From Gammaproteobacteria bacterium (lineage in GTDB: Bacteria > Pseudomonadota > Gammaproteobacteria > JAUZRS01), in the NCBI GenBank assembly GCA_030949385.1, contig JAUZSP010000009.1, positions 1 through 64,000 on the forward strand: 64,000 bases of DNA, in the 5' to 3' direction. The notes under the pieces are model-generated. The model saw only the letters and a program-made list of their open reading frames with translations. It made no database searches and was not told where the DNA came from. How positions within the stretch are numbered: position 1 is the first letter of the stretch; each line of letters starts with the position of its first letter. Of this stretch, positions 1 through 64,000 are shown piece after piece. The position numbers and the translations under genes are program-made.

Positions 1-1422
1 ACCATTCAAAGCAGCAGCACAAAGCGCCATCAGACCCGCAGGAAAAAGACCCAACGCAAGAACAGTCAGGCCATTGGCACTCAGGGCAAAGCGGAAGCTG
101 AGGCACGGTTGCAGTTCACTCTGATCTTCAGCGGCATCAAAATACATCATCTTCACCGCACGCAAATAGTAGAACGCACCGATCACCGAGAAGATCACCG
201 CCACCGTAGCCAACCAGATCAGATCCACATTAACCACCGCCGTCAGCACCGACAACTTCGCGTAGAAACCAACGGTCGGCGGAATGCCCGCCATCGAAAA
301 GAGAATGATCAACATCATAAAGGCAAACCACGGGCTGCGTTCATTCAGCCCCTTAAAGTCATCCAGCTCTTCCGCCTCAAAGCCCTTACGACTGAGGAAC
401 AGGATCATGCCAAACCCACCCAGCGCCATCAGCGCGTAAGTCAGCGCGTAAAACATCGAAGCGGCATAACCCTCACCCGTACCCGCCAAAATACCCAGCA
501 GCAAAAAGCCCACATGAGAGATGGTGGAGTAAGCCAACATGCGCTTGATGCTGCTCTGTGCGATGGCGACAATGTTACCCAAACCCAGCGACAACACCGC
601 CAACACCATCAACATCGTCTGCCAATCGGCCTGCAATGACCCCAAACCCTCCACCAACAGACGCATCGTCATAGCAAAGGCGGCGATCTTCGGCGCAGTG
701 GCAATGTACAACGTCACCGCCGTCGGCGCACCGTGATAGACATCGGGAATCCACATATGAAACGGCACCGCACCCAACTTAAAGGCCAAACCGACAACGA
801 TAAAGGCCAAGCCCAACAACACCCCAACGCTGCTGCCCTGCTCCGCCAAACTGCTGCTGATCTCGATAATATTTAAACTGCCGGTCATGCCGTAAATAAT
901 CGACATGCCGTAGAGCAAGATACCCGAAGCCAGCGCACCCAAGACAAAATACTTCATCGCCGCCTCAGAAGCGCGTTTGGAATTGCGACAAAACGCCACC
1001 ATCGCGTACATGGAGAGCGACATCAGCTCCAGCCCCAAATAGAGGCTCAACATGCTGTAGGAGGAGATCATAATCATCATCCCCAAAACCCCAAACAGCC
1101 CCAAGACGTAATATTCGCCTTTAAACATGCCACGATCTTGCAGATAACGACGTGAATAGAGCAACACCCCCATCGTCACCACATAGACAAAACACTTCAA
1201 CACCACACTCATCAGATCACTGATAAAAGTGCCATTAAAGGCCAATTGAGTGCCATCGGGTTGATAGGCTAACGTTAACAACAAGGTTAAACCCAAAGAG
1301 ACTTGCGCCAGCAGATAGGTGATGTTGCGCTGGCTGTCTTTTAAAAACAGATCCACCGTCAACACCACACACACCATACTAAGGAGGAAAATCTCGGGGA
1401 GGGCGGTAATAAAATCGCTCAT
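1..1422 (-). CDS. nuoN: NADH-quinone oxidoreductase subunit N (partial, C-terminus beyond the left edge)
   Basis: This is an antiporter-like membrane subunit of complex I that takes part in proton translocation. The reading frame is open for 474 codons from the ATG at 1422 (starting [15 protein letters not shown]) to the window edge with no stop, so only the last few residues are missing; family members are about 480-485 residues. It has many hydrophobic helices. The family segment [20 protein letters not shown], which carries the channel lysine, is present, as is the conserved [14 protein letters not shown] segment. It is the last gene of the nuo operon, 21 bases after nuoM. Nothing looks aberrant in the visible part. 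Confidence 0.95.
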
Positions 1423-1443
1423 CAATCTGTCCTGTAAGTCCGC

Positions 1444-2961
1444 TTAAAGCTTAGAAGCTGAAATGTGTTGCAGTAAGTTTTCCACCGTGGGGTGCATCAC
1501 CTCCACCATAGGATCAGGCCAGAGACCGAAGAGCAGCACCATCGCCGCCAGCAGCCCCAAGATCAAAAACTCACGCCCGTTGATGTCTTTTAACTCCGCC
1601 ACTTTCTCATTGCCCACCTCGCCAAAAATCACCCGTTTCACCATCCACAAGGTGTAGGCCGCACCGACAATCAAGGTGATCGAGGCCAAGAAGGCGTACC
1701 AGAAGTTGGCTTTGAAGCTGGCCAGAATCACCATGAATTCACCAACAAAACCCGACGTACCCGGCAGACCGGCGTTGCTCATGGCAAACAGCACCATAAA
1801 AGCAGCGAAAATCGGCATGGTGTTGGCCACCCCACCGTAATCCTTGATCTGACGAGAATGCACACGGTCGTACATCACCCCGACGCAGAGAAACATCGCC
1901 GCCGAGATAAAGCCGTGGGAGATCATCTGCACCATCGCCCCCTCAATGCCCATCGCCGCGCCGCTGCCCGCCTCGCTGCCACCGTTGGCAGCAATGCCAA
2001 AAACGATGAACATCCCCAAGGTGACAAACCCCATGTGAGAGATAGAGGAATAGGCAATGAGCTTCTTCATATCTTCTTGCACCAAAGCCACAAAACCGAT
2101 GTAAACCACCGCAATCAAGGAGAGCACAATCAGCAACAGATCCAGCTCACGGCTGGCATCAGGCGTAATCGGCAAGGAGAAACGCAAGAAACCGTAACCG
2201 CCCATCTTCAACATGATCGCCGCCAACACCACCGAACCGCCCGTTGGCGCTTCCACATGAGCGTCAGGTAACCAAGTGTGAACCGGCCACATGGGGATCT
2301 TGACCGCAAAGGCGAGCAAGAAGGCCAAGAAGATCAAAACCTGCGCTTCCATTGTCAGCGGCAAATTGTGGAAATCAAGAATACTAAAGCTGCCCGCTTT
2401 GCTGGCCATGTAGATCAAGGCGATCAACATAAAGACCGAGCCAAGGAAGGTGTAGAGGAAAAACTTGATCGTCGCATAGACCCGATTTGGGCCACCCCAG
2501 ATACCAATAACCAAAAACATCGGTACCAGCATCGCCTCCCAAAAGACGTAGAACAACATGGAGTCAAGGGCAGAGAAGACCCCCACCATTAGACCTTCCA
2601 TAATCAGGAAGGCCGCCATGTACTGCGCGACCCGTTTTTGAATCACTTCCCAACCGGCCAGCACCACAATCACACTGATAAAGGTGGTGAGCAGAATCAA
2701 CGGCATGGATATGCCATCAACACCCAAGGAGTACATGATGTTAAAGGTCGGCACCCACTGCGCGCTTTCACTGAACTGCATCGCGGCGGTGGTCAAATCA
2801 AAACCCGTGTACAAGGGAATCGACAAGACAAAGGTCAGCAGTGACACCATTAGGGCGAGCGGACGCGCGAGTTTATCGCCCGCGTACAAGATCAGGAAAC
2901 CACCGAAAATCGGGGCCCAAATCACCAAACTGAGTAACGGCAAATCTGCAAACATTCGCAA
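1444..2961 (-). CDS. nuoM: NADH-quinone oxidoreductase subunit M
   Basis: This is an antiporter-like proton-pumping subunit in the membrane arm of complex I. It has 505 residues, the normal length, with about 14 hydrophobic segments. The essential glutamate of helix 5 is visible (E142 in FWEAML), as are the helix-7 lysine (K221 in AVKIPMWPVHTWLPDAH) and the conserved VEAPTGGSVVLA stretch. It lies between nuoL and nuoN with short spacers, so it is certainly cotranscribed with them. The chosen start, MRMFADLPLLS, gives a normal N-terminus. Confidence 0.97.
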   Translation of the reverse strand: MRMFADLPLLSLVIWAPIFGGFLILYAGDKLARPLALMVSLLTFVLSIPLYTGFDLTTAAMQFSESAQWVPTFNIMYSLGVDGISMPLILLTTFISVIVVLAGWEVIQKRVAQYMAAFLIMEGLMVGVFSALDSMLFYVFWEAMLVPMFLVIGIWGGPNRVYATIKFFLYTFLGSVFMLIALIYMASKAGSFSILDFHNLPLTMEAQVLIFLAFLLAFAVKIPMWPVHTWLPDAHVEAPTGGSVVLAAIMLKMGGYGFLRFSLPITPDASRELDLLLIVLSLIAVVYIGFVALVQEDMKKLIAYSSISHMGFVTLGMFIVFGIAANGGSEAGSGAAMGIEGAMVQMISHGFISAAMFLCVGVMYDRVHSRQIKDYGGVANTMPIFAAFMVLFAMSNAGLPGTSGFVGEFMVILASFKANFWYAFLASITLIVGAAYTLWMVKRVIFGEVGNEKVAELKDINGREFLILGLLAAMVLLFGLWPDPMVEVMHPTVENLLQHISASKL

Positions 2962-2987
2962 AAGACCTTATAAACTTTGGACAGAAA

Positions 2988-4940
2988 TTATCGAACCACA
3001 AACCAAGTGAGCAGCAGCAACAAGCCGATGATCATGGCAAACGCGTAGTGATAGAGGAAACCGGTCTGAATGTGGCGCAACTTACCAGAGAACCAGCCTA
3101 CCGCTTTAGCCGAACCGTTCACCAACAGACCGTCGATCAACTTGATGTCACCGAACTTCCACAACAGATTGCCGAGCTTCAAGCTGCCACCACCAAAAAC
3201 AGCGGCGTTGAACTCATCAAAGCCGTATTTTTTCTCCAAAATTCGGTGCAACGGACGCAAACGATTGTAAAACAAGGTCGCCAAAGCGGGCTGTTTCAAA
3301 TAGATAAACCAAGCAGAGAAGATCCCCGCGAAGGCCAAATAGACCGCTGGCGCTGACAAACCGTGCAGCACAAAAGACCAGACCCCATGGTAACTTTCAC
3401 CAATCTGCGCCACCACATCACGGCTCGGATCAACAAAAATCACCCCATTGAAGAAGTCACCAAACAACATCGGCCCGATGGCCAAAGCACCAATGATCAC
3501 CGAAGGAATCGCCAATAAAATCAGCGGCACCGTCACCACCGGTTTGCACTCATGGCAATGAGATTTAGTCTCTTCGTCCATGCGCGTTTCACCGTGGAAG
3601 ACCAAGAAAAACATGCGGAAACTGTAAAATGCGGTGATAAACACCCCTGCCATCACGGCAAAATAAGCGTAACTCGCACCGACGATTTCAGAGTGATGCA
3701 CCGCTTCAATGATCGCGTCTTTAGAGAAGAAACCGGCAAAACCTGGAAAGCCGATCAGAGCCAAAGAACCGATCAGCGAGACCCAATAGGTGATCGGCAT
3801 GTACTTTTTCAGCCCACCCATTTTGCGAATGTCTTGTTCATGGTGCATCGCAATGATCACCGCACCGGCAGCCAAGAACAACAAGGCTTTAAAGAAGGCA
3901 TGGGTCATCAGATGAAAGATCGCCGCCGAATACGCCGAAGCGCCCAGCGCCACGGTCATGTAACCGAGCTGTGAAAGCGTCGAGTACGCCACCACCTTTT
4001 TGATGTCGTTTTGCACCATACCGATCAAGCCCATAAACAGAGCCGTGGTCGCACCAATGATCAAAATAAAGCTCAGCGCCGTCTCGCTCAATTCGAACAT
4101 CGGTGACATACGCGCCACCATAAAGATACCGGCGGTCACCATCGTTGCGGCGTGAATCAGAGCCGAAATCGGCGTAGGGCCTTCCATAGAATCGGGCAGC
4201 CAAACGTGCAACGGCACCTGCGCTGATTTACCCATCGCACCGATAAAGAGCAAGATGCAAATTACGGTGATCACATCCCAAGGCGAACCAGGAATAATCT
4301 CAATGGTCTGCCCCACCAGCGACGGCATGGCTGCAAAGACGGTGTCGTAATCAAGGCTACCGGTGTACATCAAGACCGCCGCGATGCCGAGCAAGAAACC
4401 AAAATCACCGACGCGATTGACCAAAAAGGCCTTCATATTGGCGTAGATGGCGGTCTCTTTTTTATACCAGAATCCGATCAACAGATAAGAAACCAGACCC
4501 ACCGCCTCCCAACCAAAGAAGAGCTGCATGAAGTTGTTCGACATCACCAACATCAACATGGAGAAGGTAAACAGAGCAATGTAGCTGAAGAAACGCTGAT
4601 AACCAGGATCGTCGTGCATGTAACCGATGGTATAAATATGCACCATCAAGGAGACACCCGTGACCACACACATCATCATCACGGTCAAGGTATCAACCAA
4701 AAAGCCCACTTCAAAGCGGATGCCGTCGCTGACCATCCAAGTGTAAACGGACTGGTTAAAGACCTCACCGCCATCAAAAACAATGTGATTAAACGCAATC
4801 AGAGATAAGGCAAAGGCAGTGCCGACGCCCAAAATAGTCACCCAGTGCGAGGCCGTGCGGCCAATTTGATGACCAAACAGCCCCGCTAAAATAGCGCCCA
4901 CAAGCGGCGCCAAGGGAATGGCAAGATAGAGATTTTCCAT
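2988..4940 (-). CDS. nuoL: NADH-quinone oxidoreductase subunit L
   Basis: This is the distal antiporter-like subunit of complex I, carrying the long lateral amphipathic helix at its C-terminus. It has 650 residues, slightly longer than the 613 of E. coli. Conserved channel residues are E145 (FFGWEAVGL), K238 (GAMGKSAQVPLHVWLPDSMEG) and nearby H245. A short Cys/His-rich stretch around residue 465 (SHCHECKP) sits in a loop; its role is unknown. The spacer to nuoK is 4 bases, indicating tight cotranscription and probably translational coupling. Confidence 0.97.
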   Translation of the reverse strand: MENLYLAIPLAPLVGAILAGLFGHQIGRTASHWVTILGVGTAFALSLIAFNHIVFDGGEVFNQSVYTWMVSDGIRFEVGFLVDTLTVMMMCVVTGVSLMVHIYTIGYMHDDPGYQRFFSYIALFTFSMLMLVMSNNFMQLFFGWEAVGLVSYLLIGFWYKKETAIYANMKAFLVNRVGDFGFLLGIAAVLMYTGSLDYDTVFAAMPSLVGQTIEIIPGSPWDVITVICILLFIGAMGKSAQVPLHVWLPDSMEGPTPISALIHAATMVTAGIFMVARMSPMFELSETALSFILIIGATTALFMGLIGMVQNDIKKVVAYSTLSQLGYMTVALGASAYSAAIFHLMTHAFFKALLFLAAGAVIIAMHHEQDIRKMGGLKKYMPITYWVSLIGSLALIGFPGFAGFFSKDAIIEAVHHSEIVGASYAYFAVMAGVFITAFYSFRMFFLVFHGETRMDEETKSHCHECKPVVTVPLILLAIPSVIIGALAIGPMLFGDFFNGVIFVDPSRDVVAQIGESYHGVWSFVLHGLSAPAVYLAFAGIFSAWFIYLKQPALATLFYNRLRPLHRILEKKYGFDEFNAAVFGGGSLKLGNLLWKFGDIKLIDGLLVNGSAKAVGWFSGKLRHIQTGFLYHYAFAMIIGLLLLLTWFVVR

Positions 4941-4944
4941 AAAG

Positions 4945-5250
4945 CTAGCCCTTCATGCTATCCAAGTCATTAACGTTAATGGTGCGCCAATTACGGAACA
5001 ACACCACCAGAATCGCCAAGCCAATCGCCGCTTCCGCCGCCGCCACAGTCAAGATAAAGAAGACAAACACTTGACCTGCGGTATCACCCAAATAGTGTGA
5101 AAACGCGACAAAGTTCATATTGACTGCCAACAGCATAAGCTCAATGGACATCAACAAAATAATGATGTTTTTTCGGTTCAGAAAAATACCCGCGACGCTC
5201 AAGCCAAACAGCACAGCTCCAAGAATCAGGTAATACGATAACGGTACCAT
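4945..5250 (-). CDS. nuoK: NADH-quinone oxidoreductase subunit K
   Basis: This is a small three-helix membrane subunit of complex I. I chose the ATG at 5250 ([19 protein letters not shown], 101 residues, the usual family length). A GAGGGG ribosome-binding site lies six bases upstream. The alternative GTG at 5268 would add six residues and overlap that site. The two conserved membrane glutamates are present in the [10 protein letters not shown] and [11 protein letters not shown] segments. Confidence 0.95.
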
Positions 5251-5304
5251 AACGCCCCTCTGACCCACTCTAGGCAGGCAAACCCTTCAGCACACGCTGA
5301 AAAT

Positions 5305-5907
5305 TTAGTGTTGTTCCGATTTCATTTTTACAATGCGCAAGCGATCCGATTTTTTTACCTTAACCTGCTCTGACGGTTTTTGGTATTTGGTTTCGGGACG
5401 TTTGCGCAGGGTCAAAGCGATGGCGGCAATGATCGCCACCAACAAGATGACCGCCGCAATTTCAAACTGATAGAGGTAATCGGTGTAAATCGCTTTACCC
5501 AACTCCTCGGTATTACTGTAATCAGCACCGTGCGCCACCGCATTGCTCAATTTCTCTGAGCTGAACTTGGGCGAAGCCACCACCAACACCATCTCGGCCA
5601 CCATCACCAAGCCAACCACCAAGCCCAAGGGCAAATAACGGGTAAAGCCTTCTTTCATCGGTGCGGTGTCCACATCCAACATCATCACCACAAAAAGAAA
5701 CAGCACCATCACCGCACCGACGTAAACCAGCACCAAGGTCAAACCCAAAAATTCCGCTTCCGCCAGCAACCAAATGCCCGCACAACTGAAAAAGGTCAAG
5801 ACCAAAAACAGCGCCGCATGCACCGAGTGATTAACGGTAATGACCCGCACCGCCGAAGCCACCGCCACCAAGCTAAAGGTTAAAAAGACCCATACTTCTA
5901 TATTCAT
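5305..5907 (-). CDS. nuoJ: NADH-quinone oxidoreductase subunit J
   Basis: This membrane subunit of complex I has 200 residues and about five hydrophobic helices. The conserved third helix with the pi-bulge and key tyrosine is seen in LGLTLVLVYVGAVMVLFLFVVMMLD. The C-terminal 35 residues are basic and cytoplasmic (RKRPETKYQKPSEQVKVKKSDRL). It lies between nuoI (9-base spacer) and nuoK (54-base spacer). Confidence 0.95.
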   Translation of the reverse strand: MNIEVWVFLTFSLVAVASAVRVITVNHSVHAALFLVLTFFSCAGIWLLAEAEFLGLTLVLVYVGAVMVLFLFVVMMLDVDTAPMKEGFTRYLPLGLVVGLVMVAEMVLVVASPKFSSEKLSNAVAHGADYSNTEELGKAIYTDYLYQFEIAAVILLVAIIAAIALTLRKRPETKYQKPSEQVKVKKSDRLRIVKMKSEQH

Positions 5908-5916
5908 ATCTCAACC

Positions 5917-6396
5917 CTACCGGTAAGGTGCGTCGATGGCACGATCTGCGGCCAACTGTTTTTCATACTGATCGCCCACCGCCAGCAGCTTCTCTTTGTT
6001 CATGATCTGTTCGCCACGATTTTCAAAATGGTACTCAAAAATCCGCGTTTCCACGATGGCATCCACCGGACACGCCTCTTCACAGAAACCACAAAAAATG
6101 CACTTAAACAGATCAATGTCGTAACTCTTAGTCCGACGACTGCCATCGGCGCGCTGCTCTGATTCAATCGTGATCGCCAGTGCTGGGCAAACCGCTTCAC
6201 AGAGTTTGCAGGCGATGCAACGCTCTTCCCCGTTGGCGTAACGACGCTGCGCGTGCAGTCCCCGAAAACGCGGCGACATTGGGGTCTTCTCTTCGGGATA
6301 CTGAATCGTGATCTTTTTTGCAAACAAGTAACGACCGGTCAAGCGCATCCCCAGGAGCAGCTCCCAAAGCATAAATGTCTTTAAAAAATTGAGCAT
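5917..6396 (-). CDS. nuoI: NADH-quinone oxidoreductase subunit I (2 x 4Fe-4S)
   Basis: This peripheral-arm subunit of complex I carries clusters N6a and N6b, passing electrons from NuoG towards NuoB. It has 159 residues. The two ferredoxin-type motifs are C60-C63-C66-C70 ([12 protein letters not shown]) and C99-C102-C105-C109 ([12 protein letters not shown]). The N-terminal amphipathic helix that docks on NuoH is present ([15 protein letters not shown]). It sits between nuoH and nuoJ and is of normal length. Confidence 0.97.
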
Positions 6397-6422
6397 TTAA
6401 ATTCTCTCCTCAGAAATTCCTG

Positions 6423-7457
6423 TTACAGCCAAGGCTGCCAACCTAATAAAATAGCCACCCCTTCCACCGCCAGCCAGATAATGGTCACGGGAATAAAGAT
6501 TTTCCAACCCAGCCGCATGATCTGATCGTAGCGATAACGTGGGAACGTGGCGCGGAACCACAAAAAGAAGAAGGACATAAAGGCGGTTTTAAACACAAAC
6601 CAATGCATGCCATCACCCAAAATAGGCAAATCAGCCCAAGCCCCAACCGGCGACAACCACCCCCCCAAGAACATCAAACTGGCCAAGGCGGCGATCAAAA
6701 TCATATTGGCGTATTCGGCCAAGAAGAAGATCGAAAAGGCCATGCCCGAATATTCCACATGGAAACCGGCCACAATCTCAGACTCACCTTCCGCCACATC
6801 AAACGGCGCACGGTTGGTCTCTGCCACACCGGCCAAATAATAAACTATAAAGAGCGGAAACAGCGGCAACAGGAACCAATCCAAGAAACCGCCCTGCTGC
6901 GCCAAAACAATTTTATTCAGGTTCAAGCTGCCACTGGCCATCAACACCCCCACCAGAGCAAACCCCATCGCAATTTCATAGGAGACGATCTGCGCTGCGG
7001 CGCGCAAGGTACTGAGCATGGCGTATTTTGAGTTGGAGGCCCAACCGGCGACGATCACCCCATACACACCCAAGGAAGTAAGCGCCAAAATGTAGAGCAA
7101 ACCGGCATCAATGTCGGCCAAAATCAGACCGTCACCAAAGGGAATCACCGCCCAAGCCGCCAAGGCCGGTGCCAGTGAGATTACGGGTGCCAATAAAAAG
7201 AGGAAACGGTTGGCGTTGGTGGGGATGATGATCTCTTTGGTCATCAACTTGAGCGCATCGGCAATCGGCTGCAACCAACCCTTTGGTCCGACACGGTTTG
7301 GCCCCAAACGCACCTGCATATAACCAATAATTTTGCGTTCCGCGTAGGTCAAATAGGCCACCGCCAACAGCAGAGGCCCAACAATAACCATAATCTTGAT
7401 TACGATCCAGAGCGGTGTCTGCAAAATTTCAGGTAACAACAGCATCAAATCAGGCAT
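6423..7457 (-). CDS. nuoH: NADH-quinone oxidoreductase subunit H
   Basis: This membrane subunit forms much of the quinone-binding pocket at the junction of the two arms of complex I. It has 344 residues and about eight transmembrane helices. Family signatures are visible: [19 protein letters not shown] near residue 40, [20 protein letters not shown] near 215, and the C-terminal [19 protein letters not shown]. It is spaced 3 bases from nuoG and 26 from nuoI. Confidence 0.97.
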
Positions 7458-7460
7458 GGT

Positions 7461-9812
7461 CTACACCTTCTCCAGTTCAACAGTTGCATAAAGAGAACCG
7501 AGTGTGGTGGCCGCCGCAATGCCCGCAGGCAACCAAACCGCGCCAGCGGGAATCGACTCATCCAGCCGCAGGGGCAACTCAACAGAGCCCGTCGCCTGAG
7601 TCACTTTCACCGTCTCAGCAGAGTCCAGCGCCAGACGTTTTGCCTCAGCGGCATTGATCACCACCGCCTCCACATCCGCATCAACCGTGGCTTGCAGTGC
7701 CGTAGCACGGCGCACCAACGCATCGCCGTGGTAAATCGGCACATCACCGCTGCGCAGCAAACCCGCAGGTCGTTCAGCCAAGTTCAGACTGGCGCTGACG
7801 CTCAGACCATTATCCAAACTCAAATCACGACACGCCACTTTCAACTCATCGCGTACCTCTTCCGAAGAGATGAACTCAAAACCGTCCAGATCCAATAAGT
7901 TACCCAAGACACGCAGCACCTTCCAAGCAGGACGTGCTTCACCCACCGCTTTGGACGCGCCTTTACAGGACTGCCACAAACCGGTGGCGTTAACGTACGT
8001 ACCTGAGGTTTCAGCAAACGTGGCCACCGGCAGCAGCACATCGGCCAGCGTTTTCATCGACTCACTGGCAAAGGCAGTCATCGCCACCACCTTGGCATTT
8101 TGCAACGCGGCGGTCGCCAGAGCGGGATCGGCGCAATCGCGTTCCGCCTCCACTCCAAGCAGCAGATAAGCCTGACGCGGCTCTTGCAACATCTGCTGAG
8201 CGTTCAGGCCGTGCTCTTTGCTCATGCCAGCCGGACCACGGTGTGGCAACACACCGGCCAACCAAGCACCCGCACTGTTGGCCGCTTCGGGTAAATAAGA
8301 GAAAAGCGAATCGGTCGCAACAGCAATGGCAGAGGCCAACGCTCTCAAAGCCGCGTAATGAGGATTAAGCACCGCCAAGTTACCCAACATCACACAACTG
8401 TTGTCGGCTTTTAAGCTGTTGGCAATGGCCTGATGTGCGTCGTTCGGTTTGGCATCGGCGATCCAGCTGCCCAGATCAGAAGCACCGCTCTTCACACCCA
8501 CTGCCGCCGCGATGGCGGCCAGCTCAGCGACCATATCAAAAGGATCTACGCCGATATTTTCCGCCAAATTAAAATGGAATTCGTACACTTTTGGGTTAAC
8601 AAAACTGATCTGTGCGCCGTTCAAACTGGCTTTACGCAGCCGGTGAGCAATCAGAGGCTGCTCTTTACGCACATTGGAGCCAACCAGTAAAACAGCATTC
8701 AAAGATTCCAGCGCCTCAATGCTCTGCCCCAACCACGGCATCACGGGTGCCTGCTCTTGATCGCTGAAATCCAGTTGACGCAGACGATGATCAATGTGGT
8801 TTGAACCCAAACCACGCATCAACTTCTGACCCAAATACAACTCTTCCAGAGAGGCGTTGGGTGATAACAGTGCGCCGACCTGATCCGCGCTGGGGGTTTT
8901 CAACAGGTCGCTGGCCACGGCCAAGGCCGCTTCCCAGCTCGCTTCCTGCCACTGACCGTTTTGCTTGATCATCGGGGTGCTCAAACGGTCATCGGCCTGC
9001 AAAGCTTGGTAGCTGAAACGATCACGATCCGAGATCCAAACCTCATTGATCGACTCGTTGTCACGCGGCACAACGCGAGTGACCCCGCCTTGCCAGGTGT
9101 GTAAAAACAGATTGGAACCGACGCTGTCGTGCGGCGCAACGCTGGCGTGCTGCATCAGCTCCCAAGCGCGGGCGCTGTAGCGCGAGGGTTTGGCGGTCAA
9201 CGCGCCCACAGGGCAGAGATCAATGATGTTGCCGGACATTTCAGAGCTGATGCTTTTTTCGATAAAGGTGCCGATGCGCACATGTTCTGAACGCCCCGTA
9301 GCTCCCATCTCCCGCATCCCAGCAATCTCTTCACCAAACCGCACGCAGCGGGTGCAGTGAATGCAGCGGGTCATCTCGGTAGCAATCAAGGAGCCAATGT
9401 CCTCATCCACCACCACCCGTTTCTCTTCACTGAACTGCGAGACATCGCTGCCGTAACCGATGGCCACATCCTGCAACTCACACTCGCCGCCTTGATCGCA
9501 AATCGGGCAATCCAGCGGATGATTGATGAGCAAAAATTCCATCGTGCCTTTTTGCGCCGCAATCGCTTTGGCAGAGCGGGTGTGAACCACCATGCCCTCC
9601 ATCACTTGTGTGGCACAGGCGGGCAACGGTTTCGGCGCTTTTTCCACCTCCACCAAACACATGCGGCAGTTGGCCGCCACAGAGAGTTTTTTGTGGTAAC
9701 AAAAACGTGGGATTTCAATGCCGTTTGCATCGGTCACGTCAATCAACAACGCCCCACGAGGGGCTTTAAGTGCCTGCCCATCCACTTGGATTTCGACCAG
9801 ATCTTCGCTCAT
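7461..9812 (-). CDS. nuoG: NADH-quinone oxidoreductase subunit G
   Basis: This is the large iron-sulfur subunit of the NADH-dehydrogenase arm. From the ATG at 9812 it is 783 residues (MSEDLVEIQVDG). That start has a TGAGGCG site five bases upstream, whereas the ATG at 9833 has none. Cluster ligands seen are the 2Fe-2S C38/C49/C52/C66, the H98/C102/C105/C111 cluster (HPLDCPICDQGGECELQD), and a 4Fe-4S set C150/C153/C156 plus CPVGAL. The remainder is a molybdopterin-oxidoreductase-like fold without a cofactor. A 112-base spacer separates it from nuoF and contains no gene. Confidence 0.95.
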   Translation of the reverse strand: MSEDLVEIQVDGQALKAPRGALLIDVTDANGIEIPRFCYHKKLSVAANCRMCLVEVEKAPKPLPACATQVMEGMVVHTRSAKAIAAQKGTMEFLLINHPLDCPICDQGGECELQDVAIGYGSDVSQFSEEKRVVVDEDIGSLIATEMTRCIHCTRCVRFGEEIAGMREMGATGRSEHVRIGTFIEKSISSEMSGNIIDLCPVGALTAKPSRYSARAWELMQHASVAPHDSVGSNLFLHTWQGGVTRVVPRDNESINEVWISDRDRFSYQALQADDRLSTPMIKQNGQWQEASWEAALAVASDLLKTPSADQVGALLSPNASLEELYLGQKLMRGLGSNHIDHRLRQLDFSDQEQAPVMPWLGQSIEALESLNAVLLVGSNVRKEQPLIAHRLRKASLNGAQISFVNPKVYEFHFNLAENIGVDPFDMVAELAAIAAAVGVKSGASDLGSWIADAKPNDAHQAIANSLKADNSCVMLGNLAVLNPHYAALRALASAIAVATDSLFSYLPEAANSAGAWLAGVLPHRGPAGMSKEHGLNAQQMLQEPRQAYLLLGVEAERDCADPALATAALQNAKVVAMTAFASESMKTLADVLLPVATFAETSGTYVNATGLWQSCKGASKAVGEARPAWKVLRVLGNLLDLDGFEFISSEEVRDELKVACRDLSLDNGLSVSASLNLAERPAGLLRSGDVPIYHGDALVRRATALQATVDADVEAVVINAAEAKRLALDSAETVKVTQATGSVELPLRLDESIPAGAVWLPAGIAAATTLGSLYATVELEKV

Positions 9813-9924
9813 ACTCGCCTCAAAACCACTCATTCTTGCTAAAAAGCTGCCGCAGTAACCTAACAGGCTGCATTTCGGAAGCGTGCTCTGACCCCATTGG
9901 GTCGATATTTTGGCTCAGGATAAC

Positions 9925-11214
9925 TTACGCTGCGCTGCCCAGTTTCTCTGCCACCAGACTGCGATTGTGTTCGATGTAATACTCAAACTCATGCCGATAA
10001 TGTTTAATAAAACTGCGTACCGGCATCGCTGCCGCATCACCCAAAGCACAGATGGTACGGCCTTCAATTTTACTTGCCACACTGTCCAGCCGATCCAAAT
10101 CTTCTGACCGACCTTTGCCATCAACGATGCGACACAACATGCGGTACAGCCAACCGGTGCCTTCACGGCACGGGGTACATTGACCGCATGATTCAGAATA
10201 ATAAAAACGTGAAATACGGCGCAGCGCCAACACCATGTCGGTGGTTTCGTCCATCACGATCACCGCGCCCGAACCGAGCATGGAACCGGCTTTGGCAATG
10301 GAGTCGTAATCCATATTGCACTGCATCATCACTTCCGCAGGCAGCACCGGCACTGATGAACCACCCGGAATGACCGCTTTCAGGGCGCGACCATCCTTCA
10401 CCCCACCGGCCAAGGCCAGCAGATCAGTAAAAGGAGTTCCCATCGGAATTTCAAAGTTACCCGGGTTGTTCAAATGACCGGACATGGAGAACAGTTTCTC
10501 ACCACCAGCCGTTGGCACACCCAAACTCTGGAACCATTCACCGCCTTTTTGCAAAATCACCGGCACCGAGGCCAAGCTCTCGGTGTTGTTGATCGTGGTC
10601 GGTTTGCCATAAAGGCCAAAATTGGCTGGAAACGGGGGTTTGAAACGCGGCTGGCCTTTTTTGCCTTCCAGCGATTCCAGCAGCGCCGTCTCTTCACCGC
10701 AGATGTACGCACCGGCTCCCAAAGAGCCGTAAAGATCAAAGTCGATCCCCGAGCCTTGAATGTTTTTGCCTAGAAAGCCTTGATCGTAGGCCTCTTTCAG
10801 CGCCTGCTCAAAACGAGCAAAGGGTTCATCGCCAAATTCGCCGCGCAGGTAGTTGTAACCCACCGTGGCACCGATGGCAAAACCGGCAATGGCCATACCT
10901 TCAACCAAAGCATGGGGGTTAAAGCGCAAAATATCGCGGTCTTTGCAAGTGCCCGGCTCCGACTCATCGGAGTTGCAGACGATGTATTTTTGCATATCGC
11001 CTTTGGGCATAAAACTCCATTTCAAACCGGTGGGGAAACCCGCACCGCCGCGTCCGCGCAGACCGGAGGATTTCACCACCTCAATCACTTCAGTGGGGGT
11101 CATCTCACCGGCAATTATTTTTTTCCAGCTCTGATAACCGCCAATTTTCAGGTAGTTGTCGTAAGACCACGGCTGGTCAAACTGCAACGTCTGGAAGCAA
11201 ACTTGATTCGTCAT
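9925..11214 (-). CDS. nuoF: NADH-quinone oxidoreductase subunit F (NADH/FMN subunit)
   Basis: This is the electron entry point of complex I: it binds NADH and FMN and cluster N3. It has 429 residues. The glycine-rich nucleotide loop [16 protein letters not shown] lies at residues 52-66, and the acidic FMN/NADH site [13 protein letters not shown] at 78-89. The 4Fe-4S ligands are C343, C346, C349 ([11 protein letters not shown]) and C389. It lies 3 bases after nuoE. Confidence 0.97.
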
Positions 11215-11217
11215 GAG

Positions 11218-11709
11218 CTACTCCAGATTGTCCAGAATCTCATCCACTTTATCGGTGGTGAGTTCGGTGTAATAAACGTGATTGACTTGCATCATCGTCC
11301 CACCGGAACAGGCGGCCAGACACTCCTCTTCCTTCTTCAGGAAGATGCGACCATCTTCGGTGCTTTCACCAATTTTGATCCCCAACTTGCGTTCAACGTG
11401 ATTAATAATCGTTTCCGAGCCCATCAACATGCAGCTAATGTTGTCGCAGATAGAGACGCTGTTGCGCGCCACTGGCTCCAGCTCGTACATGGAGTAAAAA
11501 CTGGCCACCTCGTAGACGGCAATCTTGTCTTGCTCCAGATAAGCCGCCACCGCATCCATCAATTCGGTGGTCAAATAACCCTGATTTTCATGCTGAACAA
11601 TTTGCAGTGCAGACAACAGAGCTGAACGTTTTTGCTCTTTGGGGTAACGCGCCACCCAACCGTCAATCTCTTCACGGGCGTGAGCAGACAACAACAATGC
11701 TTCACTCAT
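11218..11709 (-). CDS. nuoE: NADH-quinone oxidoreductase subunit E
   Basis: This thioredoxin-fold subunit holds the 2Fe-2S cluster N1a next to NuoF. It has 163 residues. The four ligands are C88 and C93 (SICDNISC) and C130 and C134 (ECLAACSG). Its start overlaps the stop of nuoD by four bases (ATGA-type overlap), so the two are translationally coupled. Confidence 0.96.
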
Positions 11710-12960
11710 CGGTCAACCTCCCCGAAAACAATATCTTGTGTGCCGATAATCGCCACCACATCGGCCAACATGTGGCCACGAGACATCTCATCCAAACCCG
11801 ACATATGAGCAAAACCAGGCGCACGAATCTTGACCCGGAACGGTTTATTCGCCCCATCGGAGATCATATAAACACCGAATTCGCCCTTAGGGTGCTCAAT
11901 GGCAGCATAGGCCTCGCCCTCAGGCACACAGTAGCCTTCGGTAAAATGTTTAAAGTGATGAATCAAAGACTCCATATCGCCTTTCATTGCTTCGCGTCGA
12001 GGCGGGGTGACTTTGTGATCGGCAGCCAAAACTTCACCTGGGTTTTTCCGCAACCAGTCGATGCACTGTTCAATGATGCGATTCGATTGACGCATCTCTT
12101 CAACCCGCACTAAATAACGGTCATAAGAGTCGCCATTGGTGCCAACGGGAATATCAAAATCGAGTTTGTCGTAGACTTCGTAGGGCTGCTTTTTGCGCAA
12201 ATCCCACTCCACACCTGAGCCACGAATCATCGGGCCGGTAAAACCCATCTGCATCGCCCGCTCTGGGGTCACCACCCCGATGCCGACGGTGCGCTGTTTC
12301 CAGATGCGGTTGTCGGTCAGCAGGATTTCGTACTCATCCAAATAGGTGGGGAAACGTCTGCAAAAATCTTCGATAAAATCGAGTAACGAACCTTGGCGGT
12401 TTTCGTTCAAACGTTGCAGCTCTTTTTTTATTGCGCCAGCGAGAAGGCTCGTACTGCGGCATGTGATCGGGCAGATCCCGCGCCACACCACCAACACGAT
12501 AATAGGTGGCGTGCAGTCGCGCACCGGAGACCGCCTCATAACAATCCATTAGGTCTTCACGCTCACGAAAAGCATAAAGAAAGACCGTCATCGCCCCGAT
12601 GTCCAGCGCATGAGCACCAATCCACAACAGATGGTTCAAAATACGGGTGATCTCATCAAACATGACGCGGATGTACTGCGCCCGTTCCGGCACCTCCAAC
12701 TCAAGCAGTTTTTCGATCACCATCACATAGGCGTGTTCGTTGCTCATGGTGGAGACGTAATCGAGACGATCCATATAACCGATGCTCTGGTTATAGGGTT
12801 TGCTCTCCGCCAATTTTTCTGTGCCACGATGCAACAGACCGATGTGCGGATCGGCACGCACAATCACCTCGCCGTCCATCTCCAGCACCAAACGCAAAAC
12901 GCCGTGCGCCGCCGGATGTTGTGGACCAAAGTTGAGGGTGTAATTACGAATCTCAGGCAT
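11706..12960 (-). CDS. nuoD: NADH-quinone oxidoreductase subunit D, interrupted by a single-base frameshift
   Basis: This is the 49-kDa-type subunit lining the quinone pocket of complex I. Reading starts at 12960 ([20 protein letters not shown]) and follows NuoD up to about residue 177 ([11 protein letters not shown]). It then leaves frame in an A7 run on the coding strand (T7 at 12423-12429). The correct continuation ([20 protein letters not shown]) lies in another frame and runs to the stop at 11706. Removing one A gives exactly 417 residues, the usual length, with no other defect. It overlaps nuoC by 8 bases. As an isolated defect in an otherwise intact complex I operon it is more likely a sequencing or assembly error than a true null. 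Confidence 0.93.
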
Positions 12961-13651
12961 CGGTTTGTCCCTCTTTACGAATCACGCGGGGAACCAAGAC
13001 ACGCGGCTCAATGCTCACTGGCTCGTAGATCACCCGCTTTTTTTCCTCGTCGTAACGCATTTCAACATGCCCCACCAGTGGGAAATCCTTACGGAACGGA
13101 TGACCAACAAAACCATAATCGGTCAAAATACGTCGAAGATCGTCGTGACCTTCAAACAAAATACCAAACAGATCAAAAGCTTCACGCTCAAACCAATCAA
13201 CGCCGTTCCAAATTGAGGTCACGGAAGGCAACAGCGGCATATCGTCATTCGGAGCCGAGCAACGCAGTCGCAGCCGCCGGTTAAAGGTGTAAGAGAGCAA
13301 GTGAATAACAACCGCAAAACGGGGGCGATCCAGCGCAGCAGTCTCTAACTCGTCACCAAAAACCAAACGACCATTGGCAGAACCACTCTCAACCCCACGG
13401 CTGAAACCGCTGCTGGAAGCGTCACTGGTGTCCCACTCCACCTCACCGTAACTGCTGTAATCCACCCCACAGAGATCAATCAGCTGTTCAAACTGAAACT
13501 CACTGGCGTCTTTTAGGGTTTCACACACCGCCAACAACTGCTCACTGGCAACCTCAATGGTCACCTCATCCAACACCACCTCACAACTCAGCAACTGATC
13601 TGCAAACTGGCTGCGCAGCGCACTGGCTAGATTTTCTACTCGTTCGGACAT
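12953..13651 (-). CDS. nuoC: NADH-quinone oxidoreductase subunit C
   Basis: This is the 30-kDa-type peripheral subunit of complex I. It has 232 residues and is not fused to NuoD. The family signature ERE-FDLFGI-F-GH-DLRRIL is clear around residues 155-175, as is the [14 protein letters not shown] motif near the C-terminus. About residues 85-105 form a Ser/Gly-rich insertion ([21 protein letters not shown]) that I do not expect in the shortest homologues. Its end overlaps the start of nuoD. Confidence 0.95.
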
Positions 13652-13664
13652 CTACCCGCCTCGC

Positions 13665-14147
13665 TTAGCTGACACGCGCAATGGTGCTGGTTCGACGAAT
13701 CTTATTCTGCAATTGCAAAATACCGTACAACAACGCCTCTGCCGTCGGTGGACAACCTGGCACATAAATATCAACAGGAACAATGCGATCGCAGCCCCGC
13801 ACCACCGCGTAGGAGTAGTGATAATAGCCTCCGCCGTTGGCACACGAGCCCATCGAAATCACCCAGCGCGGTTCCGGCATCTGGTCATACACTTTACGCA
13901 GCGCCGGAGCCATCTTGTTCACCAAGGTACCCGCTACAATCATCACATCGGACTGCCGTGGGCTGGGGCGAAACACAATGCCAAAGCGATCCAGATCGTA
14001 ACGCGACGCACCCGCCTGCATCATCTCCACCGCACAACAGGCCAGACCAAAGGTCATCGGCCAGAGTGAACCGGTACGCGCCCAGTTGATCAGCTTATCG
14101 GCATTGGTGGTGACAAAGCCCTTCTCTAGAATTCCTTCTATTCCCAT
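13665..14147 (-). CDS. nuoB: NADH-quinone oxidoreductase subunit B (cluster N2)
   Basis: This subunit carries the terminal 4Fe-4S cluster N2, which reduces quinone. I chose the ATG at 14147 ([19 protein letters not shown], 160 residues), which has an AAGGGAG site seven bases upstream. The ATG at 14168 would add seven residues and overlap nuoA more. Ligands are the adjacent pair C37-C38 ([10 protein letters not shown]), C102 and C132 ([10 protein letters not shown]). Its start overlaps the end of nuoA by 10 bases. Confidence 0.96.
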
Positions 14148-14494
14148 TCCAATGCTCCCTTCATCCACTCGTACATGAAACCGATCAGCAACAATCCGAG
14201 GAAGATCCCCATGGCCACAAAACCGGCCAAGCTGAGCTCATCCAATACCACCGCCCAAGGAAAGAGGAAGGCGATCTCCAGATCGAAAATAATAAAAAGA
14301 ATGGCAACCAAATAATAACGAACATCAAACTTCAAGCGCGAGTCTTCAAAAGGCTCAAAACCACACTCATAAGTTGAATTTTTTTCCTTATCCGGTCTGT
14401 TCGGCCCGATCATCAGCCCCATAGAGAGCACAACAGCGGCAACCACCAGACCGATGATCAGGAAAATCAAGATAGGCAAATAGCTTTCTAACAT
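14138..14494 (-). CDS. nuoA: NADH-quinone oxidoreductase subunit A
   Basis: This is the first gene of the nuo operon and a three-helix membrane subunit. It has 118 residues. The conserved inter-helix loop [20 protein letters not shown], including the accessible cysteine, is present, followed by the [10 protein letters not shown] helix. The 161 bases upstream to the tRNA gene should hold the nuo promoter, but I see no convincing hexamer pair there. Confidence 0.96.
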
Positions 14495-14655
14495 TAAGGT
14501 GCTCCCAAACCAGAAACTCTTCTGGCTAACCTTTAGCAGTGTAGAAAAAACGGTTTACGAATAGGGCAAAAAACCCAACTAACACATCAGAGCTTAAAAC
14601 CTGTCAGCTGGGCAATTACAATCACCTCTTAGTTGCACTGACAGCCTTCATAAAA

Positions 14656-14740
14656 TGGTGCCGACGCCCGGACTCGAACCGGGATGGCTTACGCCACTAC
14701 CCCCTCAAGATAGCGTGTCTACCAATTCCACCACGTCGGC
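14656..14740 (-). tRNA. leuU: tRNA-Leu (anticodon GAG)
   Basis: This 85-nt class II tRNA on the minus strand has an acceptor stem GCCGACG paired with CGTCGGC and an encoded CCA end. It has a D-arm of the Leu type (GGTGGAATTGGTAGACACG), an anticodon loop CTTGAGG giving anticodon GAG, a long variable arm, and a T-loop with GGTTCGAGTCC. It decodes CUC/CUU leucine codons. It lies immediately downstream of secG, as leuU does in E. coli. Confidence 0.97.
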
Positions 14741-14776
14741 TAAAGGTCAAACCAAAGGCTCAACCCAAAAAAACAG

Positions 14777-15163
14777 TTACTTCATTTTAGGCAAATCTTG
14801 CTCACCTACACCGCTTTCGCTGCCCTCGACGGGAATCAACGGCGGCAGATCATTTTTAATCGAGGGTTTTTCAACCAGCGGTGCCGAGACAGTTGACTCT
14901 TGCACCGCATCCAAAATACTGCCCGCCTGAGTGCGAGAGGCCGCGATGTAAGCCAAAAGCAAGCTGCTGGCAAAAAAGAGGATAGCAAAGGTGGTGGTCA
15001 ACTTAGCCATAAAGGAGGTTGCACCGCGAGAACCAAACACCGTTGCCGATGCACCGCTGCCAAACGCCGCTCCAGCATCAGCGCCCTTGCCGTGTTGCAT
15101 CAACACCAAGGCAATCACACCAACGGCCAAAAAAACATGCACAACCAAAAAGAAAGATTCCAT
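14777..15163 (-). CDS. secG: Preprotein translocase subunit SecG
   Basis: This small inner-membrane component of the SecYEG channel stimulates SecA-driven export. It has 128 residues. There are two hydrophobic helices (residues about 5-24 and 52-72) separated by the conserved loop LMQHGKGADAGAAFGSGASA. The C-terminal 45 residues are hydrophilic and variable, as in the family. It lies between tpiA and the tRNA, 11 bases from tpiA. Confidence 0.95.
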   Translation of the reverse strand: MESFFLVVHVFLAVGVIALVLMQHGKGADAGAAFGSGASATVFGSRGATSFMAKLTTTFAILFFASSLLLAYIAASRTQAGSILDAVQESTVSAPLVEKPSIKNDLPPLIPVEGSESGVGEQDLPKMK

Positions 15164-15174
15164 TTAATTCGCCC

Positions 15175-15927
15175 CTACCCTGCCGCTTGGCAGATTGCCA
15201 AAAAGCTCTCCGCTTGCAGTGATGCGCCACCAATTAGACCACCATCAATATCGGCCATCGACAGAAGATCTGCCGCATTGCCTGCGTTCATACTGCCGCC
15301 GTATAAAATCTGTACTTTCTCAGCCACGTTGCTGTCCAGTGCCGCCAACTTCTGACGAATAAACGCATGTACCTCTTGCGCTTGCTCAGGGCTGGCGGTT
15401 TTACCGGTACCAATTGCCCAAACGGGTTCATAAGCAATGACCGCATTCGCCAGCGCCGCAATGCCTGCGCTGTTGATGATGGCATCCAATTGTGTGGCCA
15501 CCACCGTTTCTGTGTCACCGGCCTCACGCTCTTCAAGCAATTCACCCACGCACAAAATCGGTTTTAAGCCTGCGGCTTGCACAGCAGCAAATTTCTTTGC
15601 CACCAGAGCATCGTCTTCGCCATAAATATTACGCCGTTCAGAGTGACCTAAAATCACATACTCGCAGCCGAACTCTTTCAGCATCGAAGTAGCAATTTCA
15701 CCGGTGAACGCACCGTTCTCTTGATCTGCTGCGTTCTGCGCACCGAGCTTGATGCCGCTTTCACCGATGGCCTGCTGCACGTCTGCTAAATGAACAAACG
15801 TCGGGCAAACTACCACTGCGCTCTTACTGACCGCACTCATGCCTGCGCTAATGCCCGAGATCAGTGCCGTAACACTCTCTCGTGAACCATTCAGCTTCCA
15901 GTTTCCAGCAACCATCGGTTGACGCAT
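15175..15927 (-). CDS. tpiA: Triosephosphate isomerase
   Basis: This glycolytic enzyme interconverts dihydroxyacetone phosphate and glyceraldehyde 3-phosphate. I take the ATG at 15927 (MRQPMVAGNWKLNG, 250 residues), preceded by AGAGAG; an upstream ATG at 15948 would add an unconserved seven residues. The active-site residues are N9 and K11, H95 (ILGHSERR) and E167 (AYEPVWAIGTGK), and the phosphate-binding GG near the C-terminus (LIGGASL) is present. It is cotranscribed with secG. Confidence 0.97.
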   Translation of the reverse strand: MRQPMVAGNWKLNGSRESVTALISGISAGMSAVSKSAVVVCPTFVHLADVQQAIGESGIKLGAQNAADQENGAFTGEIATSMLKEFGCEYVILGHSERRNIYGEDDALVAKKFAAVQAAGLKPILCVGELLEEREAGDTETVVATQLDAIINSAGIAALANAVIAYEPVWAIGTGKTASPEQAQEVHAFIRQKLAALDSNVAEKVQILYGGSMNAGNAADLLSMADIDGGLIGGASLQAESFLAICQAAG

Positions 15928-16150
15928 ATCAGTCTCTCTACAAGCCATTCCTAAAGGCAGGCAAGCTTACCTTTACAACAGCGATAAATCAATTTGAAAT
16001 CGGACAAAAGTGACATTTATTGGCACACCCTTTGACCTAAAGAAAACTTTCAACGTTTATTCACACTCAACCAGCTGCAAAAGCCCGCGAGGCAGAAGAT
16101 GCCTCACTGGGAATAAAAATGCAACCCTTATAAAACATTAAACGTTGCGT

Positions 16151-17488
16151 TTACTCAACGGAGTCACGTACCACTGAGGCAATGCGCTCGGCAATATCGC
16201 GTACTTGACGCTCATTTTCGCCCTCAACCATGACACGCACCACTGGCTCAGTTCCCGAAGAGCGCAGTAAAACACGCCCTGTTTCACCCATCTCCGCTTC
16301 GGCTTCCTCTACGGATTTCATCACCGCCGGCAAAGTGCTCAGATCCACCCGATAAGGAATGGGCACATTAATCAAAATCTGTGGGCATTTGTGCATGCCC
16401 TCTTTCAGCTCATGCAGACCTTTTTCTGAGGCCACTAGATAGGCCAGCACCTGCAAGGCCGCAATAATGCCATCACCGGTGGTGGTGCGATCCAGACAGA
16501 TAATATGGCCAGAGGACTCACCGCCCAAAATCCAGCCCTTTTCGTTCAACTGCTCCATCACATAACGATCACCCACATCGGCACGTACAAAAGGCACGTC
16601 CATTTTGGCCAAAGCGTGTTCCAGACCCAAATTACTCATCACCGTACCAACCACACCGCCGTTTAAAGCCCCTTCAGACTTACGCGCCCGCGCCAAGATG
16701 TAGAGGATCTCATCGCCATCAACAATATCACCACGACTGTCCACCATGATCAAACGATCACCGTCACCGTCCAGCGCCACACCCAGATCCGCCCGTTCCA
16801 ACAACACATGAGCACGCATGTTCTCCGGTGCCGTCGCGCCGCAATCTTGGTTGATGTTCAGACCGTCCGGCTCCACTCCAATGGGAATCACCTCTGCACC
16901 CAGCTCACGGAACACACGCACCGCAATGTCATAAGACGCACCATTAGCGCCGTCCACTACCATCTTCAACCCCGTCAGGGACGCACCAAAAGGGATGGTG
17001 CTTTTACAAAATTCAATGTAACGCCCAGCGGCATCCAAAACGCGATCGGCTTTACCCAGCTCAGCGGAATCCACCGTCTCAATGGGACGATCCAACAGCG
17101 CTTCGATTTGCAGCTCTACCTCGTCGGGCAATTTGGTGCCTTCGTGGGAGAAAAACTTCACCCCGTTATCATAATAAGGATTATGCGAGGCACTGATTAC
17201 AATGCCTGCGGAAGCACGAAAGGTGCGAGTCAAATAAGCAATGGCTGGGGTGGGCATCGGCCCTAATAGACGCACATCGACCCCCGCCGAGGACAAACCG
17301 GCCTCCAAGGCCGCTTCAAACAGATAACCCGAGATCCGAGTATCTTTGCCAATCAAAACCTCTTTTTTACCCTGAGAGGCCAACACACGACCGGCAGCCC
17401 AACCCAAACGCAAAACAAACTCCGCATTCATTGGCGCATCACCGACCTTGCCACGAATGCCATCGGTACCGAAATATTTCCTGCTCAT
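16151..17488 (-). CDS. glmM: Phosphoglucosamine mutase
   Basis: This enzyme converts glucosamine 6-phosphate to glucosamine 1-phosphate for peptidoglycan and lipopolysaccharide precursors. It has 445 residues. The phosphoserine loop SASHNP puts the catalytic serine at S101. The Mg-binding loop DGDGDR (about residue 240) and the sugar-binding GGESSGH (about 320) are present, as is the C-terminal phosphate loop [12 protein letters not shown]. It follows folP by 22 bases, the usual ftsH-folP-glmM order. Confidence 0.97.
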
Positions 17489-17510
17489 GGTGTTTCTCCT
17501 AATTTTTTAT

Positions 17511-18344
17511 TTATGCGTTATTCACTGCTCGGCAAATGGCCAACGCCTCAGCCGTCGCTTTTACATCGTGTACACGTACTATTTTTGCCCCTTGCACCAC
17601 CGCCATCAGCGCAGCCGCCACACTGCCCTGTAGACGTGCCTCAAGCGGCGCATCCTTCAGCACCGCAGCAATCATGCGCTTACGCGAAAGCCCCACCAAC
17701 AGTGGGAAACCCAGCTCACGCAGTTGGCCTACGTTTTTCAGCAGCACTAAATTATGTTGCAGACTTTTACCAAAACCAAAACCGGGATCCAGTAGAATAT
17801 TTTTTGCCTCGATACCCGCAGCCAAACAGGCCGCCACCCTCTGATTCAAAAAGTCGGCCACTTCTCGCACAACGTCCTCATAGTGAGGTGCTTTTTGCAT
17901 GGTGCGCGGCTCGCCCTGCATGTGCATCAAGCAAACTGGCACCTTTAACTCCGCCACCGTCTCCAAAGCCTTTGGCGCTTGCAGAGCAAAAACATCGTTC
18001 ACCATCCCTGCTCCCGCTTCTACTGCGGCTCGCATCACTTCTGGTTTAGAACTATCAATAGAAATCGGCACCGACAATTCTTGCGCCAGTCGCCCAATCA
18101 GAGGAATCACCCGTTCCAATTCTGTCGCCACTGAAACCGCCTGCGCCCCAGGCCGAGTAGATTCACCACCAATGTCGATGATGCTCGCTCCCTCAACCAC
18201 CATCTGTCGTGCTTGAGCCAAAGCCGCTTCAAGCTCGATAAAACAACCGCCATCAGAAAAAGAGTCAGGCGTGACGTTTAAAATCCCCATCACCACCGAT
18301 TCCGAGAGATCCAAGGCTTTATTTCCACACTGAAGCACGGGCAT
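17511..18344 (-). CDS. folP: Dihydropteroate synthase
   Basis: This enzyme condenses p-aminobenzoate with dihydropterin pyrophosphate in folate synthesis and is the sulfonamide target. It has 277 residues. The two family signatures are GILNVTPDSFSDGG near residue 20 and DIGGESTRPGA near 57. The substrate motifs DPGFGFGKS (about 185) and GLSRKRMI (about 215) are also present. It lies between ftsH, from which it is separated by a terminator-like hairpin, and glmM. Confidence 0.97.
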   Translation of the reverse strand: MPVLQCGNKALDLSESVVMGILNVTPDSFSDGGCFIELEAALAQARQMVVEGASIIDIGGESTRPGAQAVSVATELERVIPLIGRLAQELSVPISIDSSKPEVMRAAVEAGAGMVNDVFALQAPKALETVAELKVPVCLMHMQGEPRTMQKAPHYEDVVREVADFLNQRVAACLAAGIEAKNILLDPGFGFGKSLQHNLVLLKNVGQLRELGFPLLVGLSRKRMIAAVLKDAPLEARLQGSVAAALMAVVQGAKIVRVHDVKATAEALAICRAVNNA

Positions 18345-18407
18345 TAATTTACTTCTATTTTTTAGAAAGGAGGTTATATCCTGTCACTACAGACAATTTC
18401 CAGACAT

Positions 18408-18454
18408 AAAAAAACGCCACCCAAAGCGGACAAAAGCCGCTTCAAGATGACGTT
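18408..18454 (-). terminator. Intrinsic terminator downstream of ftsH
   Basis: On the minus strand a long imperfect stem pairs bases 18437-18454 with 18413-18429, with an AAGCGG/CCGCTT core and outer AACG/CGTT. It is followed directly by seven U residues. It lies 15 bases after the ftsH stop and would end or attenuate transcription before folP. Confidence 0.75.
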
Positions 18455-18468
18455 ATCATGACAAACGA

Positions 18469-20415
18469 TCAGTGCAGACTGGCAGGGCCACCAATCGAAC
18501 CGTCTTTACCTTCTTTTTTGACCTCTTCATCACTGGACTTGCCTTCACCACTGCCTGCTTTGGGTGTTTTATCATCATCCCCCCAATCACTCGGCTCACC
18601 GGGTTCACGCCCTTCCATGATGTCATCAATCTGCGTCGCATCAATGGTCTCGTATTTCAACAAGGCTTTTGCCATTGCATGTAACTTATCGTTGTGCTCT
18701 TCCAACAGATCGTGAGCGCGCTGGTAGTTGCGATCAATCAACGAACGAATCTCTTCATCAATAACGTGTACGGTCTCATCGGACATCTGTTTGTGTTGCG
18801 TCACTGAGCGACCCAAGAAAACCTCTCCCTCTTCCTCGCTGTAGGTCATGGGGCCCAGCTTGGTGGACAAACCCCATTTGGTCACCATGCTGCGCGCGAT
18901 GTCAGTAGCACGTTCGATGTCGTTTGATGCACCAGTGGTAACCGCATCGGCACCAAAAATCATCTCCTCGGCAATACGACCGCCGTAAAGGCTGGAAAGT
19001 TGGCTTTCGAGGCGTTTTTTGCTGTGACTGTAACGATCCTCTTCGGGCAAGAACATGGTCACACCCAAGGCACGACCACGGGGAATAATACTGACCTTAT
19101 AAACTGGGTCGTGTTCTGGCACCAAACGCCCAACAATCGCGTGACCCGCCTCATGATAGGCGGTGAGGTTTTTCTCAGCGTCGCTCATCACCATGGATTT
19201 GCGTTCCGCACCCATCATGATTTTGTCTTTGGCGCTTTCAAACTCCGACATATTGACGGTACGTTTATCCGAACGAGCGGCAAACAACGCCGCTTCATTA
19301 ACCAAATTGGCCAGATCAGCACCGGAAAAACCAGGCGTACCACGGGCAATCAGCGCCGGTTTAACGTCGTCACCCAAAGGCACCTTGCCCATGTGCACAT
19401 TCAAAATTTGCTCACGACCACGCACATCGGGCAGTGGCACCACCACCTGACGATCAAAACGCCCCGGACGCAGCAGCGCAGGATCAAGCACATCAGGACG
19501 GTTGGTGGCCGCGATCACGATCACGCCTTCATTGCCTTCAAAGCCATCCATCTCTACCAGTAGTTGATTTAGAGTCTGCTCACGTTCATCGTGACCGCCA
19601 CCCACACCGGCCCCACGATGACGACCCACGGCATCAATCTCATCAATAAAGATAATGCACGGCGCGTGTTTTTTCGCCTGCTCAAACATGTCTCGCACCC
19701 GCGAGGCACCGACACCAACGAACATCTCAACAAAATCAGAACCGGAAATGGTAAAGAACGGCACTTTTGCTTCACCGGCAATGGCTTTGGCCAGCAAGGT
19801 TTTACCCGTACCAGGTGAGCCGACCATCAACACACCGCGCGGAATATTGCCACCGAGTTTTTGAAACTTACTCGGCTCGCGCAAAAACTCCACCAGCTCG
19901 CTGACTTCGTCCTTGGCCTCTTCAACCCCTGCCACATCGGCAAAAGTGATTTTAATCTGATCTTCACCCAGCAAGCGGGCTTTACTTTTACCAAAGGACA
20001 TCGCTCCTCGGCCACCACCGCCGCCCTGCATCTGGCGCATAAAAAAGATCCAGACCCCAATCAAGAGCAAGAAGGGAAACCAGCTGATAAAGATCTGCGT
20101 CAACATCGAAGGCCGCTCCGGCGGTACACCTCGAATATCCACATTGGCCTCGATCAGATCACCGATCATTGAACGATTGTCCGTTTCGGGGCTGTACGTA
20201 GTAAAGGTCTCGCTACTGGTCAATCGTCCCTCGATTTCGCGGCCATCAATGACCACCATACTCACCTGACCCGACTTCACCTCAGTCAAAAACTGCGTGT
20301 AGGTTAAAGCTTGGCTGGGTGACCTTTGGGTGCCCAAATTGTTAAAAACGGTCATTAAAATCACCGCAATCACAACCCATAACAGCACATTCTTAAGCAG
20401 GTCGTTCAATGTCAC
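18469..20415 (-). CDS. ftsH: ATP-dependent zinc metalloprotease FtsH
   Basis: This membrane-bound AAA+ protease does quality control of membrane proteins and degrades short-lived regulators. It has 648 residues. Two N-terminal helices (residues about 5-24 and 105-126) flank a periplasmic domain. Walker A is GSPGTGKT at 199-206 and Walker B ends IIFIDEID near 260. The second region of homology is [18 protein letters not shown], and the zinc site HEAGH is at 421-425. The Gly/Lys/Glu-rich C-terminal tail ends in GGPASLH. It lies 60 bases downstream of rlmE. Confidence 0.98.
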
Positions 20416-20475
20416 ACCTCAATAATTTTGTCAAAAATGGTTAAAATAAATACAACTCAAGATCATTAGACCCTA

Positions 20476-21105
20476 CTACAGTTTCAGCTGCCGTGCCAGT
20501 ACATAGACCTCACGACTGCGAGGCCGCGACGCTTTTGGTTTACGAATCACCACCGTGGCAAAGGTTTGACGCACTTCTTTTAAAAACTCATCAGAGCCAG
20601 CCCCCTGAAACAATTTGCACAAAAACACCCCAGAAGGCTTCAACACTTCTTTGCACATCTCCAGCGCCAACTCGACTAAATAGATCCCCTTCGGCTGATC
20701 AACAGCGCCCACACCACTCATATTGGGGGCCATATCGGAAATTACAAGGTCCGCCTGCTCACCATTCAAGACCGACAAGATCTGATCCAAAACCGCCTGC
20801 TCACGAAAATCACCCTGCACAAAGGTAACGTCGCTAAAGCTGTCCATCGGCAAAATATCCGTTGCCACCACGTGTCCGCTATGGGTCACCTTTTCAGCGG
20901 CGTACTGCGTCCAGCCCCCCGGTGCCGCCCCCAGATCCAGCACCAACTGCCCCGCTTTGAGCAGCTGATCTTTTTTATCAATCTCAATCAATTTATACAC
21001 CGCCCGTGAACGGTAACCCTCTTTTTTAGCACGCTGCACATATTCATCTTGAAAGTGCTCATCCAACCAGCGACCACTGCTGTTACTTTTCTTTGCCACG
21101 TCCAC
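20476..21105 (-). CDS. rlmE: 23S rRNA (uridine-2'-O)-methyltransferase
   Basis: RlmE (FtsJ/RrmJ) methylates U2552 of 23S rRNA on the 50S subunit. It has 209 residues, the normal length. The SAM-binding motif is DLGAAPGGWTQYA near residue 60, and the conserved catalytic Lys-Asp-Lys-Glu tetrad can be placed at the N-terminal YRSRAVYKLIEID, SDMAPNMSG, CKLFQG and C-terminal SREVYV segments. Its N-terminal codons overlap the end of the small membrane protein gene by 23 bases. It is followed by ftsH, the standard pair. Confidence 0.97.
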   Translation of the reverse strand: MDVAKKSNSSGRWLDEHFQDEYVQRAKKEGYRSRAVYKLIEIDKKDQLLKAGQLVLDLGAAPGGWTQYAAEKVTHSGHVVATDILPMDSFSDVTFVQGDFREQAVLDQILSVLNGEQADLVISDMAPNMSGVGAVDQPKGIYLVELALEMCKEVLKPSGVFLCKLFQGAGSDEFLKEVRQTFATVVIRKPKASRPRSREVYVLARQLKL

Positions 21106-21370
21106 TCAACTCCATACGTTTAATCACTTTCTGCGTCCGCCAAATCAGCCAACCCATGCCCAACAGCCCCCCCACAAACAACAACAACAATTGCGACACC
21201 GACTCATGCAACCAAAAATCATGCACCAGCCAGAGCATCAACAACAACGCCAAAATAATACCTAACTCCAACTTAACGCCGTTGAAGGGGCTGGCTTCCA
21301 CTGTCATTCCCGCTCCGCGCTGTGCTACACTCGCGCCGCTCGCTTGCGGGGATTCACGCTTTTTTTCCAT
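21083..21370 (-). CDS. Small two-helix membrane protein of unknown function
   Basis: I do not recognise this 95-residue protein. The N-terminal 30 residues are hydrophilic. Two strong hydrophobic segments follow (residues about 36-52 and 60-77), then a basic tail (RTQKVIKRMELSGRGKEK), consistent with an inner-membrane hairpin with both ends in the cytoplasm. It overlaps the start of rlmE by 23 bases in a different frame and is divergent from yhbY. Its position and overlap suggest cotranscription with rlmE-ftsH. The overlap and lack of known motifs leave some doubt that it is expressed. Confidence 0.6.
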   Translation of the reverse strand: MEKKRESPQASGASVAQRGAGMTVEASPFNGVKLELGIILALLLMLWLVHDFWLHESVSQLLLLFVGGLLGMGWLIWRTQKVIKRMELSGRGKEK

Positions 21371-21388
21371 TATCTAAGACTCACTCAA

Positions 21389-21688
21389 ATGACACTCAAT
21401 AAACTTCAAGAAAAATTTCTCCGCTCTCTCGCCCACGCGCTCAAACCGGTCATACGGGTCGGCCAAAACGGCCTTACTGAGAACGTCAAAGACGAGATCA
21501 AAAACGCGCTGGAATACCACGAACTGGTTAAAATCAAAATCAACGTCGGTGACCGTGATGCCAAAGCCGAGTGCATTGAACAGATTCAACAGCTGAGCAA
21601 AGCCAATCTGATCCAAAAAATCGGCAATACCGCGACATTCTATCGACGCCACCCCAAAAAGCCTAAAATTGAATTGCCGCGTCGCTAA
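21389..21688 (+). CDS. yhbY: RNA-binding protein YhbY (CRM domain)
   Basis: This small CRS1/YhbY (CRM) domain protein associates with pre-50S ribosomal subunits. From the ATG at 21389 (MTLNKLQEKFLRSLAHALK) it is 99 residues, the typical size. The diagnostic loop VGQNGLT lies near residue 25, and a basic C-terminus (RRHPKKPKIELPRR) follows. It is divergent from the rlmE-ftsH cluster, the classic arrangement in Gammaproteobacteria. Confidence 0.95.
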   Translation: MTLNKLQEKFLRSLAHALKPVIRVGQNGLTENVKDEIKNALEYHELVKIKINVGDRDAKAECIEQIQQLSKANLIQKIGNTATFYRRHPKKPKIELPRR

Positions 21689-21703
21689 CCTCAGCGCGTC
21701 ACG

Positions 21704-22540
21704 ATGAGCCAAACTCCGGTTCCATCCGGCTCCAGCAGGCATTACAGTCTGCTGTTTGTCACCCCCTCCCAACGGAGTGCCATTCACAGTCTGTATCAAT
21801 TTCAGCAGAAAATCAGCCGCGTTATTGACCAGTGCAGCGATACCAACACCGCCCAGCACAAATTAGCGTGGTGGCAAGCAGAGGTAGCACGTCTATTTCA
21901 AGGCGCAGCACGACACCCCCTCAGCCAGCAGCTTCAGCACGTTTTACAACAGCACGCTCTACCAGAGAGTCTGTTTCAAAACATCATTCAAGCCGCTGAA
22001 ACCGACCTCACCTACAGCCGCTACCGCACGTTTGCCGATCTCGTGCTCTACTGCGAAACAGATTTCGGCGCACTGCAACAACTGGTTTCACAGGTGCTGG
22101 GAGGGCAGAAAAACAGCGTCCAAGCCTACGCAAAAACCTTAGGTGTCGCATTGCAACTAAGCCAAATGCTGCGCGATCTGCATCGGCACGGACAACGGGG
22201 AAGGATTTACATTCCAAGCGAAGAGCTTGAACAGTTTAACATCCAAGCCGAGCAGTTACTGCAACCCAGCGTCACACCACCAGACGCTTTGGCCGAACTG
22301 CTGGCGCTGCAAGCCCAGCGCATCCGCCAGCAGTTTCAAACCACCGTAGAACAGCTGCCCAGTGAAGCCCGTTACGCCCAACGCTCAGGGCTGGTGCTGA
22401 TCAAACTGCATCAAACCCTGCTGGATGAAATGCAGCAAGCCAACTACCCCCTGCTGCAACAACGCATCAGCCTCACGCCACTGCGCAAACTGTGGCTGGC
22501 TTGGAACACCGCACGCAAAGAAAAACCCGCAGCGCCATAA
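21704..22540 (+). CDS. Squalene/phytoene-synthase family protein with degenerate active site
   Basis: This 278-residue all-helical protein is recognisable as a trans-isoprenyl synthase of the squalene/phytoene type. Evidence is the KLAWWQAEVARL segment near residue 55 and RDLHRHGQRGRIYIPSEEL near residue 160. In active enzymes the first Asp-rich motif precedes the WW segment, but here it reads QKISRVIDQCSD. In the second motif the distal Asp is replaced (RDLHRHGQRGR). Catalysis by the usual mechanism is therefore doubtful. It may be a non-catalytic homologue like NDUFAF6, a complex I assembly factor, but that is only an analogy. It follows yhbY by 15 bases and precedes yciK. Confidence 0.75.
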   Translation: MSQTPVPSGSSRHYSLLFVTPSQRSAIHSLYQFQQKISRVIDQCSDTNTAQHKLAWWQAEVARLFQGAARHPLSQQLQHVLQQHALPESLFQNIIQAAETDLTYSRYRTFADLVLYCETDFGALQQLVSQVLGGQKNSVQAYAKTLGVALQLSQMLRDLHRHGQRGRIYIPSEELEQFNIQAEQLLQPSVTPPDALAELLALQAQRIRQQFQTTVEQLPSEARYAQRSGLVLIKLHQTLLDEMQQANYPLLQQRISLTPLRKLWLAWNTARKEKPAAP

Positions 22541-22567
22541 CAGACCGATTCATTTTTTAACAAAAGT

Positions 22568-23326
22568 ATGTTTATGAAGATTGAAAACTACAGCCCCGAA
22601 GCCGATCTGCTAAACGATCGTGTCATTCTCATCACCGGAGCCGGAGATGGCCTTGGCCGCGCCGCCGCCAAAGCCTGCGCCCAACACGGCGCAACGGTGA
22701 TTTTATTAGGCCGCACAGCGCACAAACTGGAACAGGTCTACGATGAAATCGAAGCCCTTGACGCACCACAAGCGGCCATTTACCCCTTAAATCTGGAGGG
22801 GGCAACCCAACAAGACTACCAAGATCTGGCCAACACTCTGGAAAACGAGTTCGGTCAGCTCAACGGCATTCTACACAGTGCCGCATGGCTGGGCGCATTA
22901 ACGCCAATGGAAAGCTACGACGCAGAAACGTGGTTTAAAGTAATGCAGGTTAATCTCAACGGCCCTGTACAACTGACCCAAGCCTGCCTACCGCTGATGC
23001 ACCAGAGTGAGACCCCCAGCATATTGTTCACCTTGGACGATAAAAATCGCGCCTACTGGGGCGCTTACGGGGTTTCCAAGCACGCCCTAAGTGGCTTGGT
23101 AAAGGTCTGGGCAGATGAGCTGGAAAACGACACGCCCTCAGGCAAGCGTCGCCGCATCCGCGTCAATGGCATCAATCCTGGACCCACTCGCACCAACCTG
23201 CGCACAAAAGCCTATCCAGGTGAACTGCCCAGCGAACTGCCCAGCCCAGAAGAAAAAATGACACGCTATCTCTATCTGATCGGCAATGACAGCCAACACA
23301 TCAGCGGCGAGATCATCCGCCTTTAG
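22568..23326 (+). CDS. yciK: YciK-type short-chain dehydrogenase/reductase
   Basis: This is an NAD(P)-dependent oxidoreductase of the YciK subgroup; its physiological substrate is not known to me. It has 252 residues. The Rossmann glycine motif is TGAGDGLG near residue 24, followed by the NNAG-equivalent HSAAWLG (about 98) and catalytic YWGAYGVSKHAL with Tyr and Lys (about 157-161). The proline-rich NPGPTRTNLR is also present. Its last codons overlap the convergent FHA gene by 14 bases. Confidence 0.88.
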   Translation: MFMKIENYSPEADLLNDRVILITGAGDGLGRAAAKACAQHGATVILLGRTAHKLEQVYDEIEALDAPQAAIYPLNLEGATQQDYQDLANTLENEFGQLNGILHSAAWLGALTPMESYDAETWFKVMQVNLNGPVQLTQACLPLMHQSETPSILFTLDDKNRAYWGAYGVSKHALSGLVKVWADELENDTPSGKRRRIRVNGINPGPTRTNLRTKAYPGELPSELPSPEEKMTRYLYLIGNDSQHISGEIIRL

Positions 23327-23615
23327 GCGCAGCCTCTCCCACGGCTGCCAACAGGTCACTCACCTTCCACAGGGAGTGGCCGAACAACACCTGCTGATCC
23401 GCTTGCACATAACCTTCTTGAAACGGGATTTTTTGCTCGCCATTCAGCAAGTAGGTACCGTTGGTCGAGTTGAGATCCGTTAAATAGATCTCATTGTTCA
23501 ATACCTGCAATTCTGCGTGACGATTGCTCACCGTCACACCATCCAGACAAATTTCTCCCAAGCGCCCAATCGTATAGGTTCGATCTTGCACACGTTTTCC
23601 CTCCAAACAAACCAC
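23313..23615 (-). CDS. FHA-domain protein
   Basis: This 100-residue protein is almost entirely one forkhead-associated domain, which binds phosphothreonine peptides. Diagnostic residues are IGR (17-19), VSNRHAEL (about 28-35) and DLNSTNGTYLLNG (about 47-59). The first possible start in frame is a GTG at 23615; a shorter start would cut the first strand of the fold. It lies 14 bases downstream of prmB on the same strand. No kinase gene is adjacent, so the partner is unknown. Confidence 0.85.
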   Translation of the reverse strand: MVCLEGKRVQDRTYTIGRLGEICLDGVTVSNRHAELQVLNNEIYLTDLNSTNGTYLLNGEQKIPFQEGYVQADQQVLFGHSLWKVSDLLAAVGEAAPKGG

Positions 23616-23629
23616 GCAAAAAGAAGCAG

Positions 23630-24538
23630 CTAAAAATAACCTTGGTACTGCTTCAACTCATCGGCGGTGAGCATAAACACACCCTCACCGCCGTATTCAA
23701 ACTGCAACCACAAAAAAGGCACCTCTGGGTAGAACTCTTCCAGCGCTTGCGCACTGTTGCCCACCTCAACCACCAACACCCCGTGATCCGTTAAAAATCG
23801 ACCCGCATCTCGCAACATCCGTTGCACAATGTCCAAGCCCAATTCACCTGCCGCCAAACCCAATTTAGGTTCGTGTTCAAACTCTTGACTGAGCTGCGCC
23901 ATCTCTGCCGTATCCACGTAGGGCGGGTTACTGACAATCAGATCATAACGCCGATCTTCAAGCCCTGCAAAAAGGTCGGCCTGCTGCACCTTGACCCGCT
24001 CCGCCACTCCGTGCTGTTCAATATTGATCTGCGCCACATCCAGAGCATCACTGGAGATGTCAGCCAAATCCACCTGCGCATCGGCAAACGCATAGGCGCA
24101 AGCAATGCCGATGCAACCCGAGCCGGAGCAAAGATCCAGAACCCGCTCCACACCAGCAGGATCAAGCCAATCAGCAAACCCCGATAAAATTGGCTCAGCC
24201 AAAGGCGAACGGGGCACCAACACCCGCTCATCAACATAAAACGCAAAACCAGCAAACCACGCCTGCCGAGTCAAATAAGCCGCTGGCAGACGCTCCTCTG
24301 CTCTACGTTTCAGCAGCGCCTTCACTTTAGCCACCTCTGCATCGCTCAGCAGGCGATCCGGCTCCGCAATCGGCTCATCCACCGGCAGATCCAAGGCAAA
24401 CAGCAGCAGCCACGCCGCCTCATCGTTGGCGTTATCGGTACCGTGACCATAACAAAGATCCGCTGCGGCCAAATATTCCCCACCCCAACGCAGCAACTCT
24501 TGCAACGTCATCGCGTTATTATCAGAAATCATATTCAT
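23630..24538 (-). CDS. prmB: Ribosomal protein uL3 glutamine methyltransferase
   Basis: This is a HemK-family enzyme that N5-methylates a glutamine in ribosomal protein uL3 (L3). It has 302 residues. An N-terminal helical recognition domain is followed by a Rossmann-fold methyltransferase. The SAM motif is VLDLCSGSGCIGIA near residue 133, and the catalytic NPPY is at 204-207. The substrate-side VPRSPLAEPI signature near residue 108 favours PrmB over PrmC. It is divergent from psd; its N-terminal region reaches within about 100 bases of the psd start. Confidence 0.92.
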   Translation of the reverse strand: MNMISDNNAMTLQELLRWGGEYLAAADLCYGHGTDNANDEAAWLLLFALDLPVDEPIAEPDRLLSDAEVAKVKALLKRRAEERLPAAYLTRQAWFAGFAFYVDERVLVPRSPLAEPILSGFADWLDPAGVERVLDLCSGSGCIGIACAYAFADAQVDLADISSDALDVAQINIEQHGVAERVKVQQADLFAGLEDRRYDLIVSNPPYVDTAEMAQLSQEFEHEPKLGLAAGELGLDIVQRMLRDAGRFLTDHGVLVVEVGNSAQALEEFYPEVPFLWLQFEYGGEGVFMLTADELKQYQGYF

Positions 24539-24640
24539 TTAGTTTACAGAGTAAAAGACAAACGGCATTATTGTCGCCCTTGCAACGAACCACAAGCCAG
24601 ACGGCTGCAATTCTCCCCACTTACCCAACGAGTTTCACTT

Positions 24641-25528
24641 ATGAGTTCACAACACCAAGGCGCTTCACTGGGCGACTATCTAAAAGCCCTGCCACAATAC
24701 CTCCTGCCCCATCACGCCTTATCACGAGTGATCTACTTTTTTACCCGCCTCAAAACACCGCTAAAAAACCCCGTTGGACGCTGGTTCATTAAAACCTTCA
24801 AAGTTGATATGAGCGAAGCTCAAGAAGCCAATATCGAAGCGTACGCCAGCTTCAACGAATTTTTCACCCGTGAGCTAAAAACCGGCTTGCGCCCCATCGA
24901 CCCGACTGAACATGGCCTCACCAGCCCCGTGGACGGCACCGTTTCACAAGCCATGCCGATTGAAAATGGTTCGGTTTTTCAAGCCAAGGGGCGTGACTAC
25001 ACTCTACTAGAACTGCTTGGTGGTGATGCCGACCTGACCGCACGTTTCGACGGTGGCATCTTCAGCACCCTCTATCTTTCACCGCGAGACTACCACCGCA
25101 TTCACATGCCTCAAGAAGGCACACTCAAACAGATGATCTACATTCCAGGCCGTCTGTTCAGCGTTGCCGCTCACACCGTGCGCGTAGTGCCGCGCCTGTT
25201 TGCCCGCAACGAACGGGTGGTCGCGCTGTTTGAAACCGAACACGGCCCCTTAGCAATGGTGCTGGTGGGAGCGATGAACGTCTCCGCCATCGACACCGTT
25301 TGGCAGCAGAAGATCACCCCCAGCAAAGGCAAAGGCGTTCGCCGCTGGGACTACTCTGATGAGCAGGCCATCACCCTCAAACAGGGCGAAGAGATGGGGC
25401 GCTTTAATATGGGTTCTACGGTGATTCTGGTCGCCAGTGCAGGCGCGCAGTGGAGTGAGCATCTGCAAGCCGGTGAACCGGTACGCATGGGGGAATTGAT
25501 TGGCCAACGGGCCATATCATCCAAATAA
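24641..25528 (+). CDS. psd: Phosphatidylserine decarboxylase proenzyme
   Basis: This enzyme makes phosphatidylethanolamine from phosphatidylserine at the inner membrane. From the ATG at 24641 (MSSQHQGASLGDYLK) it is 295 residues. Self-cleavage at the G258-S259-T260 motif would create the pyruvoyl alpha chain. Family segments FNEFFTRELK, SPVDGTV and LYLSPRDYHRIHMP are present. Frame upstream of 24641 remains open but overlaps prmB and shows no family similarity. A strong bidirectional terminator follows 9 bases after the stop. Confidence 0.95.
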   Translation: MSSQHQGASLGDYLKALPQYLLPHHALSRVIYFFTRLKTPLKNPVGRWFIKTFKVDMSEAQEANIEAYASFNEFFTRELKTGLRPIDPTEHGLTSPVDGTVSQAMPIENGSVFQAKGRDYTLLELLGGDADLTARFDGGIFSTLYLSPRDYHRIHMPQEGTLKQMIYIPGRLFSVAAHTVRVVPRLFARNERVVALFETEHGPLAMVLVGAMNVSAIDTVWQQKITPSKGKGVRRWDYSDEQAITLKQGEEMGRFNMGSTVILVASAGAQWSEHLQAGEPVRMGELIGQRAISSK

Positions 25529-25537
25529 AAAACCAGT

Positions 25538-25561
25538 AGAGAGAAGGCACGCCTTCTCTCT
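25538..25561. terminator. Bidirectional intrinsic terminator between psd and the HExxH gene
   Basis: A perfect 11-bp inverted repeat (AGAGAGAAGGC / GCCTTCTCTCT) separated by two bases lies between convergent genes. An A run sits on the left (25526-25532) and T6 on the right (25569-25574), so it can serve psd on the plus strand and, less ideally, the minus-strand gene ending at 25579. Confidence 0.8.
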
Positions 25562-25578
25562 CAGCCTATTTTTTAAAT

Positions 25579-26067
25579 TTAAACCCGCAACTTACCCGTC
25601 AACACCCCCATTTCATCCAGCAAACCGTAACGCTGTAACCACTGCACCGCATCCTCTGCATCTCTTTCAAACCAGACCTGCGCCGAACCAAGGCGAAAGC
25701 TGTAACCCCACGCATCCATATCCAACCACATGCGCTTTCGCCCCATTGGCAAACGTTCTGCCAACAGAATTTGCAGATAACAAACCCCGTTTTCTTCGTC
25801 GTAATCACCCGCCGCATCGGTGTCCAGCGCCGCCCGACGCTGACCGTCCATGCAGAGGTAATGACACGCTTCATGCAGTGCCGAATGCACCGGCGTATCA
25901 GGGCGAACATAGAGCCGATTGGCCACCAACCCCGCCTCTTCATCCCCCCAAAAACTGCCGGTAATCGTCTCACCCTCAGCCAGCCAAATCAGTTGCAGAC
26001 CGTATTCGGCCAACACCGCCTCTAAAGCCTTCGGCTCCAATTCAGCACAACGCAAAACAGAATTCAT
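25579..26067 (-). CDS. Uncharacterised HExxH (putative zinc) protein
   Basis: This 162-residue protein has a clear HExxH motif, ALHEACHYL, near residue 65, and further acidic residues (DTDAAGDYDEENG, about 81-93) that could supply a third zinc ligand. This suggests a small minigluzincin-like metallopeptidase or a relic of one. I do not recognise the family. There is no signal peptide or membrane segment. Its ATG at 26067 overlaps the epmA stop (TGATG), so it is translationally coupled to epmA in the efp-epmA operon, although nothing shows that it acts on EF-P. Confidence 0.72.
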   Translation of the reverse strand: MNSVLRCAELEPKALEAVLAEYGLQLIWLAEGETITGSFWGDEEAGLVANRLYVRPDTPVHSALHEACHYLCMDGQRRAALDTDAAGDYDEENGVCYLQILLAERLPMGRKRMWLDMDAWGYSFRLGSAQVWFERDAEDAVQWLQRYGLLDEMGVLTGKLRV

Positions 26068-27029
26068 CACGCCCTCTCAATGGAAAAGGCCAACACATCA
26101 CGAATGTGCTCCGCCCCACTCAATACCATCAACAGCCGATCCAACCCCAAAGCCACCCCCGCACAAGCGGGCATCCCCGCCTGCAAGGCAGCAATTAAAT
26201 TGTAATCCAGCGGTGGTTGAGCCAATCTCCGCACTTGACGCTGTTGCAACTCCGCTTCAAAACGCGCCTGCTGCTCAGCGGCATCCAGCAGCTCATGAAA
26301 ACCGTTCGCCAGTTCTAACTCGCCCCAATAACACTCAAAACGCTCGGCAATCGACGGATCATCAATCGAAAGCCGCGCAAGAGACGCTTGTGATGCAGGG
26401 TAGTGGTAAATAAAAGTAGGCCGATCAAGAGGAAAACAAGGTGCAACGCCTTGGCTCATCAGCCAATCAAGCAAGCTATCTCGACTCTCATCCTCTGGAA
26501 AATGAGGTGCAGACACCGGCAAACCTTCAATCACCTGATGCAGTTCAGCCACGGCAGCCGTCAGCGGGTTCAGATTCAAAAAGCGCTCAAAGGCCTGCTG
26601 ATAACTCAATTTCAACGCAGGAGGAGATTCCGGCAGCAAAACCAGCAACAACGCCTCTACCTCAGCCATCAAAGAAAAATGATCAAAACCAAGCCGATAC
26701 CACTCCAACAAAGTAAATTCAGGGTTGTGATAACGCCCCTGCTCGCCTTGACGAAACACTCGGCTGACTTGGTAAATATCACCCAGATCGGCAGCCAACA
26801 GGCGTTTCATGGCAAATTCGGGCGAACTGTTGAGAAAACAGCGCCGCCCATCGGCCAGTACGGTCTGCAAACATTCAATATGAGGATCGCTGCCTGCGGC
26901 GTTGGAGAGAATGGGGGTCTCCACTTCCAACACCTGCCGCTGAGCAAAAAAGGCACGAATCTGCACCAACATCTGTGCCCGCTGCTGCAACCGGCTTAAC
27001 GACGCCGTTGGCCGCCACTCAAGCGCCAA
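26067..27029 (-). CDS. epmA: EF-P--(R)-beta-lysine ligase EpmA
   Basis: EpmA (PoxA/GenX/YjeA) attaches beta-lysine to a lysine of elongation factor P. It is a class II lysyl-tRNA synthetase catalytic domain without the anticodon-binding domain; 320 residues fits that. Motif 2 is seen in FRQGEQGRYHNPEFTLLEWYR near residue 92, and motif 3 in GVALGLDRLLMVL near residue 300. The adenylate-site segment NGFHELLDA is also present. It lies 3 bases after efp and is part of the complete EF-P modification set here. Confidence 0.95.
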   Translation of the reverse strand: MALEWRPTASLSRLQQRAQMLVQIRAFFAQRQVLEVETPILSNAAGSDPHIECLQTVLADGRRCFLNSSPEFAMKRLLAADLGDIYQVSRVFRQGEQGRYHNPEFTLLEWYRLGFDHFSLMAEVEALLLVLLPESPPALKLSYQQAFERFLNLNPLTAAVAELHQVIEGLPVSAPHFPEDESRDSLLDWLMSQGVAPCFPLDRPTFIYHYPASQASLARLSIDDPSIAERFECYWGELELANGFHELLDAAEQQARFEAELQQRQVRRLAQPPLDYNLIAALQAGMPACAGVALGLDRLLMVLSGAEHIRDVLAFSIERA

Positions 27030-27032
27030 AAT

Positions 27033-27602
27033 CTACGACTTCACGCGAGAGACATACTCACCAGTACGGCTATCAATTTTCAACATTTCACCCTCTTCGA
27101 TAAACAGCGGCACCCGCACCGTCGCACCGGTTTCCAATGTGGCCGGTTTGGTTCCACCCTGCGCCGTATCACCCTTCACACCGGGATCCGTTTGTGCCAC
27201 CGCCAACTCAACAAAATTTGGCACCGCCACACTCAAAGGCGCACCGTTCCAAAGAGTCACATTGCAAATCTCTTGTTCCTTGAGCCATTTAGAGGTATCA
27301 CCCACCGCCATCGCATCAGCCGCAATTTGTTCAAACGTGGCCGCATCCATAAAGTGCCAAAATTCACCGTCGTTGTAGAGGTATTGCAGATCCACATCCA
27401 TCACGTCTGCCGCTTCCACGCTTTCACCCGACTTAAAGGTTTTCTCCACCACACGACCGGTTTTAAGATTACGTACTTTGACCCGACTGAACGCCTGACC
27501 TTTTCCGGGTTTTACAAACTCATTTTCCACAATCGTATGCGGATCGTTGCCCAACATAATTTTAAGACCGCTTTTAAACTCATTGGTACTGTAGGTTGCC
27601 AT
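27033..27602 (-). CDS. efp: Elongation factor P
   Basis: EF-P rescues ribosomes stalled at polyproline. From the ATG at 27602 ([17 protein letters not shown]) it is 189 residues, with an AGAGGT site upstream; an in-frame extension further upstream lies in the divergent epmB region and is not conserved. The modified residue is K34 in the loop KPGKGQAF, the target of EpmA/EpmB beta-lysylation. KOW and OB domains run to the C-terminus ([14 protein letters not shown]). Only 40 bases separate its start from that of epmB. Confidence 0.97.
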
Positions 27603-27642
27603 GCTGACCTCTGTTAGAATTACGAAAAAAATTGACCGGCCT

Positions 27643-28662
27643 ATGATACCCCGAAGCGACCCCTTACAGCAGCCATCGCAATGGCAAAAAGAGCTGGCCT
27701 GCGCCATCCGCGAGCCAAAAAAACTCTATCACGCACTGGAGTTAAACCCAGACACCCTAAATGGCAGCCTCGCCGCCCACAAATCCTTCCGCTTGCTGGT
27801 GCCGCACGCCTATCTGGCCAAGATGAAAAAGGGCGATAAAAACGACCCCCTGCTGCTGCAAGTGCTGCCGCGCGAGATTGAAAATCAGACCGTCAGTGGT
27901 TTTGGCATCGACCCCGTTGGCGATCTGGCCGCCACGCAGACCCCCGGCCTGCTGCACAAATACCACGGTCGCGCCCTGCTCATCACCACCGGAGCCTGTG
28001 CAATCCACTGCCGTTACTGCTTTCGTCGTCATTTTCCCTACAACGCAAGCAATGCCAGCAGCCACCATTGGCAACCGGCTCTGGACTATTTGCACGCCAA
28101 CAATGAAATCCATGAAGTGATTCTCAGTGGTGGCGACCCGTTGACGCTTTCTGACAAAAAATTGGCAGATCTGAGTCAAAAACTTGACGACATCCCCCAC
28201 CTGCGCACCTTACGTATCCACACTCGCCTGCCTTTGGTGTTGCCGAATCGGATCAACGACGCACTTCTACACTGGCTGAGAAAAAGCCGCTTAAAAGTGG
28301 TTTTTGTCCTGCACGCCAATCACGCCAATGAGATCGACCACGACGTAAAACAGGTCTGCCAACACCTGCGGCATATTGGCGTGACCTTATTAAATCAGAC
28401 CGTACTGCTTAAAAGAATCAACGACAGCGCAGAAAGCCTGATACAACTGAGCCACGCGCTGTGGGGCGCTGGAGTACTGCCCTACTACCTGCATTTATTG
28501 GATCGAGTTCAGGGCAGCGCCCATTACGAGTGTTCAATGCCAACCGCCTTGAGCCTTATGCAAACCTTACGAGAACAATTACCCGGCTATCTGGTACCAA
28601 AACTGGTACGAGAGGAGGCAGGCAAACAATTCAAAACCCCCATTCCAGATAAATTGGCATAA
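27643..28662 (+). CDS. epmB: EF-P beta-lysylation protein EpmB (lysine 2,3-aminomutase)
   Basis: EpmB is a radical-SAM, PLP-dependent enzyme that makes (R)-beta-lysine for EF-P. From the ATG at 27643 ([19 protein letters not shown]) it is 339 residues, matching the short EpmB class rather than clostridial aminomutases. The iron-sulfur motif is C119-x3-C123-x2-C126 ([15 protein letters not shown]). The GGDPL motif near residue 165 and the PLP-lysine region near the C-terminus ([11 protein letters not shown]) are also present. It is divergent from efp-epmA. Confidence 0.95.
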
Positions 28663-28867
28663 CTTAAGCGTCAAAACGGATTATCGTTACATACGAGCAT
28701 TTAACTGTGCCTGAATATCCAATAAATTTATGACTCCGGCGTTCAAAAGTCGCCATGCTTCACATTGTCAACTATCTATCAGGGTTAAGATTGACCCATA
28801 ATGAGATCTGGATTTTTTATAACAGGGACAAATTCGCTGACAGAGACAGCGTTAGAGAGCAATCACT

Positions 28868-30962
28868 TTGACAAACCCCAACAGTTTACGTCTTATCATT
28901 ATCGACAGCGATTTTCACAACGCCGAAACCTGCAACAGCGCACTGCGTGCTATGGGTTATGCCATCAAACCAACCCGAGTAGCAACTCAAGATGATCTAG
29001 ATGATGCGCTTAAAAATGACCCTTATGAATTGATCCTCTACTGCATTGGTGCAGAGGTTCTCAGTCTGCAAGAGACGCAACAATGTCTCAATAACAATCA
29101 AAAAAACATCCCCGTTATCGCCTTAAGCAACAAACAAAATGAAAAAATTAATCCTGCTGAAATTATGCAACAAGGCGCTACCGATCTGATTCAAAGTGAA
29201 AACTTTCAACATCTAAAACAGGTCATCAAACGCGAACGCCGCCACTTTCAAAATCAACAACATCTGGAAAAAATAAATACCCTCTACAGTCACAGCGAAA
29301 AACGCTCGCAAGCGTTGATGAACAGCTCCCGTGATGCCATCGCCTACATTCACGACGGCATGCACATCCAAGTCAACGCGACCTATTTGGAGCTGTTTGG
29401 TTTAGAAGAAGAAGATATAACCAGCACACCCATCATGGATATGGTGACCACCGATCATCAGAATAAACTCAAAGAATTTTTACGTCATCAGCACAAAAAC
29501 AAAAAAAGTCAGTGGCAAATTAGCGATTCAACTGCTGCACTCAGACCAAAAAACCCCCTTTAGCGGCGAAATGGAGTTCTCTCCCGCCAGCATCGACGGC
29601 GAGCAGTGTACTCAAATTATCATTCGTGATCGCAGCGATGCCAAAGAACTGGAACGCAAACTTCTACATCAAAGCCGTACCGACTCACTCACCAGCCTTT
29701 ACAACCGCCAACACCTCACCACTCTGCTAGCACAAGAGGCAAAAAAAGCAAAAAATGGCAACCACAAAGCCACCTTGCTGCAAATTCGTCTTGACGATCT
29801 GGGTACCATTCAAAAAACCTGCGGAATTATCGGTGCCGATCAATTTTTAGTCGCCATCAGCAAAGTCTTGCGTGAGGTAGCTGATCCCAAAGACCTGCTG
29901 TTTCGCTTTACCGGCCCAACCTTTATGCTGCTCAGCCATGAAAGTGATACTGAAAAAGCCAAGCACTACGCGCAACGGATCATCTCTCGGGTTGAAAAAT
30001 ACATCTGCACCCTAAGCGGTCACACCACCTCCAGCAGCTGCTGCATCGGTATTTGCCAAATCGACGACAGCACCAAAACCGCTACCGATATTTTGTCACG
30101 CTCAGATCGAGCCCTAAATACCGCCATCGACAATAAAGACGACGACAGCAGTTTGTCTCTCTATCAACCCAACACGGCTGAACAAAGTCAAAAGCAAGTG
30201 GATCACACTTGGGCACAAAACATCACCAAAGCATTGAGGAATAATGGCTTTCGTCTTTTATATCAACCTATCGTGGCACTGGAAGGCGATCACACCGAAC
30301 GCTACGAAGTGGACATTCGCCTGCTGGATGAAAACAATAAAGAGTTGGCACAAACCGAATTTCTCAATGCAGCTCAACGCACCGGCCTCTCCCGTGGCAT
30401 CAACCGCTGGACAATCAACAAAGCCATTGAGCAACTGCACAAAAAACACAAATCAGGCAACAACACGGTCTTTTTTATCAAATTGACCAAAAATGCTCTA
30501 CAAGATCCCGACCTGTTTCGTCACATTCATCAACAGATCAAAACCGTTCGCATCGCACCGGACAGCTTGGTTTTTGAGATTGAAGAAGAGACTGCCCACA
30601 GTCAGCTGAAGCAAGCCCGCGCCTTTGCCAAAGCACTGTTACAGATCAACTGTCGAGTGGCCATATCCAACTTTGGACGCAGTGCCAAACCGTTCCAACT
30701 GTTTAAACACGTACCGGCTCAATACCTCAAAATTGATGACGACCTGATGGAAGAGCTAAGCAGCAACAGCGAAAGCCAAGCTGTGGTGCAGGCCATTATG
30801 GCCGAAGCAAAATTGAAAAAAATCGCCACCATCGCTCCCGGAATTGAAAATGCCAACAGCCTTTCCGTGCTCTGGAGCATGTCTGCCGATTACATCCAAG
30901 GCGGATTTTTACGCCACGCCAGCGAAAACCTCGATTACGATTTCAGTGCCATGAGCGCTTAA
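28868..30962 (+). CDS. FimX-like REC-PAS-GGDEF-EAL protein, degenerate, with one frameshift
   Basis: Reading from a TTG at 28868 gives a receiver-like domain (residues 1-130), a PAS domain (about 145-240), a GGDEF domain and an EAL domain, 697 residues after correcting one extra base in the A6/C5 run at 29548-29558. As read, the first part stops at 29563 and the frame resumes by 29571. The GGDEF site reads TGPTF and the EAL site reads EVD, so neither cyclase nor phosphodiesterase activity is expected. This is the pattern of FimX, a c-di-GMP receptor that controls type IV pilus assembly. Pilus genes lie 17 kb away in this window. The phosphorylatable Asp of the receiver is not evident. Confidence 0.85.
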
Positions 30963-31207
30963 CCCCCTTTCTCAAGCAAAAAAATGAGATCTTTTCCTAT
31001 TGTCGGGAAGGCCTCTACTGACATACACTCACACACTTCATGACCCCAACAAACGGCACGGAGCTTGTGTGCGCTGTTCATCACAAAAACCACACCGCTC
31101 ACTCAGCTTAAAAAAAACTTAAGCAATGGATCACGTTTTTACTCACTGGATTCGCTTACGATAGAGCCATCAAAACTTTCTCCATCACCTTAAAAAGAGT
31201 CAGACGC

Positions 31208-33335
31208 ATGGACATAAAATTATCCACACTTTCAGCGGGCATTTTAACCTGCACATTAGCCAGCTTCAGTCACTCCGCATTCGCTCTTAGCCCCATCGCC
31301 TTAGAAGGTGAAACACTGTACGGCAACCTCTGCGCCGGTTGTCACGGCAGCAATCCGGCCAATGACAAACGTCGCATCACCCGTGGCGTTACCGCCGCCG
31401 CCATTATCGGCTATCACGGCACCGGAAAATCCAGCACTGCTGAATCAACTAAAATCGCCACCTACATCGACGAAGTCATTAACGGCAGTCCTGTGACGGC
31501 TCCAACCACGCCACCGCCGCCCGCCCCGACACTCTCAGGAGCCGACCTTTACGCCGCCGCGTGTTCTGGCTGTCACGGCGCGGATCCTGCCAATGGCCGC
31601 AATAAAATAGCCAGAGGCACCAGTGCCAGCACCATTGTGGGCAAACATGGAACCCAATATTCATCCAGTACCGAATCCGCTTTAATTGCCACCTACATCA
31701 GTGGCCGCGTGGCTCCCGTACCAACACCACAACCCACCACTCCACCACCTGCTCCGGTTATTCCTCCCAGCAGCAATTTACTTCCGGTTGTGGATTTTAG
31801 AAACGGTGTCTACCCTACACCCAATTATCAAGGCACCCAAGACACCTACATCTCACAAATCACCCCCGATGTGAATCATGGCAATGAAACAACCTTACTC
31901 ATTGATGGAGCCAACCCCAGCCCCAATGATGAAAGCACCTTAATCTCTTGGGACATCACCAGCATCCCCAGCAACGCCACCATCGACACAGTGAAACTCA
32001 CCTTCAATGTCACCAATCCAACGGATCAAGCCTACGGCATCTATCAAGCCTTAAAACCTTGGGTAGAAAACCAAGCCACCTGGGTCAACTACGCGGCTGG
32101 ACAAGCCTGGACTCAAGCCGGTGCCAATCTGCTCTCTGAAACCTTAAGCAACAGCGGTGTGGTCACCACCAACAGCAACCCAGATCGAGGCGTGTTAGTG
32201 GACACGGTCAACGTCATCGACACCGTCACCTCCGCGTCTACCTTCAACCCAACAGCCATCGTACTGACACTCAACAGTTTGGGCGTTGATATGGTGCAAG
32301 GCTGGGTTAATGGCAATCAACCCAACTACGGCATCATCATCGCCGACACCAACGTCACCAACGGTCTGGACATTTCATCCAGCGAAGATCCCGTGCTTAA
32401 TAATCGTCCCAAACTTTCTGTCAGTTACACCGTTCCTAACGGCACCGCAGGCGAAACTGGAACTGGAACTGGAACTGGAACTGGAACTGGAACTGAACTG
32501 AACTGGAACTGGAACTGGAACTGGAACTGGAAACACCACACCACCTGCGGACAACAACACCCAATCCGGTCAAGCCATCTACGCCAATGCGTGCGCAGGT
32601 TGCCACGGCAGCGATCCTGCCAACGGCAGAAACAAAATCGACCAAGGCACCGTTGCCACAAAAATCACCGCCAAACACAGCTTTGTCACCTCAGGCGATG
32701 CCGATAAAGTAGCCGCTTACATCAGTGCTGCACTGACCGGCCAACCGGCACCAACCGCACCCGTAGTCATTCCTCCTCCACCTGCGCCCGTCACCTCCAG
32801 CAACGGCGCACAACTCTACGCCGACCAATGTGCGGTCTGTCATGGAGCCAACCCCGCCAATGGCGACAACAAAATTGATCTGGGTACCAATAAAGCGATC
32901 ATTCTGGGCAAACACAGCTTTGTGATTGATGCCGACGCAACAGAAATCGCCGCCTTTATCCAAACCTCGCTCAATAATGCCGCCGCGCCAATTGGCAGCA
33001 ACAACACCGGCACCGGCAGCAGCACCGCCAGCCCCTCGCAGCTCTACGCTGACCTCTGCTCCAGCTGTCACGGCGATGATCCCGCCTATGACAATTTTGG
33101 TATTCTCGTGGCCGCAACCGACGCCGCTCGAATTGACCACTACTTTGTGAAACAAGACGATGCGGCCAAAATCGTACCCTTCATTCAAGAGCGCAAAGCA
33201 GCAGCAGACACCGCAGCAGCCGTGCGCTTGCCCACGCCCACAACAACAAGCAGCTCCACCAGTAGCGGTGGCGCACTCACTCCCCTCTGGCTGATGTTGC
33301 TCGGCCTCATCGGCTTAGCACGCCGTCGAGGTTAA
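31208..33335 (+). CDS. Secreted pentaheme c-type cytochrome with DNRLRE-type domain and GlyGly-CTERM (frameshifted)
   Basis: The protein starts with a signal peptide (MDIKLSTLSAGILTC... cleaved near AFA/LSP). It has two heme modules (C42-A-G-C-H46 and C119-S-G-C-H123), then a domain at about residues 195-415 that resembles DNRLRE/CBM96 (DTYISQITPDVNHGNETTL, LISWDITSIPSNATI). A Gly-Thr repeat linker and three more CxxCH modules follow. It ends with a GlyGly-CTERM signal (SSGGALTPLWLMLLGLIGLARRRG region). Two 5-bp units in a 6-bp repeat at 32459-32534 shift the frame; as read it ends at 32707. Restoring two G residues gives 709 residues. In each heme module a His follows the CxxCH histidine (24 residues later in four, 23 in the last) and Met is absent, suggesting bis-His ligation. 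The function is unknown. Confidence 0.82.
32459..32534 (+). repeat. GGAACT hexamer tandem repeat with two 5-bp units
   Basis: Six GGAACT units are followed by two GAACT units, four GGAACT units and a terminal GGAAAC. In frame they encode a (Gly-Thr)n linker of the cytochrome. The two short units cause a net loss of two bases and throw translation into a Trp-Asn repeat that soon stops. Confidence 0.95.
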
Positions 33336-33353
33336 AAACTAAGCCCACAAAAA

Positions 33354-33381
33354 AGCCCCAGACTGTTTTCAGTCTGGGGCT
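33354..33381. terminator. Bidirectional intrinsic terminator between the cytochrome gene and parC
   Basis: A perfect 12-bp stem (AGCCCCAGACTG / CAGTCTGGGGCT) has a TTTT loop, an A run on the left and T8 on the right. It lies between two convergent genes and serves both strands. Confidence 0.9.
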
Positions 33382-33423
33382 TTTTTTTGCCTGCATTTTA
33401 ACGCTTAAAATACTGAAGCTAGG

Positions 33424-35673
33424 TTAACCTTTACCCAGCACCACCTTCTGCACACTCTGGAAACCTCGTGGCAACTTGCTGCCCCGCCGTCCTCTTTCGC
33501 CTTGGTAACTGTCCAACTCATCGTACTTCAAGCGTGTCAGGCGTTTGCCACTGTAAAGCGTCAGCGACTCACCCACTGGCAGCGACAACAACCCCACCAG
33601 CTTCTCCTCACCGCTTTTCAATTTCGCCGCCGGAATACCGATGATTTTATTGCCCTTACCACGCGCCATTTCCGGCAACTCGGTGATCGCGTAACTGAGC
33701 AAGTACCCGCCACTGCTCACCGCCACCACCCGATCCCGTTGATGATTAAAGATCGGCACCGGCATCATCACTTTCGCCCCGGCAGGCACACTCAACACCA
33801 CCTTACCGGCTTTATTGCGACTGATCAGATCCGCCAATTTAGCCACAAAACCGTAACCGGCATCGCTGGCCAACAGGTAACGTTCTTCTGGATCACCCAT
33901 CATCACCGCCACAAAATGCGCACCATCGGCGGGCTTCAAACGCCCCGCCAAAGGCTCACCCAAGCTGCGCGCCGAAGGCAGGGTGTGCGCGGGCAAAACA
34001 TAGACCCTTCCTGTGGACTCCAAAAACAGCGCCAATTGATTGCTCTTGCCGCAGGCCGAAGCTTGGAACCCATCCCCAGATTTGTAATTCAAACCCGCCG
34101 CATTGACCTCATGACCTTTGGCTGCGCGCACCCAACCCCGCTGTGACAGCACCACCGTCACCGCTTCGCTGGGCAGCAGATCACTCTCATCCATCGCTCT
34201 CGCCGCTGGGCGCTGCTCCAAGCCCGTCCGACGCGCATCGCCGTACAATTTGACATCCGCCAATAGCTCTTTTTTGATCAGTGTCTTTTGTCGCCGTTCC
34301 GAAGCCAACACGGTTTCCAACTGCGTGCGCTCTTTGGCCAATTCGCCCTGTTCCCCACGAATTTGCACCTCTTCCAGCTTGGCCAGATGGCGTAGCTTCA
34401 GATCCAGCACCGCATCGGCCTGCAGCTCACTCAAACCGAAACGCACCACCAGCTCCGCACGCGGATCATCCTCTTCACGAATGATGGCGATCACCTCATC
34501 AATGTTCAAAAAGGCGATCAGTAACGCATCTAAAATGTGCAGCCGCGAAAGCACTTTATCCAAGCGCCACTGCAAACGACGGCGCACAGTATCGCTGCGA
34601 AACTGCAACCATTCGGTCAAGATAGTACGCAAATTTTTCACCTGAGGACGACCGTTGGTGCCGATCATATTCAGATTGACGCGATAACTGCGCTCCAGAT
34701 CCGTGCTGGCAAACAGATGCAACATCAAAGCATCACGATCCCATTTTCGACCTTTAGGGACAATCACCAAGCGCGTCGGGGTCTCATGATCCGATTCATC
34801 GCGCAGATCCTCCACCATCGGCAGTTTTTTCGCCTGCATCTGCTGCGCGATTTGCTCCAAAATTTTCGCCCCCGAGACCTGATGCGGCAATTCGGTGATG
34901 ATAATCTCACCCTCTTCCTGCTCGTAACGGGCGCGCATCCGCACCATGCCTTTGCCCGTTTGATACATCTGCCGCAGCTCCGCAGAGCTGCTGACAACCT
35001 CACCACCCGTGGGATAATCCGGCCCTTTGATCAGCTCGTACAGCGCATCATCAGAGAGGTTCGGCTTCTCCAGCATCGCCACACACGCGGCAACAATCTC
35101 ACCTAAATTGTGCGGTGGAATGTCCGTTGCCATTCCCACCGCGATGCCGGTGGTGCCGTTCAATAAAATATGCGGCAAGCGCGAGGGCAGCAGAGTCGGC
35201 TCTTTCAAGGTGCCATCAAAATTCGGTGCCCACTCCACCGTCCCCTGCCCCAACTCTTGTAACAACGATTTGGCAAAAGGTGACAGGCGCGACTCGGTGT
35301 AACGCATCGCTGCAAAAGATTTAGGATCATCCGCCGAACCCCAGTTGCCCTGACCGTCCACCAACGGGCAGCGATAGGAAAACGGCTGAGCCATCAACAC
35401 CATCGCCTCATAACAAGCCGAATCGCCATGAGGATGGAACTTACCCAACACATCCCCCACGGTGCGCGCTGATTTTTTATGTTTGGAGCTGGCCGACAAT
35501 CCCAATTCCGACATGGCATAAATGATGCGCCGCTGCACCGGTTTCAGGCCGTCACCGATGTGCGGCAAGGCTCGATCTAAAATCACGTACATGGAATAAT
35601 CCAAGTACGCCTTTTCGGTAAATTCGCTTAACGCTTGGCGTTCAACGCCGTCGTGACTCAACTCATTGCCCAT
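33424..35673 (-). CDS. parC: DNA topoisomerase IV subunit A
   Basis: ParC decatenates daughter chromosomes together with ParE. It has 749 residues. The catalytic tyrosine is Y125 ([10 protein letters not shown]). The quinolone region reads [12 protein letters not shown] with S85 and E89, the susceptible-type residues. The GyrA-box of gyrase is absent from the degenerate C-terminal propeller, which supports ParC over GyrA. parE is not adjacent. The gene converges on the cytochrome gene across a terminator. Confidence 0.95.
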
Positions 35674-35718
35674 AACAGACTCTCACTGCCTCTTTAAATT
35701 TTATAGTTTGATCTGATC

Positions 35719-35801
35719 TTGCTCGTCATTCCCGCGCACGCGGAAATCCAGATAAAGTCTTGACCAGCTCGCATAGATTCCCGCCTTCGCGGGAATGACG
35801 G
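35719..35801. repeat. REP-like palindromic element, copy 1
   Basis: Two inverted GC-rich arms (GTCATTCCCGCG...CGCGGAAAT and ATTCCCGCCTTCGCGGGAAT followed by GACG) form a BIME-like unit. Its outer ends match those of the second copy at 44085-44170. It sits between parC and pgeF. The left arm is more decayed than in copy 2. Confidence 0.8.
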
Positions 35802-35802
35802 A

Positions 35803-35865
35803 TCTTATCAGCGCCAAGTCGGGTCTTATCAGCGCCAAGTCGGGTCTTATCAGCGCCAAATCAGT
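35803..35865. repeat. Three tandem 21-bp units covering the 3' end of pgeF
   Basis: Three adjacent copies of a unit beginning TCTTATCAGCGCCAAGTCGG are seen; the first two are identical. The third contains the pgeF stop codon and last two codons, so the 3' end of that gene appears to have been duplicated twice into the spacer, next to the REP-like element. Confidence 0.9.
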
Positions 35866-36584
35866 GTGGCCATGCGTCCCGTCTGATTCTCTCGTCGATA
35901 GGAGAAAAACCGCGCATCGCTAAAGGTGCAATGGTCGCCGCCGTAAACCTGCTCCACTCCCGCACGGCGCAGACGGTTTTTCGCCAAACAATAAAGATCC
36001 GCCAACCAACGATCACCCTCGGCCACAAAGGCCGCTTCATCCTCGGCGTGTTGCTGCACAAAGGCCTCCACCACCTCCGCTCCCACCTGAAACGCTTGAG
36101 CAGAAATAGCCGGCCCGAGCCAAACCATCACCTGATTGCCTCGCACCGGCAGCGTTGCCAAAGTCTGCTCCACAATACCAGCAGCCAAACCACGCCAACC
36201 GGCGTGCGCGGCAGCAATGTAACGCCCATCCAAGCTGCAATAGAGCAGCGGCAGGCAGTCGGCGGTCAACACCGCACAGACCCGACCCGCCGCATCGCTC
36301 CAAATGGCATCGGCATTAGACGGAGACCCCATTAGAGCCAAGGGCGCTTTGATAATCTCTCGGCCATGAACCTGATTAAGCCACTGCGGTTCAGCGGGTA
36401 ATTTAGCGTGGTGCCGTAACAAACGCCGATTCTGCGCCACCGCCTCTGGATTATCACCCACATGAGAAGCCAAATTAAACCCATCAAACGGCGCTTGGCT
36501 AACCCCACCAATTCGCAATGTGCTCAGTGCCTGCACCCCTTTTGGCGCAGGCCAATCAGGGCGCAGCAGATCAATCAAAGCCAT
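35850..36584 (-). CDS. pgeF: Multicopper-polyphenol-oxidase/purine nucleoside phosphorylase family protein (PgeF/YfiH)
   Basis: This is a laccase-domain (DUF152) protein. Members have been assigned peptidoglycan-editing and purine nucleoside phosphorylase activities. It has 244 residues. The zinc-site segments LNQVHGREI (His), VCAVLTADCLPLLYC (Cys) and IAAAHAGWRGLAAGI (His) are all present. Its start overlaps the end of rluD by 14 bases, the conserved rluD-pgeF pair. The 3' end has been duplicated in tandem just downstream. Confidence 0.93.
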   Translation of the reverse strand: MALIDLLRPDWPAPKGVQALSTLRIGGVSQAPFDGFNLASHVGDNPEAVAQNRRLLRHHAKLPAEPQWLNQVHGREIIKAPLALMGSPSNADAIWSDAAGRVCAVLTADCLPLLYCSLDGRYIAAAHAGWRGLAAGIVEQTLATLPVRGNQVMVWLGPAISAQAFQVGAEVVEAFVQQHAEDEAAFVAEGDRWLADLYCLAKNRLRRAGVEQVYGGDHCTFSDARFFSYRRENQTGRMATLIWR

Positions 36585-37536
36585 TGATCTTCATGTCCTC
36601 TTGCAACGCCGCCAACAGGCGTTGAAAATCTTCCGGCAGCTCCATTGTCCACGCCATCTCTTCGCCACTGACAGGATGAATCAGTGCCAAACGTGCGGCG
36701 TGCAAAGCTTGGCGTTTAAAGTTTTGCAAACAGTGACGCAGAGGCGTGTCACCGCCAGCGGGGTTTCTCAACCGACCGCTGTAGACTTGATCGCCCACCA
36801 AAGGCAGATGAATGTGCGCCATATGCACTCGAATTTGATGAGTACGCCCCGTTTCCAATTTCAAACGCAGGTGCGTGTGCGCGGTAAAACGCTGCAACAC
36901 GCGGTAATGGGTGATGGCCTCCTTGCCTCCCATGCGCACCGCTACCCGCCGCCGATCCGACGGATGCCGCCCTAACGGTTCATCTACCGTGCCACCGGCC
37001 ACCGCCGTGCCGTAAGCCACGGCTTCGTACTCGCGGCTGACGGAACGGGCTTGCAGCTGATCCACCAAGTGTTTGTGCGCTTGCAGGGTTTTCGCCACCA
37101 CCAACAGACCGGTGGTCTCTTTATCCAACCGATGCACAATGCCCGCTCGTGGCAGCTGAGCCAAGGAAGGATTGTGTGCCAATAAACCGTTGAGCAAGGT
37201 GCCATCGTGGTTACCCGCCCCTGGGTGCATCACCAACCCAGCCGGTTTGTTGATCACCATAACGGCCTCATCTTCAAACAAAATATCCAGCGACATCGGC
37301 TCCGCTTGCGCTTGGCTAACCACCTCCAGCTGCACCTTCAATACAATCTGCTCGCCACCAAGCAATTTATGCCGTGGCACCGACGGTTTGCCATCCAACA
37401 GCAGATGCCCTTGTTTGATCCAGCCACTCAAACGGCTGCGAGAGTAGTCTGGCAGCAGCTTGGCCACGGCCTGATCGAGGCGTTTACCCGCCCATTCGGG
37501 GGGAATTTCTAAGCTTTCTTCTACGGTTTCAAACAT
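36571..37536 (-). CDS. rluD: 23S rRNA pseudouridine(1911/1915/1917) synthase
   Basis: RluD modifies helix 69 of 23S rRNA. I chose the ATG at 37536 (MFETVEESLEIPPEWAGKRL, 321 residues); the longer upstream frame would run back across the bamD promoter region and is unlike the family. An S4-like domain is followed by the catalytic core, with D138 in GIVHRLDKETTGLL and the RTHQIRVHMAH motif near residue 220. It is divergent from bamD and coupled to pgeF. Confidence 0.96.
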   Translation of the reverse strand: MFETVEESLEIPPEWAGKRLDQAVAKLLPDYSRSRLSGWIKQGHLLLDGKPSVPRHKLLGGEQIVLKVQLEVVSQAQAEPMSLDILFEDEAVMVINKPAGLVMHPGAGNHDGTLLNGLLAHNPSLAQLPRAGIVHRLDKETTGLLVVAKTLQAHKHLVDQLQARSVSREYEAVAYGTAVAGGTVDEPLGRHPSDRRRVAVRMGGKEAITHYRVLQRFTAHTHLRLKLETGRTHQIRVHMAHIHLPLVGDQVYSGRLRNPAGGDTPLRHCLQNFKRQALHAARLALIHPVSGEEMAWTMELPEDFQRLLAALQEDMKINGFD

Positions 37537-37585
37537 AATTAAGACAAATCCTGGCGGTTCAACCACCCTGCAAGCAATGATTGGG

Positions 37586-37591
37586 TATAAT
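37586..37591 (+). promoter_or_regulatory. Putative -10 element of the bamD promoter
   Basis: A perfect TATAAT lies 35 bases upstream of the bamD start in the divergent rluD-bamD spacer. I do not see a good -35 hexamer at the normal distance, so only the -10 is called. Confidence 0.5.
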
Positions 37592-37625
37592 ACGCAACTT
37601 TGCTGCTCTTTAGATGGAAAACTCG

Positions 37626-38375
37626 ATGAAATTTCGCCTGTTACTGATCTCAATCACTTTGTTACTGAACGCTTGCGCTTCCTTGGAGAAGGAGGAGTCG
37701 GCTGATTGGAAGGCAGAACAGTTTTATAAACAGGCCAAACGTGATCTGGACAAAGGCAGTTTTGAACAAGCCATCGCCAACTTTCAGCTGCTGGAAGCCC
37801 GTTATCCTTTTGGCTCCTACACTCAACAAGCGCAGCTCGATCTGGCTTACGCGTATTACAAATTTGATGAGCACCTCTCGGCCATTTCATCGGCGGATCA
37901 CTTTATTAAGCTGCATCCACGACATCAAAACGTCGATTACGCCTACTATCTGAAGGGCTTGGCCAATTTTCATCGTGGCCAAGGTTTAACAGAAAAGTTC
38001 TTTAAGCGCGATTACAGCAAAATCAATCAGCGTCAACTCAAAGACGCTTACCAGAGTTTTGATACCTTAATCCGTAAGTTTCCCGACAGCCGTTACAACG
38101 CCGATGCCCGTCAGCGAATGATTTTTCTGCGCAACAAAATGGCGCAACACGAGCTGCAAACGGCGCAGTACTACTTCAAACGCAGCGCCTACATCGCCGT
38201 CGTCAATCGCGGCCACTACATACTGAGCCACTTTGACGGTGCGCCCAGCATCCCCAACACCCTCGCACTGATGGCACAGGCCTATGAAAAATTGGATATG
38301 CCAGAGTTAGCCAAAGAGAGTTGGCAGATTTTGCAGGAGAATCAAGCGGATCATCCGGCTTTGGCGAGCCGTTGA
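37626..38375 (+). CDS. bamD: Outer membrane protein assembly factor BamD
   Basis: BamD is the essential lipoprotein of the BAM complex that inserts outer-membrane beta-barrels. From the ATG at 37626 (MKFRLLLISITLLLNAC) it is 249 residues. A signal sequence ends in the lipobox LNAC, so the mature protein begins with a lipidated Cys. Five TPR-type helical repeats follow (for example YKQAKRDLDKGSFEQAIANF, YPFGSYTQQAQLDLAYAYYK). It is divergent from rluD, as in many Gammaproteobacteria. The AT-rich accessory region begins right after its stop. Confidence 0.96.
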   Translation: MKFRLLLISITLLLNACASLEKEESADWKAEQFYKQAKRDLDKGSFEQAIANFQLLEARYPFGSYTQQAQLDLAYAYYKFDEHLSAISSADHFIKLHPRHQNVDYAYYLKGLANFHRGQGLTEKFFKRDYSKINQRQLKDAYQSFDTLIRKFPDSRYNADARQRMIFLRNKMAQHELQTAQYYFKRSAYIAVVNRGHYILSHFDGAPSIPNTLALMAQAYEKLDMPELAKESWQILQENQADHPALASR

Positions 38376-38437
38376 GAGTTTCAGGCAAACTGTTTTCGCT
38401 TCCGTATATCTCACTTTTTGGGTGGTATACAAAACTG

Positions 38438-38443
38438 TATAAT
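38438..38443 (+). promoter_or_regulatory. Putative -10 element upstream of the Sacsin-like gene
   Basis: TATAAT stands 52 bases before the ATG at 38496, in the AT-rich spacer after bamD. The start itself has AAAGGGG ten bases upstream. No convincing -35 is visible. Confidence 0.4.
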
Positions 38444-38495
38444 CACTTGTTATATTGCTCAAAACCAAGCGTCGTGCCAAAGGGGATAAATATTT

Positions 38496-41485
38496 ATGGA
38501 ATTATCAGTTCTAACAAAAAAGAGACGAGAGCATATTAAGTCGTGTCGTGATAATAATGATAATTCACATGGAATAATAGCTGGTCTATATTCCGACCCT
38601 TCTCATTTTATCTATGAGATTTTGCAAAACGCAGATGATGCGGGTGCATCAGAAGTAATATTTGGATTAACACTGAAGTCATTATCAATAACACATAATG
38701 GCAATAAACTATTTAATTTTGACGATGTTGACTCTATAACAACCGTTGGTTCATCAACAAAAAAGGATGATGTAAATTCAATAGGCACATTCGGAGCAGG
38801 TTTCAAGTCTGTTTTTGCAATCACAAAAACACCACATATCCATTCAGGAAACTTTCATTTTAAAATTACCAACTTCATAGTTCCAGAGGAAATAGCCCCA
38901 GCAAATATTGGTGAAAAAACTACACAGTTCACTTTGCCATTTAATCATCCTGGCATTTCCTCTGATATTGCTTACAAGCAAATATCTGATCGTTTGCAAG
39001 CATTGGAATCAGAATCGTTGTTATTTTTGCATAATATTAAAGAAATTCAATGGAGGACTGAAACTGATAGCGGGCATTATCTATCAGAAATTGACGGTAA
39101 TAAGGCAAGTTTGATCTCCATGGTTAATGAAGAGGGCAACCTGACAGAATATTTTTGTTCACAAAAAATATTGAAGTTGATGATACAATGCTAAATATCA
39201 TTGTTGCTTATCCATTAAATAGCAATGGGGAAATCGTTCCAGTACATGATTCTAAATTATTTGTATTCTTTCCAACGAATGAAAGAATCGGATTCAAATT
39301 TTGGTTCACGCCCCGTATAAAACGACCCCCAGTAGAGAGTCGATTCCTTTTGATGATAGTCAAAATCTGCTTATTACAGCGGAATTATCCGCTTTAGTCT
39401 CCGAAAGTATAATCGGTTTAAAAAATAGTGGCTTACTGAATGTTGATGTTCTATCAATACTACCAATTGATTCTGAAAATGAACATCCAATATATTGTGC
39501 GACATTCCACAAAGTTAAGTCTATTTTTTACAAATGAGGCACTATTGCCAACGGTAACTGGGGGTTATGAAAGCGCAGATAAGACCATACTAGCAAGAGA
39601 AAGAGAGTTAACTAACCTGTTGGAAAATACAGATTGCTCAAAACTTTTCAACAGAAAAACTTGGCTGAATACCGATATAACATACGATAAAACAAGGATA
39701 TTAAGGGATTATTTGACTGGAGAGTTAGGTATACCTGAAATTACGATGCAAAAGTTTTGTTCCGAAATTACTGAAGAATTTATCAAGGTAAAGCCAGATA
39801 GCTGGATTGTAGAATTTTATTCAAGTATTACAAAAACAAAGCCCTTTATAGAGTTAGTGCAGGCTACCAAAAAAGGGGGTTTTACGTGAGCGCCCAATTA
39901 TTAGACTAGAAGATGGCTCGCATATTTGCCCTGAGAATAGTTCAGGAGACATACAGGTTTATCTACCAACAAAAGATGATTCGAAGTTTAAAACAGTAAA
40001 AAGGGCTTTAGTTGATATTGACGAATCCAGTGAGTTCCTAAAAAGCCTTGGTCTTGTAGCCCCAAGTCAGATTGCAGAAATTAAGGAATTCATTATTCCA
40101 AAATATCAAGGCGCTATTATAGAGAAAGAGGAGTACATAGAGGATGTTAAATTAGTCATAGGAACTTGGGTGGACTCTAACCAGTATCAAAAAAATGAAA
40201 TATGTGATCTGCTAAAATCATGTTGGTTTGTCCGTAGTAAAAATCAGGTGGGTGATATTTCTTTCCAAAAGCTGGAGGATACATATGTATATTTCGATTC
40301 AAAAATATTATTAAGTTGGTTTTCTGAAGGAACAGATAAAACAATTTATTTTATTCATATTGGTTTAGAGATTACTAATGAAATTAAAGACTTTTTCAAG
40401 TGCCTTGATGTAGATGACACTTTAAAAATAATTGAAGAGGAAGATTCTGTTTCAAATATAGATAGTCGGTATGTTCAACGTATAGATGGCTTTAATCCAA
40501 ACATCAAAATCAACGGTCTAGAATATTCACTTGAAAATATCAATAAATTTCGCTCTACTTTTTGTGGCAATTTTTATTAACTAACAACCCCAGCAGGTTG
40601 TCTGGACGAACAAAAAGGAAAAACTACTTATACGAGGAATTTAGGACAGGAGACATCGAAAATGCTGAAATTTTGGAATCTTTGAAAGGAAAATACTGGC
40701 TATACAACAAAGAATCAATCCTAATTGAAAAGCCATTATCAGAAATATTGCTCAATGACTTAAACGACGACTATAACAAAGACCATAATAATACCGAAAA
40801 ACTGGTTAAAGTGCTTGAGTTGAAACTCAATAAGGTTTCAGAGTTTGAAGAAGAAACTGGGTTAAAAGTTGTTAATAGAGAAAAATATGAGAAATGGATG
40901 AATGCACAAAGTGATGATTCCAGTGAAAATAATGAAGAATCTGTTTGGAGTCCTGACGTAAGCCCAGAAGAAGCAAACATAAGTATTGATGAGTCTGACT
41001 TTCAAGATCATTCACAAGAAGATTTATCTGGTCAGGGCACAAAAGAAAGCTCTGAAACTGATGATGCGGATAATAATGGTGACAATTCAAACAAACCCAA
41101 AGATAGTAAAGCGATAGGTGATTGGGGAGAATCTATTGCCAATGAATACTTGGTAAGAAAGTTTCCGAACAACGAAGTAGTTTGGCTAAATAAAAGTGGG
41201 AATGTCGGCAAGGGATACGATTTTGTAATAAGAGATAATGGCGAAGATATTGCCTACTACGAAGTCAAAAGCAAAACAGACGAGGTACCGCAACTATTTC
41301 TAATATCTGGTACACAGTGGGGCTGGGCGAGGAAATTACATAACTCAAAGAAAGGGGAAATGTATAAAATTTTGTTGATTTCTAATGCGGGCAAAAAAGA
41401 GCCGAAAGTTAGAGAAATAGTAAACCCTATTGAACTTTGGAATTCTGGAGAATTATATGCGGATCCAGTAAAAATTGAGCTGTAG
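38496..41485 (+). pseudogene. Sacsin/NOV-like GHKL ATPase with C-terminal DUF3883 domain, five frameshifts
   Basis: The frames join to one protein of about 996 residues. Its N-terminus has the GHKL ATP site: YEILQNADDAGA (40-51), ITHNGNKLF (65-73) and IGTFGAGFKSVF (96-107), close to the Sacsin/NO VEIN class. A conserved VHAPYKTTPSRESIPFDD segment follows. Near residue 790-855 there is an acidic linker, then a DUF3883 domain ending with YYEVKSKTDE and SGTQWGWA, a probable nuclease-like fold. One-base indels lie in homopolymers at 39152-39156, 39299-39302, 39524-39529, 39869-39883 and 40559-40563. No nonsense change occurs in the corrected frame. Base composition is much more AT-rich than its neighbours, indicating transfer. 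Such proteins occur in defence-rich regions, but a defence role here is inference. Confidence 0.82.
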
Positions 41486-41500
41486 CAGCATGAAAACGCA

Positions 41501-41563
41501 ATATAACAAGGCGCTACACACGGACAAAATAAAGCTGCGTTCGTTCCTCACTACGCTTTATTT
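41501..41563 (+). other. attC-like half palindrome, interrupted by the IS66 element
   Basis: Sixteen bases after the Sacsin-like stop codon the sequence reads TAACAAGGCGCTACACACGG, then the perfect arms AAATAAAGC and GCTTTATTT enclosing a 19-base TCGTTCCTC loop region. This resembles the start and apex of an integron attC site (R-box TAACAAGGCG, then a long imperfect hairpin). The expected right half is missing because the IS66 inverted repeat begins at 41564. No integrase gene is in the window. Confidence 0.5.
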
Positions 41564-41587
41564 GTAAGCGCTCAATAAACCCCACCT
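41564..41587. repeat. IS66 left terminal inverted repeat
   Basis: A 24-bp sequence beginning GTAAGCGCTCAATAAACC is the exact reverse complement of bases 44001-44024. Confidence 0.95.
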
Positions 41588-41615
41588 TGAAGTGAGCAGT
41601 CACATCGCGTAGACC

Positions 41616-43208
41616 TTAAACTGAATTACTCACATTCCAAGGCAACAGCGCCTCAATCTCTTCAACGCAGTTGGCCTTGGGCAGTTCCGTAAAAACCCTT
41701 TTGAGGTAATGATACGGTTCTACCCCATTGGCTTTGGCCGTTTCAATCACACTGTACAGTGCCGCACTGGCCTGCGCCCCTTTTGCTGTATCACTGAAGA
41801 GCCAATTTTTTCGACCAATCACAAAGGGACGAAGGGCGTTTTCGGCTCCGTTGTTGTCAATCTCCAGACGACCGTCTTCAAGGTACACCTGCAACTTCTG
41901 CCAATTCTTATCCAGATAGCTCAACGCTTTACCCAACAGTCCTTTGGGCAAGACGTGATTCTGATTTTTGTCGAGCCAGGCTCGGAACTGTTGCAAGATC
42001 GGTTTGGCCTGCTGTTGCCGCACCCGTTTGCGCTCGTCGGGTGGCTGATCTTTGATCTGGCGTTCAATGCCGTAGAGCTTGCCGATAAAACTCAACGCCA
42101 TGTCGGCTTTGCCGCTTTTGCTTTTGCCTCTGTTTTTTCCCTTCGGTTTGTTGGCCATTTGCGCCTCGATGAATTTACGTCGAGCGTGCGCCCAACAACC
42201 CAGAAGTTCGATCCCTGCCCACTGACCCAGAGCGTGGTAAGCGGCGTAGTCGTCGCTTTGCAAATAACCCTGATACCCGTCCAACAGCTGCTGGGCTACG
42301 GCACTCGCACGGCTCGCTGCGTAATGGAACAAGATGATGCGTTTTTCTGCTTCTCCACCACGGCGAATCCACATGTAAGAGCGTTGTTGAGCGCGGCGTT
42401 CGGTTTCATTGAGTACCTGTATCGGCGTCTCATCCATTTGAATCATCGCGCCTGCAAGCAGCTGATCTTGCAGTAAGTTGAGCAGTGGTTGAAGTAATTG
42501 ACCCGAGCGGATCATCCAATAGGCTAAGGTTTGACGACTCAGCTCAATGCCGTGACGTTTTAGAATGTGGTGTTGTCGATAGAGCGGCAGAGCATCTTGG
42601 TATTTGGCAACGGCAACGTGTGCCAGCAACCCGGGGGCGGCGTTGCTTTTGGGAATCGGTTGCGCAGGCAAGGGGGCGGTGATCGGGGCGCTTTCACAGC
42701 GACGACAGGCGTATTTTTTTCGAACGTGAAGCAAGACCCTCAGTTGAGCCGGTATGATCTCCAGCTGTTCGCTGCTGACCTCACCAATGAGGTGGCGTTG
42801 GCAACCACAGGCGCAGCGCTTCTCTTCATCGGACAGGTCGTGTTCAATCCGAATCCGAGGCAGATGCTCGGGTAAGGGTTTGCGTCCCCGAGGTTTGGCG
42901 CGCGTCTGTGGGGCTGACTCACTTATGACGTTAGAGTCCTGCGCGTCCTGCGCGGCTTCCTCGACCTCGACCTCAGACGCTTCACTCTCTTCAAACGCTT
43001 CCGCTTCGTTAAAGAGGTCGTCTTGAACCTCACTTTTTTGTTGTTCACTGCTGCTGGAAAATTGTTTTTGCTGATAAAGACGCAGGTACTCTTCTAGAAC
43101 CAAAATGCGCTGTTGTTGCGTCACAATGAGCTGTTGCTGCTCCTCAAGGAGAGCGTGTAGTGTTTTTACACTGCTGCTGAGAGGGTCACTGTTTTGGCGC
43201 GTTGTCAT
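41616..43208 (-). CDS. tnpC: IS66 family transposase TnpC
   Basis: This is the DDE transposase of the IS66 family, 530 residues, apparently full length. An N-terminal coiled-coil (QQQLIVTQQQRILVLEEYLR) and an acidic stretch are followed by an IS66 zinc-finger-like segment with CACGCQRH and CRRCESAP. The catalytic core shows IQMDETPIQV, LQSDDYAAYHALG and NNGAENALRPFVIGRKNW. It lies 29 bases after tnpB. Confidence 0.96.
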   Translation of the reverse strand: MTTRQNSDPLSSSVKTLHALLEEQQQLIVTQQQRILVLEEYLRLYQQKQFSSSSEQQKSEVQDDLFNEAEAFEESEASEVEVEEAAQDAQDSNVISESAPQTRAKPRGRKPLPEHLPRIRIEHDLSDEEKRCACGCQRHLIGEVSSEQLEIIPAQLRVLLHVRKKYACRRCESAPITAPLPAQPIPKSNAAPGLLAHVAVAKYQDALPLYRQHHILKRHGIELSRQTLAYWMIRSGQLLQPLLNLLQDQLLAGAMIQMDETPIQVLNETERRAQQRSYMWIRRGGEAEKRIILFHYAASRASAVAQQLLDGYQGYLQSDDYAAYHALGQWAGIELLGCWAHARRKFIEAQMANKPKGKNRGKSKSGKADMALSFIGKLYGIERQIKDQPPDERKRVRQQQAKPILQQFRAWLDKNQNHVLPKGLLGKALSYLDKNWQKLQVYLEDGRLEIDNNGAENALRPFVIGRKNWLFSDTAKGAQASAALYSVIETAKANGVEPYHYLKRVFTELPKANCVEEIEALLPWNVSNSV

Positions 43209-43237
43209 CAGAGCATTTTAACGCAAACCGAATGAGA

Positions 43238-43594
43238 TTAACCTACGGAGTGAAAAAAGAGGCGTTCGTGTGGTTTATTATTCCAAAGATCAAATCCGTC
43301 CAGCAGTCGGTTTAACTCACTCACTGTGAGGGTCAGAGGTTCGCCTTCCTGCCACTCAGGCCATTTGAAGCGCTGTTTCTCCAGCCGTTTGTACCAGACG
43401 ATAAAGCCGTTACGCTCCCAACAGAGCAGTTTGATTTTGTCTCGCGCTCGGTTGCAAAAGACAAACAGGGCTTCACTCATGGGAGGCAGATCCATCTCTT
43501 GCTCGACCAACAGGGAGAGACCGTTAATCGATTTACGCATGTCTACGGGGACGGTGTAGAGGTAGACGCTCACGTTGTCGCTCGGTCTTAACAT
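43238..43594 (-). CDS. tnpB: IS66 accessory protein TnpB (Orf2)
   Basis: This 118-residue protein is the IS66 Orf2 product needed for transposition of these elements. Typical segments are VDMRKSINGLSLLV near residue 17, FVFCNRARDKIKLLCWERNG near 44 and WYKRLEKQRFKWP near 67. It overlaps the end of tnpA by 7 bases, which suggests translational coupling. Confidence 0.95.
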   Translation of the reverse strand: MLRPSDNVSVYLYTVPVDMRKSINGLSLLVEQEMDLPPMSEALFVFCNRARDKIKLLCWERNGFIVWYKRLEKQRFKWPEWQEGEPLTLTVSELNRLLDGFDLWNNKPHERLFFHSVG

Positions 43595-43947
43595 CCTTTT
43601 GACCCTAGGCTGGCGTAGAGAATCGGTAAGACTTGGCTCAGTTGATCCAAGGGAACCGACAGTGAAACGCCATTAATACAGAGGTGCACAGGCTGATGGG
43701 ATCTTGAGGGGACAGTGGAGGAATCAGGGCTGATCTGAAGGGCTTGAAAACGGGCTTTGACTGCGGTCTTCGTTGGTTGAGTGGAAACGTGAATGACACG
43801 AGGTTGCAGCCGCCGACGCCAGAGACTGAAATTGGCCAAGGTGATGCGAGCCTGTTGGCAGTAGGCTTTTTGGGTCAGACCGCTCTCGCTCCATTGGTTT
43901 AGGTGACGGTGCCATTGGGCTACTTTTGTGGTGCTGGTTTTGCTCAT
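43588..43947 (-). CDS. tnpA: IS66 accessory protein TnpA (Orf1)
   Basis: This 119-residue protein is the first gene of the IS66 element. An N-terminal helix-turn-helix-like region (WHRHLNQWSESGLTQKAYCQ, then NFSLWRRRLQP) precedes a variable middle and a C-terminal VPLDQLSQVLPILYA segment. A GAGGTCCT region just upstream contains a plausible ribosome site. Function is inferred from family and position. Confidence 0.9.
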   Translation of the reverse strand: MSKTSTTKVAQWHRHLNQWSESGLTQKAYCQQARITLANFSLWRRRLQPRVIHVSTQPTKTAVKARFQALQISPDSSTVPSRSHQPVHLCINGVSLSVPLDQLSQVLPILYASLGSKGC

Positions 43948-44000
43948 GAGGACCTCCTGTGAATGTGGAGGTACCGTAACTCAGACGTTCTGGGATGTTT

Positions 44001-44024
44001 AGGTGGGGTTTATTGAGCGCTTAC
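44001..44024. repeat. IS66 right terminal inverted repeat
   Basis: This is the exact 24-bp reverse complement of bases 41564-41587 and ends in CGCTTAC. Confidence 0.95.
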
Positions 44025-44084
44025 GCACTAACCAAAGGGCAGTGCGCCGATAAAACCAAGCACTCAATCATGACATACAGTGGT

Positions 44085-44170
44085 CTTGCTCGTCATTCCC
44101 GCGAAGGCGGGAATCTATACAAGACAATCAAACTCTCATGTGGATTCCCGCCTTCGCGGGAATGACGAGA
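44085..44170. repeat. REP-like palindromic element, copy 2
   Basis: A left arm CATTCCCGCGAAGGCGGGAAT and a right arm ATTCCCGCCTTCGCGGGAAT plus GACG are separated by about 35 bases. The ends (CTTGCTCGTCATTCCCGCG on the left, GATTCCCGCCTTCGCGGGA on the right) match copy 1. It lies between the IS66 element and the small antitoxin-like gene. Confidence 0.85.
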
Positions 44171-44237
44171 GTTACGATGCACTTATTTTTTAACCAACTA
44201 CGCAACATCAGTTCTTAATTGAAAAAGGAGTATTGAA

Positions 44238-44474
44238 ATGAGCACATTAAGTTTAAGGTTACCCGATTCACTGCACAAAGAAGTGAAGTCCTTAGTTCAG
44301 AAGGAAGGCGTTTCAATCAATCAATTTATCTCATCTGCCGTTGCCGAAAAGATGTCGGCCTTATTGACAGAAAGTTACTTAGAAAATCGATCTTTGAAGG
44401 GCGATAAAACATCCTTTCTTCACGCAATGACAAAAGTTCCTGATGTCGAACCAAGTGACGAAGATAAGTTATAG
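44238..44474 (+). CDS. HicB/Arc-type ribbon-helix-helix antitoxin-like protein, orphan
   Basis: This 78-residue protein has the ribbon-helix-helix pattern of HicB/CopG-like antitoxins: a short strand MSTLSLRLPDSLHKEV, then a helix-turn-helix LVQKEGVSINQFISSAVAEK. A hydrophilic tail follows, ending EPSDEDKL. An AAGGAG site lies seven bases upstream of the ATG. No toxin gene follows; the next gene, nadE, is convergent and ends 6 bases away. It may be an orphan autoregulator or the remnant of a toxin-antitoxin pair in the accessory region. Confidence 0.72.
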   Translation: MSTLSLRLPDSLHKEVKSLVQKEGVSINQFISSAVAEKMSALLTESYLENRSLKGDKTSFLHAMTKVPDVEPSDEDKL

Positions 44475-44480
44475 CCAACC

Positions 44481-46091
44481 TCAACGATGATAAGCCGAGG
44501 TAATCGGGTAACGTCGATCACGTCCAAACGCCCGCTGCGTCACCCGCACTCCCGGTGGCGCTTGACGGCGTTTGTACTCATTGATCACCACCATGCGCAT
44601 CACCCGCTGCACCGTTTGGCGCTCAAACCCCGCCGCCACCATCTGCTCTAAAGACTCATCGCGCTCCACAAAACGCTCCAAAATGGCATCTAAAATAGCG
44701 TAGGGCGGCAAGCTGTCTTCGTCTTTCTGATCCGGTGCCAACTCCGCCGACGGCGGACGCACAATGACTCGCTCAGGAATCACCTCCTGCTCACGATTGC
44801 GGTAACGCGCCAAACGATAAACCAAGGTTTTTGGCACGTCTTTCAATGGGGCAAAACCGCCTGCCATATCACCATAAAGGGTAGCGTAGCCCACCGCCAT
44901 CTCGCTTTTATTGCCCGTGGTGAGCAAAATTTTGCCCTTTTTATTCGAAATCGCCATCAAAATCACCCCACGGCAGCGCGCCTGAATGTTCTCTTCTGTG
45001 GTGTCGGCTTTCAAACCAGCAAACTCATCCTGCAAGGCAGTCAAAAACCCCTCAAACAGCGGCTCAATGGAGATGGAGCGGTACAACACCCCCAAACTCT
45101 TCGCCTCCGCTTCTGCGTCCTGCCGACTCATATCAGCGGTGTAGCGAGAAGGCATCATCACCGCCTCCACTTGATCGGCACCCAGCGCGTCCACGGCAAT
45201 CGTCAAGGTCAACGCCGAATCAATGCCACCGGAAAGCCCAATCACCGCACCCTTGAAACCGTTTTTGGTCACATAATCACGCACCCCCAACACCAAGGCT
45301 TGATAGGTGGCCGCCTCTTCGCTCAACTCTTCTACTGGATTAACGCACAACGGCGTTAGCTCACCTTCAGCGTTAATCTCAAAGGGCAACAGCGCCTCTT
45401 GAAACGAGTGACCTTGCAACACCACCTTGCCCTTCGCGTCCAACAGCATCGAATCGCCATCAAACACCAACTCATCTTGGCCGCCCACCTGATTGACGTA
45501 CACCAACGGCAAGCCCGTCTCAGCACTGCGCGCCTGCAGCACCGCTCGGCGCTGCTCGCCTTTGCCCCAATGAAACGGCGACGCGTTCAGATTCAACAAC
45601 AACTGCGCCCCCGCCTCTTTCGCTTGCGCTGCCACCTTGGCCGTCCAGATGTCTTCACAGAGACTGATGCCCAGTTTCAGCCCGCGAAACGCCACCACAC
45701 ACGGCTGATCTCCGGCGATAAAATAGCGTTTCTCATCAAACACACCGTAATTGGGCAGCTGCTGCTTATGATAAAGCGCCAACACCTCGCCCTCGCTGAG
45801 CAGCATGGCGGAGTTGTAAAGCCCCCTTTGGCCAAAGCTGGGCAGCCCAAACAGAATCGCCACACCCTTGACCGACCGCTTCAATGTCTGCACCGCCGCT
45901 TCAATGCGCGCTTGCAGACCTGGGCGCAGCAGCAGGTCTTCGGGGGGGTAGCCCAACAGAGTCAATTCAGGGAAGATCACCAGATCCGCAAAGCAGCGTT
46001 GGCGCGCTTCGGTTGCAGTGGTTACAATCAATTCGGTGTTTCCAACAACATCACCCACCGTCGGGTTTATCTGTGCAATGACAATACGCAT
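44481..46091 (-). CDS. nadE: Glutamine-dependent NAD+ synthetase
   Basis: This enzyme makes NAD from deamido-NAD using glutamine. It has 536 residues and two domains. The N-terminal nitrilase-type glutaminase has Glu in VIFPELTLLGYPPEDLL, Lys in YHKQQLPNYGVFDEKRYF and Cys in ISLCEDIW. The C-terminal synthetase has the ATP-pyrophosphatase loop GLSGGIDSALT near residue 285 and the GNKSEMAVGYATLYGD segment. It is a single gene divergent from pilS. Confidence 0.96.
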   Translation of the reverse strand: MRIVIAQINPTVGDVVGNTELIVTTATEARQRCFADLVIFPELTLLGYPPEDLLLRPGLQARIEAAVQTLKRSVKGVAILFGLPSFGQRGLYNSAMLLSEGEVLALYHKQQLPNYGVFDEKRYFIAGDQPCVVAFRGLKLGISLCEDIWTAKVAAQAKEAGAQLLLNLNASPFHWGKGEQRRAVLQARSAETGLPLVYVNQVGGQDELVFDGDSMLLDAKGKVVLQGHSFQEALLPFEINAEGELTPLCVNPVEELSEEAATYQALVLGVRDYVTKNGFKGAVIGLSGGIDSALTLTIAVDALGADQVEAVMMPSRYTADMSRQDAEAEAKSLGVLYRSISIEPLFEGFLTALQDEFAGLKADTTEENIQARCRGVILMAISNKKGKILLTTGNKSEMAVGYATLYGDMAGGFAPLKDVPKTLVYRLARYRNREQEVIPERVIVRPPSAELAPDQKDEDSLPPYAILDAILERFVERDESLEQMVAAGFERQTVQRVMRMVVINEYKRRQAPPGVRVTQRAFGRDRRYPITSAYHR

Positions 46092-46190
46092 AACGTTTAA
46101 CAGTACTCGTAAAGGGGCAACGCCCGTGATTTTGGCAGGCCGTATTCTCCCTTATCCCAGCTCAATTCGCAAAATGCCAAACAAACTGCA

Positions 46191-47780
46191 ATGACAGCGA
46201 ACCTTCATCATCCCGACCGAGCCAATAAACGCCTGCTGTCACTGCTGGACGGTTATCGTCTTCTGCTGACCTTCATCCTAATGAGTGTTGTTCTACTGGA
46301 AGTGGGGGATGCTTTTTTAGGCTCCAGCAAACCTCTGCTGTTTTTAGTCACCACGGCGCTTTACGCCATAACCAGCGTCGGTTTTTTACTCTCAACCCAC
46401 TTCAAACCCTCGACTTTCGAACAGCAACTGTGGCGGCGTGCGAGTGCGGACATCGTTTTTATTGTCGCGCTGATGCACAGCAGCGGCGGCATCAACAGCG
46501 GTTTGGGCATGTTGTTGATCATCAGCATCGCCGGTTTCGGCGTTTTGATGTCGGAACGTTTGGCGCTGCTGTTTGCCAGTTTGGCCAGTTTGGCCATTTT
46601 GGCCGAGCAGTTCTACACCCACCTCAATCTCGGTCAGAGCAGCACCCACTACCCACAAGCGGGCATTCTCGGCGCGACCCTGTTTGCCACCGCACTGCTG
46701 GCGATGATGCTGGCGCGTCGCAGCCGTGAAAGCGAAGCTCACGCCACTCAGAGCCAAATCGACCTGAAAAACATGGCGCAACTGAACGCCCTGATCATCG
46801 AAAAAATGGAGTCGGCCATTTTAGTGGTGGACAGCCGCCAACAGATTCGCCTTGCCAACCAGAGCGCCCGCACACTGCTCAAACTCGGTCACCTTGGCTC
46901 ACAAGCCGCACTCAAACAGCACGCACCTCGACTGCACTACTCGCTCAACCAATGGCATCACGCCAACAAAGAGCTGCCCTGTTCGATCAAAGAACCCAAC
47001 AGCCAGAGCGAAATCCAGCCCCATTTCACCCCACTGGAAGATCAAGGCTGGCTGATCTCACTGCAAGACACCTCCGCCATTCGCGCCCAACTGCAACAGC
47101 TTAAACTCGCCTCTCTCGGCCATTTGAGCGCCAACATTGCCCATGAAATCCGCAACCCACTCAGCGCCATCAGCCACGCTTCACAACTGCTGGCCGAGTC
47201 GCCAAACATCAACGTCGAAGAGGGCCGCTTGCTGGAGATCATTCTCGATCACGGCCAACGCATCAACCGCCTGATTGAAGACGTGATGCAAATTTCTCGA
47301 CTGAAAAAATTCAGCGGTCAGGCGATAAAATTGCACCCCAGCCTAGAGCAGTTTGCCCACGATTTTTGCCAACAAGAAAAACTACCCAGCGCGCGTTTGC
47401 AACTGCATTTCTTCAACGAAAATCCTTCGATTTACATGGAATCTCTGCATCTGCATCAGGTGTTGTGGAATTTATGCTGCAACAGCCTCAAACACGGCGG
47501 CCAAAAGAACATTAAGATCAAAATAGAGTCTGGCAACGACCCCGACACCGGTCAGCCGTTTTTAGATCTGTGTGACAATGGCCACGGCGTTTCTCAAGCA
47601 CAGATCGACAAACTGTTTGAACCCTTCTACACCACCAGCCACAGCGGCACTGGTTTGGGCCTGTTTATGGCACGGGAACTGTGCCGTTTTAACGGTGCCT
47701 CTTTACGCTACCTTGTCGAGCCACAAGGCAGCCGCTTCCGCATTGTTTTTAATCAAGATTTGGACACCCTCACACCATGA
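46191..47780 (+). CDS. pilS: Sensor histidine kinase PilS
   Basis: PilS senses pilin levels in the inner membrane and controls PilR. It has 529 residues. Six hydrophobic segments lie between residues 20 and 175, then a PAS-like region (about 200-295). The H-box LGHLSANIAHEIRNPLSAIS has phospho-acceptor H318, and N, G1 and G2 boxes follow (CNSLKHG, LCDNGHGV, GTGLGLFMA). It overlaps pilR by 4 bases (ATGA) and is divergent from nadE. Confidence 0.93.
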   Translation: MTANLHHPDRANKRLLSLLDGYRLLLTFILMSVVLLEVGDAFLGSSKPLLFLVTTALYAITSVGFLLSTHFKPSTFEQQLWRRASADIVFIVALMHSSGGINSGLGMLLIISIAGFGVLMSERLALLFASLASLAILAEQFYTHLNLGQSSTHYPQAGILGATLFATALLAMMLARRSRESEAHATQSQIDLKNMAQLNALIIEKMESAILVVDSRQQIRLANQSARTLLKLGHLGSQAALKQHAPRLHYSLNQWHHANKELPCSIKEPNSQSEIQPHFTPLEDQGWLISLQDTSAIRAQLQQLKLASLGHLSANIAHEIRNPLSAISHASQLLAESPNINVEEGRLLEIILDHGQRINRLIEDVMQISRLKKFSGQAIKLHPSLEQFAHDFCQQEKLPSARLQLHFFNENPSIYMESLHLHQVLWNLCCNSLKHGGQKNIKIKIESGNDPDTGQPFLDLCDNGHGVSQAQIDKLFEPFYTTSHSGTGLGLFMARELCRFNGASLRYLVEPQGSRFRIVFNQDLDTLTP

Positions 47781-49129
47781 AACCCGCCACCGTTCTGATC
47801 GTTGACGATGAAGCCGATATTCTTGAGCTGTTGGAGATCACCCTCAAGCGCATGGGCATTCAAACCCGCTGCGCCATCAATCTCAAGCAAGCACACGACG
47901 CTCTAAAACAGCAGCACTTTGACCTCTGCCTGACCGACATGCGCCTGCCCGATGGCAACGGTCTGCAACTGGTAGAACATCTGCAACAACAGCATCCAGA
48001 GCTGCCCGTGGCGGTCATCACCGCCCACGGCAATGTGGAGTCTGCCGTGGAAGCCCTGAAAAAAGGCGCGTTTGATTTTGTCTCCAAACCCGTGGATCTC
48101 AAGGTGCTGCGCAACCTGATCAACACCGCCCTCAAGCTGGAACGCACCGCAACCCCAACACCTCAGAACGAAAAGCAGAACGGCTCGCGTCCCTTGCTCG
48201 GCCATTCAAAACCGATGATGCAGTTGCGGCGCACCATCGCCAAGCTGGCGCGCAATCAAGCGCCAGTTTACATTTGTGGTGAATCCGGCACCGGCAAAGA
48301 ACTGGCTGCGCGGCAAATTCATCAGCAAGGTCCTCGCGCCCAGCGGCCGTTTATTGCCATCAACTGCGGTGCCATTCCCAGCGAATTGATGGAGAGTGAA
48401 TTTTTTGGTCATCTCAAGGGCAGCTTTAGCGGAGCGGTAAACACTAAAGACGGTCTGTTTCAAGCCGCTGAAGGCGGTACGCTATTTTTAGATGAAGTGG
48501 CGGATCTGCCTCTGGCCATGCAGGTCAAACTGCTGCGCGCCATCCAAGAAAAACGCATCCGCCCCATTGGTTCCAACCAAGAAAAGCCAATCAATGTGCG
48601 CCTGCTCAGCGCCAGCCACAAAGATCTGGCCGATGAAGTTCAGCAAGGCCATTTCCGCCAAGATCTTTATTACCGTCTCAATGTCATTGAGCTAACCACG
48701 CCGCCTCTGCGCGAACGCCCTGAAGACATCGAAGAACTCGCTCACGCCATTTTGCAGCGCCTCGCGCCGCACTACCCCGATGCCAACCCCAACCTAAGCA
48801 AAGCGGCGCTGTTTGAACTGAGTCAATACGAGTATCCCGGCAATGTACGTGAGTTGGAGAACATGTTGGAGCGCGCACTGGCTCTGCAAGAGGGTGAGCA
48901 AATTGAGGCCGATGATCTACAGCTTGAAAACAAGGCCAGCAAACCCTCTGCCATCTTCAGTGAGGGTGAAGGCGAACAGACTTTGGAACACATCATCAAT
49001 CAGCAGGAACGACACGCTCTGATGGAGGCTTTGGAGAAAAGTCGCTGGAAAAAAAGCGCCGCAGCTCAGGTTTTGGGCATCAGTTACCGTCAATTGCGTT
49101 ATCGCCTGAAAAAAATGGGGATTGAATGA
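47777..49129 (+). CDS. pilR: Type IV pilus response regulator PilR (sigma-54 activator)
   Basis: PilR activates pilin transcription with RNA polymerase sigma-54. It has 450 residues. The receiver domain has phosphorylated D54 (CLTDMRLPDGNG). The AAA+ domain has Walker A GESGTGKE near residue 170 and the sigma-54 contact loop, which reads GSFSGA where the general consensus is GAFTGA. A Fis-type helix-turn-helix closes the protein (KKSAAAQVLGISYRQLRYRL). A sigma-54-type promoter lies 130 bases downstream, before the pilins. Confidence 0.94.
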   Translation: MKPATVLIVDDEADILELLEITLKRMGIQTRCAINLKQAHDALKQQHFDLCLTDMRLPDGNGLQLVEHLQQQHPELPVAVITAHGNVESAVEALKKGAFDFVSKPVDLKVLRNLINTALKLERTATPTPQNEKQNGSRPLLGHSKPMMQLRRTIAKLARNQAPVYICGESGTGKELAARQIHQQGPRAQRPFIAINCGAIPSELMESEFFGHLKGSFSGAVNTKDGLFQAAEGGTLFLDEVADLPLAMQVKLLRAIQEKRIRPIGSNQEKPINVRLLSASHKDLADEVQQGHFRQDLYYRLNVIELTTPPLRERPEDIEELAHAILQRLAPHYPDANPNLSKAALFELSQYEYPGNVRELENMLERALALQEGEQIEADDLQLENKASKPSAIFSEGEGEQTLEHIINQQERHALMEALEKSRWKKSAAAQVLGISYRQLRYRLKKMGIE

Positions 49130-49256
49130 ATGCGCCAATTGTCAGGAAGTGACAAAACCTGTCCATAAGCAACAAAGGCTGTTATGTTAAAAACTGAGAG
49201 CAAGGATAATAATAAAAATAAGTCTTATTTTCAATAACTTATAGTTTATATATTTT

Positions 49257-49273
49257 CTGGCCTGCAATCTGCT
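49257..49273 (+). promoter_or_regulatory. Sigma-54 (-24/-12) promoter of the pilin genes
   Basis: The sequence CTGGCCTGCAATCTGCT has GG at 49259-49260 and GC at 49271-49272, exactly 10 bases apart, matching the TGGC-N-TTGC core. It lies about 50 bases upstream of the first pilin start and just after pilSR. The AT-rich stretch upstream (49205-49255) could hold PilR sites or bend DNA. Confidence 0.8.
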
Positions 49274-49322
49274 ATTACTCCTGTACCGAAGGAGTTGCAT
49301 GGCCCTATCAGGGAGAAAGACG

Positions 49323-49745
49323 ATGAAGAGATCCAATGGATTTACGCTCATTGAACTGATGATTGTCGTTGCCATTATTGGCATTCTGGCGGCTATTGCG
49401 ATTCCTCAGTACCAAAACTTTACCAATCGTGCCGCGTTTCAGGAGATGGTGTCATTGGTTGCGCCGTTTAAAATGGCCGTTGAGATGTGTGCTCAAGATA
49501 ATGCAGGGGATGTCAGTCGTTGTGATAACGATTATTCCGGCACCTTGGGAACCATCCCAGCACAAATCAATGATCAAGAGGACATCAATGAGTTAACCAC
49601 CGCTGCCGGTGTCATCGAACTCAAAACCATTGATGACTCTTTTGGCCAATCAGATCACACCTATTACATCTTAACCCCCGTGTTCACTGGCAACGCGATC
49701 ACTTGGAACATAACAGGCAATTGCAGAGATCGTGGTCTCTGTTAA
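49323..49745 (+). CDS. pilA: Type IV major-pilin-like protein, first copy
   Basis: This is a type IV pilin precursor of 140 residues from the ATG at 49323, with a GGGAG site seven bases upstream. The class III leader is MKRSNG, cleaved by PilD before F7, followed by the hydrophobic helix [20 protein letters not shown]. Glu5 of the mature protein is present. The globular part has Cys pairs, including a C-terminal GNCRDRGLC that could form the D-loop disulfide. It is acidic and distinct from the second pilin beyond the first 40 residues. Confidence 0.92.
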
Positions 49746-49785
49746 CACCACAGATTTACCAAACCTTAAACCTAGGAGCTACACC

Positions 49786-50253
49786 ATGAAAATGCAGAAC
49801 AAAAAACAGCAAGGTTTTACTCTAATCGAACTGATGATTGTGGTCGCGATTATCGGCATTCTGGCCGCCATCGCGATTCCTCAGTATCAAAACTTCACCA
49901 ATCGTGCCGCCTTTAAATCTGTCACTTCTATCATTTCACCCTACAAATTGGGCGTAGAACTTTGTTCTCAAGAAAACGGAGGTGTACTAACCGCATGTGT
50001 ACCTGGCTATCTTGGCAACCTCGGCTCTATTCCAGTCGCACCAACCAACCTCCCTATGGCACTTGATACCACCAATACATTAACGGCATTAACCATCGTT
50101 GCTGGCGTAATTACTGCCACCACTGCGGCTGGTGACTTTGGGCAAACAGCAGCAACCACTTACAGTTTGACTCCCGTTACTGCTCCAGGTAGCTCATCCA
50201 TTACTTGGACAAAAGGTGGTAGTTGCGCAACTGCCGCTGTCAATCTCTGCTAA
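49786..50253 (+). CDS. pilA: Type IV major-pilin-like protein, second copy
   Basis: This second pilin precursor has 155 residues from the ATG at 49786, with an AGGAG site seven bases upstream. The leader is [10 protein letters not shown], then the same helix as the first copy. Identity continues through [13 protein letters not shown], after which the sequences diverge. The globular part is rich in Ala, Thr and Val and has Cys in [14 protein letters not shown] and at the C-terminus ([12 protein letters not shown]). Only 40 bases separate it from the first pilin, so the sigma-54 promoter can drive both. A hairpin terminator follows. Which copy is the main fibre subunit cannot be told from sequence. 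Confidence 0.92.
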
Positions 50254-50277
50254 ATCCGCTTCAAAACTCGCTCTACC

Positions 50278-50305
50278 AACAAAGCCCCTTTTCAGGGGCT
50301 TTGTT
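50278..50305 (+). terminator. Intrinsic terminator after the second pilin gene
   Basis: An 11-bp perfect stem (AACAAAGCCCC / GGGGCTTTGTT) with a six-base loop lies 24 bases after the pilin stop. The downstream T-tract is short and broken (GTTTC). It would separate the highly expressed pilins from pilBCD. Confidence 0.75.
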
Positions 50306-50473
50306 GTTTCTATACCACTCTAAATCTATTTCTACTCCAACTGCCCCATGCAGAACAAACCATCCATCACCTTTTCAGCACAGCCCATATGGACAGATTG
50401 GGCAATTTATGCCTTAATTGCGTGATCATTAAAACAGCCTCAACCCCCACTCCATTCGAAGGACGTACTGTAG

Positions 50474-52189
50474 ATGGCGAAAACACAGACCAACTTAAGT
50501 CTGGGCGGCCTCCCCCGGCGCTTGGTACAAGACGGTATTGTTGACGAAGAAGTGATTCTACAAGCCGTTGCCAGCGCCCAAAAAAGCAAAAAATCCATTG
50601 TCACCGTCTTAGTTGAAGAAGGCCTTGCCTCCAGCCTCGCCGTTGCCATCGCCGCCTCACAAGAGTTTGGCCTCTCCCTGTTCGACCTTGATGCACTGGA
50701 GATCGACTCACTCCCCCCCACGCTGGTGGACGGTGACCTGATTGAAACCCACCACGCCCTGCCGCTGCTCAAACGTGGCCCGCGCCTCTTTGTTGCCATC
50801 TCAGACCCGACCAACTTAATGGCGCTGGATGAGATTAAATTTCACACCGGCATCTCCACCGACCCCATCTTGGTCGAAGAAGACAAACTGCAGAAAAAAA
50901 TTCAACAGTTCCTCAGCAGCCAACACACCGCCAGCATGGACACCATTCTGGATGCCGATCTGGATAACTTAGAGATCGCCTCCGAAGAAGACGACAACAA
51001 CGATCAAGACCCCGGCTCAGAAATAGACGACACCCCCGTGGTGCGTTTTGTCAACAAAGTGATGCTCGACGCCATCAATAAAAGCGCCTCCGACATACAC
51101 GTTGAACCCTACGAAAACACCTTTCGCATCCGCTATCGCATCGATGGCATTTTGCAAGAGATGTCAAAACCACCACAAGCCATGTCCACCCGCATCATCT
51201 CCCGGATCAAAGTCATGTCGCGCATGGACATCTCGGAGCGGCGCGTCCCGCAAGACGGTCGCATCAAAATGAAATTGTCGAAAAATCGCGCCATCGACTT
51301 TCGGGTCAACACCTGCCCGACGCTGTTTGGCGAAAAAATCGTCATGCGTATTCTCGACCCCAGTAGCACCAAACTGGGCATCGAAAGCCTCGGTTTTGAA
51401 AAAGATCAACAAGAAACCTATCAAAAAGCCCTGTTACAACCTTACGGTATGATTCTGGTCACCGGCCCCACCGGCAGCGGTAAAACCGTCTCGCTCTACA
51501 CCGGCCTCAATATGCTCAACACCATCGACCGCAACATCTCCACCGCCGAAGATCCAGCAGAGATCAACCTGCCGGGAATCAACCAGGTCAACGTCAATAC
51601 CCGCGTTGGCCTGACGTTTGCTGAAGCTTTACGAGCCTTTTTACGTCAGGACCCTGATATCATCATGGTGGGTGAAATTCGTGACATTGAGACCGCCAAC
51701 ATCGCCATCAAAGCGGCGCAAACGGGTCACTTGGTGCTCTCTACGCTGCACACCAACGACGCGCCGCAAACCCTGTCGCGCTTGGCCAATATGGGCGTTG
51801 CCCCCTTTAACATCGCCACCTCGGTGTCGCTGATTATTTCACAACGGTTGGCAAGAAAACTTTGTACAAAATGCAAAACCCCCGAAGATATTCCACGCAA
51901 AACCCTAATTGATGAAGGTTTTGATGAAAAAGAAGCACGCACCATCAAAGTCTATAACGCCACGGGCTGCGACCACTGCAACAACGGCTGCAAAGGACGG
52001 GTCGGCATCTATCAAGTGATGCCGGTTACCGAAGAGATGGGGCGTATTATTATGGCCGGAGGCAACTCGATTGAAATTGCCGATCAAGCCAAAAAAGAGG
52101 GCGTTATGGATCTGCGTCGCGCAGCACTCAATAAAGTCAAAGCAGGTCACATCAGCCTTGAAGAAGCCAACCGAGTGACCAAGGAATAA
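50474..52189 (+). CDS. pilB: Type IV pilus assembly ATPase PilB
   Basis: PilB is the cytoplasmic hexameric ATPase that powers pilus extension. It has 571 residues. An N-terminal MshEN/GSPII_E-N-type domain (residues about 10-150) may bind c-di-GMP in this family. Walker A is GPTGSGKT at 331-338, followed by the Asp box, Walker B RQDPDIIMVGEIRD and the His box STLHTNDAPQT. The C-terminal zinc motif is CTKCKTPED with CDHCNNGCKGRVGIYQ. It is followed by pilC after 5 bases. Confidence 0.96.
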   Translation: MAKTQTNLSLGGLPRRLVQDGIVDEEVILQAVASAQKSKKSIVTVLVEEGLASSLAVAIAASQEFGLSLFDLDALEIDSLPPTLVDGDLIETHHALPLLKRGPRLFVAISDPTNLMALDEIKFHTGISTDPILVEEDKLQKKIQQFLSSQHTASMDTILDADLDNLEIASEEDDNNDQDPGSEIDDTPVVRFVNKVMLDAINKSASDIHVEPYENTFRIRYRIDGILQEMSKPPQAMSTRIISRIKVMSRMDISERRVPQDGRIKMKLSKNRAIDFRVNTCPTLFGEKIVMRILDPSSTKLGIESLGFEKDQQETYQKALLQPYGMILVTGPTGSGKTVSLYTGLNMLNTIDRNISTAEDPAEINLPGINQVNVNTRVGLTFAEALRAFLRQDPDIIMVGEIRDIETANIAIKAAQTGHLVLSTLHTNDAPQTLSRLANMGVAPFNIATSVSLIISQRLARKLCTKCKTPEDIPRKTLIDEGFDEKEARTIKVYNATGCDHCNNGCKGRVGIYQVMPVTEEMGRIIMAGGNSIEIADQAKKEGVMDLRRAALNKVKAGHISLEEANRVTKE

Positions 52190-52194
52190 GCAAC

Positions 52195-53415
52195 ATGGCG
52201 AGTAAAAACAGCGCAAAAACCAGTTTTGACTGGGAAGGAAAAGACGGTCGAGGCCACAAAGTCAAAGGCCAGATCAACGCCGTTAACGCCGATTTAGCCA
52301 AAGCACAATTGCGCCGCCAAGGCATCACTCCGCTGCGGGTGCGTAAAAAGGCAGCGCCTCTGTTCGGCAGCGGTAAGAAAAAAATCACCAGCAAAGACAT
52401 CTCCATTTTTGCCCGCCAAATGTCCACCATGATGACCGCTGGGGTACCCTTGGTACAATCCTTCGAGATCGTCGGCCAAGGCCACGACAATCCCGCCATG
52501 CAGGAGCTGATTTTTAACATCAAAAACGATATTGAATCCGGCTCCACCATGGGCACAGCACTGAGCAAACACCCAAAACAATTTGATAATCTGTTTTGCA
52601 GCTTGGTCAGTGCCGGTGAACAGTCCGGTACCTTGGAGTCCTTGCTGACCAAAATCGCCACCTACAAAGAGAAAACCGAAGCCCTTAAAGCCAAAATCAA
52701 AAAAGCCCTCTTTTATCCCGTCGCCGTACTCGTCGTAGCCTTTGTGGTAACGGCCATTTTGCTGGTTTTTGTGGTACCTGAATTTCAAAAACTGTTTGAA
52801 GGCATGGGCGGTGAACTGCCCGCTTTCACCCAGTTTGTGATGCAGCTCTCCGAGGGCTTTCAAAAATGGTGGTGGCTGATTGTCTTGGTCATTGTTGGCT
52901 CGCTCAAACTGTTTGGCTACCTGCGCCTCAACAACAAAGCCTTCTCCGATATGATCGACCGCCTGCTGCTGCGCCTGCCGGTGGTGGGTGACATGCTCGA
53001 AAAAGCCGCCATTGCCCGTTTTGCTCGCACGCTCGCCACCATGTCCACCGCCGGTGTGCCATTGGTGGAAGCGATGGAGTCCGTCGCCACCACCTCCGGC
53101 AACAGCGTCTACTACAACGCCATTATGCAGATGAAAGACGACGCGGCCAGTGGCCAGCAATTGCAAGTCTCCATGCAGCAGACCGGCCTGTTTCCCAACA
53201 TGGTGGTGCAAATGGTGGCCATCGGTGAGGAGTCCGGCGCACTGGACAGCATGTTGGCCAAGGTCGCCGATCTTTACGAAGAGGAAGTAGACAACGCCGT
53301 TGATGCCCTCACCAGCTTACTCGAACCGCTGATCATGTCCTTTCTTGGCGTGGTGGTTGGCGGCTTGGTCATCGCCATGTACCTACCCATATTCAAAATG
53401 GGCGATGCTTTTTAA
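52195..53415 (+). CDS. pilC: Type IV pilus inner-membrane platform protein PilC
   Basis: PilC is the inner-membrane platform on which PilB works. It has 406 residues and two T2SSF domains. Each has the typical FARQMSTMMTAGVPLVQSFE or FARTLATMSTAGVPLVEAME opening (near residues 65 and 275). Three hydrophobic helices lie near residues 175-195, 225-245 and 380-400. It lies between pilB and pilD in the standard pilBCD order. Confidence 0.96.
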   Translation: MASKNSAKTSFDWEGKDGRGHKVKGQINAVNADLAKAQLRRQGITPLRVRKKAAPLFGSGKKKITSKDISIFARQMSTMMTAGVPLVQSFEIVGQGHDNPAMQELIFNIKNDIESGSTMGTALSKHPKQFDNLFCSLVSAGEQSGTLESLLTKIATYKEKTEALKAKIKKALFYPVAVLVVAFVVTAILLVFVVPEFQKLFEGMGGELPAFTQFVMQLSEGFQKWWWLIVLVIVGSLKLFGYLRLNNKAFSDMIDRLLLRLPVVGDMLEKAAIARFARTLATMSTAGVPLVEAMESVATTSGNSVYYNAIMQMKDDAASGQQLQVSMQQTGLFPNMVVQMVAIGEESGALDSMLAKVADLYEEEVDNAVDALTSLLEPLIMSFLGVVVGGLVIAMYLPIFKMGDAF

Positions 53416-53438
53416 CTCACAACGGATGCCTGCTCATC

Positions 53439-54308
53439 ATGGGCTTATTTGACCCTCTGCTGCACAACCCAACGGGTTTTATCATCGCCATCGGCCTCTT
53501 TAGCCTGCTGGTTGGCAGCTTTTTAAACGTCGTCATCTCACGCCTACCGATCATGATGCAGCGCCAATGGCGCAGCGAATGTGAACAGTATCTCGACCCT
53601 GACAAAGAGCCGCCCGTAGAAAAAACCTTCAACCTCAGTCGTCCACGTTCGCACTGCCCCAGCTGCAAACAACCCATTCGGGCCATCGAAAACGTCCCTC
53701 TGCTCAGCTACCTGTTTCTCAAAGGTTGCTGTCGCCACTGCGGTACACACATTTCATGGCAATATCCCGCCGTCGAGCTGCTCACCGCCCTGCTTTCGAT
53801 GGCCATTGCCGCTCACTTTGGTGCCAGTTGGCTGACCCTAACGGGTTTACTGTTCACTTGGAGTCTCATTGCTCTGAGTGTTATTGATCTGCAACAGACG
53901 TTGTTACCTGACAGCATCACCCAACCGATGCTCTGGCTCGGGCTGCTGCTCAGCCTGAGCAACAGCTCCGCCATCAGCACCGAAACCGCCCTACTGGGCG
54001 CGATTGCGGGGTACTTGGCACTCTGGTCGGTCTACTGGCTGTTTAAGCTGCTGACGGGCAAAGAGGGCATGGGGCACGGCGACTTTAAATTGCTGGCCAT
54101 GCTCGGTGCTTGGCTCGGTTGGCAGGCGTTGCCGAGCATCATCATGATCTCTTCACTGCTGGGAGCCACTGTGGGTATTTTACTGATTCTGTGTAAAAAA
54201 CAGGATCGAAACATCCCCATTCCCTTTGGTCCTTACCTTGCTTTTGCCGGTTGGATCAGCTTAATCTGGGGTGAGCAGATCAACCGTTATTACCTCAATT
54301 TTGGCTAA
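53439..54308 (+). CDS. pilD: Prepilin leader peptidase/N-methyltransferase PilD
   Basis: PilD cleaves prepilin leaders and N-methylates the new terminal Phe. It has 289 residues and about eight membrane segments. The zinc-binding N-terminal domain has C73, C76, C98 and C101 (CPSCKQP, CCRHCGTH). The two catalytic aspartates are D150 (LSVIDLQQ) and D215 in GMGHGDFKLLA. It can process both pilins encoded here and pseudopilins. coaE follows after 3 bases. Confidence 0.96.
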   Translation: MGLFDPLLHNPTGFIIAIGLFSLLVGSFLNVVISRLPIMMQRQWRSECEQYLDPDKEPPVEKTFNLSRPRSHCPSCKQPIRAIENVPLLSYLFLKGCCRHCGTHISWQYPAVELLTALLSMAIAAHFGASWLTLTGLLFTWSLIALSVIDLQQTLLPDSITQPMLWLGLLLSLSNSSAISTETALLGAIAGYLALWSVYWLFKLLTGKEGMGHGDFKLLAMLGAWLGWQALPSIIMISSLLGATVGILLILCKKQDRNIPIPFGPYLAFAGWISLIWGEQINRYYLNFG

Positions 54309-54311
54309 ACC

Positions 54312-54968
54312 ATGTTGATTATCGGCCTAACGGGTGGCATTGGCAGTGGCAAGTCCACCGTGGCTCAGCTCTTTTCTCAATACGGCACTCCCGTGCTGGA
54401 TGCCGACCAAATTGCTCGCCAACTGGTGGAAGTAGGTCAACCGGCACTGGCAAAGATTGCCCAACGGTTTGGCCAACACATTTTACACACCGATGGCAGC
54501 CTAAATCGCTCAGCCTTACGACAGAAAATCTTCAACGACAGCAGAGCCAAACAGCAATTGGAAAACCTACTGCATCCACTGATACGCCAACAGATGCACA
54601 TTCAGAGCAAGAAACTCTTGCAACAACAGCCCCCTCCCTCCTATTGCATTCATATGATCCCCCTGCTGATCGAAAGCCAGCAAACAGCCAACGTTGATCG
54701 CATCTTAATCGTTGACCTACCCGAACAGCTGCAAATTCAACGAGTCAGTCAACGAGACCAACAGAGCCAAGCAGAGGTGCAACGCATTATTGAACAACAA
54801 GTTAACCGTCAACAGCGCCTGCAAGCAGCCGATGAGGTGATTGATAACAGCGGCCATCTGACTGCATTGCAAAAACAGGTCAAACAGCTACACCAATGTT
54901 ATGTGCAACAATCCCACCTGCCAACACCTGCCCATAGATCCAAAAGCGGTGTACAATCGCCGCCATGA
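54312..54968 (+). CDS. coaE: Dephospho-CoA kinase
   Basis: This enzyme phosphorylates dephospho-CoA in the last step of CoA synthesis. It has 218 residues. The P-loop GLTGGIGSGKST is at 5-16, the CoA-site segment DADQIARQLVE near residue 31, and the lid/arginine region RVSQRDQQSQAEVQRII near 140. A Gln-rich C-terminal tail is probably disordered. It is the usual gene after pilD. Confidence 0.95.
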   Translation: MLIIGLTGGIGSGKSTVAQLFSQYGTPVLDADQIARQLVEVGQPALAKIAQRFGQHILHTDGSLNRSALRQKIFNDSRAKQQLENLLHPLIRQQMHIQSKKLLQQQPPPSYCIHMIPLLIESQQTANVDRILIVDLPEQLQIQRVSQRDQQSQAEVQRIIEQQVNRQQRLQAADEVIDNSGHLTALQKQVKQLHQCYVQQSHLPTPAHRSKSGVQSPP

Positions 54969-55132
54969 GAATTTAGCGATTTGTCACCACCAATGAAACT
55001 GTGGAAAATGAAGCTAAAATGGAAACTATTATAAAATAGTCCCTCAAAAATGGGCTGTTTACAAAAAATTGAATAAAGTCAGATATCTGTAAACCGCATG
55101 GAAGCAAAATCAACCAAACAGTATAGGCCATA

Positions 55133-55942
55133 ATGTCTCACTTTTACGCTACTTTACCAACAGGTAAACAAATTGTGTCAGATGAGTTAATTTTTGAACA
55201 ACCGGTTACGGAACGCATTAGGACTTTTCTGCGTTTACAGCAGCTGTTTCAACGCATCGACTTTCATTTGGAGCAAAAATCAGCTTGGGATACCCAAGCG
55301 GCCGTCAGCACCCTATTGGAAATCATCAACTTAACCTCTCGGGGTGACCTAAAGGGCGAGGTGATCAAAGAGCTGGAACGGCAAAAAACAGCCATCCAAC
55401 AAGCTCCCGACTCGGATCTCAAACGACTGCAACTGCTGCCCATTTTAGAGTGCCAAGCACCCATGATTGAACAGCTGCACAATCAAAAAGGTCAACTAAA
55501 CCACAACTTTCAAAACAATGAGTTTCTCAATTCCATTCGTCGTCGTCGTACCGCCTCAGGCAATACCTGCAGCTTTGACCTACCTGCTTATCACCATTGG
55601 CTAAAACGCCCCACTCAGGAACGCCACACCGCGCTCAAAAATTGGCTAGAACCCTTTGATACGGTGAAAATTGCCATTGATACCATTCTAGATGCGATTC
55701 GTGAAACTCCAGAAACCAGTGTGCAAATGGCATCCAACGGCTTTTTTCAGCTCAATCTCAACCCCAGCCGCCCTCTGCAGATGATTCGCATCTACATCTC
55801 CGGCCCACCGGGGCTGTTTCCTGAGATGAGTGTCGGTAAACATCGTTTTACTATCCGCTTTTTTGCCCAGACGGCTCCAGAGAAAAAGGCCGATCAGGTG
55901 CAAAGCGATGTGGAGTTTCAACTCGGTTGCTGCATCCTGTAG
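55133..55942 (+). CDS. zapD: Cell division protein ZapD
   Basis: ZapD bundles FtsZ filaments at the division ring. It has 269 residues, slightly longer than the E. coli protein. Family segments are FEQPVTERIRTFLRLQQLF near residue 22 and the C-terminal RIYISGPPGLFPEMSVGKHRF near 225. It lies after coaE, as expected, but the small zinc protein gene yacG that often follows is absent. Its stop codon directly abuts the stop of the convergent lipoprotein gene. Confidence 0.93.
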   Translation: MSHFYATLPTGKQIVSDELIFEQPVTERIRTFLRLQQLFQRIDFHLEQKSAWDTQAAVSTLLEIINLTSRGDLKGEVIKELERQKTAIQQAPDSDLKRLQLLPILECQAPMIEQLHNQKGQLNHNFQNNEFLNSIRRRRTASGNTCSFDLPAYHHWLKRPTQERHTALKNWLEPFDTVKIAIDTILDAIRETPETSVQMASNGFFQLNLNPSRPLQMIRIYISGPPGLFPEMSVGKHRFTIRFFAQTAPEKKADQVQSDVEFQLGCCIL

Positions 55943-56389
55943 CTACTTTTTCAGCCGAAACGGTACCGTAGCCAACCAACGCTGGCCACTAAGATCCGTC
56001 AACTGCAACTGCAATAACCACTCTTCACCACCGACAGCACAGATGGGCAAAACCACTCGACTCTGCCAATTTCCCTCGTTATTCTTCAATAAAGAATAAC
56101 GATTTTTACCCATATCCATTGCCGCCATTTTAAAATCTACCACCGCAGATTTGACCTCATTCGGCCAGCCTGAAACATCAAGATTCAAAATAAAAGGCTG
56201 CAAGGGCAGCACCTTATCTGCAAACGAGAGACGCACCTCACCTTGCGATGCCGTGAGATGACATTCACCCTCTTGATTCAGACACACCGTTGAACTCAGC
56301 AGTAAATGTTCAGCCGGTTTTTCAACCGGTGTATCCTCAGCCTGGCAGGCAACCAACAACAGCAATAACAACAACACCCCTTTTTTCAT
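55943..56389 (-). CDS. Putative lipoprotein, FixH/YtkA-like fold
   Basis: From the ATG at 56389, which has GGAG seven bases upstream, the protein is 148 residues. A short signal of eight Leu/Val residues ends in the lipobox LVAC, so it should be lipidated. The rest includes FILNLDVSGWPNEVKSAVVD, a Met-rich AAMDMGKNRYSL turn and a NWQSRVVLPICAVGGEEWLL strand pair. This resembles small beta-sandwich FixH/YtkA-type domains, some of which bind metal; the function is not established. Its start overlaps the Nudix-ThiE stop by 4 bases (ATGA), so they are coupled. Confidence 0.75.
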   Translation of the reverse strand: MKKGVLLLLLLLVACQAEDTPVEKPAEHLLLSSTVCLNQEGECHLTASQGEVRLSFADKVLPLQPFILNLDVSGWPNEVKSAVVDFKMAAMDMGKNRYSLLKNNEGNWQSRVVLPICAVGGEEWLLQLQLTDLSGQRWLATVPFRLKK

Positions 56390-57336
56390 CTCTTTTCTCC
56401 CCATAACGCACGAATCGCCGCTACCCCTTGTCCACCTCGCTGCTGAGCGGCAACCACATCCGTTTTTGATAAACCACCCAACGCATAAACCGGCAAAGCG
56501 GCTTGTTTTACCAAATCCTGAAACGCCCCCCAACCTAGCGGTTCTGCCTCTAGATGACTCTTAGTCGGCTGAACAGGGGATAAAACAGAAAAGTCTGCCT
56601 CGATTAACGACCCTTGCCGCAACGAAGCCTCATTATGACAAGAGACCGCCAACAGACACTCCCGCGCAACGGGGCGCTGTAAAAAAGAAGCCGCCAACCT
56701 CTGGCTCAAATGCACGCCGTCCGCCGCCACCCGCTGCAACAGATCAGGGGGCGCGTTCAGTAACACCTTAGCCCCCCAGCGATGACAGAGGCTCACCACC
56801 TCCTGCGCCAAGGTTTCATAGTCACGCGCCGAAAGCGTTTTTGCCCGCAACTGCACCAGTTTAATTCCAGTGGATAAACTCTGCTCCAGCGTACTCAAAA
56901 AGACCGCTCTGTCCTTTGGCTCAGGGGTAATCAGGTAAGTTTCCGGCAAGAGCAGCGCCTGTAAAATAGCACGATTGGCTTTGGGAAAAGAGTACTTGGG
57001 CAGTTCAGACAACTCAATCCAGCGCAGCGGCTGCCCTTCTCGGGCATGGGCTACGCCCTCAAAAGCCGTCACCCGCCAGACATTTAGACAGACCGTTACA
57101 TCAGGGTAAGCGTGGGTAATGTTGATCAATGGAGTGGATGCGGTGATGCGAATACCCACCTCTTCCAACAACTCGCGTTGCAGGGTAGAAAATAGGCTTT
57201 CGCCTGCCTCTTGTTTGCCGCCGGGAAATTCCCAAAAGCCACCTTGATGGGCCTGTTTGGCACGTTGAGTAATCAGCAGACGACCTTTCGCATCAAAAAT
57301 TGCCGCCAATACCACCTGCACCACTTTAACGCTCAC
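56386..57336 (-). CDS. mutT: Nudix hydrolase (MutT-type) fused to a ThiE-like domain
   Basis: Residues 1-130 form a MutT-type Nudix domain that should hydrolyse 8-oxo-dGTP. The Nudix box G40-x5-E46-x7-R54-E-L-L-E-E-V-G61 is intact. Residues about 140-316 are a TIM-barrel like thiamine-phosphate synthase, with LVQLRAKTLSARDYETLA, DGVHLSQRLA and a phosphate-site YALGGLSKTDV. Such fusions are known in Gammaproteobacteria; whether the second half makes thiamine phosphate is uncertain, since the Mg and pyrophosphate residues are only partly evident. It lies 6 bases after argJ. Confidence 0.92.
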   Translation of the reverse strand: MSVKVVQVVLAAIFDAKGRLLITQRAKQAHQGGFWEFPGGKQEAGESLFSTLQRELLEEVGIRITASTPLINITHAYPDVTVCLNVWRVTAFEGVAHAREGQPLRWIELSELPKYSFPKANRAILQALLLPETYLITPEPKDRAVFLSTLEQSLSTGIKLVQLRAKTLSARDYETLAQEVVSLCHRWGAKVLLNAPPDLLQRVAADGVHLSQRLAASFLQRPVARECLLAVSCHNEASLRQGSLIEADFSVLSPVQPTKSHLEAEPLGWGAFQDLVKQAALPVYALGGLSKTDVVAAQQRGGQGVAAIRALWGEKR

Positions 57337-57342
57337 AAAAAA

Positions 57343-58557
57343 CTAGCTGCGGTATTCGGCATTAATGCGAACGTAATCGTAAGAGAGGTCACTGCTCCAG
57401 ACGATGGCCTGTGCCTCACCCCGTCCCAGCTCAACGCGCACGCTGATTTCCGCTTGATTCATCACCGCCTGACCAGCGGCCTCACGGTACTCCTCGGCAG
57501 GATTGCCGTTTCGAACAATGCAGACGTGATCCAGATAGATACTGATCTGCTCCACATCCAACTCTGGCAGACCTGAACGCCCCACAGCGGCTAAAATTCG
57601 CCCCCAATTAGGGTCGCTGGCAAAGAAAGCGGTTTTCACTAAAGGGGAATGGGCGATGGTAAAGGCCACTTGACGACACTCCGCTTCATTTAGACCGCCC
57701 TCAATCTGCACCGCAATGAACTTGGTTGCGCCCTCAGCGTCCCGCACAATGGCCAAGGCCAAGCTTTTGCAGGCTTCGTTCAGCGCCGCTTGAAACAGCG
57801 GCCAATGTTCAGACTCTTGATCCAAAACCAGACCACTTTGCCCCGTGGCCACCAACAGACACGCATCGTTGGTGGAGGTATCGCCATCAACAGTAATGCT
57901 GTTAAAAGACGGTTTTACTGCCGTTTGCAAAGCCTGTTGCAGATCCTCCTGAGACACCTCAACATCGGTAGCCAAATAGGCCAGCATGGTGGCCATATTG
58001 GGGTGGATCATGCCTGAACCTTTGGCGATACCGGTAATGGTCACCGTCTGGCCGGCCATCTCGAATTGCTCAGAAAACCCTTTAGCGCAGGTGTCGGTGG
58101 TCATGATGCCCTGCGCCGCCTCTGCCCAACGATCTTCATGCAGCGCCGTCAGTGCCTGCGGAATGCCCAGCTGAAAACGGCTCATGGGCAACCGTTCACC
58201 AATCACACCTGTGGAGAAAGGCAACACCTGTTCCACGACCACACCCGCTTCAGTCGCCAACCAAGCACAGCACTGTTGAGCGTCAGCCAAACCACCTTGC
58301 CCCGTACCCGCATTGGCGTTACCGGAATTGATCAACCAGTAACGCGGAGCCTGCTGCGCCAGAAAATCTTTAGCCAGCGTCACGGGCGCGGCACAAAAGG
58401 CGTTTTGAGTGAAGACCGCTGCGGTGGTCGAGCCTGTGGCCAACTCCATCAACACCAAATCGTCAACACCGCTCTTTTTGATCCCACAGGCCACGCTGGC
58501 CAAACGCACTCCGGCCACCGGATGCAACTCGGGCATCACTGCTGAATTTACTGCCAT
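57343..58557 (-). CDS. argJ: Bifunctional ornithine acetyltransferase/N-acetylglutamate synthase
   Basis: ArgJ recycles the acetyl group in arginine synthesis. It has 404 residues. The precursor self-cleaves between A189 and T190 in HPNMATMLAYLATD, making Thr190 the nucleophile. The oxyanion-hole TG of FSTGVIGERLP and the GDTSTND segment near residue 223 are present. It lies 20 bases after secA on the same strand and just before the Nudix-ThiE gene, a common neighbourhood. Confidence 0.96.
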   Translation of the reverse strand: MAVNSAVMPELHPVAGVRLASVACGIKKSGVDDLVLMELATGSTTAAVFTQNAFCAAPVTLAKDFLAQQAPRYWLINSGNANAGTGQGGLADAQQCCAWLATEAGVVVEQVLPFSTGVIGERLPMSRFQLGIPQALTALHEDRWAEAAQGIMTTDTCAKGFSEQFEMAGQTVTITGIAKGSGMIHPNMATMLAYLATDVEVSQEDLQQALQTAVKPSFNSITVDGDTSTNDACLLVATGQSGLVLDQESEHWPLFQAALNEACKSLALAIVRDAEGATKFIAVQIEGGLNEAECRQVAFTIAHSPLVKTAFFASDPNWGRILAAVGRSGLPELDVEQISIYLDHVCIVRNGNPAEEYREAAGQAVMNQAEISVRVELGRGEAQAIVWSSDLSYDYVRINAEYRS

Positions 58558-58577
58558 GATCGTATTCCAATGTTCAC

Positions 58578-61292
58578 TTATTTCAATTTACCGTGGCACT
58601 GCTTGAATTTTTTCCCCGAGCCACACCAGCACGGTTCATTGCGTCCCAGTTTAGGCTGTTCACGCACGTAAGGCGTATGAATCTCTTCATCATCAGCCTG
58701 CACGTCTTCTTCTGCAACCCCGCTCTGGATTGCTGAATTGGCTTCTGCATGTTGGTAGTTCATCGGTGCCGTCTGGCGCTGACTCTCTTCAAGCCGCTCC
58801 GCATCGTCGTTTTGCACCTCCACCCGCGACAGCACCACCACCACCTCTTGTTTCACTTGATCCAAAAGCTGAGTAAACATCTCAAAGGATTCACGTTTGT
58901 ACTCTTGTTTTGGGTTCTTCTGCGCGTAACCCCGCAAACCGATACTTTGTCGCAAATAATCCATCGCCGCCAAGTGATCTTTCCATTGGGTGTCCAAAAC
59001 CTGCAACATGACCGCTTTTTCAAAACGACGCAGCGATTCCGCTCCCGCCATATCCTCTTTGGCTTGGTAACGTTCTTCTAAAGTCTGCACAATGCGCGCT
59101 CGTAACGCTTCTTCATCCAGCTCTTCGTCCTCTGCCAACCACATAGGCAGATCCATTTTTTCACCCAGCTCGTGCTCCAGCGCATCACGACAGCCTTCCA
59201 CATCCCACTGTTCATCCAGTGAACCCGGTGGAATGTACTGATCAATAATGCCATTGACCACATCCACTCGGATGGCTTTGATGATCTCCGAGGTGTCCTC
59301 GCTCGCCAACAGACTGTTGCGCTGCTCATAAACCACTTTACGCTGATCGTTAGCCACATCGTCGTATTCCAGCAGATTTTTACGCATGTCGAAGTTATGT
59401 GCTTCTACTTTACGCTGCGCATTTTCAATCGCTTTCGTGACCCACGGATGTTCAATCGCCTCACCCTCTTCCATGCCCAATTTTTGCATCAAATTGGCGA
59501 CCCGATCTGAGGCAAAAATGCGCATCAGATTGTCTTCCAATGAGAGATAGAAACGGGTCGAACCCTCATCGCCTTGGCGACCGGAACGCCCGCGTAACTG
59601 ATTATCAATCCGCCGCGATTCGTGCCGTTCGGTACCGATGATGTGCAGCCCACCGGATTTTAAGACCACGTCATGACGTTGTTGCCACGCCGTTTCCAAC
59701 TGCTCTTTTTCCGTGCTGCTGATCTCACCCTTCTCTTTTAACTCCACCACCAAGCTGCCACCCAACACAATATCCGTACCCCGACCGGCCATATTCGTAG
59801 CGATGGTGACGGCACCAGAGCAACCAGCATTGGCAACAATGCCCGCCTCACGTTCGTGCTGTTTGGCGTTCAATACTTCGTGTTTCAACGCCTTCTTTTT
59901 CAACAGCGAAGAGAGGTACTCAGAGGTTTCAATCGAGGTGGTACCCACCAACACCGGTTGCTGACGTTTCACACACTCTTCAATGTCTTCAATAATCGCC
60001 TGATATTTCTCTTCTGTGGTCAAAAACACCAGATCCGGCAGATCTTTACGCTGCATTGGCAAGTGAGTTGGCAACACCACCACTTCCAAACCGTAAATCT
60101 GTTGGAACTCAAACGCTTCTGTATCCGCCGTCCCAGTCATGCCAGACAGCTTCCCATAGAGGCGAAAGTAGTTTTGAAAGGTGATCGCAGCCAGAGTTTG
60201 GTTCTCGTTTTGCACCACCACATCTTCTTTTGCTTCCACCGCTTGATGCAGGCCTTCCGACCAGCGCCGTCCTTCCATGGTGCGACCGGTAAACTCATCC
60301 ACAATGACGATCTGACCCTCTTTAACAATGTAATCCACATCCTTTTGATAGATCACATGCGCTCTCACAGCGGCATTGATGTGGTGCATCAAGCCAATAT
60401 GAGCCGCGTCATAAAGACTCTCACCCTCTTGCAACAAGCCTTCTTCGGCTAATAGCCTCTCAACGTTTTCATGACCCGCTTCGGTGAGATAGACCTGTTT
60501 GCTTTTCTCCTCGATGCTGTAATCACCGGGACCGTCTTCCTCTTCTTGCAAGGTTAAGTGCGGCACCAATAGATTGATGCGTCGATACAATTCAGCATTA
60601 TCATTGGCGGGACCAGAGATGATCAATGGGGTGCGCGCTTCATCAATGAGGATCGAATCCACTTCATCGATGATGGCAAAATTCAACTCGCGCTGCACTT
60701 TTTCCTCTTCAGAAAAAGCCATGTTGTCACGCAAATAATCAAAGCCAAATTCGTTATTGGTGCCGTAGGTGATGTCCGCTTCATACGCCGCTCGACGTTT
60801 TTCTTGATCCATATTGGCAACAATAACGCCGTAACTCAGCCCCAAAAAATGATAGAGCTTGCCCATCCAATCGGAGTCACGATGTGCCAAGTAGTCATTT
60901 ACCGTCACCACATGCACCCCCTGACCCGACAGCGCATTGAGGTAGACCGCCAAAGTTGCCACCAAGGTTTTACCCTCACCGGTACGCATTTCGGCGATTT
61001 TGCCTTCATTCAAGACCATCGCACCAATCAGCTGCTCATCAAAATGACGCATACCTAAAGCGCGTTTTCCCCCTTCACGCACCACTGCAAAGGCCTCTGG
61101 CAATAGGTCTTCTAAGGTTTCCCCTGCTTGCAAACGCTGGCGGAACGTTTCAGTTTTGGCTCTTAAATCATCATCGCTCAAGGACTCACAATCGGACTCT
61201 AAAGCCGAGATCGCGCCAACCTCTTTTGAGAGCTCTTTAATCACGCGATCATTACGACTGCCAAACACTTTTTTAAATAAATTACTGATCAT
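58578..61292 (-). CDS. secA: Protein translocase ATPase SecA
   Basis: SecA drives preprotein export through SecYEG. It has 904 residues. Walker A is [11 protein letters not shown] near residue 105, the DEAD-type Walker B is [15 protein letters not shown] near 210, and the second NBD shows [10 protein letters not shown] near 510. The C-terminal tail ends in the zinc-binding [20 protein letters not shown], which binds SecB. An intrinsic terminator just upstream separates it from the M23 peptidase gene. Confidence 0.98.
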
Positions 61293-61323
61293 GAAGTTAC
61301 GGCCTGTGGAAGTTCAACCATAG

Positions 61324-61353
61324 AAAAACCATTCAGACATTACAGCTGAATGG
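61324..61353 (-). terminator. Intrinsic terminator downstream of the M23 peptidase gene
   Basis: On the minus strand an 8-bp stem (CCATTCAG / CTGAATGG, arms 61346-61353 and 61329-61336) with a nine-base loop is followed by U5. It lies between the M23 gene and secA and should isolate secA transcription. Confidence 0.7.
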
Positions 61354-61434
61354 CAATCGTTATGTGTCTAAAAAAGGGAGTATGTTAATGCCTGTGGCGC
61401 TTGAATCCAACCGGATTAAGTATTGCTTGTCTTG

Positions 61435-62352
61435 TTAGTCGCTTTTTCGTCGAGATCGAACGAATTTGACCGGGTTAATCTGGCGTCCCTTTTTGAGTAA
61501 CTCAAAATGCAGATGCGGTCCGGTAGAGCGACCACTGGAACCCATTTTAGCAACCTCCTGCCCCTGACTGACCAGATCACCCTTCTGCACCAGAACTTTG
61601 GCACCGTGTGCATAACGGGTACTGTAACCGTTGCCATGCTGAATCTCGACCAACTGACCGTAACCGTGCCGCTTGCCGGCCCAACTCACCACACCACTGG
61701 CCACTGCATAAATGCTGCTGCCCATTTTACCAGCGAAATCAATTCCCTTGTGCATCTGTGGTTTGCCCGAAAAAGGGTCGGTTCTGATCCCATAAGCCGA
61801 AGACATCCAGCCTTTTTTAATCGGCCGACCTGCGGGCAAAATTTCATTGCGCAAACGGCGTTCAAATAACACCGACTCCAGAATGCTCAATTTTTCTTCA
61901 CGCAACTGCATCTGCACCTGTAAAGTTTGAGCCATTCGCCCCAAGTCTGACAGCGTGTATTCGGCGATTTGCGCATCGGATACCGGCCCACCCAAAGGAG
62001 GCACTTGGCTAAAGTCAAACTCTTGGTCGTCTAATTTTGCCACTTTCACCAAACGCGCTCCTAACGCATCCAAACGGGTCATGTACGCTTGCAGTTGACC
62101 TAAATGGCGTGTCAGAGCCGTGACTTCTGATTTTGCCTGCTGTAACTGCTCTTGACTCTCACGCTGCTGACGAATATCAGCGTAATTCAATTCAGGCATT
62201 TCATTTGAGTTTTGATGCACACCCAACTGATACCCCCAATAAAGCGGCGTGATCAACAGGGATAAAAACAAAAAACCCAATAGCAAAAACTGCACAGGGG
62301 AGTTGATTTGCCGTGAGCGAGCGCCCGACTTACTAAAAATAATAATGTTCAT
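61435..62352 (-). CDS. M23-family (LytM-type) peptidase, membrane-anchored
   Basis: From the ATG at 62352 (MNIIIFSKSGARSRQIN) the protein is 305 residues. One N-terminal membrane segment (about 22-45) is followed by a coiled-coil (about 58-95). The C-terminal LytM domain has zinc ligands HKGIDFAGK (His and Asp) and the GRSTGPHLHFELL HxH. All ligands are present, so it may be an active endopeptidase cutting peptidoglycan cross-links or an amidase activator. It lies upstream of secA, a frequent gamma arrangement. Confidence 0.92.
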   Translation of the reverse strand: MNIIIFSKSGARSRQINSPVQFLLLGFLFLSLLITPLYWGYQLGVHQNSNEMPELNYADIRQQRESQEQLQQAKSEVTALTRHLGQLQAYMTRLDALGARLVKVAKLDDQEFDFSQVPPLGGPVSDAQIAEYTLSDLGRMAQTLQVQMQLREEKLSILESVLFERRLRNEILPAGRPIKKGWMSSAYGIRTDPFSGKPQMHKGIDFAGKMGSSIYAVASGVVSWAGKRHGYGQLVEIQHGNGYSTRYAHGAKVLVQKGDLVSQGQEVAKMGSSGRSTGPHLHFELLKKGRQINPVKFVRSRRKSD

Positions 62353-62452
62353 AACAGAACCGCGCTGACAAACAGGGGTGGCCACCACCCTCTTCTGTGG
62401 GATACTCTATTCATTATGAGACTCAAACAAAAATCAATTGATTAGATAGACC

Positions 62453-62902
62453 ATGCAAAACCTCTACCTCCTTGTACCCAAAAATGTGGGGCGTAAAGCC
62501 TCTCGACTCGCCATATTAACCCAGCGCCTACACCACTGCTTGCCCATCGAGTGCCATTCACACTGCCAAGTCATTGAGCTGGTCGGGAAAAAATTAGAAA
62601 TTCTTGCAGATTCACCGGCTTGGGCAACACGCATTCGTTTTTATAACAAAGAAATTGTCCATAACCTCAACAAAATTGCCGCCATTCACTTACAGACAAT
62701 TAAGGTCAAAGTCGGAGCAAAAAAAACAGTTCTACGAAAACCTGCCACGAGCAAAAAACGCTCAGCAATCAAGTCAACCCAAGCCGCCGTTTCACTCCAG
62801 CACTTGGCCGAGAGCATCAACGACCCAAAACTAAGTCAATCACTGCAACGTCTGGCAACCCACGTCGGACAAACTGCGAAAAACCAAAAGAACCCTTTTT
62901 AA
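62453..62902 (+). CDS. dciA: DciA-family helicase-loader protein (DUF721)
   Basis: DciA proteins help load the replicative helicase DnaB in bacteria that lack DnaC/DnaI. It has 149 residues. The DUF721 core shows [34 protein letters not shown] near residues 40-75, the usual W-A-T-x-L/R-R pattern. A basic linker ([20 protein letters not shown]) and helical tail follow. It overlaps the convergent lpxC stop by 4 bases and is divergent from the M23 gene. Confidence 0.88.
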
Positions 62903-63819
62903 GTCAGCTCTGTCTCAATAAGCGGTTCTATGTAAGAAATAGGCAGATCTGCCACGTCTTCAAATACCACCTCTTCCCAAGCAGACTTATCCTTAAGCAA
63001 CGACCTTAACAAGCGATTATTCAGGGCATGCCCTGATTTATGGCCAGAAAAAGCCCCAATCAAACTGTAACCCAGCAAGTAAAGATCACCAATCGCATCA
63101 AGAATTTTGTGTTTTACAAACTCATCTTCATAACGCAGGCCGTCTTCATTCAAAATACGGCAATCATCCACCACGATGGCATTGTCCAAACTGCCACCCA
63201 GAGCCAAATTATTTCGACGTAATTTTTCAATGTCCTTGGCAAAACCAAAGGTGCGGGCGCGACTCACCTCTTTAACAAATGAGGTAGTGGAAAAATCAAT
63301 CTCGGCTTTTTGATCGACATCCTTAAAGATAGGATGATTAAAGTTAATGGTGAAACTGACCTTAAAACCGTCAAATGGCTCTAACTTCGCCCATTTCTCA
63401 CCATCTTCAACGATGACCGTCTTTTTTATCCGAATAAATTTTTTCGCCGCATCCTGCTCAACAATGCCAGCAGACTGAATCAAGAAGACAAAAGGACCTG
63501 AACTGCCGTCCATAATAGGCACTTCCGGCGCGCTCAAATCAATATAAGCGTTATCAATTCCCAATCCCGCCAAAGCCGACAACAAGTGTTCAACAGTGGA
63601 AACCAACACCCCATTATTACTTAAGGTTGTCGATAGCTCCGTGCTACCCACATTTAGGGGATGCGACCTAATCTCAACGTGCGGTTCCAAATCAACACGA
63701 CGAAAGACAATACCGGTATCAATCGCTGCGGGTCTGAGAGTCAAGTAGACCTTGTCCCCCGTATGCAGCCCAACGCCCGTAGCATGAATTTTATTTTTTA
63801 ATGTGCGTTGCCTAATCAA
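62899..63819 (-). CDS. lpxC: UDP-3-O-acyl-N-acetylglucosamine deacetylase
   Basis: LpxC performs the committed step of lipid A synthesis using a zinc ion. It has 306 residues, the standard size. Zinc ligands are H78 ([12 protein letters not shown]), H237 and D241 ([14 protein letters not shown]), and the catalytic H264 lies in [11 protein letters not shown]. The N-terminus [20 protein letters not shown] is typical. ftsZ, the usual upstream neighbour, is not within the 180 bases to the window edge. The presence of lpxC shows a Gram-negative outer membrane with lipid A. Confidence 0.97.
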
Positions 63820-63979
63820 TGGATGACCTCATTCGCTCAATTTTTCACGTTATCGCAGCGCCTAGCTCCATTATCCTCCCTATCCCACATGGTTCTCAGG
63901 AACCAATGACAACGCCGACGGCTGCCGATTCTATCTAATTCAAACCGACATCTCCATAAAAATAACAAGAGGAGAGGCA

Positions 63980-64000
63980 ATGAAACCTCGTTCCTTGCAT
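63980..64000 (+). CDS. Possible start of a new gene running off the right edge
   Basis: An ATG at 63980 is preceded by a strong AGAGGAGAGG ribosome site and opens seven codons (MKPRSLH) before the window ends. It is divergent from lpxC with a 160-base spacer. Nothing can be said of the product; it could be spurious. Confidence 0.35.

Follow-up and report, generated by a model that had tools for sequence, protein, structure and literature searches.

A putative surface-anchored pentaheme cytochrome with candidate distal histidines at a helix end in a gammaproteobacterium

A secreted protein with five CxxCH motifs and no evident distal Met raises two questions: how its hemes are ligated, and what such a string of hemes might do. 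The gene was analysed within a 64,000-nucleotide stretch of DNA (the window; Table 1). An earlier preliminary description of this locus had proposed five bis-His heme modules of identical type, arranged as a surface-oriented wire. The neighbouring genes are unrelated to the pentaheme gene, with a c-di-GMP gene upstream and parC downstream on the opposite strand. The pentaheme gene is read as monocistronic, as part of a joint reading as a surface-anchored pentaheme c-type cytochrome that we hold to be fairly likely. A 21-bp repeat (2.9 copies, 35799-35859) lies further downstream, between parC and a pgeF-like gene.

Table 1. Features of the pentaheme locus, in window coordinates
Feature	Position	Strand	Remark
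Putative pentaheme surface cytochrome gene	31208..33335	+	frame broken at 32495-32504; first frame stops at 32707
Signal peptide, aa 1-26, AFA cleavage motif	31208..31285	+	predicted, by sequence inspection
Heme module 1, CAGCH (H46), distal-His candidate H70 (31415-31417)	31292..31483	+	
Heme module 2, CSGCH (H123), distal-His candidate H147 (31646-31648)	31523..31714	+	module modelled with AF2
DNRLRE domain (CBM96-like), about 200 aa, between hemes 2 and 3	31838..32422	+	NF033679
(GGAACT)n hexanucleotide tract, encodes Gly-Thr linker	32455..32532	+	
Heme module 3, CAGCH, His +24 at 32676-32678	32553..32744	+	
Heme module 4, CAVCH, His +24 at 32913-32915	32790..32981	+	
Heme module 5, CSSCH, His +23 at 33138-33140	33018..33209	+	
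GlyGly-CTERM sorting signal GGALTPLWLMLLGLIGLARRR	33264..33329	+	TIGR03501, above curated cut-off
Strong intrinsic terminator 3' of the pentaheme gene	33349..33387	+	hairpin -29.8 kcal/mol, z -6.8, then U run

As sequenced in the window, the gene would yield a diheme product without an anchor. Hemes 1 and 2 lie in the frame that opens at 31208, and hemes 3 to 5 lie in another frame, which runs to the stop at 33335. The break falls in the hexanucleotide tract, where two adjacent repeat units (32495-32499 and 32500-32504) read GAACT in place of GGAACT, each having lost one G; the net shift of -2 terminates the first frame early. The orthologue in the sister genome (G001, the one other member of the genus among the genomes searched) is a single open frame of 694 codons, giving a 694-aa protein with all five modules and no hexamer array (L034:3449-5533; contig JAUZRS010000290.1 of the MAG AMOR20_M1286, apparently from Arctic Mid-Ocean Ridge vents). 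The five modules that had been proposed after correction of the frame were recovered, with two in the first frame, three in the second and five in the intact orthologue.

Two one-base deletions within a repeat tract could mark a true pseudogene in the sequenced strain, with hemes 3 to 5 and the anchor lost through the break. This is unlikely given the intact orthologue and the dN/dS between the two genes, which is 0.08 before the break and 0.06 over the 270 codons after it and indicates purifying selection on either side. The adjacent upstream gene is broken as well: an additional A in an A7 run near 29501 divides a response regulator-PAS-GGDEF-EAL gene (28868-30962), which the sister genome carries undivided as one 701-codon frame. 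Because the orthologue is unbroken and both breaks fall in low-complexity tracts of neighbouring genes, both are likely to be assembly indel errors. Phase variation through the GGAACT repeat was also considered and was discarded, since gain or loss of whole hexamer units leaves the frame unchanged.

In the corrected protein, the counts of the preliminary description were reproduced: a His follows the CxxCH His at 24, 24, 24, 24 and 23 residues in modules 1 to 5, and neither a Met nor a second extra His lies within 45 residues of any motif. The source genome (G000) holds eight such modules, five in this protein and three in a paralogue, and the absence of the distal Met characteristic of class I cytochromes extends to the surroundings of all eight CxxCH motifs (no Met within 45 residues). 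The paralogue (G000 C6, L008:6064-7935, 623 aa) is unbroken and joins an NHL propeller to three modules, each with a His at +24, and to a GlyGly-CTERM of its own. The description of the modules as identical had to be given up, as the eight share 28-70% identity with a mean of 40%.

Alignment of the eight modules yielded nine invariant columns (Y10, C14, C17, H18, G19, P22, I38, H42 and I59), and the identical set was obtained from 15 modules, eight in the source genome and seven in the sister genome. The +24/+23 His is the only His outside CxxCH in each module. Its retention in homologues, a check set by the preliminary description, was found in 15 of 15 modules of the two genomes (at +23 in the fifth module), so that a second His is available as a ligand in each; this conservation rests on two species plus one paralogue, close modules being very rare. 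The mature orthologue contains ten Cys, all within CxxCH, and 11 His, namely five proximal, five at +24/+23 and one elsewhere. Random placement of one His per 45-residue stretch confines all five to two neighbouring offsets in about 1e-5 of draws, a figure that serves as a yardstick only because the modules are homologous copies; module-wide conservation is the stronger evidence. No other potential ligand is invariant save Tyr10, the usual aromatic residue of the first helix.

Because the only extra His is invariant and Met is absent, bis-His ligation through the +24/+23 His is probable. The hemes might instead be five-coordinate or weakly ligated, with a helix His that does not bind or that leaves on reduction, and serve not as relays but as centres that react with peroxide or gas. 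Small c-type hemes without Met can indeed be ligand-exchange centres, cytochrome c'' being an example, and here the Met loop is shortened and the His stands at a helix end. However, the His is invariant across modules of such low mutual identity, its position is aliphatic in Met-type relatives, and five linker-joined copies fit a relay better than catalysis, which together make reactive centres quite unlikely.

The modules score above the curated cut-off with the Pfam cytochrome c models (PF00034/PF13442), and we regard them as class I-like mini-cytochrome domains of about 60 residues, with a predicted fold. The AlphaFold2 model of module 2, built without heme, has a pLDDT of 90 and a pTM of 0.78. 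It places helices at residues 6-13, 15-18, 35-42 and 49-63, with the candidate His as residue 42, the last in its helix. The leading structural matches to this model, TtX183A (Z 7.8, rmsd 2.1, 61 aligned) and, tied with it, PgcA domain II (Z 7.6, rmsd 2.3, 57 aligned), have VIA Z values below 8, which are insufficient alone to prove kinship; c6C, OmcF and PgcA domain I were further matches. A Foldseek search of the model against the PDB gave no significant E-value. A profile of mixed His- and Met-type modules matched PgcA domain II at 9e-9 over nearly its full length, and His-only profiles matched PgcA weakly (0.005 and 0.0004).

Alignments with Met-type relatives (L037, L043, L044, L047 and PgcA domain II) suggest how the two types are related. 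In the relatives, an Ile or Leu occupies the helix roughly 6-7 residues ahead of the Met, whereas the His-type modules have the His at that aliphatic helix position and have mostly lost the Met-bearing loop. The His is therefore not a point exchange for Met: of the bis-His proposal, the ligation itself is favoured by a sole extra His that the orthologue and the paralogue both retain without exception and with which no Met competes, whereas the idea of a plain His-for-Met swap needs revision. An Ile or Leu at the matching position in the Met-type relatives is consistent with a heme-facing site, and the route we infer is that ligation passed to the helix residue and the loop became shorter. An attempt to match the His to the Met of PgcA through residue counts to the chain ends was abandoned, because indels on either side make the count ambiguous.

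The term wire, also used in the preliminary description, does not suit the layout of the protein. The linkers between neighbouring modules are rich in Pro, Ala, Thr, Gly or Ser and measure about 19-23 residues in the orthologue, against 12-26 for those of the paralogue; hemes 2 and 3 lie about 268 residues apart with the DNRLRE domain included. A rigid, closely packed heme stack of the OmcS or MtrC kind shares with this protein the placing of several hemes, here five, on a single secreted chain. In such wires the motifs are dense, whereas here they are at least 76 residues apart; moreover, the MtrC/MtrF domain model PF22113 scores 19.4 against a cut-off of 30, and the modules are predicted to fold as monoheme class I domains. 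A packed wire is thus very improbable, and the linker lengths and the interposed DNRLRE domain favour tethered diffusion.

A close parallel for such a layout is the triheme PgcA of Geobacter sulfurreducens (8QJ6, 8QJG, 8QK0), an extracellular protein for which tethered diffusion has been shown and whose domain III is bis-His and mineral-active (PMC11520253). Both proteins consist of monoheme class I-like domains of about 60 residues on flexible Pro/Thr-type linkers, and the ligation of PgcA domain III resembles that proposed here for all five modules. The ligand positions differ: PgcA has His/Met ligation (+27) in domains I and II and a His at +32 in domain III, whereas a helix His at +24/+23 is found in five of five pentaheme modules. 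The pentaheme protein also differs in its internal DNRLRE domain, its GlyGly-CTERM anchor and its gammaproteobacterial host. Gammaproteobacterial arrays (L043, L044 and L037) likewise repeat CxxCHG mini-modules within one long protein, but each of their modules has a Met candidate, at about +26 to +31. Two of them, L043 (G046 C5) and L044 (G101 C222), are Met-type mini-cytochrome arrays in frames of 1432 and 706 aa; in L043 two module subtypes alternate, with Met at +26 and at +31.

The surface orientation that had been proposed became firmer through the C-terminal signal and its processing machinery, the location itself being assigned by analogy. The genome encodes a rhombosortase (TIGR03902, 135 bits against a cut-off of 84) and the type II secretin GspD (597 bits against 351), together with about ten more GlyGly-CTERM proteins. 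Among eight GlyGly-CTERM loci examined over approximately their last 525 residues, CxxCH occurs in two, the pentaheme gene and the NHL paralogue. In V. cholerae, GlyGly-CTERM proteins are cut by rhombosortase and receive a glycerophosphoethanolamine moiety, and the type II system delivers them to the cell surface (PMC6219818, PMC13393428). By analogy, the pentaheme protein would be a surface cytochrome, and its C-terminus would be cleaved and attached to lipid. It resembles the VesB-type substrates in this signal but differs from them in kind, as the latter are mainly proteases and nucleases (PMC3237569, PMC6219818, PMC13393428); the words cytochrome and heme are absent from the two of these papers whose text was searched.

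The DNRLRE domain scores 75 bits with NF033679 (cut-off 34) and is 99% identical between the two species. A sequence search of the PDB with this domain gave no match, and its AlphaFold2 model (pLDDT 35) was too low in confidence for use. The DNRLRE family includes the alginate-binding CBM96 (PMC9971899), and by this analogy contact with carbohydrate or matrix is probable; the domain may hold the heme string in matrix polysaccharide.

The same domain, with its alginate-binding relatives, could suit a redox partner for polysaccharide oxidation, similar to the X183 proteins of Teredinibacter and Cellvibrio, with the DNRLRE/CBM96-like part keeping it on its substrate. TERTU_2913 and TERTU_3803 of Teredinibacter turnerae and Cbp2D are likewise large extracellular proteins that combine mini-cytochromes with lectin- or carbohydrate-binding-type domains (PMC10916295), and an X183 domain, TtX183A, is among the nearest structural matches to module 2, level with PgcA, a likeness seen from structure only. 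In contrast to the pentaheme modules, X183 domains are His/Met (+33/+32), with potentials of +11 to +124 mV and other partner domains, and isolated TtX183 domains failed to drive an LPMO (PMC10916295). No LPMO_10 was found in the genome either. A role in polysaccharide oxidation is accordingly a distinctly improbable one for this protein.

A lipid-anchored, tethered string of bis-His hemes for surface electron exchange, working in a PgcA-like manner, is our preferred reading, with a probability of about 0.6. For its ligation, anchoring, potentials, tethered electron exchange and electron partners we infer the following scheme. Sec would carry the protein to the periplasm, where it would acquire its five hemes. 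After cleavage of the GlyGly-CTERM by rhombosortase, the newly formed C-terminus would become linked to a lipid headgroup; the type II system would then bring the product to the outside of the outer membrane, as demonstrated for VesB in Vibrio. The sixth iron ligand would be the invariant +24/+23 His, which closes the helix that precedes the shortened Met loop, and bis-His ligation would give low-spin, low-potential hemes. The linker-hung domains would exchange electrons by collision, in tethered diffusion as in PgcA and without a packed heme stack, while the central DNRLRE domain would retain the string in matrix polysaccharide or on another surface. No MtrB/PioB porin was found in the genome, so the canonical outer-membrane electron route was not found.

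Tethered mini-cytochrome proteins are already known from PgcA (PMC11520253) and the X183 proteins (PMC10916295), as are tandem Met-type arrays from the L043 and L044 sequences. Neither an all-His set with a helix ligand nor a GlyGly-CTERM-anchored cytochrome was found in the cited literature or in the 369, 398 and 370 genomes sampled (partly overlapping). We tentatively propose an undescribed class of mini-cytochromes, whose distal ligand has shifted out of the Met loop to a His of the preceding helix and which occurs in tandem in a rhombosortase-anchored surface protein, as a bis-His tethered relay in a lineage that lacks an Mtr-type porin. The protein appears to be a low-potential electron relay on the surface of a deep-sea gammaproteobacterium, of a kind for which few proteins are known. 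If true, an all-bis-His, GlyGly-CTERM version from an unrelated lineage would widen the class of tethered heme proteins and would suggest a second route for their surface anchoring. Its compact modules of about 60 residues would further allow direct tests of how the ligand shifted from a Met in the loop to a His on the helix.

In the genomes searched, the His-type family has so far been seen in one genus only. A search of 85k genomes for related loci returned the sister MAG as the only close relative, and samples of the class and phylum at 1e-6 yielded nothing beyond both genus members and a single genome whose modules are of the Met type. When the cut-off was loosened to 0.01, the matches consisted mostly of the CxxCHG helix alone. 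Plasmids and viral contigs searched for related modules gave no match. The relatives listed for the source genome are one genome of the same genus and otherwise genomes of the same class only, so the lineage seems very sparsely sampled.

Several minor observations were made alongside. A 94-aa single-module cytochrome (L041:1504-1695, G780) has His at both +24 and +26 (IHQHRF); no relative was found within its order, and it therefore adds little. In the NHL paralogue, an Asp-rich stretch precedes the GlyGly-CTERM, and the protein matches ScyF-like NHL proteins below their cut-off. On the same sequence as the paralogue, L008:12125-15484 encodes an RNase E-like protein whose C-terminal region contains a long QAEATA-type repeat.
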